A stretch of 37,315 nt of DNA from Clostridia bacterium (GTDB lineage: Bacteria > Bacillota_A > Clostridia > Christensenellales > Aristaeellaceae), in assembly GCA_017399225.1 (NCBI GenBank), contig JAFQEB010000012.1, positions 1 to 37,315 on the forward strand, given 5' to 3'. The notes beneath the pieces were generated by a model. That model searched no databases. It worked only from the letters and a program-made list of their open reading frames with translations, and had not been told where the DNA came from. Shown here piece by piece: positions 1 to 37,315 of the stretch (the stretch's first letter is position 1; every line of letters begins with the position of its first letter). The position numbers and the translations under genes are program-made.

Positions 1-306
<306 letters not shown>

Positions 307-369
307 TCATTACTCCTTTATATGTGTTGGTTGATAGGTGTCTTGTCGATTGGTTGAGAGTGCGAGTCC

Positions 370-632
370 CGCGTTCTCCCTCAGTCTGCGAGCTGACGCT
401 CGCAGCCAGCTCCCTCCCGGAGGGAGCCTTTGGTCGCGTCCTTTGCCGCAGGACTCAGCAAGCAGCAAGGAAGCAGTCAAGCAGCGGCAATCCTTAGCTC
501 CCTCCGGGAGGGAGCTGTCGCCCGAGGTCGGGCTTGCCCGACGAGCGCTGTCAACGCTTGCGTTGATGGCGCGAAGCCTGCGGCAGGGGCTTGCTCCTGA
601 CGTAGGCCGAGTGGAGACTGAGGGAGAACGCG
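370..632. repeat. Hairpin-rich element with 18-bp terminal inverted repeats (MITE-like)
   Basis: The 364-base gap between grpE and dnaK holds no plausible gene but a 263-base block bounded by perfect 18-base inverted repeats (CGCGTTCTCCCTCAGTCT at 370-387, its reverse complement at 615-632). Inside are successive hairpins: 387-404 (7-bp stem, TGAC loop), 409-427 and 496-516 (both GCTCCCTCC/GGAGGGAGC palindromes), 527-542 (GTCGGGC/GCCCGAC) and 552-565 (CAACGC/GCGTTG). This resembles a miniature non-autonomous mobile element or a multi-hairpin intergenic repeat. I see no clear target-site duplication. It would be transcribed between grpE and dnaK. Confidence 0.7.
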
Positions 633-667
633 CAGCCTGCACATTCATACTGTCAGAAAGGAATCGC

Positions 668-1228
668 TTAATCCGCCACGACCTTGACCATCGCCGGGCG
701 CAGGAGCTGACCACCCATCTGGTAGCCCTTCTGGAACACGGCGCAGACGGTGCCGGGCTCGCCTTCTTCGGCGGTGCCCTGCATCACGGCGTCTTCGAGG
801 TTGGGGTCGAACTTCTCGCCCAGGCGGTCGATGACGGTGACGCCCAGCTTCTCGTAGGCGGCGATCATCTGCTTGTGGGTCATTTCCACGCCGGTGCGGA
901 GGGCGTCGCCCTCAGCGGCGGGGGCGGCCAGGGCCCGCTCAAGGTTATCCAGCACGGCCAGCATCGCAGTCAGCACGGTGCGCTGACCCTCGGCAAAGGC
1001 GTCCGCCCGGACGGATTCGTTGCGGCGGCGGAAGTTGTCAAAGTCCGCCTGGGTGCGCTGGGCCATGGCCAGGTACTCATCCGCCTTGGCAGCGGCGGCC
1101 TGAAGGGCGGCCACGTCAATGGCTTCGGTCTCCTCCGCCAGGATCTCAGCGTTCTGGGCGGCTTCCAGCTCCTGCTGGTTCATTTCCTGCTCGTTCATTC
1201 GGCTCTTTCTGCCTTTCCTCTTCATCAT
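668..1228 (-). CDS. grpE: Nucleotide exchange factor GrpE
   Basis: 186 residues. GrpE is the DnaK nucleotide exchange factor: a dimer with a long N-terminal helix and a C-terminal beta wing. The first third is acidic and Gln/Glu-rich (a likely coiled coil), followed by the family core around AQRTQADFDNFRRRNE and the C-terminal EGEPGTVCAVFQKGYQMGGQLLRPAMVKV, which matches the conserved wing. Two adjacent ATGs (1228 and 1225) follow an AAGGA site by about six bases; an in-frame ATG at 1198 (MNEQE) is the alternative start. The gene lies 48 bases after hrcA and precedes dnaK, the standard Bacillota heat-shock order, and should share the CIRCE-regulated promoter. The length is normal for the family. 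Confidence 0.96.
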   Translation of the reverse strand: MMKRKGRKSRMNEQEMNQQELEAAQNAEILAEETEAIDVAALQAAAAKADEYLAMAQRTQADFDNFRRRNESVRADAFAEGQRTVLTAMLAVLDNLERALAAPAAEGDALRTGVEMTHKQMIAAYEKLGVTVIDRLGEKFDPNLEDAVMQGTAEEGEPGTVCAVFQKGYQMGGQLLRPAMVKVVAD

Positions 1229-1276
1229 TTTTGTTCCTTACCGGGATGCGCTGCCCGATCGGCTGCGCGTCCGCAT

Positions 1277-2320
1277 TTATTCCAGCTTCAGCGGCTCGTC
1301 ATCCTCCGTGCCGAACAGCCGGGAAAGCTGCCTTCCCATCGTATTCATGACGGAAAGGACGCGGCTGTACTGCATACGGGTGGGGCCGATGACGCCGATG
1401 GTGCCCTGCTGACCGCTGCCCGTGGTGTAGGTCATGGTGACGATGGAGCAGTCCTCCATCTCCGGCACGCCCGTTTCCGGGCCGATGCGGACGGTAAAGG
1501 ACATTTCTCCCTGCTGGCTGATGATATCCGCCAGGCGATCCCGCGTTTCCATCAGACTCAGGAAGGAGCGGGCCTTTTCCATGTCGGAATACTCCGGGTA
1601 GCTGAGCATGTTGGAGGTGCCGCCGATGGCCACATGGGGCTTGACGTCCTCCCCGCGCTTATTGAACACATTGCCCAGGCCCTCCAGCAGCTCCGTCTGA
1701 GCCTGCATCCGGGCCATCAGGGCGGGGATCTGCTCCACCGCCTCGCTGAGGGTCCTTCCCGTCAGCTCCTGCGTCAGGGTACGGCTGATGGAGTAGAGCG
1801 CATCGGAATCCAGCTCCTCGGAAACGCGGATGACCGAATCCCTGACCACGCCTGCGTCGGTGACGATGACCACCAGCGCTGCATTATCCGCCACCGACAC
1901 CAGCTGGATGTTGCGGATGCGGGGCTGAACGCCCGTGGGCGGCAGTACGACGGCGGTGTAGTTCGTGAGGTTGGAGAGCACCTGGGCCGCATGGTCGATC
2001 ACGTCTTCCATCTGACGGGAGCGGCCTGCGAAATGCGTCCTGACCACCTGCTCGTTATCCGAGTGGAGCTTTCCCGTCTGCAGCAGCTGATCGACGTAAA
2101 GCCGGTATGCCTTGGCAGAGGGGACGCGACCGGCGGATACATGGGGCTGATCCAGATAGCCCAGCTCCTCCAGGTCGCTCATCTCGTTGCGGATCGTCGC
2201 GGAGGACAGGCCCATATCGTACTTCTTGGAGATGGTACGCGAGCCCACCGGCACGGCGGTGAGGATGTAGTCATCGATGATGGCCTGCAGGATGCGGAAT
2301 TTCCGTTCGTCCATCGCCAT
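1277..2320 (-). CDS. hrcA: Heat-inducible transcription repressor HrcA
   Basis: 347 residues from ATG 2320. HrcA is the repressor that binds CIRCE and shuts off hrcA-grpE-dnaK until heat stress titrates GroEL away. The N-terminus is the conserved winged helix (DERKFRILQAIIDDYI ... PVGSRTISKKY ... SSATIRNEMSDLEELGYL), followed by QPHVSAGRVPSAKAYRLYVD and a GAF-like inserted domain, ending with GVIGPTRMQYSRVLSVM, a hallmark of the family. An upstream in-frame ATG at 2407 is rejected because it lies inside the CIRCE operator; 2320 has an AGAGGTG site nine bases before it. A further ATG at 2314 (MDERK) is also possible. First gene of the heat-shock operon. Confidence 0.97.
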   Translation of the reverse strand: MAMDERKFRILQAIIDDYILTAVPVGSRTISKKYDMGLSSATIRNEMSDLEELGYLDQPHVSAGRVPSAKAYRLYVDQLLQTGKLHSDNEQVVRTHFAGRSRQMEDVIDHAAQVLSNLTNYTAVVLPPTGVQPRIRNIQLVSVADNAALVVIVTDAGVVRDSVIRVSEELDSDALYSISRTLTQELTGRTLSEAVEQIPALMARMQAQTELLEGLGNVFNKRGEDVKPHVAIGGTSNMLSYPEYSDMEKARSFLSLMETRDRLADIISQQGEMSFTVRIGPETGVPEMEDCSIVTMTYTTGSGQQGTIGVIGPTRMQYSRVLSVMNTMGRQLSRLFGTEDDEPLKLE

Positions 2321-2400
2321 GCCTTCTGTCACCTCTTTGCTTATTCCGTTTACCCGGCAGCGCTGCGCCGGCAAGAGTAGCGCCTCGTCTCCGGGTTTTG

Positions 2401-2427
2401 TTAGCACTCACTCGAGGCGAGTGCTAA
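2401..2427. promoter_or_regulatory. CIRCE operator
   Basis: TTAGCACTC - nine bases - GAGTGCTAA, a perfect match to the consensus CIRCE inverted repeat bound by HrcA. It lies immediately downstream of the hrcA promoter and 80 bases before the chosen hrcA start, so bound HrcA would block its own operon. Confidence 0.98.
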
Positions 2428-2438
2428 TCACAGCTCAT

Positions 2439-2467
2439 AATATACCCCCGTCGCGCCGCTTTGTCAA
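2439..2467 (-). promoter_or_regulatory. Sigma-A promoter of hrcA-grpE-dnaK
   Basis: Read leftward: -35 TTGACA (2462-2467), 17-base spacer, -10 TATATT (2439-2444). The predicted start of transcription falls about ten bases further on, at the edge of the CIRCE element. Confidence 0.88.
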
Positions 2468-2577
2468 GAGGGTGACGGGGGAAAATGCGGATTAATTTTT
2501 CCTGAGAGGCTTTGCGCGTCCCTGTCAGCATGTCCTGAGGGGGGCATGTCCATACATGGACACAGCTCGGACGGCGC

Positions 2578-3480
2578 TTACTTGGTATAGGTCAGGCTCT
2601 CCAGCGGATCGGCCGCATGGGAGACGCTCAGGCTGCCCGCCCGGACGAAGCCGCGGGTCGTTTTGCCCTTCACGGTGGTCTCCACATAGTCCCAGGCGCT
2701 GTTGTTGTAGAAGCGGGACAGGTAGATGACCTGAGCGCCGGGCTGGAGGGTAACGATCTCCGTGCCGCTGCGGGCAGGGTCATCCGTCAGCGTGCAGGCA
2801 CTGAGAACAGTGGCAGGCGCATATTCAAAATGCAGGCTGGTCTCCAGCGGCACGCCGCCGCGCACCTTGTTGCCGTTGATGTAGCCCACGCGCACGGAGC
2901 CCTTGTTGGTCTCGTACATGATCAGCAGCCAGTCGCCATCCCAGCCGGCGGCATAGATGGCGCCGTTGGTACCCACGACGGCCTTGCCGTTCGCGCCGCG
3001 CCAGGCTTTGCTGCTGGGGGCAGAGTATACCTCCAGCTTCTGGCCGCTGCGAAGCTCCACATAATCAAAGCCCTGCAGGGTATCAAAGCCGGTGGAGAAA
3101 TCATCCCAGATGGACTTACCGTAGTCGTTGTTCTTCTTTGCCGCCCGCACCTGCTTGATCAGATCGACATTGTACCACTCCACGCTGTTGAGCTTGGGAT
3201 AGCACGCCACCTGATTGCGCGGATCGCTGTTGGGGGTATACCAGGGCATGGCGCTGAAGTAGTTGTCATAATCCTGACCGGATTTGAAATTGAAGCCGTG
3301 TCGGGCAAAGATCTCATTGAACGCATAGCCGAGGCTCTCATAGTCCCAGTAGTCGATCTCCTCCCAGGTCAGCTTGCGGCTGTCGCTCTCCGGCAGCACA
3401 TACATCCTTTCTGCCAGGGCAGAACCCGCCATCAAAAGGGCCAGCAGTACAGCCGCAGCACAGATCAGGGCCTTCTTCAT
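2578..3480 (-). CDS. Secreted YARHG-domain protein
   Basis: 300 residues from ATG 3480 (GGAGG eight bases upstream; an in-frame ATG at 3510 is less likely because it lies before that site). Residues 1-23 form a classic signal peptide ending GSALA, so the protein is exported. Residues ~30-115 carry a YARHG domain, with the family motif visible as FNEIFARHGFNF and a Trp/Tyr-rich PWYTPNSD segment. The rest contains an SH3-like region (KLEVYSAPSSKAWRGA ... DWLLIMYETNKGSVRVGYING) and a second beta-rich repeat. YARHG domains occur in extracellular and cell-wall-associated proteins of Firmicutes; no catalytic function is known. The gene has its own promoter and stands alone between the heat-shock operon and the GerMN gene. 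Confidence 0.85.
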   Translation of the reverse strand: MKKALICAAAVLLALLMAGSALAERMYVLPESDSRKLTWEEIDYWDYESLGYAFNEIFARHGFNFKSGQDYDNYFSAMPWYTPNSDPRNQVACYPKLNSVEWYNVDLIKQVRAAKKNNDYGKSIWDDFSTGFDTLQGFDYVELRSGQKLEVYSAPSSKAWRGANGKAVVGTNGAIYAAGWDGDWLLIMYETNKGSVRVGYINGNKVRGGVPLETSLHFEYAPATVLSACTLTDDPARSGTEIVTLQPGAQVIYLSRFYNNSAWDYVETTVKGKTTRGFVRAGSLSVSHAADPLESLTYTK

Positions 3481-3515
3481 GCCATCCCCTCCTCTTAAAT
3501 GTTCCTTCACCTATC

Positions 3516-3543
3516 ATTATATCCACCGTTGATCCGGTGTCAA
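3516..3543 (-). promoter_or_regulatory. Sigma-A promoter of the YARHG gene
   Basis: Leftward TTGACA (3538-3543), 16-base spacer, TATAAT (3516-3521); both hexamers are perfect consensus. It lies 36 bases before the chosen start. Confidence 0.85.
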
Positions 3544-3585
3544 CAATATAAACGATCCACCTTCGACTTTTTATCCATACATACC

Positions 3586-3613
3586 GAAAAAGCCGGAGCT
3601 TGCACTCCGGCTG
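3586..3613 (-). terminator. Intrinsic terminator of the GerMN gene
   Basis: Inverted repeat AGCCGGAG (3591-3598) / CTCCGGCT (3605-3612) with a six-base loop, followed in the leftward direction by a run of five T. It begins a few bases after the GerMN stop codon. Confidence 0.88.
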
Positions 3614-3618
3614 CTGCG

Positions 3619-4683
3619 TCAGTCGATCTCGATCACGCCCGGATACCAGGCCATCACATCCTCCGCCGCATTGACCCAGGTGGTGGCGGCCTGCGGCTCC
3701 GTCTGGTAGGCTTTGCCCTCCACCAGCACGTTCACCTGCTTGACCCCCGGGAACTGGCTGGCTGTGTAAACGACCGCCTGCATCGCCTGATGTCCGCCGT
3801 CAGAGCGCTGGGCGATCTGAGCGAACTCCTTCGTGAAATCGATGGTCGCCACGCCGTTTTTGATCTTCACAGACTTCACGCCGCAGTTTTCCGGCAACGG
3901 GCATTCCAGGCCGCTGTCCGACTTGGGGCCCTTCGCCAGCTCCAGGATCGCCGTGGGCAGATCGGCGGGCGAAAACACCGTGCGGGTCACCGGCACCAGC
4001 ATCCGTCCGCTGGCAGAGGGGAAGAACACCTGCACCTGATCCTCATAGGCGCTGCCGGAGAAGGTCGTGACACTTTCCAGGTTGACCATATCCTCCGTGA
4101 ACACGCCGGATACGTCCGTGCCGTGGGTCAGGCGACTGCGCTTCTGCCCATCGAAGAGGAAGCTGACCTCCTCCACGGTGTCAAAGCCGCACAGGGCCGC
4201 AGCAGTTCCCTGCACCATCAGCAGCTCCTCCTCGGCGCTCATGCAGTCCAGGGCCTCCCTGCTCATGTCCACCCGGGCCTTGCCGTTGGAAATGTCGATA
4301 TCGAAGCTCACCCCCTCGGGGATGACGTTGGTCAGGCCCATCCGCGCGGCGGCAAGGTCATTTTCGGAGGACTGCACCATCAGGGACAGCGTCGCCTTGG
4401 CGATGCCGTCCTGCAGCGGGATCTGCCTGGTGACGGGAACGAGATAGCCGTCGCCATCCTCATACCAGCAGACGGTGGAGACCATCTCCGCCTCCTCCTG
4501 AAGGGAAGCGGACGTCGGGTTCGTCAGCGGCGGCTCATCGTAGATCATCGTCTCCTGCACCTCTCCGCCGCCCCGCAGGGCCAGCACCACCACCAGACCC
4601 GCCGCGCCCACGATCAGCAGCCGCTCCATATCCACGCGCCGGGGCATGGGGATCCTGATATCCTTCAGTTTCGGCAATTTCAA
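3619..4683 (-). CDS. Membrane-anchored protein with two GerMN domains
   Basis: 354 residues. The start is TTG at 4683, supported by AAAGGAGG eight bases upstream; no ATG is as well placed. A basic N-terminus is followed by one transmembrane segment (~residues 20-38, LLIVGAAGLVVVLAL), and the rest is predicted outside the membrane. Two GerMN (sporulation/spore germination) repeats follow: residues ~75-190 (ATLSLMVQSS ... IPEGVSFDIDISNGKARVDMS) and ~220-330 (AILELAKGP ... VKSVKIKNGVATIDFTKEF, QFPGVKQVNVLVEG). GerMN modules are found in the spore germination/morphogenesis lipoprotein GerM and in other cell-envelope proteins. There is no lipobox here, so membrane anchoring is by the TM helix. It ends in its own terminator. 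A sporulation role is plausible but not shown by the window. Confidence 0.85.
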   Translation of the reverse strand: MKLPKLKDIRIPMPRRVDMERLLIVGAAGLVVVLALRGGGEVQETMIYDEPPLTNPTSASLQEEAEMVSTVCWYEDGDGYLVPVTRQIPLQDGIAKATLSLMVQSSENDLAAARMGLTNVIPEGVSFDIDISNGKARVDMSREALDCMSAEEELLMVQGTAAALCGFDTVEEVSFLFDGQKRSRLTHGTDVSGVFTEDMVNLESVTTFSGSAYEDQVQVFFPSASGRMLVPVTRTVFSPADLPTAILELAKGPKSDSGLECPLPENCGVKSVKIKNGVATIDFTKEFAQIAQRSDGGHQAMQAVVYTASQFPGVKQVNVLVEGKAYQTEPQAATTWVNAAEDVMAWYPGVIEID

Positions 4684-4770
4684 GCGATTACCTCCTTTGC
4701 GGGCTCAGGGTATGCCCTGCCCCGGTTCCTTGGCTGCTTGATGGTATGTCCCCTGCCGGCGGGTTATGCC

Positions 4771-4799
4771 TTGTTTTTCTGCGCCGCATCCGCTATAAT
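4771..4799 (+). promoter_or_regulatory. Sigma-A promoter of rqcH
   Basis: TTGTTT (4771-4776), 17-base spacer, TATAAT (4794-4799), 46 bases before the rqcH start. Confidence 0.8.
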
Positions 4800-4844
4800 G
4801 GTTGGGAATCCACTCGAATCATCTCAGGAAAGGGGCGTGACGCC

Positions 4845-6587
4845 ATGCCCATGGACGGCCTCACCCTCGGCTTCGCCGCGCGCGAGCTGAACACGGCCCT
4901 CGCCGGCGGCCGCATCGACAAGATCACCCAGCCGGAAAAGGATACCATCATCCTGCTGATCCGCGCCGGGTCGGTCAATCACCAGCTGCTGCTGTGTGCC
5001 TCCCCCAACAACGCCCGCTGTCATCTGACAACGATGAAGTTCACCAATCCCCTGGAGCCGCCCATGTTCTGTATGCTGCTGCGCAAGCAGCTCATGTCCG
5101 GGCGGGTGCTTTCTGTCCGGCAGATCGGCGGCGACCGCGTCATCCATATCGACGTGGACACTGTGGACGAGATGGGCGATCACGTCCTGCGCCGCATCAT
5201 CCTGGAGATCATGGGCCGGCACTCGAACCTGATCGTCACCGATGAGGGCGGGCGCATTCTGGACGCTGCCCGACACGTCAGCCTGGATATGAGCCGGGTG
5301 CGCCAGGTCCAGCCCGGCCTCCCCTATCTGCCCCCGCCTGCCCAGGACAAGCTGGACCCGGCGGACATCACCGCTGACCAGCTGCTGCAGCGCCTGCAGG
5401 ATGCGGGGGACGTGCCGCTCCACAAGGCGCTGGCGTCCTCCGTTTCGGGCCTGTCCAACCCGGCGGCAAAGGAGCTGGCCTTCCGCGTTCTGCCCGCAGG
5501 CTGCGACCGGGCGGAGGACCTGACTGACGCAGCGGCCCGCCTGACGGATCTGCTGCGCCGCCTGCCCGGCATGGCCGATCCCCGCGTGCTCTATGACGAG
5601 ACCGGCGATCCGGCGGACGTTTTTGCCTTCCCCTACCTGATGCACCCGCTGGATGCACAAAAACCCTGCGCCACGGTCTCCCAGGCGCTGGAACGGTATT
5701 TCGGCGCCCGCGATCAGGCAGACCGCCTGACCCAGAAGAGCGCCACCATGGTCAAGCTGCTCAAGACGCACATCGAGCGCTGCGAAAAAAAGCTCGCCCA
5801 GCAGGAGGAGGATCTCTCCAACGCCGCAAAGCTGGAGGAGTACCGCCTCTTTGGCGAGCTGATCAACGCGAACCTGTGGCAGCTCAAAAAGGGGGCTGCG
5901 GAGGTCACGCTGTCCAACTTCTACGATGAAGCCGGCGGCACAGTGACGATCCCGCTGGATATCCAGCTGACCCCGACGCAAAATGCCCAGCGGTATTTCA
6001 AGCGGTACCAGAAGGCCCGCACCACCCGGGAAATGGCCGCTGAGCAGCGCACCGCCACCCTGCAGGAGCTGGATTACCTGGAAGGAATGCTGCTGGACGT
6101 GGGCAAATGCGTGGGCGAAAGCGAACTGGAGGAGATCCGCGCCGAGCTGCAGCAGACCGGCTATATCAAAAAGGGACTCGGCCGCCGCCAGCAGCGGGCG
6201 CTGCCCAAATCCAAGCCCTATCACTACCGCTCTGCCGACGGCATCGATATCTACGTAGGCAAGAACGCCGCCCAGAACGAGCGGCTCACCTTCGGCGCAC
6301 AGCCCAACGAGACCTGGCTGCACGCCAAGGACATGCCCGGCAGCCACGTCATCATCAAGGCGGAGGGCGCGATCCCCGATTCCACCCTCGCCGACGCCGC
6401 AACCCTTGCCGCCTGGTACTCCAAGGGCCAGCACTCCACCATGGTGCCCATCGACTACACCCTCAGGCGCCATGTGAAGAAGATCCCCGGCGGCGCGACC
6501 GGCATGGTGACCTATACCAATCAGAAGACCGTGTATATGACCGTCACCGAGGCGGATGTGAAAAAGATCGTGCTGGTGGAGGGGTGA
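4845..6587 (+). CDS. rqcH: Ribosome quality control factor RqcH (NFACT family)
   Basis: 580 residues from ATG 4845. RqcH binds stalled 50S subunits and recruits tRNA-Ala to add C-terminal alanine tails, marking the nascent chain for degradation; older annotation calls it a fibronectin-binding protein A homologue. The NFACT-N domain is clear (residues ~1-200: AARELN.AL.GGRIDKITQPEKDT, and NPLEPPMFCMLLRKQL). A helical/coiled-coil middle follows (~270-420, with ERCEKKLAQQEEDL), then the NFACT-R domain (~440-560: YRSADGIDIYVGKNAAQNE, ETWLHAKDMPGSHVII). The upstream in-frame ATG at 4746 precedes the promoter and is rejected; ATG 4851 is an alternative. A GGAAAGGGG stretch serves as ribosome site. 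Normal length for the family. Confidence 0.95.
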   Translation: MPMDGLTLGFAARELNTALAGGRIDKITQPEKDTIILLIRAGSVNHQLLLCASPNNARCHLTTMKFTNPLEPPMFCMLLRKQLMSGRVLSVRQIGGDRVIHIDVDTVDEMGDHVLRRIILEIMGRHSNLIVTDEGGRILDAARHVSLDMSRVRQVQPGLPYLPPPAQDKLDPADITADQLLQRLQDAGDVPLHKALASSVSGLSNPAAKELAFRVLPAGCDRAEDLTDAAARLTDLLRRLPGMADPRVLYDETGDPADVFAFPYLMHPLDAQKPCATVSQALERYFGARDQADRLTQKSATMVKLLKTHIERCEKKLAQQEEDLSNAAKLEEYRLFGELINANLWQLKKGAAEVTLSNFYDEAGGTVTIPLDIQLTPTQNAQRYFKRYQKARTTREMAAEQRTATLQELDYLEGMLLDVGKCVGESELEEIRAELQQTGYIKKGLGRRQQRALPKSKPYHYRSADGIDIYVGKNAAQNERLTFGAQPNETWLHAKDMPGSHVIIKAEGAIPDSTLADAATLAAWYSKGQHSTMVPIDYTLRRHVKKIPGGATGMVTYTNQKTVYMTVTEADVKKIVLVEG

Positions 6588-6620
6588 GGCTGCTCCGGCT
6601 CACCGATTTCTGCCATATTC

Positions 6621-6660
6621 AAAGAGCCCGTGCAGAGCAGATACTCCGCACGGGCTTTCA
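6621..6660. terminator. Convergent terminator between rqcH and metI
   Basis: Nine-base inverted repeat AGCCCGTGC (6625-6633) / GCACGGGCT (6648-6656) with a 14-base loop, between the two convergent stop codons. T-runs are short on both sides (TTT), so it may work only moderately, in either direction. Confidence 0.6.
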
Positions 6661-6662
6661 TA

Positions 6663-7396
6663 TCACTTTTTCAGGCGCTTGTCGCACTTGCGAGCCAGCC
6701 ACGAACCAAAGGACTGCATCACCTGGGTGATGATGACCAACACGATCACCGCCGCGTACATGACAAACGCTTTATAACGCAGATAACCATGCGTGTAGGC
6801 GATCATGCCGATACCGCCGCCGCCGACCGTACCTGACATGGCCGTATAGCCCATGATGGTGGTGATGGCGAGCGTGAAGTTGCTGATCAATGAAGGGACG
6901 CTTTCCGGAATCATTACATGCAGCATGATCTGCATCGGCGTTGCTCCCATGGACTGCGCCGTCTCAATGATATTAGGATTCACCTCGCGCAGGCTGCCCT
7001 CCACAAGGCGCGCCACAAAGGGGAACGCTGCAATGACCAGCGGCACGATCGACGCCACCGTGCCCACGGGCGTACCCACAATCAAACGAGTCAGCGGGAT
7101 AACGGTGACCATCAGGATCGTAAAAGGCACGGAGCGCAGCAGGTTGATCACTACATTGACGACCTTCATCAGCACAGGCGGCAACGGATAAATGCCCTTG
7201 CTATCGCCGGCCACCAGCAGCATACCCAGCGGCAGGCCGATCACGATTGCAAAAAACGTCGCAAGAATGGTCGCATACAGCGTTTCCCACAGGGCAAACG
7301 GAAAATCATTGACAATGATGTCTGCCGCTTCCAGCAGCTTCTCCATCAGCTCGCTGGTTGCTGTTTCTTCCACCGCGATACTCGTTATCGCTCCAC

Positions 7397-7400
<4 letters not shown>
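6663..7400 (-). CDS. metI: Methionine ABC transporter permease MetI
   Basis: 245 residues. Integral membrane subunit of the MetNIQ methionine importer. Five hydrophobic segments are visible after a short polar N-terminus (ATILATFFAIVIGLPLGMLL; VVINLLRSVPFTILMVTVIPL; TVASIVPLVIAAFPFVARLV; FTLAITTIMGYTAMSGTVGG; FVMYAAVIVLVIITQVM). The EAA-loop that docks on the ATPase reads ETAQSMGATPMQIMLHVMIPES, and the GYTAMSGTVGGGGIG signature is specific to this subfamily. The start ATG (7400) overlaps the metN stop by four bases, so translation is coupled. Last gene of the operon; a convergent terminator follows. Confidence 0.96.
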
Positions 7401-8431
<1,031 letters not shown>

Positions 8432-8453
8432 GAGACCAGCCTCCATAACGCAA

Positions 8454-8491
8454 GGGACACCGGCAGCCGTTAACCAGCCGCCGGTGTGCCC
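8454..8491 (-). promoter_or_regulatory. Intercistronic mRNA hairpin between metQ and metN
   Basis: ACACCGGC (8457-8464) pairs with GCCGGTGT (8480-8487), extended by GGG/CCC beyond a bulged G. No T-run follows on the leftward strand, so it is more likely an mRNA-stabilising or partial-attenuation hairpin than a terminator; such a structure would let the binding protein be made in excess over the ATPase and permease. Confidence 0.6.
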
Positions 8492-8512
8492 AAGCCGATT
8501 GACTCGACAGGA

Positions 8513-9385
8513 TTATTCAGCCGCAGGAACCTTCAGCGCATCCAGCGTGGCCTGCTTGCCGCCATACAGACCCATGGGCTCGACATGGATGGGCGCAACG
8601 ATCACGATGTGCGTGCCGTTCTCGGCGTTGAAGTTGTCCTGATAGGGAATGTGCGCGAAGTAGTTTGCAAACACGTCGCCAGCTTCCACAACCATGTTGG
8701 GCTGGACATAGTCAGCGAACTCGATGACCTTCAGGGTCACGTTCTTTTCAGCCAGGATCTCAGCGGCAACCGCCAGGATCTGGGCATGGGGCACGGGAGA
8801 CGCAGCCACGGTGATCTCAGTGCCGGCCAAGGCAGCATAGTCGACCGTCGCATCGAAGCCATCGGTGGGCTCAGCCACGACGGAGACAGCAGAGCCGCCG
8901 TAAGTGGTAGTGATGTATTCGGCAACCTTCCGGCTGGTCAGCGCAGCCACCAGCGCCTTGGTAGCGTCGGTGTTCTCATTGCCCGCCTTGACGCACAGAA
9001 CGTTGGCATAGGGGGAATCAGCGCTTTCGATCAGCAGGGAATCCTTCACGGGATTCAGACCGGCGTCCAGCGCAAAGTTATTGTTGATGATGGCATAGTC
9101 CACATCGCCCTTGATGTTGGGGATCATGGCAGCCTCGACCTCCTGGAACTTGATGCCCAGGGGATTCTCAGCGATATCCTTGGCAGTGGCGGTGATGCCG
9201 GCTTCTTCCTTGAGCTTGATGATGCCGTTGGCCTCCAGCAGCAGCAGGGCGCGGCCTTCGTTGGTGGGATCGTTGGGCACTGCGATGGTGATGCCCTTAT
9301 CCTTGCTGCCGGCAACAAAGCCAAGCACGACGCCGACGCAAACCAGAACTGCCAGCAGGATGATGATGAGCTTCTTCTTGTTCAT
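8513..9385 (-). CDS. metQ: Methionine-binding protein MetQ with permuted domain order
   Basis: 290 residues from ATG 9385 (AAGGAG nine bases upstream; the in-frame ATG at 9481 overlaps a small ORF and is rejected). NlpA/MetQ family substrate-binding subunit. Family blocks are unmistakable but in swapped order. Residues 31-170 carry what is normally the second half (IAVPNDPTNEGRALLLLEANG; AENPLGIKFQEVEAA; DYAIINNNFALDAGL; SPYANVLCVK). A linker follows (~171-188). Residues 189-290 carry what is normally the first half (VAASPVPHAQIL; KVIEFADYVQPN; ANYFAHIPYQDNFN; IHVEPMGLYGGKQATLDAL). The C-terminal TLDAL joins naturally to the N-terminal GITIAVPNDP, as expected of a circular permutation. The N-terminus (residues 6-26) is hydrophobic but has no lipobox (VLVC, -1 not small), so it probably stays as a membrane anchor. 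Assignment to MetQ is supported by metN and metI downstream. Confidence 0.93.
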   Translation of the reverse strand: MNKKKLIIILLAVLVCVGVVLGFVAGSKDKGITIAVPNDPTNEGRALLLLEANGIIKLKEEAGITATAKDIAENPLGIKFQEVEAAMIPNIKGDVDYAIINNNFALDAGLNPVKDSLLIESADSPYANVLCVKAGNENTDATKALVAALTSRKVAEYITTTYGGSAVSVVAEPTDGFDATVDYAALAGTEITVAASPVPHAQILAVAAEILAEKNVTLKVIEFADYVQPNMVVEAGDVFANYFAHIPYQDNFNAENGTHIVIVAPIHVEPMGLYGGKQATLDALKVPAAE

Positions 9386-9453
9386 GATGATACTCTCCTT
9401 TTTCTTGTAACGTATGCACAGCATTTTGCGGGATATGCGGCGATGACAAAGCA

Positions 9454-9510
9454 TCACATTCGCCTGCTCTCGCGGTTGCACCGTGCGGTGATGCGGGCTG
9501 TGTTTTCCAT
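9454..9510 (-). CDS. Second small leader ORF, 18 codons
   Basis: ATG 9510 to TGA 9454-9456 encodes MENTARITARCNRESRRM. A very strong ribosome site (AAAAGGAGG, nine bases before the ATG) makes translation likely. It lies between the attenuator terminator and metQ, in a different frame from metQ. Its 3' half is enclosed by a seven-base inverted repeat (GCATCAC/GTGATGC, 9451-9457 and 9488-9494). The peptide is basic, with one Cys and a terminal Met; no function is recognised. It may be a second regulatory leader peptide or a translational spacer. Confidence 0.55.
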   Translation of the reverse strand: MENTARITARCNRESRRM

Positions 9511-9538
9511 CTACAAGGGCCTCCTTTTACCGATATCT

Positions 9539-9583
9539 AAAGAAAAGAGGAAGTCTCCATCCTTCGATGCAGCTTCCTCCTTC
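9539..9583 (-). terminator. Attenuator terminator in the metQNI leader
   Basis: Leftward hairpin GAGGAAG/CTTCCTC (arms at 9573-9579 and 9547-9553), with an inner CATC-GAAG-GATG mini-stem, followed directly by TTTTCTTT. It lies about 50 bases after the Met-rich leader ORF stop and 150 bases before metQ, so it must be read through for the transporter to be made. A weaker CTGCC/GGCAG hairpin (9587-9591, 9616-9620) lies between leader stop and terminator. Confidence 0.8.
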
Positions 9584-9629
9584 TCTCTGCCACCCTGTAT
9601 TCCTCCGGGATGTCGGGCAGCGATATCAG

Positions 9630-9722
9630 TCAGCGCATCTGAATTCCGGTACGGCAACGCATGCTCATGCGGCACATGCACATGGGCATCATCATGAACA
9701 TCGCGGTGTGTACCAGCTTCAT
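9630..9722 (-). CDS. Met/Cys-rich leader peptide of metQNI
   Basis: A 30-codon ORF (ATG 9722, TGA 9630-9632) with a good ribosome site (GAGGAAGGGAG, about nine bases upstream), starting about 28 bases after the predicted transcription start. Ten of its 30 codons are ATG, including three in a row (codons 10-12), and three are TGC; codons 8-23 read MFMMMPMCMCRMSMRC. An intrinsic terminator follows, then metQNI. This is the layout of a transcription-attenuation leader peptide in which ribosome stalling on scarce Met (perhaps Cys) codons decides terminator formation. I could not derive a unique antiterminator pairing by eye. A Met/Cys-rich metal-binding peptide is a less likely alternative. Confidence 0.8.
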   Translation of the reverse strand: MKLVHTAMFMMMPMCMCRMSMRCRTGIQMR

Positions 9723-9756
9723 CTGCGCGTACTCCCTTCCTCAGGAAATTACAAAA

Positions 9757-9785
9757 AGGATAACATGCGCTTTCGGGTTTGTCAA
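9757..9785 (-). promoter_or_regulatory. Sigma-A promoter of the metQNI leader
   Basis: Leftward TTGACA (9780-9785), 17-base spacer, TATCCT (9757-9762). It is placed about 35 bases before the Met-rich leader ORF. Confidence 0.82.
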
Positions 9786-9842
9786 CCCTTTCAGGTGTTT
9801 TCATCCTGTTTTTTGGCGTCTGCCCGCAGAAAGGTTCGGCTT

Positions 9843-9912
9843 TTGACAGGCAGGGGCCAATCTTGTAAAATATGCCTTCCCTCTTGCAAATACCGGCAGG
9901 AACCGCTACAAT
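9843..9912 (+). promoter_or_regulatory. Two candidate promoters of the L,D-transpeptidase gene
   Basis: P1: TTGACA (9843-9848), 17 bases, TAAAAT (9866-9871). P2: TTGCAA (9884-9889), 17 bases, TACAAT (9907-9912). Both point rightward toward the ATG at 9946; P1 is the stronger match to consensus. Confidence 0.7.
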
Positions 9913-9945
9913 AAGACCGTACGTTGAAATGGCGAGGTATGCAAT

Positions 9946-11697
9946 ATGAAAAAGTTCCTGATATTCCTGCTGGCTGCGCTGGCCCTGCTGCCCGTGCAGG
10001 CACTGGCCGACGATACAGACGAGGCCGAGGTGGCCATCGTAGTTGAAAACCAGCCCCTGACCTATGGCTCCTTCGGCGAGGAGGTCGCCATGCTGCAGCT
10101 GAAGCTGGAAGCGCTGAACTACTATGAGGGCGAGATCACCGGCAGCTACGGCGACCTGACCAAGGCTGCGGTCAAGGCCTTCCAGTCGGACTTCAGCCTG
10201 CTGCAGACGGGCGAGGCAGACGTGGAGACCCAGACGCTCCTGTTCTCCACCCAGTACAGGCCCCTGCGCCTGGGCTGCACGGGCGAGGACGTCCGCCTGC
10301 TGCAGGTGCGTTTGACCGACCTGGGCTACTATGACGGCAAGCTCTCCGGCACCTACCTGCCCGCCACGCAGGAGGCGGTGTACAACTTCCAGCTGCTCAG
10401 CGGCGAGGCGCCCACCGGCAGCGCGGACGTGGATACCCTGACGCTCCTGTTCTCCGAAAACGCCGTTGCCTGGCAGGACGGGCAGGATATTCTGGCTTCC
10501 GCCTCCCCTACGCCCGATCCCTACAGCGTGGTGGATTTTGTTACCCCCACGCCCGCGCCCGTCATCCCTTACACCAAGACGCTCAAGTATGAGGAGTCCT
10601 CCGGCAAGCTGGTCAAGCAGCTGCAGGAGCGCCTGACCGAGCTGGGCTACTACAGCGGCCGCATCTCCGGCAACTTCCTGGGGCATACCCGCAATGCCGT
10701 CAAGGCATTCCAGGAGCAGAACGCCCTGAAGGCGGACGGCATCGTCGGCCGGATGACCTGGGACGCGCTCTTCAATGATCCCGACGTGCGCGGCGTGAAT
10801 GACGAGCCCAAGCCCAAGCCCCCCGTCCCCTACGCCATCACCGTGGACGTCAACAACCAGGTCACCACCGTGTACGGCCTGGATGAAAACAACGAGTACA
10901 CCGTGATCGTGCGGCAGATGCTGTGCTCCACCGGCACAAAAGCAGCGCCCTCCGACGTGGGCGAATGGGTGCTTACCGGCCGCACCGCCCGCTGGTGCGA
11001 TTTCCCCAAATGGGGCGGCCACGCCCAGTTCTGGACAAAGATCAACGATTCCATCGCTTTCCATAGCGTCATCTACAACAGCTATGACACGATGGATCTT
11101 AGCACCAAGAGCTACAAGAACCTCGGCACCCGCGCCTCCCACGGCTGCATCCGCCTGACCGTCGCCGACGCCAAGTGGATCTACGACAACTGCGGCGAAG
11201 GCGTCGTCGTCACCATCACCGAGGATCTCCCTGCCGACCCGGAGCTGCGCGCAGCCCTCAAGCTGCCCTCCCTCAACAAGCAGTACATGCTGCCCTATGT
11301 GACCCCCGAACCCACCGCCGCCCCCGTATACACAGCCGGCATGCTGCCTGAGGGCGAATTCCGCACGCTGAAGAAGAACTCCTCCGGTGAGGACGTTTTC
11401 TGGCTGCAGAGCAAGCTGGCGGCGCTGGGCTACTACAGCGGCCACATCGGCGGCACTTACCTGGACGGCACCGTCAAGGCCGTGAAGGCCTTCCAGAAGG
11501 ATCACAAGCTGAGTCAGACCGGCCAGGTGGACCGAAAGACCTGGAACGCCATCTATGCCGAGGAGCTGGCCACCCCGACGCCCGCGCCCACCGCAACCCC
11601 GACGCCCACCCCTACGCCGACGCCGGCCCCCGTGGCAACGCCCGTGCCCACCGCCGCGCCGACCATCAACCCCGGCGATCTGACACACGAAGAATAA
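9946..11697 (+). CDS. Secreted L,D-transpeptidase (YkuD) with four peptidoglycan-binding repeats
   Basis: 583 residues. A signal peptide (residues 1-21, ending VQALA) sends it out of the cell. Peptidoglycan-binding_1 repeats lie at ~38-98, ~105-168, ~213-275 and ~470-530; each has the LQ..L..LGYY.G...G.....T..AVK.FQ pattern. The YkuD catalytic domain (~295-425) sits between repeats three and four; its active site shows His373 (AFHSVIYN) and the SHGCIRL motif with His399 and Cys401. L,D-transpeptidases make 3-3 crosslinks or attach groups to peptidoglycan and are insensitive to most penicillins. Pro/Thr-rich linkers flank the domains and a long TP-repeat tail ends the protein, probably a wall-spanning spacer. 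GAGG lies eight bases before the start. Monocistronic, with its own terminator. Confidence 0.95.
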   Translation: MKKFLIFLLAALALLPVQALADDTDEAEVAIVVENQPLTYGSFGEEVAMLQLKLEALNYYEGEITGSYGDLTKAAVKAFQSDFSLLQTGEADVETQTLLFSTQYRPLRLGCTGEDVRLLQVRLTDLGYYDGKLSGTYLPATQEAVYNFQLLSGEAPTGSADVDTLTLLFSENAVAWQDGQDILASASPTPDPYSVVDFVTPTPAPVIPYTKTLKYEESSGKLVKQLQERLTELGYYSGRISGNFLGHTRNAVKAFQEQNALKADGIVGRMTWDALFNDPDVRGVNDEPKPKPPVPYAITVDVNNQVTTVYGLDENNEYTVIVRQMLCSTGTKAAPSDVGEWVLTGRTARWCDFPKWGGHAQFWTKINDSIAFHSVIYNSYDTMDLSTKSYKNLGTRASHGCIRLTVADAKWIYDNCGEGVVVTITEDLPADPELRAALKLPSLNKQYMLPYVTPEPTAAPVYTAGMLPEGEFRTLKKNSSGEDVFWLQSKLAALGYYSGHIGGTYLDGTVKAVKAFQKDHKLSQTGQVDRKTWNAIYAEELATPTPAPTATPTPTPTPTPAPVATPVPTAAPTINPGDLTHEE

Positions 11698-11703
11698 TTA
11701 CCC

Positions 11704-11747
11704 ATACAAAAGCGCAGAGGTCATCACGACCCCTGCGCTTTTTGTAT
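11704..11747. terminator. Bidirectional intrinsic terminator
   Basis: ATACAAAAGCGCAG...CTGCGCTTTTTGTAT with an inner GGTC/GACC extension and an ATCAC loop. T-runs on both strands let it serve both the L,D-transpeptidase gene and the converging XRE-regulator operon. Confidence 0.9.
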
Positions 11748-11757
11748 GATCGGTAGT

Positions 11758-11955
11758 TCAGGCCTCCGGCCAGAAAAGCTCATCCAGGGTTTTGTCAAGG
11801 GCTTTGCAGATGGCCACGCACAGCTTGAGCGTCGGGTTATAGCTCCCCGATTCGATCAGGCCGATGGTCTGCCTCGTCACGCCAAGAAGCTCAGCCAGCT
11901 GCTCCTGGCTGAGATCCTTTTCGATGCGTGCGATTTTCATTTTCTTATTCTTCAT
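11758..11955 (-). CDS. Small XRE-family (Cro/CI) transcriptional regulator
   Basis: 65 residues, nearly all one helix-turn-helix: KIARIEKDLSQEQLAELLGVTRQTIGLIESGSYNPTLKLCVAICKALD, ending DELFWPEA. It is of the minimal YozG/Cro type, which usually binds DNA as a dimer without an effector domain. The ATG at 11955 has GGAGG eight bases upstream inside the end of the preceding membrane-protein gene and overlaps that gene's stop by 11 bases, so it is the last cistron of the operon. In many Firmicutes such small regulators are paired with membrane-protein genes and control their own operon; a candidate palindrome lies in front of the first gene (14782-14807). Confidence 0.9.
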   Translation of the reverse strand: MKNKKMKIARIEKDLSQEQLAELLGVTRQTIGLIESGSYNPTLKLCVAICKALDKTLDELFWPEA

Positions 11956-12637
11956 CCGCCGCGCCTCCTTCTGCCTCAGCCAGCTCCTGCTCCGCCGCCT
12001 TTTCGCTCATGCGGATCAGCCAGCGGTAATACCGCCAGAAGAGCCAGCCCATCAGCGTTCCGATGACCGCAGCGATGACGAGGGGTAGCCATCCCATGAC
12101 GCCCAGCAGCAGAAAGGGCGCCAACGTGACCGCGCCCGTGAACACGCCCAGGGCAATCGACGCCCAAAGGAAGCGGCGATCGCCCCGCTTGCGCTGCTCC
12201 GGCGTTTTATACAGGATCAGTCCGCTACGAGCCGCCAGGATCCGCCGGGCAAAGTACACCACTGCCGCCGCCAGCATACTCAGGAGATACCAGCTGCTGT
12301 GGGTCCGATCAACAAAGGCAGCGATAAAGATGGCCAGATACGCCGTCCAGTTCATCAGGAAAAAGGATGCGTGCAGGCTGATCCAGCGGCGCTCGGACAC
12401 CGCTTCGTCCCTGCCCCGCCAGGCTTTGCCGGCGGTCAGGGAAAAGGCAGCAGCGCCCAGGCCCACCGCCAGGCCGATCATCTCCGGCAGGGCGGTATAC
12501 CAGCAGCCGGTCTGCGTCCAGCACAGCGCCCCCATCGCCAGCAGCACAGCCGCCAGAATATAAAAGAAACAGGCCGACAGCTTCGTCCATGCCTTCTGGA
12601 TCCGTTCATCGGCAACAGGCCGCACTTCATTCTTCAT
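11945..12637 (-). CDS. Membrane protein, paralogue 4 of a tandem family (DUF6773-like)
   Basis: 230 residues from ATG 12637 (GGAG just upstream; an in-frame ATG at 12682 lies deep in the previous gene). A short polar start contains the motif ADERIQKAW, then about six hydrophobic segments in three pairs: two near residues 20-70, two near 85-130, and two near 160-205, with a basic cytoplasmic loop (TPEQRKRGDRR) before the last pair and an Ala/Glu-rich acidic tail. The DER motif, topology and basic loop recur in the three genes upstream, so all four are tandem paralogues. DUF6773 is suggested from memory of that family's pattern, not from a search. No enzymatic motif is visible. It overlaps both neighbours. 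Confidence 0.75.
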   Translation of the reverse strand: MKNEVRPVADERIQKAWTKLSACFFYILAAVLLAMGALCWTQTGCWYTALPEMIGLAVGLGAAAFSLTAGKAWRGRDEAVSERRWISLHASFFLMNWTAYLAIFIAAFVDRTHSSWYLLSMLAAAVVYFARRILAARSGLILYKTPEQRKRGDRRFLWASIALGVFTGAVTLAPFLLLGVMGWLPLVIAAVIGTLMGWLFWRYYRWLIRMSEKAAEQELAEAEGGAADEE

Positions 12638-13343
12638 CGCACTCCGCCACCTTTTTTGCCCGTTCTTCCAGCCTGTCGGCAATGTTGTCGCCCTGATCGC
12701 GTCGGCTGACGATGCGGCCGTGAATCACGCACAGCAACACGCACAGCCAGATCACATCGCCAATCAGATCGCCGAAATTCTGCACATCCTGCCCGCTGGC
12801 ACTGAGCAGCGCGACAATGCGGACGATAATCAATGCTGCGCCCAACAGCAGCATGAACAGCGTCAGCCGTTTCTTGCCGCGCCTGCGCCGCTCATTGCCA
12901 CCCCACAGTATCAGCCCCGCCCGGAACAGCTCCGTTTCGCAACGATCCCAGACCACAACCGCTATAACGGACGGCAGGAGCAGCGCCCATCCACCCAGGC
13001 CACGGACGAAGCTGAGCGTCACAAACTCCGATATGAGCAGCACCGCGAGCATCCCGCAATACGCACCGTCCAGCACGACATTCGCCTGCCCGCGCTGTGC
13101 TTCATCCAGTGGAAGCTTCACGCCCTTTACCGCACATACAGCAAGGGGGATGAGCAGCCCTGCTGCCAGCGTCACAGCCTCCGGCAGCAGGATCAGCCGT
13201 GGCAGTTCCGTCACCCCGACCAGTACCGCTTTAACAGCCAGCAGAAGCGCCAGCGTCAGCAGCAGCCACAGCCAGTACCGCGCCCGGATGGCGTGTCGTT
13301 CGGCTTGTAGCCGCTCATCAGGAGGATTCAACGTCCAGATCAT
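12627..13343 (-). CDS. Membrane protein, paralogue 3 of a tandem family (DUF6773-like)
   Basis: 238 residues. Same plan as its neighbours: DERLQAERHAIRARYW, two TM segments (~20-75), a polar loop with LPLDEAQRGQ, two TM segments (~90-135), a strongly basic loop (GGNERRRRGKKR) and two final TM segments (~155-200), with a charged tail. It starts 18 bases after the preceding paralogue and its end overlaps the next start by 11 bases, which indicates one transcript with coupled translation. An AAGGGGCGG site precedes the ATG. Function unknown. Confidence 0.75.
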   Translation of the reverse strand: MIWTLNPPDERLQAERHAIRARYWLWLLLTLALLLAVKAVLVGVTELPRLILLPEAVTLAAGLLIPLAVCAVKGVKLPLDEAQRGQANVVLDGAYCGMLAVLLISEFVTLSFVRGLGGWALLLPSVIAVVVWDRCETELFRAGLILWGGNERRRRGKKRLTLFMLLLGAALIIVRIVALLSASGQDVQNFGDLIGDVIWLCVLLCVIHGRIVSRRDQGDNIADRLEERAKKVAECDEE

Positions 13344-13361
13344 TTTGTTCCGCCCCTTCCC

Positions 13362-14045
13362 TTACTCATACAGTCTCTCACTCCATTCCGCACCTTTGAC
13401 GACCTCGTCCGCCGCCCGGTTGCTGTCACGGTAGGCCATATGCGCCCAATGCACACGGCTGGCAGCGCAGTAGGCCGCCAGCATCGCCGTCAGACCGATC
13501 TCCCACGCATCCGGCAGCGTTCCGGTGACCAGCCAGCCCAGGCCAAGAACAAGGGTGGTGATTCCGGCGAAGATCGCCAGCAGCTCCAGGATCAGGGCCA
13601 GACCCGATCGCGGCTTGCGCGTCAGCCCATGATACCAGCCGTTTTGCACACACTGGCTGCGCAGGCTGTTGTGCATCTGCGCGATCAGCAGTCCGGGCAA
13701 CTGGTAAAGGAACATATTCCCGCCGTCCAGCACCATGCCCAGGAGCATCACAGCGATCGCGACAGCCCACATCACGCGGAAGGCCCGGGCCCGCGCCTCC
13801 GTCAGCAGCTCACACAGGGCGTCGTCTGCTGTTTTCCACAGCCCCAGGCGGATACGCTGCACCAGCACCGTCAGCAGACCCGCCATCAGAGCCGCGCCCT
13901 CGACCAGCAGACCGGGCCAGACATATCCCAGCGCCAGCTTCAGCACAGCCAACAGCCCAAGTAGTCCCAGCGCCCACAGGTACAGCTTCGCGCCCAGCGC
14001 ATTCGCGCCGCGGACAGCCCGCTCATCATGCGTCTGCTTCATCAA
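13362..14045 (-). CDS. Membrane protein, paralogue 2 of a tandem family (DUF6773-like)
   Basis: 227 residues. HDERAVRGANALGAKLY at the N-terminus, two TM segments, a polar loop (WKTADDALCELL), two TM segments, a basic turn (LTRKPRSG) and two TM segments, ending in a soluble tail (YRDSNRAADEVVKGAEW). It is closest in sequence to paralogue 1 (both have DER....NALAAKL/NALGAKL and a K.ADDAL loop), which suggests a recent duplication. Its start overlaps the paralogue 1 stop by 20 bases. ATG 14042 is an equivalent alternative start. Function unknown. Confidence 0.75.
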   Translation of the reverse strand: MMKQTHDERAVRGANALGAKLYLWALGLLGLLAVLKLALGYVWPGLLVEGAALMAGLLTVLVQRIRLGLWKTADDALCELLTEARARAFRVMWAVAIAVMLLGMVLDGGNMFLYQLPGLLIAQMHNSLRSQCVQNGWYHGLTRKPRSGLALILELLAIFAGITTLVLGLGWLVTGTLPDAWEIGLTAMLAAYCAASRVHWAHMAYRDSNRAADEVVKGAEWSERLYE

Positions 14046-14727
14046 CGTTCTCCCCTTCTTCCATTTCCTGCGGGACAGCCTGCTCCATCGCCTTATCCGC
14101 CTGCTTGCCGCCGAGCTTGAGCATCAGGGTGAACATCAGGTAGAACAGGATCCCCCAGGAAGCGCCCATCCCCAGCACCCACAGCAGGCCTTTGGGATCG
14201 AATGCGCCGTCGACAATGCACTTTTCCCCGCCCATCACCACGCCGAAAAACAGCGTGCCGATGGCCGTGGAGCCTGCAAGCCGGGCCTTGCCGTTCTTCT
14301 CCGCCTTCTTCGTGCCCCACTGGAACAGGCCCCGGCGGATGACCAGCACCGTCATGATCAGCGCAGGCACGAACCACACGATGATGGAGGGCGCATACCA
14401 CAGGAGGTTCGCTTCATCCGCCAGCGTACACACAAACTCGCCCACCACCAGCACCATGAGCATCGTGCCGAAGGCCCTGCTCAGGCAGGCGTTGCGGATC
14501 TCCCGCAGCGCGTCGTCATCCGCGCGCCACACGCCCTTTGCCGTCAGCAGCACCGCTGCCGTGCCAAGGCCCGCCGCCAGCGCGATCACATCCAGCAGGC
14601 AGAAGCGCCAGCCACCCAGCGCCAGCTTCACCCCCAGCACGATTGCCTGGAGAACCAGCATCAGCGGCAGCAGCTTCGCCGCCAGGGCATTGCTGCCTTT
14701 TTCGATCCGTTCGTCCTTCAATTTCAT
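14026..14727 (-). CDS. Membrane protein, paralogue 1 of a tandem family (DUF6773-like)
   Basis: 233 residues; first gene of the five-gene operon. KDERIEKGSNALAAKLLPLML, two TM segments, loop WRADDDALREIRNA, two TM segments, basic loop (QWGTKKAEKNGKAR), two TM segments and an acidic tail. An excellent GAGGAGG site precedes the ATG. The shared DER motif directly before the first membrane helix and the D-rich loop between TM2 and TM3 are the most constant features of the four paralogues. No transporter, enzyme or bacteriocin-immunity motif is recognised. Likely controlled by the XRE protein encoded at the operon's end. Confidence 0.75.
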   Translation of the reverse strand: MKLKDERIEKGSNALAAKLLPLMLVLQAIVLGVKLALGGWRFCLLDVIALAAGLGTAAVLLTAKGVWRADDDALREIRNACLSRAFGTMLMVLVVGEFVCTLADEANLLWYAPSIIVWFVPALIMTVLVIRRGLFQWGTKKAEKNGKARLAGSTAIGTLFFGVVMGGEKCIVDGAFDPKGLLWVLGMGASWGILFYLMFTLMLKLGGKQADKAMEQAVPQEMEEGENVDEADA

Positions 14728-14781
14728 CCTTCTGCGCCTCCTCTTGTTTTCTTACAGGCACAGTATAGCACAGCGTATTGC

Positions 14782-14807
14782 AAAATGCTATATATAATTT
14801 GCATTTT
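14782..14807. promoter_or_regulatory. Candidate operator upstream of the membrane-protein/XRE operon
   Basis: AAAATGC (14782-14788) and GCATTTT (14801-14807) form a seven-base inverted repeat around an AT-only centre, 55 bases before the first gene. A TATACT that could be a -10 box lies between it and the gene, but no good -35 is spaced correctly. The position suits autoregulation by the XRE protein; this is inference. Confidence 0.35.
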
Positions 14808-14811
14808 CTAT

Positions 14812-14849
14812 GATAAAAATTGCGTGCCCGCCATTCAGCGAACACGCAA
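14812..14849 (-). terminator. Intrinsic terminator of the moxR-DUF58-transglutaminase operon
   Basis: TTGCGTG (14820-14826) / CACGCAA (14843-14849) stem, followed leftward by ATTTTTATC. It begins ten bases after the transglutaminase stop codon. Confidence 0.8.
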
Positions 14850-14858
14850 AGAGCAAAA

Positions 14859-17156
14859 TCAAGCGGTGATATCCCGGCTGCGGCGCGGCAGGAAGGCCCT
14901 GCGCAGTGCCATCAGGATCCGCTGCGTACGGGTAAGCTGCCGGTGCACGACCTCATAGGTATGGCGCGCCTGCCGGGTCTCCTCGGGCAGGGGCACCGCA
15001 TGGCCGTAGAACATCAGCGACTCCGCGCCGGAGAGCTTCGCCAGCACCTCGGGGATGCAGTTGGCCGCATCCACCCTGGCCAGGAAGCCCATAGGCGTTT
15101 CGTCCCGCTGCCGCACGAAGCCCATCTGGCGCAGCGCGTCATGGGTCGCCTGAGCCCAGGAGAGCCAGCGGCTGAATTCCGTGCGCTGACGGAGGGCCAC
15201 GCAGCCCGGCGTCATCCACAGGATCCGGCCTGCAAGCGCCAGGGGCACGGCAACAGCCAGCAGGAGCCACCAGGGGAAGTCCGGCTTGCTTACCGCTGTG
15301 GGAGGCGCGTCTGACGCATCATCCGGCGCCGGGGTGGGCGTTGCAGGCTCCGCGCTTGCCTCCGGCGTGGGCGTGGGCACAGGCTCCGGGGTGGGCGTAG
15401 ACTCCGGCAGCGCGGGCGTTTCCGTGGGCGTCGGCGCCTCCGGCGTGGGAGTAGGCCCGTCCTCCCCGTTCAGCAGCTCCTCCAGCTGATCGGGGGTCAG
15501 CTCGATCGTCTGGCTGCCGGCGGGCGTGGCGTCAAAGGTCACCCAGCCGAAGCCCCTGAAGTAGACCTCCGTCCAGGCATGGCCCTGCTTGCCGGTGACG
15601 ATCGCCATGCCGGTTTCGTCGGGCGTGGCAACATAGCCCTCCACATACCGGGCGGGCAGGCCGACCATGCGGCACAGCACCGTCATGGCGGAGGCAAAGT
15701 GCGTACAGTAGCCCTTCTTTTCCAGCAGAAGGAAGGTGGATACGAAGTCCAGCTCCGGCGGCTGCACGGCGGCGTCCAGGGTGTACTGACAGCTGCCCTG
15801 CAGATACCGCTGCAGCGCCAGCGCCTTCTCGTAGGGTGTTGCGGCGTCACCGGCGGCGACCCAGGCAATATCGTAGATCTCCTGCTCCAGATGCGTCGGC
15901 AATGCGCGGTAGGCCCTGTTGACGTTTTCCCAGTTCGGGTCGGCAGCCGGCTCGCTCAGGACGATCAGCTCCGGCAGCCCCCTGTCGCCGGAAACGAACA
16001 GCGGCGCTTCCACATGCCACACGTCGCCCTGTTTCAGGTTGCGGGTCGCAAAGATTTCGCTGCCCGCATTGAAGTAAGGAACCACATCCCCTTCGGGCTC
16101 CAGGGTACGGACGCGCTGGGGCACGAACATGGTGGATGCGCTGGAGGCAAGCATCCGGACGATGACCGGATCCGGCTCCAGCAGCGCCGTGGCGGAGATA
16201 TCCGCGACCTGCGGAAGGGCCATGTCAAAGGCCAGCGAGCGGATCTCCCGGAAGCGGGCGCTGTCCCACAGGTAGCGCTTGCTCTCCGTTTCATCCAGCC
16301 AGGCCCGGCCATTGTACACATTCTTCACCACGCCGCGCAGGTAAACCTTCCGGGGCGTGATGACGGCCATCACCTGCTCCTCCGTCGGCTCAGCAGGGCC
16401 GCCGAGCTGCCCCTCCCCCTGGGGATAGTAGCCGATGTCCGCCAGGCTGAACACATCGCGGGAGCCGGTGAAGAGGAAGATATCATAGATGCGCTGCCGG
16501 AGGGCGTCCGCGGCCTCCTTCATGGGCGGGATCGCCGCGCCGCCGACAGCCACGCCGGCATAGCTGACCAGCACCGTCACCAGCGCCAGAGGCATCACGC
16601 GGCCCGCGCTGATCTCGTGTCCGCCCTGCAAAAGCAGCGTCACGCTGGCCACCACTGTGGGCAGCAGGCACCACAAGGCCTGCACCTGATTTCCCAGCCA
16701 GATCAGCACGACGGAGAGCAGCAGCACCACCAGCGCCGGATAGGGCCCGGCGGCGCGCTGGGTGACAAAGAAGGAGGCCAGGGCACACAGCAGGCTCAGG
16801 AGGACAGCCGTTTCTCCCGCCACCAGCGGCAGCGCCGTTTTGAGGCCGGACAGATGCAGCATCAGCGCCTGGAGCACCTCCATCACCGTCGCCGCGCCGC
16901 CCATCAACAGCCATATGCCGCCGGCGGCCGCCGCCAGCAGGCCCAGCACCCAGGCCGCCAGGCGATCCATCCCGCCCACGGACAGAAGGACGATCACGCC
17001 TGCAATGATGGCAGCCGCCGTCCCGCCAAAGGCGCTCAGGCCCGTCACCTGCAGCAGCGTCAGCACAAGGCCCAGCGCGTACAGAAAGGCCACCACGCCG
17101 CTCCAGAGCATATCTCGCAGTTTCCCTTGCAGTGCGATCACCTCCTTTTCATTCAT
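14859..17156 (-). CDS. Membrane-bound transglutaminase-like protein (TgpA type)
   Basis: 765 residues from ATG 17156. About six or seven hydrophobic segments fill residues ~15-210, then a large outside region, then a transglutaminase core with a complete catalytic triad: Cys484 (GYCTHFASAM), His526 (GHAWTEVYF) and Asp542 (VTFDATPAG). A Pro/Thr/Glu-rich linker and one more TM helix (~WWLLLAVAVPLALAG) precede a cytoplasmic tail of ~120 residues. TgpA-type proteins regularly occur with MoxR and DUF58 genes, as here; the substrate is unknown. The start is uncertain: ATG 17156 has no good site before it, but a perfect AAGGAGGTGATC lies inside the first codons, followed eight bases on by an in-frame CTG (17132). 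A TTG at 17165 is also in frame. Confidence 0.9.
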   Translation of the reverse strand: MNEKEVIALQGKLRDMLWSGVVAFLYALGLVLTLLQVTGLSAFGGTAAAIIAGVIVLLSVGGMDRLAAWVLGLLAAAAGGIWLLMGGAATVMEVLQALMLHLSGLKTALPLVAGETAVLLSLLCALASFFVTQRAAGPYPALVVLLLSVVLIWLGNQVQALWCLLPTVVASVTLLLQGGHEISAGRVMPLALVTVLVSYAGVAVGGAAIPPMKEAADALRQRIYDIFLFTGSRDVFSLADIGYYPQGEGQLGGPAEPTEEQVMAVITPRKVYLRGVVKNVYNGRAWLDETESKRYLWDSARFREIRSLAFDMALPQVADISATALLEPDPVIVRMLASSASTMFVPQRVRTLEPEGDVVPYFNAGSEIFATRNLKQGDVWHVEAPLFVSGDRGLPELIVLSEPAADPNWENVNRAYRALPTHLEQEIYDIAWVAAGDAATPYEKALALQRYLQGSCQYTLDAAVQPPELDFVSTFLLLEKKGYCTHFASAMTVLCRMVGLPARYVEGYVATPDETGMAIVTGKQGHAWTEVYFRGFGWVTFDATPAGSQTIELTPDQLEELLNGEDGPTPTPEAPTPTETPALPESTPTPEPVPTPTPEASAEPATPTPAPDDASDAPPTAVSKPDFPWWLLLAVAVPLALAGRILWMTPGCVALRQRTEFSRWLSWAQATHDALRQMGFVRQRDETPMGFLARVDAANCIPEVLAKLSGAESLMFYGHAVPLPEETRQARHTYEVVHRQLTRTQRILMALRRAFLPRRSRDITA

Positions 17157-17177
17157 TCGGGGCAAATGCCGCCGGGC

Positions 17178-18332
17178 TCACAGCGCCAGCGGCGTCACAT
17201 AGCAGACCTCCACGCCGCCGTTCTGCAGCCGGGAGATCAGGGGCTGCAGCGCGGCGTCCTCCGGGGTGAAGGTCGCCAGATACAGCCTGACATAGGGCCC
17301 CATGCGGCGCATGGAGGTCATCACGTCCACCATGCGGCTATTGAGCCGGGCAGAGATCACCACGGTGCAGCCCACCTTGCGCATACGCCGCATTTCCAGC
17401 CGCAACACGCGCTCAAAGGGCTCCTGCGCGGAGAAATCCATGCGCGCCAGGGCTTCCAGGATGGCCGGCATCCCCATCCCCTTGTCCAGCTCGATGGGAT
17501 GCTCCCCATGCAGGGGGAGCCTTGCCGGGTGCTCCGTGCGGATGTTCTCCGCCATGACCGAGGCCGCCGTTTCCAGCAGCGCATCCCTGATGTCCGCCAG
17601 GGCGTCGTCATCTGCCTGCTCAGGGGGCGCGGAGCAGTCCAGCAGCACCAGCGCATCCGGCATCACCGGCGCTTCGTAGCGGCGCACCATCAACTCCTGC
17701 TTGCGCATGGACAGCTTCCAGTGGATCTTCTTCATCGCGTCGCCCTGCTGATAGGTGCGGACGTCCGCCGGGCTGGTCACGTCCTCGGAGGCGCGGGCCA
17801 TGCTCTCGCTCCCGGACTCGCCGGCGGCATAGAGCTGCTGCCCCACGTCAAAGGGCAGGGGCAGCACCACCAGCTCGCCGCCCTCCCGCCGGGGGCTGAC
17901 CCTTTTGGAGCAGATCCCGAACAGGTCGGTGACCGTGACCGCCTCCACACCGGGATGCGTCACGCCCACATGGGCGGCATGGCAGGGCAGCGACAGGTGC
18001 ACCTCCTGCCCGGAGGCAGCGTTGACCGTCATGGTATGCGCCCCCTGATCCGGCCCGGCGGAGAGCTCAGCCTCCAGCGGGGCCACGGGGATCAGGCACC
18101 GGTAGCTGAGGGTGACCTCCAGTTTCGTGTCCTCCCCACGCTGCACGACGCGCTCCTTCAGCCCGCCCGATACGCGCAGGCTCCGCGCCGTTTGCCAGAC
18201 CGCATAGATGCTGCTCCCGCACAGGAGCATGATCAGCAGCCCCGCCGTCAGAAACACGGGGCTGCCGGTAGAAAACGCTGCCAGCAGCATCGCAAAGAGC
18301 ACCAGCAGCGGCAATGTCATACGGAATCTCAT
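17178..18332 (-). CDS. DUF58 domain protein
   Basis: 384 residues. Two N-terminal hydrophobic segments (residues ~5-22 and ~25-45), then a long soluble part containing the DUF58 signature PADVRTYQQGDAMKKIHWKLSMRKQELMVRRYE (residues ~205-237), followed by a von Willebrand factor A-like fold (ALVLLDCSAPPE, a partial MIDAS-like DxS). DUF58 proteins are standard partners of MoxR AAA+ ATPases and are thought to be their substrate or adaptor in envelope-associated complexes; biochemical roles are not settled. Its ATG overlaps the moxR stop by four bases and the transglutaminase follows 21 bases later, so the three form one operon. Confidence 0.92.
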   Translation of the reverse strand: MRFRMTLPLLVLFAMLLAAFSTGSPVFLTAGLLIMLLCGSSIYAVWQTARSLRVSGGLKERVVQRGEDTKLEVTLSYRCLIPVAPLEAELSAGPDQGAHTMTVNAASGQEVHLSLPCHAAHVGVTHPGVEAVTVTDLFGICSKRVSPRREGGELVVLPLPFDVGQQLYAAGESGSESMARASEDVTSPADVRTYQQGDAMKKIHWKLSMRKQELMVRRYEAPVMPDALVLLDCSAPPEQADDDALADIRDALLETAASVMAENIRTEHPARLPLHGEHPIELDKGMGMPAILEALARMDFSAQEPFERVLRLEMRRMRKVGCTVVISARLNSRMVDVMTSMRRMGPYVRLYLATFTPEDAALQPLISRLQNGGVEVCYVTPLAL

Positions 18333-19276
18333 AGCTTCACCGGTATGGCGACATTCTTCAGCACCCGCTGGACGATGCTCTGGGCGGAAATACCCTTCAT
18401 GCGGGCCTCCGGGCTGAGCACCAGGCGGTGGGCCAGGATGGGCAGGGCCATATGCTGCACATCCTCAGGGATGATGTAGTCCCGCCCGGCCAGCAGCGCA
18501 CAGGCCTGCGCGCCGTGGATCAGCGCGATCGCCGCACGGGTGGATGCACCCAGCTGCAGCGCGGGCTCCTGGCGGGTAGCGGCGACGATGTTGGCCACAT
18601 ACAGCCGCACCTCAGGCGAGCAATAGACCTGCTGCACCATCTGCTGCAGGGCAATGATGTCCTCCGCCGCACACACGGGCTCGACGGTCGCCATGGGCTT
18701 CACCACGCCGGAGTAGCGCTCCAGCACGTCCATCTCCTGCTCCACGGTGGGATAGCCAATGGAAATGCGCAGGAAGAAGCGGTCCATCTGCGCCTCCGGC
18801 AGGGGGTAGGTGCCCACGAACTCGCCGGGATTCTGGGTCGCCAGCACAATGAAGGGCTGAGGCACGGGATGGCTCACGCCGTCCACCGTCACCTGATGCT
18901 CCTCCATGACCTCCAGCAGCGCGGACTGGGTTTTGGGGCTGGTACGGTTGATCTCGTCCGCCAGCACCACCTGAGCCATGACGGCGCCTTCCTTGAACTC
19001 CATTTCACCGGTCTTGAAATTGACCAGCGTGAAGCCCGTGACGTCCGAGGGCGTCAGGTCGGGGGTGAACTGAATGCGGCGGAAGGAGCAGGCCAGGGAT
19101 TTCGCCAGCGCTGAAGCCAGGGTCGTTTTGCCGACGCCGGGCACATCCTCAATGAGCACATGGCCCCGGCACAGCAGGGCGATCAGCGCGTATTCCGCCG
19201 CTTCCTCCTTGCCCACGATGACCTTGCCGATATTGTCAAGCAGGGCGCCAATAATGCGCCTGGGCTGCTGGATCAT
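18329..19276 (-). CDS. MoxR-family AAA+ ATPase
   Basis: 315 residues from ATG 19276, eight bases after GGAGG; the in-frame ATG at 19291 overlaps that site and longer starts lie upstream of the promoter. Walker A is EDVPGVGKTTLA, Walker B VVLADEINR, sensor 1 IVLATQNPGE, and the arginine-finger region LPEAQMDRFFLRI, all characteristic of MoxR. The C-terminal lid (GASTRAAIALIHGAQACALLAGRDYIIPEDV) is complete. MoxR ATPases act as chaperone-like remodelers that mature or activate partner proteins, here probably the DUF58 and transglutaminase proteins encoded downstream. First gene of the operon; length normal. Confidence 0.95.
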   Translation of the reverse strand: MIQQPRRIIGALLDNIGKVIVGKEEAAEYALIALLCRGHVLIEDVPGVGKTTLASALAKSLACSFRRIQFTPDLTPSDVTGFTLVNFKTGEMEFKEGAVMAQVVLADEINRTSPKTQSALLEVMEEHQVTVDGVSHPVPQPFIVLATQNPGEFVGTYPLPEAQMDRFFLRISIGYPTVEQEMDVLERYSGVVKPMATVEPVCAAEDIIALQQMVQQVYCSPEVRLYVANIVAATRQEPALQLGASTRAAIALIHGAQACALLAGRDYIIPEDVQHMALPILAHRLVLSPEARMKGISAQSIVQRVLKNVAIPVKL

Positions 19277-19313
19277 GATTGCATCCTCCATTTGAATACA
19301 GAATAACAGCAAT

Positions 19314-19342
19314 AGTATACCCGTTTTCCCGAAATAATGCAA
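19314..19342 (-). promoter_or_regulatory. Sigma-A promoter of the moxR operon
   Basis: Leftward TTGCAT (19337-19342), 17-base spacer, TATACT (19314-19319), 38 bases before the moxR start. Confidence 0.8.
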
Positions 19343-19345
19343 GCG

Positions 19346-19410
19346 GCAGGGGCTTTGCCCCTGCACCCCGCTTAGGGGCGTTACGCCCCTAAGAACCCCT
19401 TTTTTGGGGG
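19346..19410. repeat. Consecutive-hairpin intergenic repeat (copy 1)
   Basis: Three stem-loops back to back: GCAGGGGC-TTT-GCCCCTGC (19346-19364), CTTAGGGGCG-TTA-CGCCCCTAAG (19371-19393) and AACCCC-TTTTTT-GGGG (from 19394). The GGGGC/GCCCC stems with very short loops recur at 29469-29509 and 31035-31133. Untranslated, between the moxR promoter and the tldE terminator. Confidence 0.7.
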
Positions 19411-19484
19411 GTGTTTCCTGGTTTTCCCTTTGCTGGGAGCGCGGCGCGTGACAGACCGCCGCGACGCTGCCCCCACCCCACAGC

Positions 19485-19511
19485 AAAAGGCAGAGGATCA
19501 CTCCCCTGCCT
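19485..19511 (-). terminator. Intrinsic terminator of tldD-tldE
   Basis: Leftward GGCAGGGG / CCTCTGCC stem (one mismatch) followed by TTTTGCTG, 14 bases after the tldE stop. Confidence 0.75.
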
Positions 19512-19524
19512 TCCGTTATTATTG

Positions 19525-20859
19525 TCAGCCGGAAACCTTCAGCGTGCCCACGTCCACGGAGGGGCTGCCGATGCTGCTGCCGAAAAACTCCAGATCGCTG
19601 CCAACGGCAACGACGTTTTTGAGCATATCGTAGAAGTTGCCCGCAATGGTGATCTGCTCCACCGCCCGGCCGCGTTTGCCGCCTTCGATGGTGTAGCCCT
19701 TGGACAGGAGGGAGAAATCGCCGGAGGTGGCGTTCGCGCCGGCGTGCAGGCCCGCCAGGTCGGTGATGACCAGGCCCTCGCCCACATCCGCCATCAGGGC
19801 CTCAAGGTTCTTTTCGCCGGGCTTGAAGAAGAAGTTGGTGGTTCCCACGCGGATCGCGCCGCCCGTCCGGTGTGCGTTGCCGGTGGTCTGTACGCCCTGC
19901 TTGCGGGCGGTTTTGCGGGAGTGCAGCAGGGTGGTCAGCACGCCGCCGTCAATGACGGCCTTGGTGCGGCTGGCGCTGCCCTCGCCGTCAAAGCGCTGGG
20001 AGCCGAAGCCGCCGGGCAGCAGCGGGTCGTCCATCAGGGTCACAACGGGGCTGGCGATGATTTCGCCCTCCCGGCCCTTCAGGAGACTCAGGTTCTGCTG
20101 GGCATTCTCCGCAGAGAAGATGCCGGAGAAGGTCGCCAGGAGGGACTGCATCGCGTCATAGCGCATGATGATGCGGTACTCCCCTGCCGGAACCGGGCTG
20201 CCGCCCAGCTGACTCACGGTCTCCTCCGCCGCCTTTTTGCCGATGGCAACGGGATCAAGTTCCGCAAAGCGGAAGCCTGCGCTGACCCAGCCGCCGGTAG
20301 CGGTCTTGCCATCCGCCTTGGCGATAGGCGCGGCATAGGCCATGCAGTAACTGCCCGCATCCGTCAGATCAAGGCCGTAGCTGTTCTTCATGCGGATGGT
20401 ATTGCTGCCGGTGGACACCATGGCCCGCTGCACCTTGCAGATGCGGGGATCGGCTTCCTTGGCGGCCTTTTCCATTTCCAGACAGAGGCTGAGCTTCTGC
20501 TCGGGGGGCACGTCGGCAATGTCGCTGTCAGTCCGGGGGATTTCCGGGTAGCTCTCGTCTCCCGCGAAGATCTCGTCCTGCTCATCCGTTTCTACCAGGG
20601 CGGCGGACTCCTTCACGCCCTCGATCAGCTGGCCGATGGCCGCCTCGTCAAAGGCCTGCGTGACACAATAGCCCATCTTTCCGCCCACCATGCCCCGCAG
20701 GGACAGCCCCGCGCTGGTGGACACCTGGTACTGGTTGATCTCCCCGTCCATGGCGGAGGCGCGGAAGCTCTCGCCGGATTCGCAATATACCTCAGCCGTT
20801 TCGATGCCGGCAGCCTTGGCGGCCTCCAGCACCTGGTCGATAAACAGATTCATATCCAT
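19525..20859 (-). CDS. tldE: Metalloprotease partner TldE (PmbA)
   Basis: 444 residues. TldE/PmbA is the non-catalytic partner of TldD; together they form a heterodimeric zinc protease that degrades unfolded peptides and, in some bacteria, matures small modified peptides. The N-terminal domain has GIETAEVYCESGESFRASAMDGEINQYQ and LSLRGMVGGKMGYC; the C-terminal part has FSAENAQQNLSLLKGREGE, DPLLPGGFGSQRFDGEGSASRT, HRTGGAIRVGTTNFFFKPG and LHAGANATSGDFSLLSKGYTIEGG, all typical of the family. There is no HExxxH motif, as expected for TldE. It starts 15 bases after tldD with AAGGAGG upstream; ATG 20853 is an alternative start. No modified-peptide precursor is visible nearby. Confidence 0.94.
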   Translation of the reverse strand: MDMNLFIDQVLEAAKAAGIETAEVYCESGESFRASAMDGEINQYQVSTSAGLSLRGMVGGKMGYCVTQAFDEAAIGQLIEGVKESAALVETDEQDEIFAGDESYPEIPRTDSDIADVPPEQKLSLCLEMEKAAKEADPRICKVQRAMVSTGSNTIRMKNSYGLDLTDAGSYCMAYAAPIAKADGKTATGGWVSAGFRFAELDPVAIGKKAAEETVSQLGGSPVPAGEYRIIMRYDAMQSLLATFSGIFSAENAQQNLSLLKGREGEIIASPVVTLMDDPLLPGGFGSQRFDGEGSASRTKAVIDGGVLTTLLHSRKTARKQGVQTTGNAHRTGGAIRVGTTNFFFKPGEKNLEALMADVGEGLVITDLAGLHAGANATSGDFSLLSKGYTIEGGKRGRAVEQITIAGNFYDMLKNVVAVGSDLEFFGSSIGSPSVDVGTLKVSG

Positions 20860-20874
20860 CTTCGCTCTACCTCC

Positions 20875-22257
20875 TTAACGACCGCCGACGGTCAGGCCGC
20901 TGACGCGGATCATCGGCTGGCCGACGTCCGTGGGAACGCTGCCGCTGACGGAGCCGCACATGCCCTGCGCCAGCTGGAGATCGCTGCCCACACGGTCGAT
21001 CTTCGTGAGCACCTCGCTGCCGCGGCCGATGAGGCTCGCGCCGCGCACGGGGTGGACGATCTTGCCGTCCTTGACCAGATAGCCTTCGTTGACAGCGAAG
21101 TTGAATTCGCCCGTAGCGGGGTTGACGGAGCCGCCGCCCATCTTCCTGGCGTACAGGCCATCGCCCATGGTGGCGATCATCTCCTTCTCATCATCCTTAC
21201 CGGGCGCGATGAAGGTGGAGCGCATACGGCTGGTGGGCGCATAGGCGTAGCTCTGGCGGCGGGAGGAGCCGGTGATGGGCATGTTCATCCGGCGGGAACC
21301 CAGACGGTCGATCATGTAATTTGTGAGAACGCCGTTCTCCACCAGCACGGTGCGCTGCACGGGCGTGCCCTCGTCATCCACATGGAGCATACCCCAGGAG
21401 TTGACGATGGTGCCGTCGTCGATGGCGGTGACGCAGGGGCTGGCGATCTGCTGGCCCAGCTTGCCCGCGAACTCGGACACGCCGATGGACACGCTCGTGG
21501 CCTCCAGGGAATGACCGCAGGCCTCGTGGAAAATGACGCCGCCAAAGCCGTTGTCGATCACCACGGGCATGAAGCCCGCAGGGCACACCGGCGCGTGGAG
21601 CATCGTGACCGCCTGGCGGCCGGCCGTTTCGCCCACCGTTTCGGGGTTGATGCGCTCGTCGAAGATCTCAAAGCCCATGGAAGCGCCGGGGTTGTCGCCG
21701 CCGGTCTGGTTTTCGCTGCCGTTGCTGGCCACCGCGCTGATGCTCAGGCGGGTGCGCACGCGCTGATCGGTGACGAAAACGCCCTCGGTATTGCAGATGC
21801 AGACGTTCTGTACATGATCCAGGTAGTTGCCGATGACCTGCACGATCTCCGGAGAGATACGGCGGGCAGCAGCCTCCGCAGCACGGAGCTTCTCCGCCTT
21901 CAGGGCCGCCTTCACGTCCGTTGGCAGCAGGCGGATCTCCTCGGGACGGGCGGCATTCCAGGCCTTGAAGGGCTGGACGATACAGCCCTTGCCGCCCCTG
22001 ACCGCCGCAGCTGCCTGGCGCGCACAGGCCATCAGGCCCTCGCGGCTGGTATCATTGGTGTGTACATACACCGCATTGGTGCCGGAAAACACGCGCACGC
22101 CCGCGCCGTGCAGGCGGCCGGTGTTCACGTTTTCGATCCTGCCGGAACGCATCATCTGCGTATGGTCGATGCGATCCTCCACGAAGATCTCTGCAAAGTC
22201 GCCGCCGGTGCGCACTGCCTCCTGCAGCACCTCCCGGGCGATGTTCTGATCAATCAT
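20875..22257 (-). CDS. tldD: Metalloprotease TldD
   Basis: 460 residues from ATG 22257, preceded by AAAAGGAGG seven bases away; the longer in-frame ATG at 22296 lies over the promoter. The catalytic subunit of the TldD/TldE protease: the zinc motif HEACGH (His244-Glu245-His249) is intact, within GFGGVIFHEACGHSLEATS. Other family blocks include TGRLHGAGVRVFSGTNAVYVHTND at the N-terminus, the SRRQSYAYAPTSRMRSTFIAPG loop, and the C-terminal GMCGSVSGSVPTDVGQP. Residues ~360-430 follow the usual pattern (GGGSVNPATGEFNFAV.EGYLVKDGK). First gene of a two-gene operon with a good sigma-A promoter, divergent from the Nudix gene. Confidence 0.96.
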   Translation of the reverse strand: MIDQNIAREVLQEAVRTGGDFAEIFVEDRIDHTQMMRSGRIENVNTGRLHGAGVRVFSGTNAVYVHTNDTSREGLMACARQAAAAVRGGKGCIVQPFKAWNAARPEEIRLLPTDVKAALKAEKLRAAEAAARRISPEIVQVIGNYLDHVQNVCICNTEGVFVTDQRVRTRLSISAVASNGSENQTGGDNPGASMGFEIFDERINPETVGETAGRQAVTMLHAPVCPAGFMPVVIDNGFGGVIFHEACGHSLEATSVSIGVSEFAGKLGQQIASPCVTAIDDGTIVNSWGMLHVDDEGTPVQRTVLVENGVLTNYMIDRLGSRRMNMPITGSSRRQSYAYAPTSRMRSTFIAPGKDDEKEMIATMGDGLYARKMGGGSVNPATGEFNFAVNEGYLVKDGKIVHPVRGASLIGRGSEVLTKIDRVGSDLQLAQGMCGSVSGSVPTDVGQPMIRVSGLTVGGR

Positions 22258-22298
22258 GTTTCTTCCTCCTTTTGGGGATTTTCGTTGCTTTGTCAACC

Positions 22299-22327
22299 AT
22301 TATACACCATCCCCGCCGGCTTGTACA
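22299..22327 (-). promoter_or_regulatory. Sigma-A promoter of tldD-tldE
   Basis: Leftward TGTACA (22322-22327), 17-base spacer, perfect -10 TATAAT (22299-22304), 41 bases before the tldD start. Confidence 0.7.
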
Positions 22328-22396
22328 CCCCTAATCGGCGGCAGGAATTACCGGATGCACGTCGAATACGGGATGTATACACAGGAGGTGGACGCC

Positions 22397-22900
22397 ATGG
22401 AGCTTTGGGATCTGTACACCCGTGACCGCCAGTTTACGGGCGAAAGGCATGTGCGCGGCGAGCAGTTGCCGCCGGGCAGGTATCATCTGGTGGTGCATGT
22501 GTGGATCAAGAACAGCCGGGGGCAGTGGCTGATCAGCCAGCGCGCGGCCAGCCGCCCGACCTTCCCGCTGAAGTGGGAGAGCGTGGGCGGCAGCGTCACC
22601 GCAGGCGAAGACAGCCTGGAGGGCGCGCTGCGCGAGGCGCAGGAGGAGGTCGGCGTTGAACTCGATCCGGCCAACGGCTGGCTCATCAGCAGCACTGTAC
22701 GCGAGCATTTCCAGGACATCCGGGACGTATGGCTCTTCGTGCATGACGGCCCGGTCGATCTGGCCAACGCCACAACGGACGAGGTGGCTGCCATCCGCTG
22801 GATGAGCGTGGAGGAGATCCGCGCGCTGTACGACGCGGGCGAGCTGGTGCACACGCTGGGATACTTCTTCGAGCACCCGAAGCTGGGAGGACATGGATGA
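22397..22900 (+). CDS. Nudix hydrolase
   Basis: 167 residues from ATG 22397, eight bases after AGGAGG; earlier in-frame ATGs lack a site. A complete Nudix box is present: GGSVTAGEDSLEGALREAQEEVGVEL (GX5EX7REUXEEXGU), which binds Mg2+ and hydrolyses nucleoside diphosphates linked to another group. Before the box, the YHLVVHVWIKNSRGQWLISQR stretch, with LWDLYTRDRQ at the N-terminus, resembles the Idi-like/YfcD branch of the superfamily whose substrates are mostly unknown. The stop overlaps the next gene's ATG by four bases, so the two are translationally coupled. Divergent from tldD. Confidence 0.93.
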   Translation: MELWDLYTRDRQFTGERHVRGEQLPPGRYHLVVHVWIKNSRGQWLISQRAASRPTFPLKWESVGGSVTAGEDSLEGALREAQEEVGVELDPANGWLISSTVREHFQDIRDVWLFVHDGPVDLANATTDEVAAIRWMSVEEIRALYDAGELVHTLGYFFEHPKLGGHG

Positions 22901-23604
22901 TGGATTTCACCCGCATCACCCCCTGCGGCGAATGCTGCGAGGGCTGCCGCAAGAAGACAGACGGCCTCTGCCATGGCTGCCGCGAAACTGACGGCCACTG
23001 CGAGGAATGGGCCGTCAGCGGCGCATGTCCCACCTATGCCTGCGCCGGGGAGCACGGCGCGCTCTTCTGCGGGGTGTGCGAGCACTTCCCCTGCGATCAT
23101 CTGCCGATGATAAAATGGCGGCCGGACTGCGTCAGGGAGCTGACGGAGCTGGCACAGCAATACCGAAAGGAACGAGCTGATATGGATCAGATGAAACAGA
23201 ATGCCATCAACTGGGCGCTGGCCCGCGAAGGAAAAGCCGAATATGTCGGCTGGTGCCTGTCTTTCATCGAGGATGCTGTGGAAGAGAGCAATGACATTGA
23301 GCTCTTTGGCGGAGACAGCGCGAAGGGCTCTGCGCTGATGTACGCAGACGCCATGCGGCAGGGTGTGCCGGAGGCAGGCGCCTTTGTCTTTTACGACTGC
23401 TGCGGCGTCGTAAACGGTGAAATGCACGACTGGGGCCACTGCGGACTGTGCATCGGCGAAGGCAGGGTCATCCACGCCTGGGATAAGATCCGCACGGACG
23501 ACTACCTCGCCCTGGAGAAACTCTCCCCCGCCCCGGGCTGGACAGCCCCCCGTTACCTGGGCTGGGTTCCGCTGGAACGCGTACTGGCCCAGAAGCCCGA
23601 ATAA
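22897..23604 (+). CDS. Fusion of a Cys-rich DUF3795-like domain with an NlpC/P60-like domain
   Basis: 235 residues. The first ~80 residues hold 13 cysteines in paired arrangements (CGECCEGC, CHGC, CPTYAC, CGVCEHFPC), like DUF3795-type zinc-binding modules. After a charged linker (~85-105), residues ~106-235 look like an NlpC/P60 cysteine peptidase fold: Cys120 in EYVGWCLSFIEDA, a YADAMRQG...PEAGAFVFYD stretch, His181 in DWGHCGLCIGEGRVIHAWD, and a third polar residue at His193. NlpC/P60 enzymes usually cleave peptidoglycan peptides outside the cell, yet there is no signal peptide and the Cys-rich half suggests a cytoplasmic protein, so a non-wall substrate is possible. Coupled to the Nudix gene by an ATGA overlap. 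The assignment is from motifs only. Confidence 0.7.
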   Translation: MMDFTRITPCGECCEGCRKKTDGLCHGCRETDGHCEEWAVSGACPTYACAGEHGALFCGVCEHFPCDHLPMIKWRPDCVRELTELAQQYRKERADMDQMKQNAINWALAREGKAEYVGWCLSFIEDAVEESNDIELFGGDSAKGSALMYADAMRQGVPEAGAFVFYDCCGVVNGEMHDWGHCGLCIGEGRVIHAWDKIRTDDYLALEKLSPAPGWTAPRYLGWVPLERVLAQKPE

Positions 23605-23617
23605 CCCCACACTTAAA

Positions 23618-23650
23618 CGCCGCCGGAGGAAGCAACATCCCCCGGCGGCG
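23618..23650. terminator. Convergent terminator-like hairpin
   Basis: Perfect nine-base stem CGCCGCCGG (23618-23626) / CCGGCGGCG (23642-23650), between two converging genes. T-runs are weak on both sides (TTT leftward). Confidence 0.6.
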
Positions 23651-23668
23651 CTGTCATTTCAAAACAAA

Positions 23669-23696
23669 ATTCATAATTCCGAATTCATCATTCCGA
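23669..23696. repeat. Short tandem repeat, two 14-base units
   Basis: ATTCATAATTCCGA followed by ATTCATCATTCCGA (one difference), an AT-rich island directly after the M18 aminopeptidase stop. Likely a replication-slippage product without function. Confidence 0.7.
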
Positions 23697-23697
23697 A

Positions 23698-25098
23698 TTA
23701 GTACTCCAGCTCCTCCGCGCCCTTGAGGAACGCGCAGTAGCACTTGTACTCCTCCCACAGATCGACCTTGCTGATCAGCTCCCAGGGGGCGTGCATGGAC
23801 AGCACGGGCAGGCCCGCGTCGATGACGTTCATGCCGTACTTGGCGCAGATGTAGGCGATGGTGCCGCCGCCGCCCACGTCCACGGCGCCCAGCTCAGCGG
23901 TCTGCCAGGAGACGTTCGCCTCGTCGCAGATGCGGCGCACCATGGCCACGAACTCTGCGTTGCAGTCGTTGGAGCCGCCCTTGCCGCGGCTGCCGGTGAA
24001 CTTGTTGAAGGTCACGCCGTTGCCGACGATGGAGGCGTTCTTCTTCTCGAACACGCCGGCGAAGTTGGGATCGAAGCCCGCGCTGACGTCGGAGGACAGC
24101 ATACGGCTGTTGCGCAGGCAGCGGCGCAGGTACAGCGGATTGCCGCAGCCCTTGAGGTTGGCGACGATCTCGGCCATGATGTTCTCAAAGTACATCGCGT
24201 CCATGCCCGTCGCGCCCACGGAGCCGATCTCTTCCTTGTCGGTCAGCACAGCGCACAGGGTATAGGCAGGGGTGCCCTCGTAATCCAGGACAGCTGCCAT
24301 GGAGGGATAGGCGCACACGCGGTCATCGTGACCATAGCCGGCGATCAGGCTGCGGTCAAAGCCCACGTCGCGGGCCTTGCCGGCGGGCACCGCCTCGATC
24401 TCGGCGGACACGAAGTCCTCCTCCTCGATGCCGTACTGCTCCTTGAGGATGCGCAGCACATTGGCCTTCACGTTCCACTTGTCCTCTTCCTTCACGGGCT
24501 CGGAGCCGATGATGATGTTCAGCTGCTCGCCCTCGATGGCCTTGGCAGCGGTCTTGCTCATCTGATCGGCAGCCAGGTGGATCAGCAGGTCGGAAATATA
24601 GAAGACGGGATCATCATCCTTCTCGCCAATGGCGACGGTGATGGTGCTGCCGTCCTTCTTGCAGACCACGCCGTGCAGCGCCAGAGGAGAGGCGACCCAC
24701 TGGTACTTCTTGATGCCGCCGTAATAGTGGGTATCCAGGTAGGCAAAGCCGGTATCATCGTAGAGGGGATTCTGCTTGACGTCGATGCGGGGGCTGTCGA
24801 TATGGGCGCCCAGGATGTTCATACCGCGCTCGATGTCATTCTCGCCGATAACAAAGGCCAGGAAGCACTTGCCCATCCAGGCGTAGTATACCCGGTCGCC
24901 GGCCTTGAGGTTTTCGCCGGCCTTGAGGACGGTCTTCAGGTTCCGGAAGCCCGCTTCCTCCGCCAGGCGGACGGCCTCGGTCACACACTCGCGCTCCGTC
25001 TTGCCGGCGTCCAGGTAGGCCTTGTACTTCTCCGCAAAGGCATATACCTTTTCCTTCTCGCCCTCTGCGAGGTTTTCCCATGCGTTCTTGCGATACAT
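23698..25098 (-). CDS. M18-family aminopeptidase
   Basis: 466 residues from ATG 25098, nine bases after AAGGAG; longer frames run over the promoter. A cytoplasmic dinuclear-zinc aminopeptidase of the M18 (aspartyl aminopeptidase/ApeA) family that removes N-terminal, often acidic, residues. Metal and catalytic motifs are all in place: GAHIDSPRID (His ligand), GYGHDDRV (bridging Asp), TDKEEIGSVGATGMD (catalytic Glu and ligand), SSDVSAGFDP (Asp ligand) and LSMHAPWEL (His ligand). Length is typical. Its own promoter and the terminator of uxaC upstream make it a single-gene unit unrelated to the uronate genes. Confidence 0.95.
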   Translation of the reverse strand: MYRKNAWENLAEGEKEKVYAFAEKYKAYLDAGKTERECVTEAVRLAEEAGFRNLKTVLKAGENLKAGDRVYYAWMGKCFLAFVIGENDIERGMNILGAHIDSPRIDVKQNPLYDDTGFAYLDTHYYGGIKKYQWVASPLALHGVVCKKDGSTITVAIGEKDDDPVFYISDLLIHLAADQMSKTAAKAIEGEQLNIIIGSEPVKEEDKWNVKANVLRILKEQYGIEEEDFVSAEIEAVPAGKARDVGFDRSLIAGYGHDDRVCAYPSMAAVLDYEGTPAYTLCAVLTDKEEIGSVGATGMDAMYFENIMAEIVANLKGCGNPLYLRRCLRNSRMLSSDVSAGFDPNFAGVFEKKNASIVGNGVTFNKFTGSRGKGGSNDCNAEFVAMVRRICDEANVSWQTAELGAVDVGGGGTIAYICAKYGMNVIDAGLPVLSMHAPWELISKVDLWEEYKCYCAFLKGAEELEY

Positions 25099-25146
25099 AT
25101 TGGTCACTCCTTGTTTCACTTTCACGCAGTTTTCTGCATTGCTGCC

Positions 25147-25175
25147 ATTATACCCTCTTTTTCGGCAAATGACAA
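25147..25175 (-). promoter_or_regulatory. Sigma-A promoter of the M18 aminopeptidase gene
   Basis: Leftward TTGTCA (25170-25175), 17-base spacer, TATAAT (25147-25152), 48 bases before the start codon. Confidence 0.82.
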
Positions 25176-25191
25176 CCCCTTTGACGCAACA

Positions 25192-25220
25192 GAAAACCGG
25201 GCCCCACTGCGAGGCCCGGT
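25192..25220 (-). terminator. Intrinsic terminator of lacI-uxaC
   Basis: ACCGGGCC (25196-25203) / GGCCCGGT (25213-25220) stem with a nine-base loop, followed leftward by TTTTCTG; starts seven bases after the uxaC stop. Confidence 0.88.
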
Positions 25221-25226
25221 CGATTT

Positions 25227-26636
25227 TTACTTGGTGGGGAACTTGAAGTAGGCGCGGGCATTGTTGCAGCTGATGCCCTGAACAATCTCGCCCAGGATGT
25301 CGTAATCCTGCGGGAAGCGGCCGTCCTCCACCCACTCGCCCAGCAGGCGGCACAGGATGCGGCGGAAGTACTCATGACGGGGGTAGCTCAGGAAGGAGCG
25401 GCTGTCCGTCAGCATGCCCACGAAACCGGCCAGGTAGCCCAGGTTGGCCAGGCTGGTCAGCTGGTTGGTCATGCCCACAAAGTGATCGTTGAACCACCAG
25501 GCAGAGCCATGCTGGATCTTGCCCACAGCCTCCGGGCCCTGGAAGCAGCCGCACAGGGTATCAATGGCCTGGTCGTCAGCGGGATTCAGGCTGTACAGGA
25601 TGGTACGGGGCAGGCCACACTTGACCTCCACCGCACCCAGGAAGGCAGCCATCTCGTCGACGGGGGCAAAGTTGTTGATGGTGTCGTAGCCGGTATCCGG
25701 GCCGAGGATGGCGTACTGGCGCTGGTTGTTGTCGCGGCGGCAGCCGTAGTGCAGCTGCATCGTCCAGTCGTACTTCTTGTACATTTCGCCGAAGAAGACC
25801 ATGCAGGCGGTCTTGTACTGGGCGACCTCGCGCTCGGTCACGTCGTTGCCGGCGGCCTTCTTCTGGAAAATGGCCTCGACCTCCTCGTCAGAGGCGGGGT
25901 CGAACACCACATAGTTCAGGCCGTGGTCGGACAGGCGGCAGTTATTCTCATGGAAGTAGGCCATGCGCTTGGCCAGGGCTTCCTTCACGTCGGCGAAGGA
26001 CTTGATCTCCATCTCCGCCGCCGCGGCCAGCTTGGCGATATAGGCCATGAAGTCGGGCTTCTCGATGTTGACAGCCTTGTCAGGACGCCAGGCGGGCAGC
26101 ACGTTCACCTTGAAGGACTCGTCCTTGAGAAGCAGCTGATGCCAGTGCAGATCGTCGATGGGATCATCGGTGGTGCAGATGGTCTCGACATTGGACATGC
26201 TGATCAGGCCGCGGGAGGTATAGCCGGGCTGCTGGAGCTTCTCGTTGCACAGGTTCCAGACCTCGTCGGCAGTCTTGGCGCTCAGCACGCCGTTATAGCC
26301 GAAGAAGCGCTGCAGTTCGAGGTGGGTCCAGTGATACAGGGGGTTGCCGATGCCCTTGCCCACGACCTCGGCCCACTTGCAGAACTTCTCATAGTCGGAG
26401 GCGTCGCCGGTGATGTAGCGCTCCTCGACGCCAGCACAGCGCATCAGGCGCCACTTGTAGTGGTCGCCGCCCAGCCACACCTGGGTGATGTTATCATAGC
26501 GCACGTCGTCCCAGATCTGCTGGGGCGCCAGGTGGCAGTGGTAGTCGATAATGGGGCACTGAGCCGCGTAGTCGTGATACAGCACGCGGGCAGTTTCCGT
26601 GTTCAGCAGAAAATCCTTGTCCATGAAAGCCTTCAT
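25227..26636 (-). CDS. uxaC: Glucuronate/galacturonate isomerase UxaC
   Basis: 469 residues, normal for the family. UxaC isomerises D-galacturonate to D-tagaturonate and D-glucuronate to D-fructuronate, the first step of hexuronate breakdown. It belongs to the amidohydrolase-like TIM barrels: the IDYHCHLAPQQIWDD motif near residue 30 holds the metal-binding His pair, and GLNYVVFDPASDEE, MQLHYGCRRDNNQR and SLADLGY-like SLANLGYLAGFVGMLTDSRSFLSYPRHEYFRR are family blocks. It lies 30 bases after the LacI-type regulator gene and is probably co-transcribed from that gene's self-regulated promoter; a terminator follows. uxaB and uxaA, the next two enzymes, are encoded divergently. Confidence 0.97.
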   Translation of the reverse strand: MKAFMDKDFLLNTETARVLYHDYAAQCPIIDYHCHLAPQQIWDDVRYDNITQVWLGGDHYKWRLMRCAGVEERYITGDASDYEKFCKWAEVVGKGIGNPLYHWTHLELQRFFGYNGVLSAKTADEVWNLCNEKLQQPGYTSRGLISMSNVETICTTDDPIDDLHWHQLLLKDESFKVNVLPAWRPDKAVNIEKPDFMAYIAKLAAAAEMEIKSFADVKEALAKRMAYFHENNCRLSDHGLNYVVFDPASDEEVEAIFQKKAAGNDVTEREVAQYKTACMVFFGEMYKKYDWTMQLHYGCRRDNNQRQYAILGPDTGYDTINNFAPVDEMAAFLGAVEVKCGLPRTILYSLNPADDQAIDTLCGCFQGPEAVGKIQHGSAWWFNDHFVGMTNQLTSLANLGYLAGFVGMLTDSRSFLSYPRHEYFRRILCRLLGEWVEDGRFPQDYDILGEIVQGISCNNARAYFKFPTK

Positions 26637-26666
26637 TTTGATGTCTCCTTTTATATGAATTGTTTC

Positions 26667-27680
26667 TCAGCGAGTGGTTTCCCGGCGCACCAGCTCGCCG
26701 GTAAAGACGGTCTTCTGGGGCATTTCCTTGCCGTCCAGCACGCCCAGCATGGTGGTGACGATATGGTCGCAGATGGCCTGCAGCTTGTTGTCCACGCTGG
26801 TCAGCTCCGGCTCGGTGCAGACGCAGAGGCTGGAATTGTTGTAACCCACCACACTTAGCTCCTGCGGAACGCTGCGCCCGGCTGTGCGGGCATACTTGAG
26901 CGCGCCGACAGAGAGGATGTCCTCGCTGGTCAGCACCGCGTCGAAGGTGACGCCGCTCTTCTCCAGCTCCAGGAGCGTATCCCGCACCTGATGCACGCTG
27001 GACTTGTCCTGCCCGAAGAAGCACAGGAGCCGGTCATCCACCGGGATGCCGCGCTGCTCATGCGCCTCGCGGTAGCCAGCCAGCTTCTTGCGGCCGGAGT
27101 AATTGTTGGAGTGGTACAGGTATAGGATGCGCCGGCATCCGCCCTCCAGCAGGGACAGCGTCGCCTCTGCCATCGCCCGCTGATCGTCGCACAGCACGCC
27201 GTAGACATTGTCGCAGGCGAAGCTGCCGTTCAGCAGGACGACCGGGACAGTGCGGGCCGCATCGCGGATATAATCATTGTCCGCGCTGGAATCCTCAATA
27301 AAGGAGGAGCCCATGAGCACCATGCCGTCCACATGGCGGGATTTGAGCAGCTCCACACCCTGCTGGCGCGCCGGGAGCTCCTTGCCCGTGCAGCTCAGCA
27401 CGCAGTCGTACCCCTTCTGGCGGAAATCCCGCTCCAGGTAGGTCAGCGCCTGCGCCAGATACGGGTCGGAGGCGTCCGGACACAGAAGGCCGATGGTCTT
27501 CATCGTGTTCAGGCCCAGACCGCGGGCAAAGGCGTTGGGGACATAGCCCGTTCCCTCGATCACGGCCATAACCTTTTTGCGCGTGGCTTCCGATACATGG
27601 GGGCTGTTGTTCAGCACCCGGGAAACCGTGGCAATGGAGACGCCAGCCCGCCGGGAAATATCGTAGATATTCATCGCCAT
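26667..27680 (-). CDS. LacI-family regulator of uronate/pectin genes
   Basis: 337 residues from ATG 27680 (GGAG nine bases upstream; ATG 27674 is possible; the in-frame ATG at 27740 lies over the promoter). The N-terminal LacI headpiece is complete (MNIYDISRRAGVSIATVSRVLNNSPHVSEATRKKVMAVIEGTGYVPNAFARGL), followed by a periplasmic-binding-protein-like effector domain (TIGLLCPDASDPYLAQAL; DGMVLMGSSF; VVGYNNS; TSVDNKLQ). It sits between uxaC and uxaB and three copies of a LacI-type palindrome lie at the promoters of lacI-uxaC, uxaB and the GH105/GH28 operon. It is therefore probably an autoregulated local repressor; the inducer would be a uronate or pathway intermediate, which the sequence does not show. 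Confidence 0.93.
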   Translation of the reverse strand: MAMNIYDISRRAGVSIATVSRVLNNSPHVSEATRKKVMAVIEGTGYVPNAFARGLGLNTMKTIGLLCPDASDPYLAQALTYLERDFRQKGYDCVLSCTGKELPARQQGVELLKSRHVDGMVLMGSSFIEDSSADNDYIRDAARTVPVVLLNGSFACDNVYGVLCDDQRAMAEATLSLLEGGCRRILYLYHSNNYSGRKKLAGYREAHEQRGIPVDDRLLCFFGQDKSSVHQVRDTLLELEKSGVTFDAVLTSEDILSVGALKYARTAGRSVPQELSVVGYNNSSLCVCTEPELTSVDNKLQAICDHIVTTMLGVLDGKEMPQKTVFTGELVRRETTR

Positions 27681-27700
27681 AGCATCGGCTCCTTTCTCCT

Positions 27701-27716
27701 TGTAAGCATTTTCAGC
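27701..27716. promoter_or_regulatory. LacI-type operator in front of lacI-uxaC
   Basis: TGTAAGCATTTTCAGC, an imperfect palindrome centred on TGTAAG-CA-TTTTCA, about 11-25 bases after the predicted transcription start. The identical 16-mer occurs at 34203-34218, and a perfect version is at 27870-27883. Confidence 0.75.
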
Positions 27717-27731
27717 TTTTCTTTCACGGCT

Positions 27732-27760
27732 ATTATACACGCTTCCATTTGATTTGGCAA
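27732..27760 (-). promoter_or_regulatory. Sigma-A promoter of lacI-uxaC
   Basis: Leftward TTGCCA (27755-27760), 17-base spacer, TATAAT (27732-27737). Confidence 0.82.
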
Positions 27761-27826
27761 CAGTTTTTTCAAAGCTTTAGCGCAGTTTTGCATGAAGAAT
27801 TATTTCCCTTTCCAGCATGTAGGGCA

Positions 27827-27855
27827 TTGACGGAACAGCGAAAAGGGAGTAGAAT
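27827..27855 (+). promoter_or_regulatory. Sigma-A promoter of uxaB
   Basis: TTGACG (27827-27832), 17-base spacer, TAGAAT (27850-27855). The operator follows 14 bases downstream. Confidence 0.8.
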
Positions 27856-27869
27856 AATGAAGAGCGTGA

Positions 27870-27883
27870 TGTAAATGTTTACA
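27870..27883. promoter_or_regulatory. LacI-type operator in front of uxaB
   Basis: Perfect palindrome TGTAAATGTTTACA just after the predicted transcription start, where a bound repressor would block RNA polymerase. Best copy of the motif shared with 27701 and 34203. Confidence 0.82.
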
Positions 27884-27930
27884 CGCCTGAGCAAACCCAA
27901 ATCAACCTGTACATAAAGGAGCGTATCACC

Positions 27931-29391
27931 ATGGATCGACTGACTGCCGCCATGTCTCCCGCAGCCCAGCGCCCCGTGAAGGTGCTGCAGTTCGGCGAGG
28001 GCAACTTCCTGCGCGCCTTCGTTGATTACTTCATTGACATTGCCAACGAGAAGACCGATTTCAACGGCTCCATCGTGCTGGTGAAGCCCATCACCTTCGG
28101 CAACCTGGACATGTTCCACGAGCAGGACTGCCGCTACACCGTGATGCTGCGCGGCCTGGTGGACGGCGAGGCGGTGGAGCAGAGCCGCCTGGTGACCTCC
28201 GTGTCCGACGCCGTGGACGCCTATGGCGAATATGAGAAGTACGCCGCCTACGCCAAGTGCGAGACGCTGCGCTTCATCGTCAGCAACACCACCGAGGCCG
28301 GCATCGTCCTCAAGGAAGACGACGACTTCAATGCCTGCCCGCCCGTGTCCTTCCCCGCCAAGCTGTGCAAGTTCCTCTACGAGCGCGCCGAGCACTTTAA
28401 CTACGCCCAGGACAAGGGCCTGGTGATGCTGCCGGTCGAGCTGATCGACGACAACGGCATCATGCTCAAGAAGTGCGTCAAGAGCCTGGCAAAGATCTGG
28501 AACCTGGGCGAGAAGTTTGAAAACTGGCTGGACACCGCCTGCGTGTTCACCTCCACCCTGGTCGACCGCATCGTCACCGGCTACCCCCGCGACGAGGTGC
28601 AGGGCATCTGGGAGAAGCTGGGCTATGAGGATCGCATCCTTGTGACCGCCGAGCCCTTCGGCCTGTGGGTCATCGAGTCCGATAAGGATATTTCCAACGA
28701 GCTGCCCCTGCCCCAGTGCGGTCTGCCGGTCATCTACACCGACAACCAGAAGCCCTACAAGCAGCGCAAGGTGCGCATCCTCAACGGCGCGCACACCTCC
28801 TTTGTGCCTGCGGCCTTCCAGTGCGGCCACGACATCGTGCTGACCGCCATGAACGACGACCTCATCCTGAACTTCATGCAGAAGACGCTGTACGACGAAG
28901 TCATCCCCACCCTGGCGCTGCCCAAGGAAGACCTGATGGCCTTCGCCGAGGCAGTCACCGGCCGCTTCAAGAATCCCTTCATCAAGCACGCGCTGCTGTC
29001 CATCTGCCTCAACAGCGTGTCCAAGTGGCGCGCCCGCTGCATGCCCTCCCTCCTGGGCTATGTGGAAAAGACCGGCGAGCTGCCCGCCCGGTTGACCTTC
29101 TCCCTGGCCAGCCTGATGAGCCTGTACAAGGGCGGCGAGTTGGTCGACGGCAAGCTGCAGTGCAAGCGCGGCGAAGAGACCTACACCCTGCAGGATGACG
29201 CGGCGGTATTGGAGTTCTTCGCCAACGACCTGCCCGCCGACGAGCAGGTGAAGGCCTTCCTGTCCAACGAAAGCTTCTTCGGCCCCGACCTGTGCAAGGT
29301 GCCCGGCCTGATCCAGAGCGTCACCGACTCTCTCAAGGCAATCCTCGACAAGGGGATGCGCGCCGTGATGGAAGAGAAGTTCGGCTGCTGA
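27931..29391 (+). CDS. uxaB: Tagaturonate reductase (altronate oxidoreductase) UxaB
   Basis: 486 residues. NAD-dependent reductase of the mannitol/polyol dehydrogenase family that turns D-tagaturonate into D-altronate, the second step of galacturonate breakdown. The N-terminal nucleotide-binding start VKVLQFGEGNFLRAFVDYFID, the SNTTEAGI block and the polyol-dehydrogenase block KVRILNGAHTSFVPAAFQCG (with K/N/H of the active site) are clear, and PVELIDDNG followed by SLVDRIV-like TSTLVDRIVTGYP separates UxaB from fructuronate reductases. Start supported by AAAGGAG nine bases upstream. Own promoter and operator; a terminator lies between it and uxaA, so uxaA probably depends partly on read-through. 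Confidence 0.95.
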   Translation: MDRLTAAMSPAAQRPVKVLQFGEGNFLRAFVDYFIDIANEKTDFNGSIVLVKPITFGNLDMFHEQDCRYTVMLRGLVDGEAVEQSRLVTSVSDAVDAYGEYEKYAAYAKCETLRFIVSNTTEAGIVLKEDDDFNACPPVSFPAKLCKFLYERAEHFNYAQDKGLVMLPVELIDDNGIMLKKCVKSLAKIWNLGEKFENWLDTACVFTSTLVDRIVTGYPRDEVQGIWEKLGYEDRILVTAEPFGLWVIESDKDISNELPLPQCGLPVIYTDNQKPYKQRKVRILNGAHTSFVPAAFQCGHDIVLTAMNDDLILNFMQKTLYDEVIPTLALPKEDLMAFAEAVTGRFKNPFIKHALLSICLNSVSKWRARCMPSLLGYVEKTGELPARLTFSLASLMSLYKGGELVDGKLQCKRGEETYTLQDDAAVLEFFANDLPADEQVKAFLSNESFFGPDLCKVPGLIQSVTDSLKAILDKGMRAVMEEKFGC

Positions 29392-29400
29392 GACATTCGC

Positions 29401-29434
29401 ATCGGACCGGGGAACATGCTCCGGTCCGATTTTC
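29401..29434 (+). terminator. Intrinsic terminator after uxaB
   Basis: Perfect ten-base stem ATCGGACCGG (29401-29410) / CCGGTCCGAT (29421-29430) with a ten-base loop, followed by TTTTC. It stands between uxaB and uxaA. Confidence 0.88.
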
Positions 29435-29468
29435 TACAAACATAATTACAATTGGTGAACCGAAGGGT

Positions 29469-29509
29469 CCAGGGGCGACCGGAAAGCCCCTGGTCGCTCC
29501 CGCAGGAGC
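29469..29509. repeat. Consecutive-hairpin intergenic repeat (copy 2)
   Basis: CCAGGGGC (29469-29476) pairs with GCCCCTGG (29486-29493), and GCTCC-CGCA-GGAGC follows (29496-29509). The same GGGGC/GCCCC stem type is found at 19346 and 31035. An alternative pairing GCGACC/GGTCGC overlaps the first stem. It lies in the uxaB-uxaA gap, upstream of the uxaA ribosome site. Confidence 0.6.
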
Positions 29510-29551
29510 AAAATCCCCTACCCCGGATCAAATATGCAAGGAGATATCCCC

Positions 29552-31036
29552 ATGGCTGAATTGCTCCGCATTACCCCCAAGGACAACGTCGCCGTTGCCC
29601 TGTCCGTGATCGAAAAGGGCGCCGCCGTCGAGGTGGACGGCATTGCCCTCACCGCTGAAAACGAGATCCCCGCGGGCCACAAGATCGCCCTCGCCGATAT
29701 CACCGCGGGCGAAAAGGTCATCAAGTACGGCTTCCCCATCGGCTATGCCAAGGAGGACGTGAAGCAGGGCCAGCACATCCATGTGCACAACCTGCACACC
29801 TGCCTCTCCGGCGAGCTGGAATACACCTGGAACCCCACCTGGCCCGCCAATGAGACCGCCGAGCCCGCCACCTTCATGGGCTATCCCCGCAAGGACGGCA
29901 AGGTCGGCGTGCGCAACGAATTGTGGATCCTGCCCACCGTCGGCTGCGTGAACGACATCGCCAAGGCCATCGAAAAGGAAGCGCAGTCCCTCGTGGGCGG
30001 CGGCGTGGAGCGCGTGTATGCCTTCCCCCACCCCTACGGCTGCAGCCAGATGGGCGACGACCAGGAGAACACCCGTCAAATCCTGGCTGACCTGGCAACT
30101 CATCCCAACGTCGGCGGCGTGCTGGTGCTGGGCCTGGGCTGCGAAAACAGCAGCGCGGCCATCGTTGAGAGCCACATGGGCGATTACGACAAGGAGCGCG
30201 TGCGCTTCCTGATCTGCCAGCAGGTGGAGGACGAATTCGCCGAGGCCATGAAGCTGCTGTCCGAGCTGGCCGACCACATGCGCGATGAAGTCCGCGTCCC
30301 CTGCCCCGCGTCGAAGCTGGTGATCGGCTTGAAGTGCGGCGGCTCCGACGGCTTCTCCGGCATCACCGCGAACCCCGTCATTGGCGGCTTCTCCGACCTG
30401 CTGGTCGCCCAGGGCGGCACGACCATCCTGACCGAGGTGCCCGAGATGTTCGGCGCGGAGACCATCCTGATGGATCGCTGTGAGACCGAGGAGATGTTCA
30501 ACAAGACCGTGAAGCTCATCAACGACTTCAAGCGCTACTTTGAAGAGCATCATCAGACGATCTACGAGAACCCCTCTCCCGGCAACAAGGCCGGCGGCAT
30601 CTCCACCCTGGAGGACAAGGCCCTGGGCTGCACCCAGAAGAGCGGCTTTGCCCCCGTCAAGGACGTGCTGGCATACGGCGAGAAGGTCAAGGTCAACGGC
30701 CTGAACCTGCTCTCCGCCCCCGGCAACGACCTGGTGGCCGCCACGGCCCTGGCTTCCTCCGGCGCGCAGATCGTGCTGTTCTCCACCGGCCGCGGCACGC
30801 CCTTCGCCTGCCCCGTGCCCACGATGAAGATCTCCACCAACACCCCCCTGGCTCAGAAGAAGCACGGCTGGATCGACTTCAACGCCGGTCAGCTGCTGAC
30901 CCACGGCAAGACCCTGCCCCAGCTCTCTCAGGAGCTGATGGACTACGTGCTGGCCGTCGCCTCTGGCGAGCAGCTGTGCTCCGAGCGCAACGGCTTCCAC
31001 GACCTGGCGATTTTCAAGACCGGCGTGACGCTGTAA
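29552..31036 (+). CDS. uxaA: Altronate dehydratase UxaA
   Basis: 494 residues from ATG 29552 (AAGGAG nine bases upstream; the in-frame ATG at 29534 lies before that site). Iron-dependent dehydratase that converts D-altronate to 2-keto-3-deoxygluconate, the third step of the pathway. The N-terminal SAF-like domain (residues ~1-90) ends in GQHIHVHNLHT; the C-terminal UxaA domain shows GYPRKDGKVGVRNELWILPTVGCVN, FPHPYGCSQMGDD, LVLGLGCEN, LKCGGSDGFSGITANPVIG, TEVPEMFGAE and the C-terminal GRGTPFACPVPTMKISTNT, the last typical of altronate and galactarate dehydratases. Length is normal. No promoter is clear in the 160 bases after uxaB. The next enzymes (KDG kinase and aldolase) are not in the window. 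Confidence 0.96.
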   Translation: MAELLRITPKDNVAVALSVIEKGAAVEVDGIALTAENEIPAGHKIALADITAGEKVIKYGFPIGYAKEDVKQGQHIHVHNLHTCLSGELEYTWNPTWPANETAEPATFMGYPRKDGKVGVRNELWILPTVGCVNDIAKAIEKEAQSLVGGGVERVYAFPHPYGCSQMGDDQENTRQILADLATHPNVGGVLVLGLGCENSSAAIVESHMGDYDKERVRFLICQQVEDEFAEAMKLLSELADHMRDEVRVPCPASKLVIGLKCGGSDGFSGITANPVIGGFSDLLVAQGGTTILTEVPEMFGAETILMDRCETEEMFNKTVKLINDFKRYFEEHHQTIYENPSPGNKAGGISTLEDKALGCTQKSGFAPVKDVLAYGEKVKVNGLNLLSAPGNDLVAATALASSGAQIVLFSTGRGTPFACPVPTMKISTNTPLAQKKHGWIDFNAGQLLTHGKTLPQLSQELMDYVLAVASGEQLCSERNGFHDLAIFKTGVTL

Positions 31037-31133
31037 GGGGCTCTGCCCCTTAACCCCGGCAGGGGCGCTGCCCCTGCACCCTGCCAGGGGGCTAGCGCCG
31101 CCCCTGGACCCCGCGCAAGGGATTTCATCCCTT
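31035..31133. repeat. Consecutive-hairpin intergenic repeat (copy 3)
   Basis: Four stem-loops in a row directly at the uxaA stop codon: AAGGGGC-TCT-GCCCCTT (31035-31051), GCAGGGGC-GCT-GCCCCTGC region (31058-31076), CCAGGGGGC...GCCCCTGG (31084-31107) and AAGGGAT-TTC-ATCCCTT (31117-31133). The first stem includes the TAA stop. No T-run, so not a simple terminator; the longest copy of the family at 19346 and 29469. Confidence 0.7.
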
Positions 31134-31193
31134 GACCCGTTTCGCAATCGAGGTTTCGGATCTCTTCGGCGTTCGCGCGCGTGATACTATATA

Positions 31194-31228
31194 AAGCAAG
31201 GCAGACGGTTCGTTTGAGCCGTCTGCCT
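31194..31228 (-). terminator. Intrinsic terminator of the GH105/GH28 operon
   Basis: Perfect ten-base stem AGGCAGACGG (31199-31208) / CCGTCTGCCT (31219-31228), followed leftward by TGCTTTATATAG, just after the stop of the 31234-31815 gene. It may also stop rightward transcription from uxaA. Confidence 0.75.
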
Positions 31229-31233
31229 GTTCT

Positions 31234-31815
31234 TTATGCAATTTGTTCTATCCGGCACTTTTCACAAAGGGGATGCTGCGGGATAATTTCTTCCAATGCA
31301 GCTTTCATCGCTGCATAGCTCGGGCCATAGAAGTACAACGCCGTTTCCTTCGGGCCCTGCCAGAAGCTGAGGAAGCGTCCGCGCTCCTTGCCAAGATGAT
31401 CCTCAAGGCTCCCAATGACCGCGTTGATGTCGCTCGTCCGGTAGACCTCATCCGGCAGATCAGTCCCGTTGAGGTACAGCGCGAGGCCCTCCTGCTGACC
31501 GATGGCTTGCTCATCGTCCCCGATAACCAGCTTGCTGCCTTTGGGCACGAAGAACACCTTATCCAGCGCAGCGGTCACATCCGTCAAATGCTCCGGCGGC
31601 ACCAGCAGATCAAAGTCGCAGGACTCCGGCTCGCCCGTTGGCGAAAGCATGGTGCCTTCGCCGTCGCCAAGGCGTCCCCATCCCTTTTCCTGGAGGAATC
31701 TTTCCGTCAATTCCACATACGCGCCCCGATCAATGGGTTGATAGCGGGCGTTGAGCTGCACATTGACCAGCAGTTCTTTCCTGCTCCGACCGAACAGCTT
31801 ATCGAACATGCCCAT
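31234..31815 (-). CDS. Uncharacterised protein, third gene of the pectin operon
   Basis: 193 residues; not recognised. It starts MGMFDKLFGRSRKE, a pattern common in small soluble proteins, has no signal peptide or TM segment and is mixed alpha/beta by eye. Segments of note are GWGRLGDGEGTMLSPTGEPESCDFDLLVPPE and a C-terminal CEKCRIEQIA with a Cys pair. Its ATG (31815) directly abuts the GH28 stop (31816-31818), with AGGA overlapping the end of that gene, and a terminator follows, so it is the last gene of the GH105-GH28 operon. A role in uronate use is suggested only by that position; an immunity- or housekeeping-type protein carried along is equally possible. ATG 31809 is an alternative start. 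Confidence 0.75.
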   Translation of the reverse strand: MGMFDKLFGRSRKELLVNVQLNARYQPIDRGAYVELTERFLQEKGWGRLGDGEGTMLSPTGEPESCDFDLLVPPEHLTDVTAALDKVFFVPKGSKLVIGDDEQAIGQQEGLALYLNGTDLPDEVYRTSDINAVIGSLEDHLGKERGRFLSFWQGPKETALYFYGPSYAAMKAALEEIIPQHPLCEKCRIEQIA

Positions 31816-33372
31816 TTATTCCTCGACCTCCCGGACGTTCTCGCACTCCAGCTTCACGCCGTCCTGGCCGGTGATGGTCACGTTGTCCATCACGATCCGG
31901 TCTACGTTGATGGCCACCAGACCCTTGCGGTTCATGTAGGGCACGCCGCAGGCCATGGCGGGCTGCATTTCCTTGGCGTTTTCGCCGCAGGTGATGGAGA
32001 CGTTCTTCATCTCCACGCAGCCGATGGGCTTCTCCGGCAGGCCCAGGAAGTAGCCGGCGCAGGCGACGTTTGTGGCGGTGACGTCCTTGAAGGCGATGCG
32101 GCCGATGTGGGGCGTGCGCTCGTCCACAGGCTGCTTCTCGCGGGTCTGCACGTACTCGGTCTTGCCGTCGGGGTCGCAGAAGTACAGGCAGTTGACCACA
32201 TAGGGCGTGCCCACATTGTCCATCATCACGTTCTCGAACACGATCTCGTCGATCACGCCCTGCTCACCGCGTCCGCGGCGGGTTTTGATGCGCAAGCCGC
32301 GGTCGGTGTTGCGCATCAGGCAGTCGTGGCAATAGACGTGGTTCACGCCGCCGGCCATTTCGCTGCCGCAGGTCATGCCGCCGTGGCCGTTCTCCATCAG
32401 GCAGTGGCTGACCTCCATATTGGAGGTGGGCGTCTTGTAGGTGGCGCCCATGTACAGCTTGCCGGCCTTGATAGCGATGCAGTCGTCGCCCAGGGAGAAA
32501 TGCGCGCCCGCCAGCAGGATGTTCGTGCAGCTTTCAGGGTCGAAGCCGTCGGTGTTGGGGCTGTCCGCCGGAGCGTTGACATGGATGTTGAGGAACTTCA
32601 AATCGCGGCTGAAATAGGGCTGCAGGTTCCACGCGGGGCTGTTGCGGAAGGTGACGCCCTGCACGGTGACGTTCTCGCAGTCGTTAATGAAGAACATGCG
32701 GGGCCGCCATGCGCCGCGCATGATGCGGTGGTTGACCCACCAGTCCGCCTTGTCGCCCTGGCCGTCCAGCACGCCTTCGCCGTAGAGGACCACGTCCTCC
32801 ACGCCGTTGCCGGAGATGAAGGCGGCGAACATGTCCAGGGGATTGCCCTCCCAGGAGCCCAGGTTCAGGTCGCGCTTCTCGTCGGTGGACTGGATCATGC
32901 CCGGCAGGATCGGGAACTTGCTGCGGTCGGTGTCCAGCAGCAGGGTCGCGCCCTTCTGGATCTCGATGCGGACATGGCTCTTGAGGAAGATGGGCAGCAC
33001 ATGGTACTCGCCGGCCGGGATCAGCACGCGGCCCTTCTTCGGGCAGGTGTTGATGGCCGCCTGAATGGCGGGAGTATCGTCATGCACGCCGTCGCCCACC
33101 GCGCCGAAGCGACGGACGTTCAGCGTGAAGCTCTCCTCCTCCGTACGGAAGGTCACCCGGCCCATTTCCTTGCTGCCGTCCCAGACCTTGATCGTATACT
33201 TCGTATCCGGCCAGAGGCCATAGATGGAATGCACCACCGTTTCCGCCGTGCCGGCCGCCTCGCCGTTGAGCGTCAGCTCATAGGGCTTTTTCGTGTTGTA
33301 CAGACCGCCGTCGGGCAGCTCGATGGTGGCGCTGCGGGCGGATACAAACAGCTTCTTGACCTCAAACATCAT
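31816..33372 (-). CDS. GH28 polygalacturonase-type glycoside hydrolase, cytoplasmic
   Basis: 518 residues. GH28 enzymes hydrolyse alpha-1,4-galacturonan by inversion. Residues ~10-75 look like a fibronectin type III-like module (Y.LTLNGE ... VHSIYGLWPDTKYTIKVWDG), as in exo-polygalacturonases; the parallel beta-helix begins with FNVRRFGAVGDG-like LNVRRFGAVGDGVHDDTPAIQAAI. All four active-site motifs are intact: NTDGFD, GDDCIAIK, GHGG and RIKT. There is no signal peptide, so it probably acts inside the cell on imported oligogalacturonides, releasing galacturonate for UxaC. Its ATG overlaps the stop of the GH105-like gene by four bases. Controlled, by inference, by the operator at 34203. Confidence 0.94.
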   Translation of the reverse strand: MMFEVKKLFVSARSATIELPDGGLYNTKKPYELTLNGEAAGTAETVVHSIYGLWPDTKYTIKVWDGSKEMGRVTFRTEEESFTLNVRRFGAVGDGVHDDTPAIQAAINTCPKKGRVLIPAGEYHVLPIFLKSHVRIEIQKGATLLLDTDRSKFPILPGMIQSTDEKRDLNLGSWEGNPLDMFAAFISGNGVEDVVLYGEGVLDGQGDKADWWVNHRIMRGAWRPRMFFINDCENVTVQGVTFRNSPAWNLQPYFSRDLKFLNIHVNAPADSPNTDGFDPESCTNILLAGAHFSLGDDCIAIKAGKLYMGATYKTPTSNMEVSHCLMENGHGGMTCGSEMAGGVNHVYCHDCLMRNTDRGLRIKTRRGRGEQGVIDEIVFENVMMDNVGTPYVVNCLYFCDPDGKTEYVQTREKQPVDERTPHIGRIAFKDVTATNVACAGYFLGLPEKPIGCVEMKNVSITCGENAKEMQPAMACGVPYMNRKGLVAINVDRIVMDNVTITGQDGVKLECENVREVEE

Positions 33373-34178
33373 CTCACCCCAAATACTTCTTCCATCATTT
33401 CAGCCGCGCGGGTCTCGCCATTCAGGCGAAGCGCAGCCATCCCCTTGCAGGCCACGGGGAGATAGCGCTCCGGGTCGATCAGCCCCTGCCGTACGCCCTG
33501 CAGCAGCGCATACAGGACGATCGCAGTCGCAGCAGCATCCGGCGCACTTTCTGCGTCGGTCGGGTCTGCTGTCAGCATACCCTTCGCATTCATGCGGTGC
33601 AGCACGCCGGAGAGGGTCTCGCGGTAGATATCCACCATGGCGCGCCAGTGCTCGTAGAGCTGATCGGCGCAAAGCGCCACGCTGTCCGCCAGCGCCATGA
33701 GGAACCAGGCCTCACTGCGCAGGGAGAAGCCCTCCCCTTCGGCAGCACGGTGGAGCTTCTCCCTGGCGTCCCACAGCTTCGCGTGGGCGCTGCGGAAGGC
33801 CGCCGCCACCTGCCCGACCTTCTCCATGCCGTTCAGCTTCATCTCATAGGCCATGCGGAAGGGCAGCTCTGCGTACAGCTTTTCTAGGGTGGCCGTCTCT
33901 ACCGGAGCAGCATTCAGCTCCGCCATCACCTGGCGGATCGTCTCGCGGTACTTCTCCTCGCCGGTCGTCTCCAGCGCAAAAAACAGCGTCTTGCCCTTCT
34001 CAGGGGTGCATTCGCCCTGATCAATATAGGCGTCCGCGCAATCAATCACATACTTTTTGAGGTTCTCCGCCTCCGGGAAGGTCATACAGACGCGGATGGC
34101 GAAATCCTCCGCAGGATTCCATACCGCGCCGGCTGATTTGGCTATCAGATACTCCCTGAACCAGCCCATGGTACTCAT
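33369..34178 (-). CDS. Short GH105-like (unsaturated uronyl hydrolase) protein
   Basis: 269 residues from ATG 34178 (GGGAG eight bases upstream; ATGs at 34193 and 34184 are alternatives, and the longest frame runs through the promoter). The all-helical sequence follows the GH105/GH88 pattern: LKKYVIDCADAYIDQGECTPEKGKTLFFALETTGEEKY, then TLEKLYAELPFRMAYE, FSLRSEAWFLMALADSV and a C-terminal TAIVLYALLQGVRQGLID. It is about 100 residues shorter than usual, and where active members have Trp-x-Asp-x-Leu-Tyr/Leu-Met (the catalytic Asp) this one has Thr-Leu-Glu99-Lys-Leu-Tyr. The canonical aromatic substrate residues also look absent. It may be altered in activity or a non-enzymatic relative. First gene of the operon with GH28. 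No signal peptide. Confidence 0.65.
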   Translation of the reverse strand: MSTMGWFREYLIAKSAGAVWNPAEDFAIRVCMTFPEAENLKKYVIDCADAYIDQGECTPEKGKTLFFALETTGEEKYRETIRQVMAELNAAPVETATLEKLYAELPFRMAYEMKLNGMEKVGQVAAAFRSAHAKLWDAREKLHRAAEGEGFSLRSEAWFLMALADSVALCADQLYEHWRAMVDIYRETLSGVLHRMNAKGMLTADPTDAESAPDAAATAIVLYALLQGVRQGLIDPERYLPVACKGMAALRLNGETRAAEMMEEVFGVR

Positions 34179-34202
34179 GTTCATCGCTCCCATCCTATGC
34201 AA

Positions 34203-34218
34203 TGTAAGCATTTTCAGC
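34203..34218. promoter_or_regulatory. LacI-type operator in front of the GH105/GH28 operon
   Basis: TGTAAGCATTTTCAGC, identical over 16 bases to 27701-27716, placed just after the predicted transcription start of the GH105-like gene. It links this operon to the LacI regulator encoded 6.5 kb away. Confidence 0.78.
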
Positions 34219-34226
34219 CTTCGTTC

Positions 34227-34255
34227 ATTATACCGGAATATACGCGGGAAGTCAA
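34227..34255 (-). promoter_or_regulatory. Sigma-A promoter of the GH105/GH28 operon
   Basis: Leftward TTGACT (34250-34255), 17-base spacer, TATAAT (34227-34232). Confidence 0.85.
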
Positions 34256-34293
34256 TTGCGAAAGCGAAAGCAGAAAAGTTTCCGGCTGTCGCC

Positions 34294-34316
34294 AACCTTT
34301 CTCGGTTTTCTTCGTC
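34294..34316 (+). promoter_or_regulatory. Candidate ECF-type promoter of the sigma factor gene
   Basis: AAC (34294-34296), 16-base spacer, CGTC (34313-34316), 40 bases before the sigma factor start. This resembles the AAC/CGTC layout of promoters read by ECF sigma factors and would make the gene autoregulated. No sigma-A promoter is evident in the same gap. Confidence 0.42.
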
Positions 34317-34356
34317 TTTATGGATGAACGCGTTCCATTCACACAGGAGGTACACC

Positions 34357-35952
34357 ATGGACAGATCGCAGGCGTCAGCCTTTCTCCGCGAGCATATGCA
34401 GCAGCTGTACGGCTACTGCCTGCGGCGCTGTGCCAGTCCGCAGGATGCGGAGGACGCCGCGCAGGATATTCTCATGCAGGCATGGCGCATGCTGCAGCGG
34501 GAAGACCTGCGCGACCCCCAGCGCTACCTTTGGACCATTGCCCGCAGCGTGCTGGTCAACCACTACCGTGACCGCGCCCGGTGCAGCGTCGGCGTGCCCG
34601 TGGAGGCCATGGACGAGACCGACTTTCAGGCCGATCTGCTGGCCCAGGATGATATTCGCCGCCTGCATGGGGAGCTGGCCCGCCTATCCCGCCAGCAGCG
34701 GGAGATCGTGGTGATGCACTACTTCCACCGCATGAAGCAGGCAGATATCGCCTCAGCCCTTCAGCTGCCCGTGGGCACCGTCAAATGGCACCTCTTTGAA
34801 GCAAGAAAGGAGCTTAAAATGCAAATGGAGCATCCCCGCAGTATGGAACATCTGAAATTCGACCCCATCCGCTTTTCCGCCTTTGGCACGGAGGGCAGCA
34901 TCGGCCCGGAAGGCAGCCCCTGGCGCGTTTTCCGCAGCAGCATGGCGCAGAATATCGCCTATGTCTGCCAAAGTCAGAGCCGTACCATCACCGAGATCGC
35001 AGACGCCCTGGGCGTCTCCCCCGTCTATGCGGAGGATGAAGTCATCCGCATGGCCGAGATGCACTACCTGGAAGAAGAAAACGGCAAATACCGCAGCACG
35101 ATCCTCCTGACCGAATGGACGGAGGAGCTCATCCGGCTGTCGGATGCAATGTACCTGGAGGCCGCCGCACATATTGGCCCGGCGCTGGCAGATGCGCTCG
35201 CCCCAGCGCTGACTGCAGACGAGGATATCATTTGTCCCGAAGGAGCCAGCCCGTCCTACGCCCTGTGGGCGCTGATCCCCTGGGCCATCGCCAGCCAGCC
35301 AGCCCAGGGAAGCATCTCCTTCCGGGACGTCGTTTCTCTCCGCCCCGACGGTGCGCAGAACTTCTGCCACGCGGCCATCACCCCGCCCGGCGTTCCACAG
35401 CCCGCCCTCGCCGGAAGGATGGAGCGCTTCTCCGGCCCCTGCTGGAACGCAAACAGCGGCGTGACCCTCTGGCAGATCGACACGGTCTGGTCGGAGGAGC
35501 GGATCAGCGAAATGTACCAGGCGACGGAGGGGCCGATCCTGGCACTGCTGCACCGGATGCTGGTGCAGGGCGAAACACTCAGCAAAGCAGAATATGCCCA
35601 GCTCGTTCGGCGGGGCGTCATCCGTGCTGCCGATTCCCCGGAACAGCACTGGCAGACGCAAACCCTCTGGCTGCGCGGGAAAGCCGTGCAGGAACGTCTG
35701 TTGAGCCTCGCTGCCGACGTCTTCCGCCGCCACAAGGATACGCTTTCTGCCCTGCGCGCTCCCTGGGCTTCCGCACTCATGACGGCCACGCCCCCACATC
35801 TGCGCCAGCTGCGCGAGTATCTGCTGGATGGCGTATTCCGTTCCGACCGCTTCATCCTGCACTGCCTGAACCACCTTGCTGAAGCCGGAGTGCTGCACCT
35901 GCCGACGGCAGAGGAACGCGGAACCCTCCACACGATTCTCATCACACGCTGA
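34357..35952 (+). CDS. ECF-type sigma factor with long C-terminal extension
   Basis: 531 residues from ATG 34357 (AGGAGG six bases upstream; earlier in-frame starts have no site). Sigma region 2 is at residues ~10-75 (SPQDAEDAAQDILMQAWRML ... YLWTIARSVLVNHYRD) and region 4 at ~105-153 (LARLSRQQREIVVMHYFHRMKQADIASALQLPVGTVKWHLFEARKEL). Usual ECF sigmas end near residue 170-190; this one continues for ~370 residues. The extension begins with a winged-helix-like segment (~190-255: MAQNIAYVCQSQSRTITEIADALGVSPVYAEDEVIRMAEMHYLEEENGKYRSTI), then a mainly helical domain of unknown role with many Trp and Ala. No anti-sigma gene is adjacent, so the extension may sense the signal itself. A bidirectional terminator follows. 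Confidence 0.88.
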   Translation: MDRSQASAFLREHMQQLYGYCLRRCASPQDAEDAAQDILMQAWRMLQREDLRDPQRYLWTIARSVLVNHYRDRARCSVGVPVEAMDETDFQADLLAQDDIRRLHGELARLSRQQREIVVMHYFHRMKQADIASALQLPVGTVKWHLFEARKELKMQMEHPRSMEHLKFDPIRFSAFGTEGSIGPEGSPWRVFRSSMAQNIAYVCQSQSRTITEIADALGVSPVYAEDEVIRMAEMHYLEEENGKYRSTILLTEWTEELIRLSDAMYLEAAAHIGPALADALAPALTADEDIICPEGASPSYALWALIPWAIASQPAQGSISFRDVVSLRPDGAQNFCHAAITPPGVPQPALAGRMERFSGPCWNANSGVTLWQIDTVWSEERISEMYQATEGPILALLHRMLVQGETLSKAEYAQLVRRGVIRAADSPEQHWQTQTLWLRGKAVQERLLSLAADVFRRHKDTLSALRAPWASALMTATPPHLRQLREYLLDGVFRSDRFILHCLNHLAEAGVLHLPTAEERGTLHTILITR

Positions 35953-35964
35953 ATATACAGCAAG

Positions 35965-35994
35965 GCCGCAGCAGATTTTCATGCCTGCTGCGGC
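35965..35994. terminator. Bidirectional terminator between sigma factor and oxidoreductase genes
   Basis: Perfect ten-base stem GCCGCAGCAG (35965-35974) / CTGCTGCGGC (35985-35994) with an ATTTTCATGC loop, followed by TCTTTGGG rightward, between convergent stops. Confidence 0.8.
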
Positions 35995-36006
35995 TCTTTG
36001 GGCGTC

Positions 36007-36993
36007 TTATTCAAAGGGGTACTTCATCCCCCACTGGGCACGGAGAGCGTCCATCTGTTCCATGATCCGGATGGTCTCCTCGTGGGGCATCTCCTCCGGC
36101 TCCAGGCGGCCCAGGGGGATATCCCGCAGACAGGCCTCCACCTGGTACTCATAGCCGGTGATCTGCTGCGGCACGTCGATGTGCTGCATCGGGCTGCGAT
36201 GGTCGTTGCGGTCAAAGACCTCAATATAGCCGGGATTGTTGACATTATCCACCGTCAGGTAGCCCTTGTCGCCGTAGACGACGCAGCGGCGGTCGCCATT
36301 GAAGCCGGCCGAAGCCATCAGCATGGCCACCTTCCCATCCTTGTAATGGATGGTGATATTCTCCGTGTGATCCACGCCGCTGTCCATCATGACGACGCTG
36401 CTTTCCATCCGGGCAATATCATCGCCAAAGACCATGGAGGCAAAGTTCAGCGGGTACACGCCCAGATCCAACAGCGCACCGCCCGCCAGTTCCGGCAGGA
36501 CGATGCGCGGGATGCGCTCCACATCATAGGCCAGATTCGCCGTGAGGAGCTTGGGCTGACCGATGGCGCCGGAGGCGATCAGCTCATCAACGATCCTTCT
36601 GGCGGGCATGTAGCGCGTCCAGATCGCCTCGGCCACATAGACGCCCTTCTCCCGGGCCAGGGCGAGGGCTTCCCGCGCCTGGGCGGCATTGGCGGTGAAT
36701 GCCTTTTCGCACAGGACAGGCTTCCCGTATTCGATGCACAGCTTCAGCTGCTCCGCATGGTGGCTGTGGGGGGTGGCGATATACACCAGCTCCACCGCCG
36801 GATCCTGCAGCAGCTCCTCATAGGAACCATAGGCGCGCTTCACGCCCTGCTCCCGGGCAAAGCGGATCGCCTTCTCGATATCGCGGGAAGCAATGGCATA
36901 CAGCTCCACCGGACGGCCCTGAGCCTTCATACCAAGGATGGTGCGGCACATGCTGCGGGCGATAGAACCTGCGCCGAGGATGGCAACTTTCAT
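36007..36993 (-). CDS. Gfo/Idh/MocA-family NAD(P)-dependent oxidoreductase
   Basis: 328 residues. The N-terminal Rossmann fold starts VAILGAGSIARSM (glycine-rich loop) and continues to ELVYIATPHSHHAEQLKLCIEYGKPVLCEKAFTAN; the usual EKP motif is EKA here, with the catalytic Lys kept. The C-terminal domain has the GALLDLGVYPLNFASMVFG block, with the Asp and Tyr positions typical of the dihydrodiol dehydrogenase/glucose-fructose oxidoreductase branch. These enzymes oxidise or reduce sugars and inositols; the substrate cannot be read from the sequence. It may serve sugar or uronate metabolism but carries no copy of the shared LacI operator. GGAGG lies eight bases before the ATG. Confidence 0.92.
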   Translation of the reverse strand: MKVAILGAGSIARSMCRTILGMKAQGRPVELYAIASRDIEKAIRFAREQGVKRAYGSYEELLQDPAVELVYIATPHSHHAEQLKLCIEYGKPVLCEKAFTANAAQAREALALAREKGVYVAEAIWTRYMPARRIVDELIASGAIGQPKLLTANLAYDVERIPRIVLPELAGGALLDLGVYPLNFASMVFGDDIARMESSVVMMDSGVDHTENITIHYKDGKVAMLMASAGFNGDRRCVVYGDKGYLTVDNVNNPGYIEVFDRNDHRSPMQHIDVPQQITGYEYQVEACLRDIPLGRLEPEEMPHEETIRIMEQMDALRAQWGMKYPFE

Positions 36994-37038
36994 GTAAAAT
37001 CCCTCCCGATATTGATTTGAACAGCTTTCGTTGCGTCC

Positions 37039-37067
37039 ATTTTATCACACCTTGCCGAATCCGTCAA
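37039..37067 (-). promoter_or_regulatory. Sigma-A promoter of the oxidoreductase gene
   Basis: Leftward TTGACG (37062-37067), 17-base spacer, TAAAAT (37039-37044). It sits directly after the tRNA terminator. Confidence 0.82.
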
Positions 37068-37070
37068 ACA

Positions 37071-37101
37071 AAAGAAAAACCTCACCGCGTATGCGATGAG
37101 G
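37071..37101 (-). terminator. Intrinsic terminator of the tRNA-Arg pair
   Basis: CCTCACCGC (37080-37088) / GCGATGAGG (37093-37101) stem with a four-base loop (one G-U type mismatch), followed leftward by TTTTTC. Confidence 0.88.
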
Positions 37102-37108
37102 CTTTGCG

Positions 37109-37182
37109 TGATCCCGGCAGGACTCGAACCTGCGACCTTTTGATTCGTAGTCAAACACTCTATCCAGCTGAGCTACGAGACC
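37109..37182 (-). tRNA. tRNA-Arg (ACG), copy 1
   Basis: 74-base cloverleaf on the leftward strand: acceptor GGTCTCG/CGGGATC, D-stem GCTC/GAGT, anticodon loop CTACGAA (anticodon ACG, reading CGN), T-arm GCAGG-TTCGAGT-CCTGC, discriminator A. The 3' CCA is not encoded. Second in order of transcription, followed by a terminator. Confidence 0.97.
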
Positions 37183-37228
37183 ATGTGCGTCAGGGGCAGC
37201 AGGTCAGGTCATGAACCTTATGAAGAAG

Positions 37229-37302
37229 TGATCCCGGCAGGACTCGAACCTGCGACCTATTGATTCGTAGTCAAACACTCTATCCAGCTGAGCTACGAGA
37301 CC
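37229..37302 (-). tRNA. tRNA-Arg (ACG), copy 2
   Basis: 74 bases, identical to the copy at 37109-37182 except for one base in the variable loop region (AATCAATAGG versus AATCAAAAGG). Same anticodon ACG, no encoded CCA. The 46-base spacer between the two genes has no similarity to tRNA; both are probably cut from one transcript that begins beyond the window edge. Confidence 0.97.
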
Positions 37303-37315
37303 ACATCGCTGCATA

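What the first reader, a model, noticed from the sequence alone, without database searches (positions are those of the whole stretch)
8513..9385. MetQ is circularly permuted: the two halves of the methionine-binding protein are in swapped order
In MetQ of E. coli and Bacillus the mature protein runs from the HAEIL / DYVLPN / FQHIPYL / HVEPMGLY blocks to the VAVPNDPTNEGRALLLL / ENPKNLKF / INTNYA / SPYANV blocks. Here the second set comes first (residues 31-170) and the first set last (189-290), joined by an 18-residue linker (~171-188). The open ends match the missing joint: C-terminal ATLDAL plus N-terminal GITIAVPNDP restores the usual SLDEL-GATIAVPNDP. The frame is continuous, the start has a good ribosome site, metN and metI follow, and both halves keep family residues, so this looks like a functional permuted gene rather than a misassembly. 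I know of no described permuted MetQ, but could not search.
Basis: partly seen in the sequence, partly recalled or inferred. Interest (0 to 1): 0.92.

Follow-up and report, generated by a model that had tools for sequence, protein, structure and literature searches.

The report
Circularly permuted methionine-binding protein
The two halves of a bacterial methionine-capturing protein really do stand in swapped order in this gene; the swap is a conserved form found in many Clostridia, and a second, separate lineage appears to have made the same swap on its own.

Summary
Residues 30-168 match the second part of MetQ/NlpA, residues 190-284 the first part, joined by a conserved linker. It is no misassembly: 80 of 80 kept genome loci carry one MetQ-like frame, in this order, two from named Oscillibacter strains. 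In 17 of 20 host genomes it is the only PF03180 gene found. It is under purifying selection, metN and metI follow, and methionine-contact residues are kept in 92 of 92 sequences, which form one clade. A divergent second lineage has the same cut but another linker; trees place it apart and tests reject one origin (p-AU 0.0003 and 0.017), so the permutation probably arose twice. A methionine-rich leader and a terminator precede 45 of 91 permuted genes. Most likely it is a working methionine-binding protein cut at the hinge; binding is untested. Searches found no permuted MetQ in print; Treponema MglB-2, a permuted glucose-binding protein, is the nearest precedent.

The parts
8513..9385 (-). permuted metQ, 290 aa, ATG at 9385
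9299..9385 (-). residues 1-29: hydrophobic N-terminal segment (helix 3-21 in the model, low confidence at 16-29), no lipobox by the strict pattern; membrane anchor or signal peptide
8882..9298 (-). residues 30-168: the second part of ordinary MetQ (profile 96-234), now first; holds R45, N101, N103, N128
8822..8881 (-). residues 169-188: conserved linker joining old C-terminus to old N-terminus (G176, Y183, G188 in 92 of 92)
   Evidence: pLDDT 96 and 98 for blocks 171-180 and 181-190
8531..8821 (-). residues 189-285: the first part of ordinary MetQ, now last; holds Y226, F243, H245, Y248
7397..8446 (-). metN, ATPase with NIL domain, 349 aa
6663..7400 (-). metI, permease, 245 aa
9630..9722 (-). 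30-codon methionine-rich leader ORF (10 Met)
9537..9581 (-). intrinsic-terminator-like hairpin and T-run between leader and metQ
   Evidence: the stricter scan (loop of 3-8) does not list it
9757..9785 (-). promoter-like site TTGACA-17-TATCCT upstream of the leader
   Evidence: consensus match only

Best explanation
The gene encodes the substrate-binding protein of a MetNI-type methionine importer whose chain has been circularly permuted at the lobe-lobe hinge. The old N- and C-termini are joined by a conserved linker of about 20 residues; the new termini lie at the old hinge crossing. Shown: swapped order, conserved clade, purifying selection, operon, kept ligand residues, confident model. 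Inferred: it closes on methionine between two lobes as MetQ does and docks on MetI; the membrane tether now leaves from the lobe that holds R45/N103/N128 instead of the other lobe; and each lobe becomes one continuous stretch of chain, so that the lobes are joined by one covalent crossing instead of two. It most likely arose from an in-frame tandem metQ duplication followed by loss of the outer halves, and the same probably happened a second time in a distant MetQ lineage.
Against: No binding or transport data. The structure aligners keep chain order and aligned mainly the first segment to MetQ chains; the old N-half was matched by sequence only. The curated MetQ models of NCBIfam are not reached (156.3 bits against 228.85 for TIGR00363). 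The window's protein lacks a lipobox (strict pattern in 50 of 92). In 3 of 20 genomes further PF03180 genes exist. The duplication route is inferred: no N-C-N-C form was seen among the 354 proteins held. One lobe crossing is reasoned from the ligand residues of each lobe, not measured. Nearest ordinary relatives differ between the halves, so fusion of halves from two paralogues is not excluded.
Confidence: 0.85

Rival explanations
1. The swapped order is an assembly artefact.
For: Metagenome assemblies do contain mosaic forms: 12 C-N-C and 6 N-C-N among 233 proteins, each listed with one contig.
Against: 80 of 80 kept loci from separate assemblies, two of them named strains, share order, breakpoint and linker; the permuted rows are one clade.
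Confidence: 0.01
2. It was not one gene that was permuted: halves of two different metQ paralogues were fused in this order.
For: Nearest ordinary relatives differ between the halves (old N-half: L159, L145, L157; old C-half: L163, L149, L161). Support for the clade is only 0.856 on the old N-half.
Against: Both halves give the same permuted clade with 0 misplaced of 164; alignments of 95 and 138 columns cannot place nearest relatives reliably.
Confidence: 0.15
3. It folds as a two-lobe binding protein but has changed ligand and is no methionine carrier.
For: No assay; below the NCBIfam MetQ cut-offs.
Against: Contact residues kept in 92 of 92, metN and metI downstream in 70 of 80, methionine-codon leader upstream in 45 of 91, only PF03180 gene found in 17 of 20 genomes.
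Confidence: 0.1
4. The two permuted lineages go back to one permutation, with the linker and both halves changed greatly afterwards.
For: Same cut site; the rejection is weaker under the mixture model (p-AU 0.017), and the group tested was named after a first tree had been seen, which the test does not allow for.
Against: p-AU 0.0003 under LG+G4; a branch with SH-aLRT 100 joins type 1 with 19 ordinary rows and leaves type 2 out; linkers differ in length and sequence; tree distance between the types about 2.2, against 0.9 from type 1 and 1.5 from type 2 to the nearest ordinary MetQ.
Confidence: 0.2

Closest known systems
MetQ/NlpA methionine-binding lipoproteins (Pfam PF03180; E. coli MetQ 4yah, N. 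meningitidis MetQ 6dzx)
   Same: Both sequence halves, ligand-contact residues, metNI operon
   Different: Order of halves swapped at the hinge; linker joins the old termini; membrane tether moved to the other lobe (inferred); some members without lipobox
Treponema MglB-2 (Tp0684) and relatives, circularly permuted glucose-binding proteins called Type Ic / Cluster Bc (PMC4990184; passages seen, part of the abstract among them)
   Same: Natural circular permutation of an ABC-importer binding protein, found mostly in treponemes and Gram-positive bacteria; its authors also think of tethering
   Different: Other fold class (Type I) and other cut: three strands of the N lobe moved to the end, which adds a fourth lobe crossing; its moved part has 13% identity to the E. 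coli counterpart, whereas here both halves are recognised at high score
metL leader peptide upstream of metNIQ in Streptomyces lividans (PMC8079986; passages seen)
   Same: Short Met/Cys-containing leader before a methionine importer
   Different: There a leaderless start and no typical terminator; here 10 Met in the window's leader and a terminator-like hairpin in 45 of 45 leader-bearing sequences

Membership tests
MetQ/NlpA (Pfam Lipoprotein_9) | score above the curated Pfam cut-off | tested here: met
   248.2 bits, cut-off 27, two stretches
MetQ/NlpA (NCBIfam TIGR00363, NF008285) | score above the curated NCBIfam cut-offs | tested here: not met
   156.3 against 228.85 and 151.1 against 374; expected if the model assumes the ordinary order
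MetQ/NlpA | order: thioether-pocket half before R/N/N half | tested here: not met
   hence filed as a permuted variant, not as an ordinary member
MetQ/NlpA | methionine-contact residues in both lobes | tested here: met
   R45, N103 (and N101), N128, Y226, F243, H245, Y248 in 92 of 92; R45 and N128 follow from alignment offsets to 6dzx, the last four from identical spacing; which of N101 and N103 equals N213 is unsure, both are invariant
MetQ/NlpA | cognate MetN and MetI | tested here: met
   window; 70 of 80 loci with both downstream, 3 with metN only, 7 with neither. The 3 and 5 of the 7 lie within about 1 kb of a contig end; L040 and L063 do not. In L022 and L072 metN is 1.6-2 kb away
MetQ/NlpA | lipid-anchored cysteine after a lipobox | tested here: not met
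   not in the window by the strict pattern; strict pattern in 50 of 92 sequences, several more with looser sites
MetQ/NlpA | binds methionine | not testable with these tools
   needs a binding assay
Type Ic / Cluster Bc (TpMglB-2-like) | natural circular permutation of a binding protein | tested here: met
Type Ic / Cluster Bc (TpMglB-2-like) | MglB-like Type I sequence family | tested here: not met
   at E up to 1 Pfam lists Lipoprotein_9 and, below their cut-offs, SBP_bac_6 and DUF6550; no Type I family
ribosome-mediated attenuator | leader ORF with a run of regulatory codons | tested here: met
   45 of 91 sequences at 5 Met in 12 residues; at 6 in 12, 40 of the 42 such ORFs in 904 kb are these leaders
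ribosome-mediated attenuator | intrinsic terminator after the leader | tested here: met
   45 of 45 at score 18 or more against 34 of 450 shuffles; any score 45 of 45 against 57 of 450
ribosome-mediated attenuator | competing antiterminator | tested here: inconclusive
   complementarity to the terminator arm not above shuffles: mean z -0.24, 3 of 45 under -2; window z +1.0; a crude test

The most novel reading that the evidence does not exclude
Hinge-cut circular permutation of the methionine-binding protein evolved at least twice, each time at the same cut, each time with a linker that is predicted as ordered and holds one short helix, and each time kept as a working partner of MetN. If so, cutting this fold at the first lobe crossing is an easy evolutionary step from tandem metQ genes and gives a protein with one instead of two covalent lobe connections and with the tether on the other lobe, a natural test of which crossings the Venus-flytrap motion needs.
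Probability: 0.6. Interest if true: 0.85.

Novelty: new variant of a known kind. Interest (0 to 1): 0.74.

Why it matters
Natural circular permutations of ABC-importer binding proteins seem rare in print; my searches brought up one, Treponema MglB-2. The case here is recognisable half by half, is present in named Oscillibacter strains, has many ordinary relatives for comparison, and seems to have happened twice. That makes it a good system for asking how permutation arises (tandem genes one stop codon apart still exist) and whether the lobe connections and the tethered lobe matter for capture and delivery. It also warns that models built on the ordinary order, such as TIGR00363, can score such proteins below their cut-off, while names like MetQ/NlpA family in the databases hide the swap.

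Tried and rejected
Long forms as evolutionary intermediates: 12 C-N-C and 6 N-C-N among 233 proteins looked like steps of permutation by duplication. In the trees the first C-half of the C-N-C forms, and the C-half and last N-half of the N-C-N forms, have permuted genes (or other long forms) as nearest rows, some at distance 0.00 (P0016, P0020, P0058, P0069). The extra half has ordinary MetQ among its three nearest rows in 8 of 12 C-N-C and in 5 of 6 N-C-N; for P0017, P0125, P0148 and P0153 the nearest rows are each other, and for P0086 they are other long forms. P0017, P0125 and P0153 share one extra half at distance 0.00 although their first halves differ. Each of the 18 is listed with one contig. 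I take them as chimeric contigs or recent recombinants, not as intermediates; this is a judgement, the DNA was not seen. Two more C-N-C forms turned up with the second lineage.

Antiterminator in the leader: no complementarity above shuffles. Rfam: no riboswitch or T-box in the window, only two tRNAs; in 11 of the 46 permuted sequences without a leader, two T-boxes and one tRNA were found, the T-boxes on the strand opposite to metQ and over 1 kb away.

Type 2 frequency: with the type 2 profile at E up to 1e-30, no match in 299 phylum and 196 class genomes scored above 166 bits. The contiguous ones are type 1 genes, except the 166-bit match in G425, which reads through a stop in the tandem ordinary pair of L140. 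So type 2 was not seen in samples where type 1 was seen in 3 of 299 and 13 of 196 (centre genome included). Type 2 came from 2 of 151 genomes of one order and from a protein search (117 of 120 listed are C-N, 2 C-N-C, 1 scored C-C-N).

A single origin for both types was tested and rejected, on 25 permuted rows (13 type 1, 12 type 2) against 56 and 55 ordinary rows, quick trees; the second test left out one long-branched row (L207). The group had been named after the tree was seen. An altered ligand for type 2, suspected from T102 in place of the second Asn, was dropped because E. coli MetQ has a Thr there too.

The genome search samples stayed within the phylum of G015; the scan covered the held species genomes but kept 80 of 240 relatives. 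Completeness of the genomes is not told, so a missing ordinary MetQ is not proof of absence. The rows leave out loci L083-L100 and L102-L111 (one search also L180) as repeats of places already held; L184 and L190 repeat L032 and L068, both without a leader, and one search also pairs repeated places. Upstream tests of ordinary metQ are weak: of the ordinary open frames checked, 32 have 450 nt or more upstream.

Full report
WHAT IS THERE. The gene at 8513-9385 is on the minus strand, ATG at 9385, 290 codons, followed by metN (8446-7397) and metI (7400-6663). The protein is hit twice by Pfam Lipoprotein_9 (248 bits, cut-off 27), the better stretch being protein 30-168 = profile 96-234. Against solved structures the two segments match in swapped order: query 190-284 = 4k3f 4-98, query 30-167 = 4k3f 100-237, with domain E-values of 9.4e-25 and 8.2e-39; 4ib2 and 4qhq repeat this. 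This is a circular permutation by sequence. The curated NCBIfam MetQ models are not reached.

IT IS A FAMILY, NOT AN ACCIDENT. Of the 120 proteins listed by the database search (the window's own among them; best of 7999 scored), 111 have the order C-half, linker, N-half. A scan of species genomes matched 250 stretches, 240 of them relatives, and kept the best 80 loci; all 80 have one MetQ-like open frame, in this order, and no other in the flanks held. Records are named Clostridia, Oscillospiraceae, Lachnospiraceae and the like; L046 (Oscillibacter sp. MSJ-31) and L054 (O. valericigenes An907) are named strains. metN and metI both lie downstream in 70 of 80, metN alone in 3, neither in 7; the 3 and 5 of the 7 are within about 1 kb of a contig end, L040 and L063 are not. 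In 20 of these genomes PF03180 matches 94-99 to 233-235 first and 1 to 91-101 behind it in the permuted gene, and in 17 of 20 this is the only PF03180 gene found; G006, G009 and G011 have others. Completeness of these genomes is not told. Sampling: 13 of 196 genomes of the class have one contiguous permuted match and no other, among 74 with any match; 3 of 299 of the phylum, two of which are also in the class sample; 3 of 151 of another order sample. Each count includes the centre genome.

SELECTION, LINKER AND LIGAND RESIDUES. Median dN/dS is 0.158 (maximum 0.39) over 72 overlapping pairs. The linker 169-188 is as conserved as the halves (3.39 bits a column against 3.36 and 3.51), with G176, Y183 and G188 in 92 of 92. 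In N. meningitidis MetQ, R156, N213 and N238 of one domain and Y81, F98, H100 and Y103 of the other lobe surround methionine (PMC6739813, passages). Their equivalents R45, N103 (N101 is also invariant), N128, Y226, F243, H245 and Y248 are present in 92 of 92. R45 and N128 follow from the aligned ranges of 6dzx; the N-half residues from identical spacing (17, 2, 3). So the cut separates the residues of one lobe from those of the other: it lies at the hinge (inference from this).

ORIGIN. Trees of 164 sequences (92 permuted, 72 ordinary): the permuted rows are one side of one branch for the old N-half (0.856), the old C-half (0.995) and both (1.0), with none misplaced. Among 90 loci with 95 ordinary frames, L140 and L204 hold tandem metQ genes in one frame separated by a single stop codon; L206 holds a tandem pair in one frame with more stops between, and L172 three genes in a row in different frames. 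This is the raw material for permutation by duplication; the route itself is inferred, and no N-C-N-C form was seen.

THE LEADER. A 30-codon ORF with 10 Met lies at 9722-9630 upstream of the window's gene, behind a promoter-like site and before a terminator-like hairpin; the RNA folds with z -8.2. With a threshold of 5 Met in 12 residues, 45 of 91 permuted sequences with 450 nt or more upstream have such a leader, 46 do not. With 6 in 12, 42 such ORFs exist in 904 kb of window and loci L001-L080 and 40 of them are these leaders. A terminator-like hairpin follows in 45 of 45, against 34 of 450 shuffles at the same score. Of 70 ordinary loci scanned none has one at 6 in 12, but most have short flanks. 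The type 2 locus L192 has one as well, L193 none at 5 in 12. An antiterminator was not found. A Met-containing leader before metNIQ is in print for S. lividans (PMC8079986, passages), and a survey of Actinobacteria saw no conserved RNA structures before methionine operons (PMC1262725, passages); in the listings, of which two show 20 of 347 and 20 of 138 papers, I saw no Met leader described for Firmicutes. It supports methionine as the signal, hence as the likely cargo.

MECHANISM. Shown: order, conservation, selection, operon, residues, predicted fold. Inferred: methionine is caught between the lobes, the loaded protein docks on MetI, and anchoring is by the N-terminal hydrophobic segment (lipobox by the strict pattern in 50 of 92, not in the window). 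For N. meningitidis MetQ the lipid is needed for full stimulation of MetNI and an unprocessed signal peptide serves in part (PMC8416018, passages), so an uncleaved helix is a plausible anchor here.

COMPARISON. Treponema MglB-2 is a permuted binding protein of another fold class with another cut (PMC4990184, passages). Searches for a permuted MetQ or NlpA found none (listings seen, showing 20 of 31); the library holds only open-licence papers.

Noticed in passing
window 9537-9785, minus strand: Methionine-rich leader peptide with promoter-like site and terminator-like hairpin before permuted metQNI, found in 45 of 91 permuted sequences; no Rfam family matches there.
   Followed up: partly
L192 3402-4328 (+), L193 1426-2346 (-): Second, divergent permuted MetQ lineage with a different linker, beside metN (and metI in L193); L192 also has a Met-rich leader.
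   Followed up: yes
L140 676-2367 (-), L204 148-1908 (+): Tandem ordinary metQ genes in one reading frame, separated by a single stop codon.
   Followed up: partly
proteins P0016, P0017, P0024, P0047, P0122, P0125 and others: Long C-N-C and N-C-N MetQ forms, each listed with one contig; they look like mosaics of a permuted and another metQ gene, probably chimeric contigs or recombinants.
   Followed up: partly
L177 1449-2699 (-), L179 870-2501 (-): Open frames with a segment resembling an amino-acid binding protein (label recalled, not searched) in front of an ordinary MetQ, as if two binding proteins were fused.
   Followed up: no
window 8513-9385 and relatives such as L002, L003, L010: Part of the permuted family has no lipobox cysteine by the strict pattern and carries a plain signal-peptide-like segment or a hydrophobic helix instead.
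   Followed up: no
window 37109-37182 and 37229-37302, minus strand: Two tRNA genes at the end of the window.
   Followed up: no
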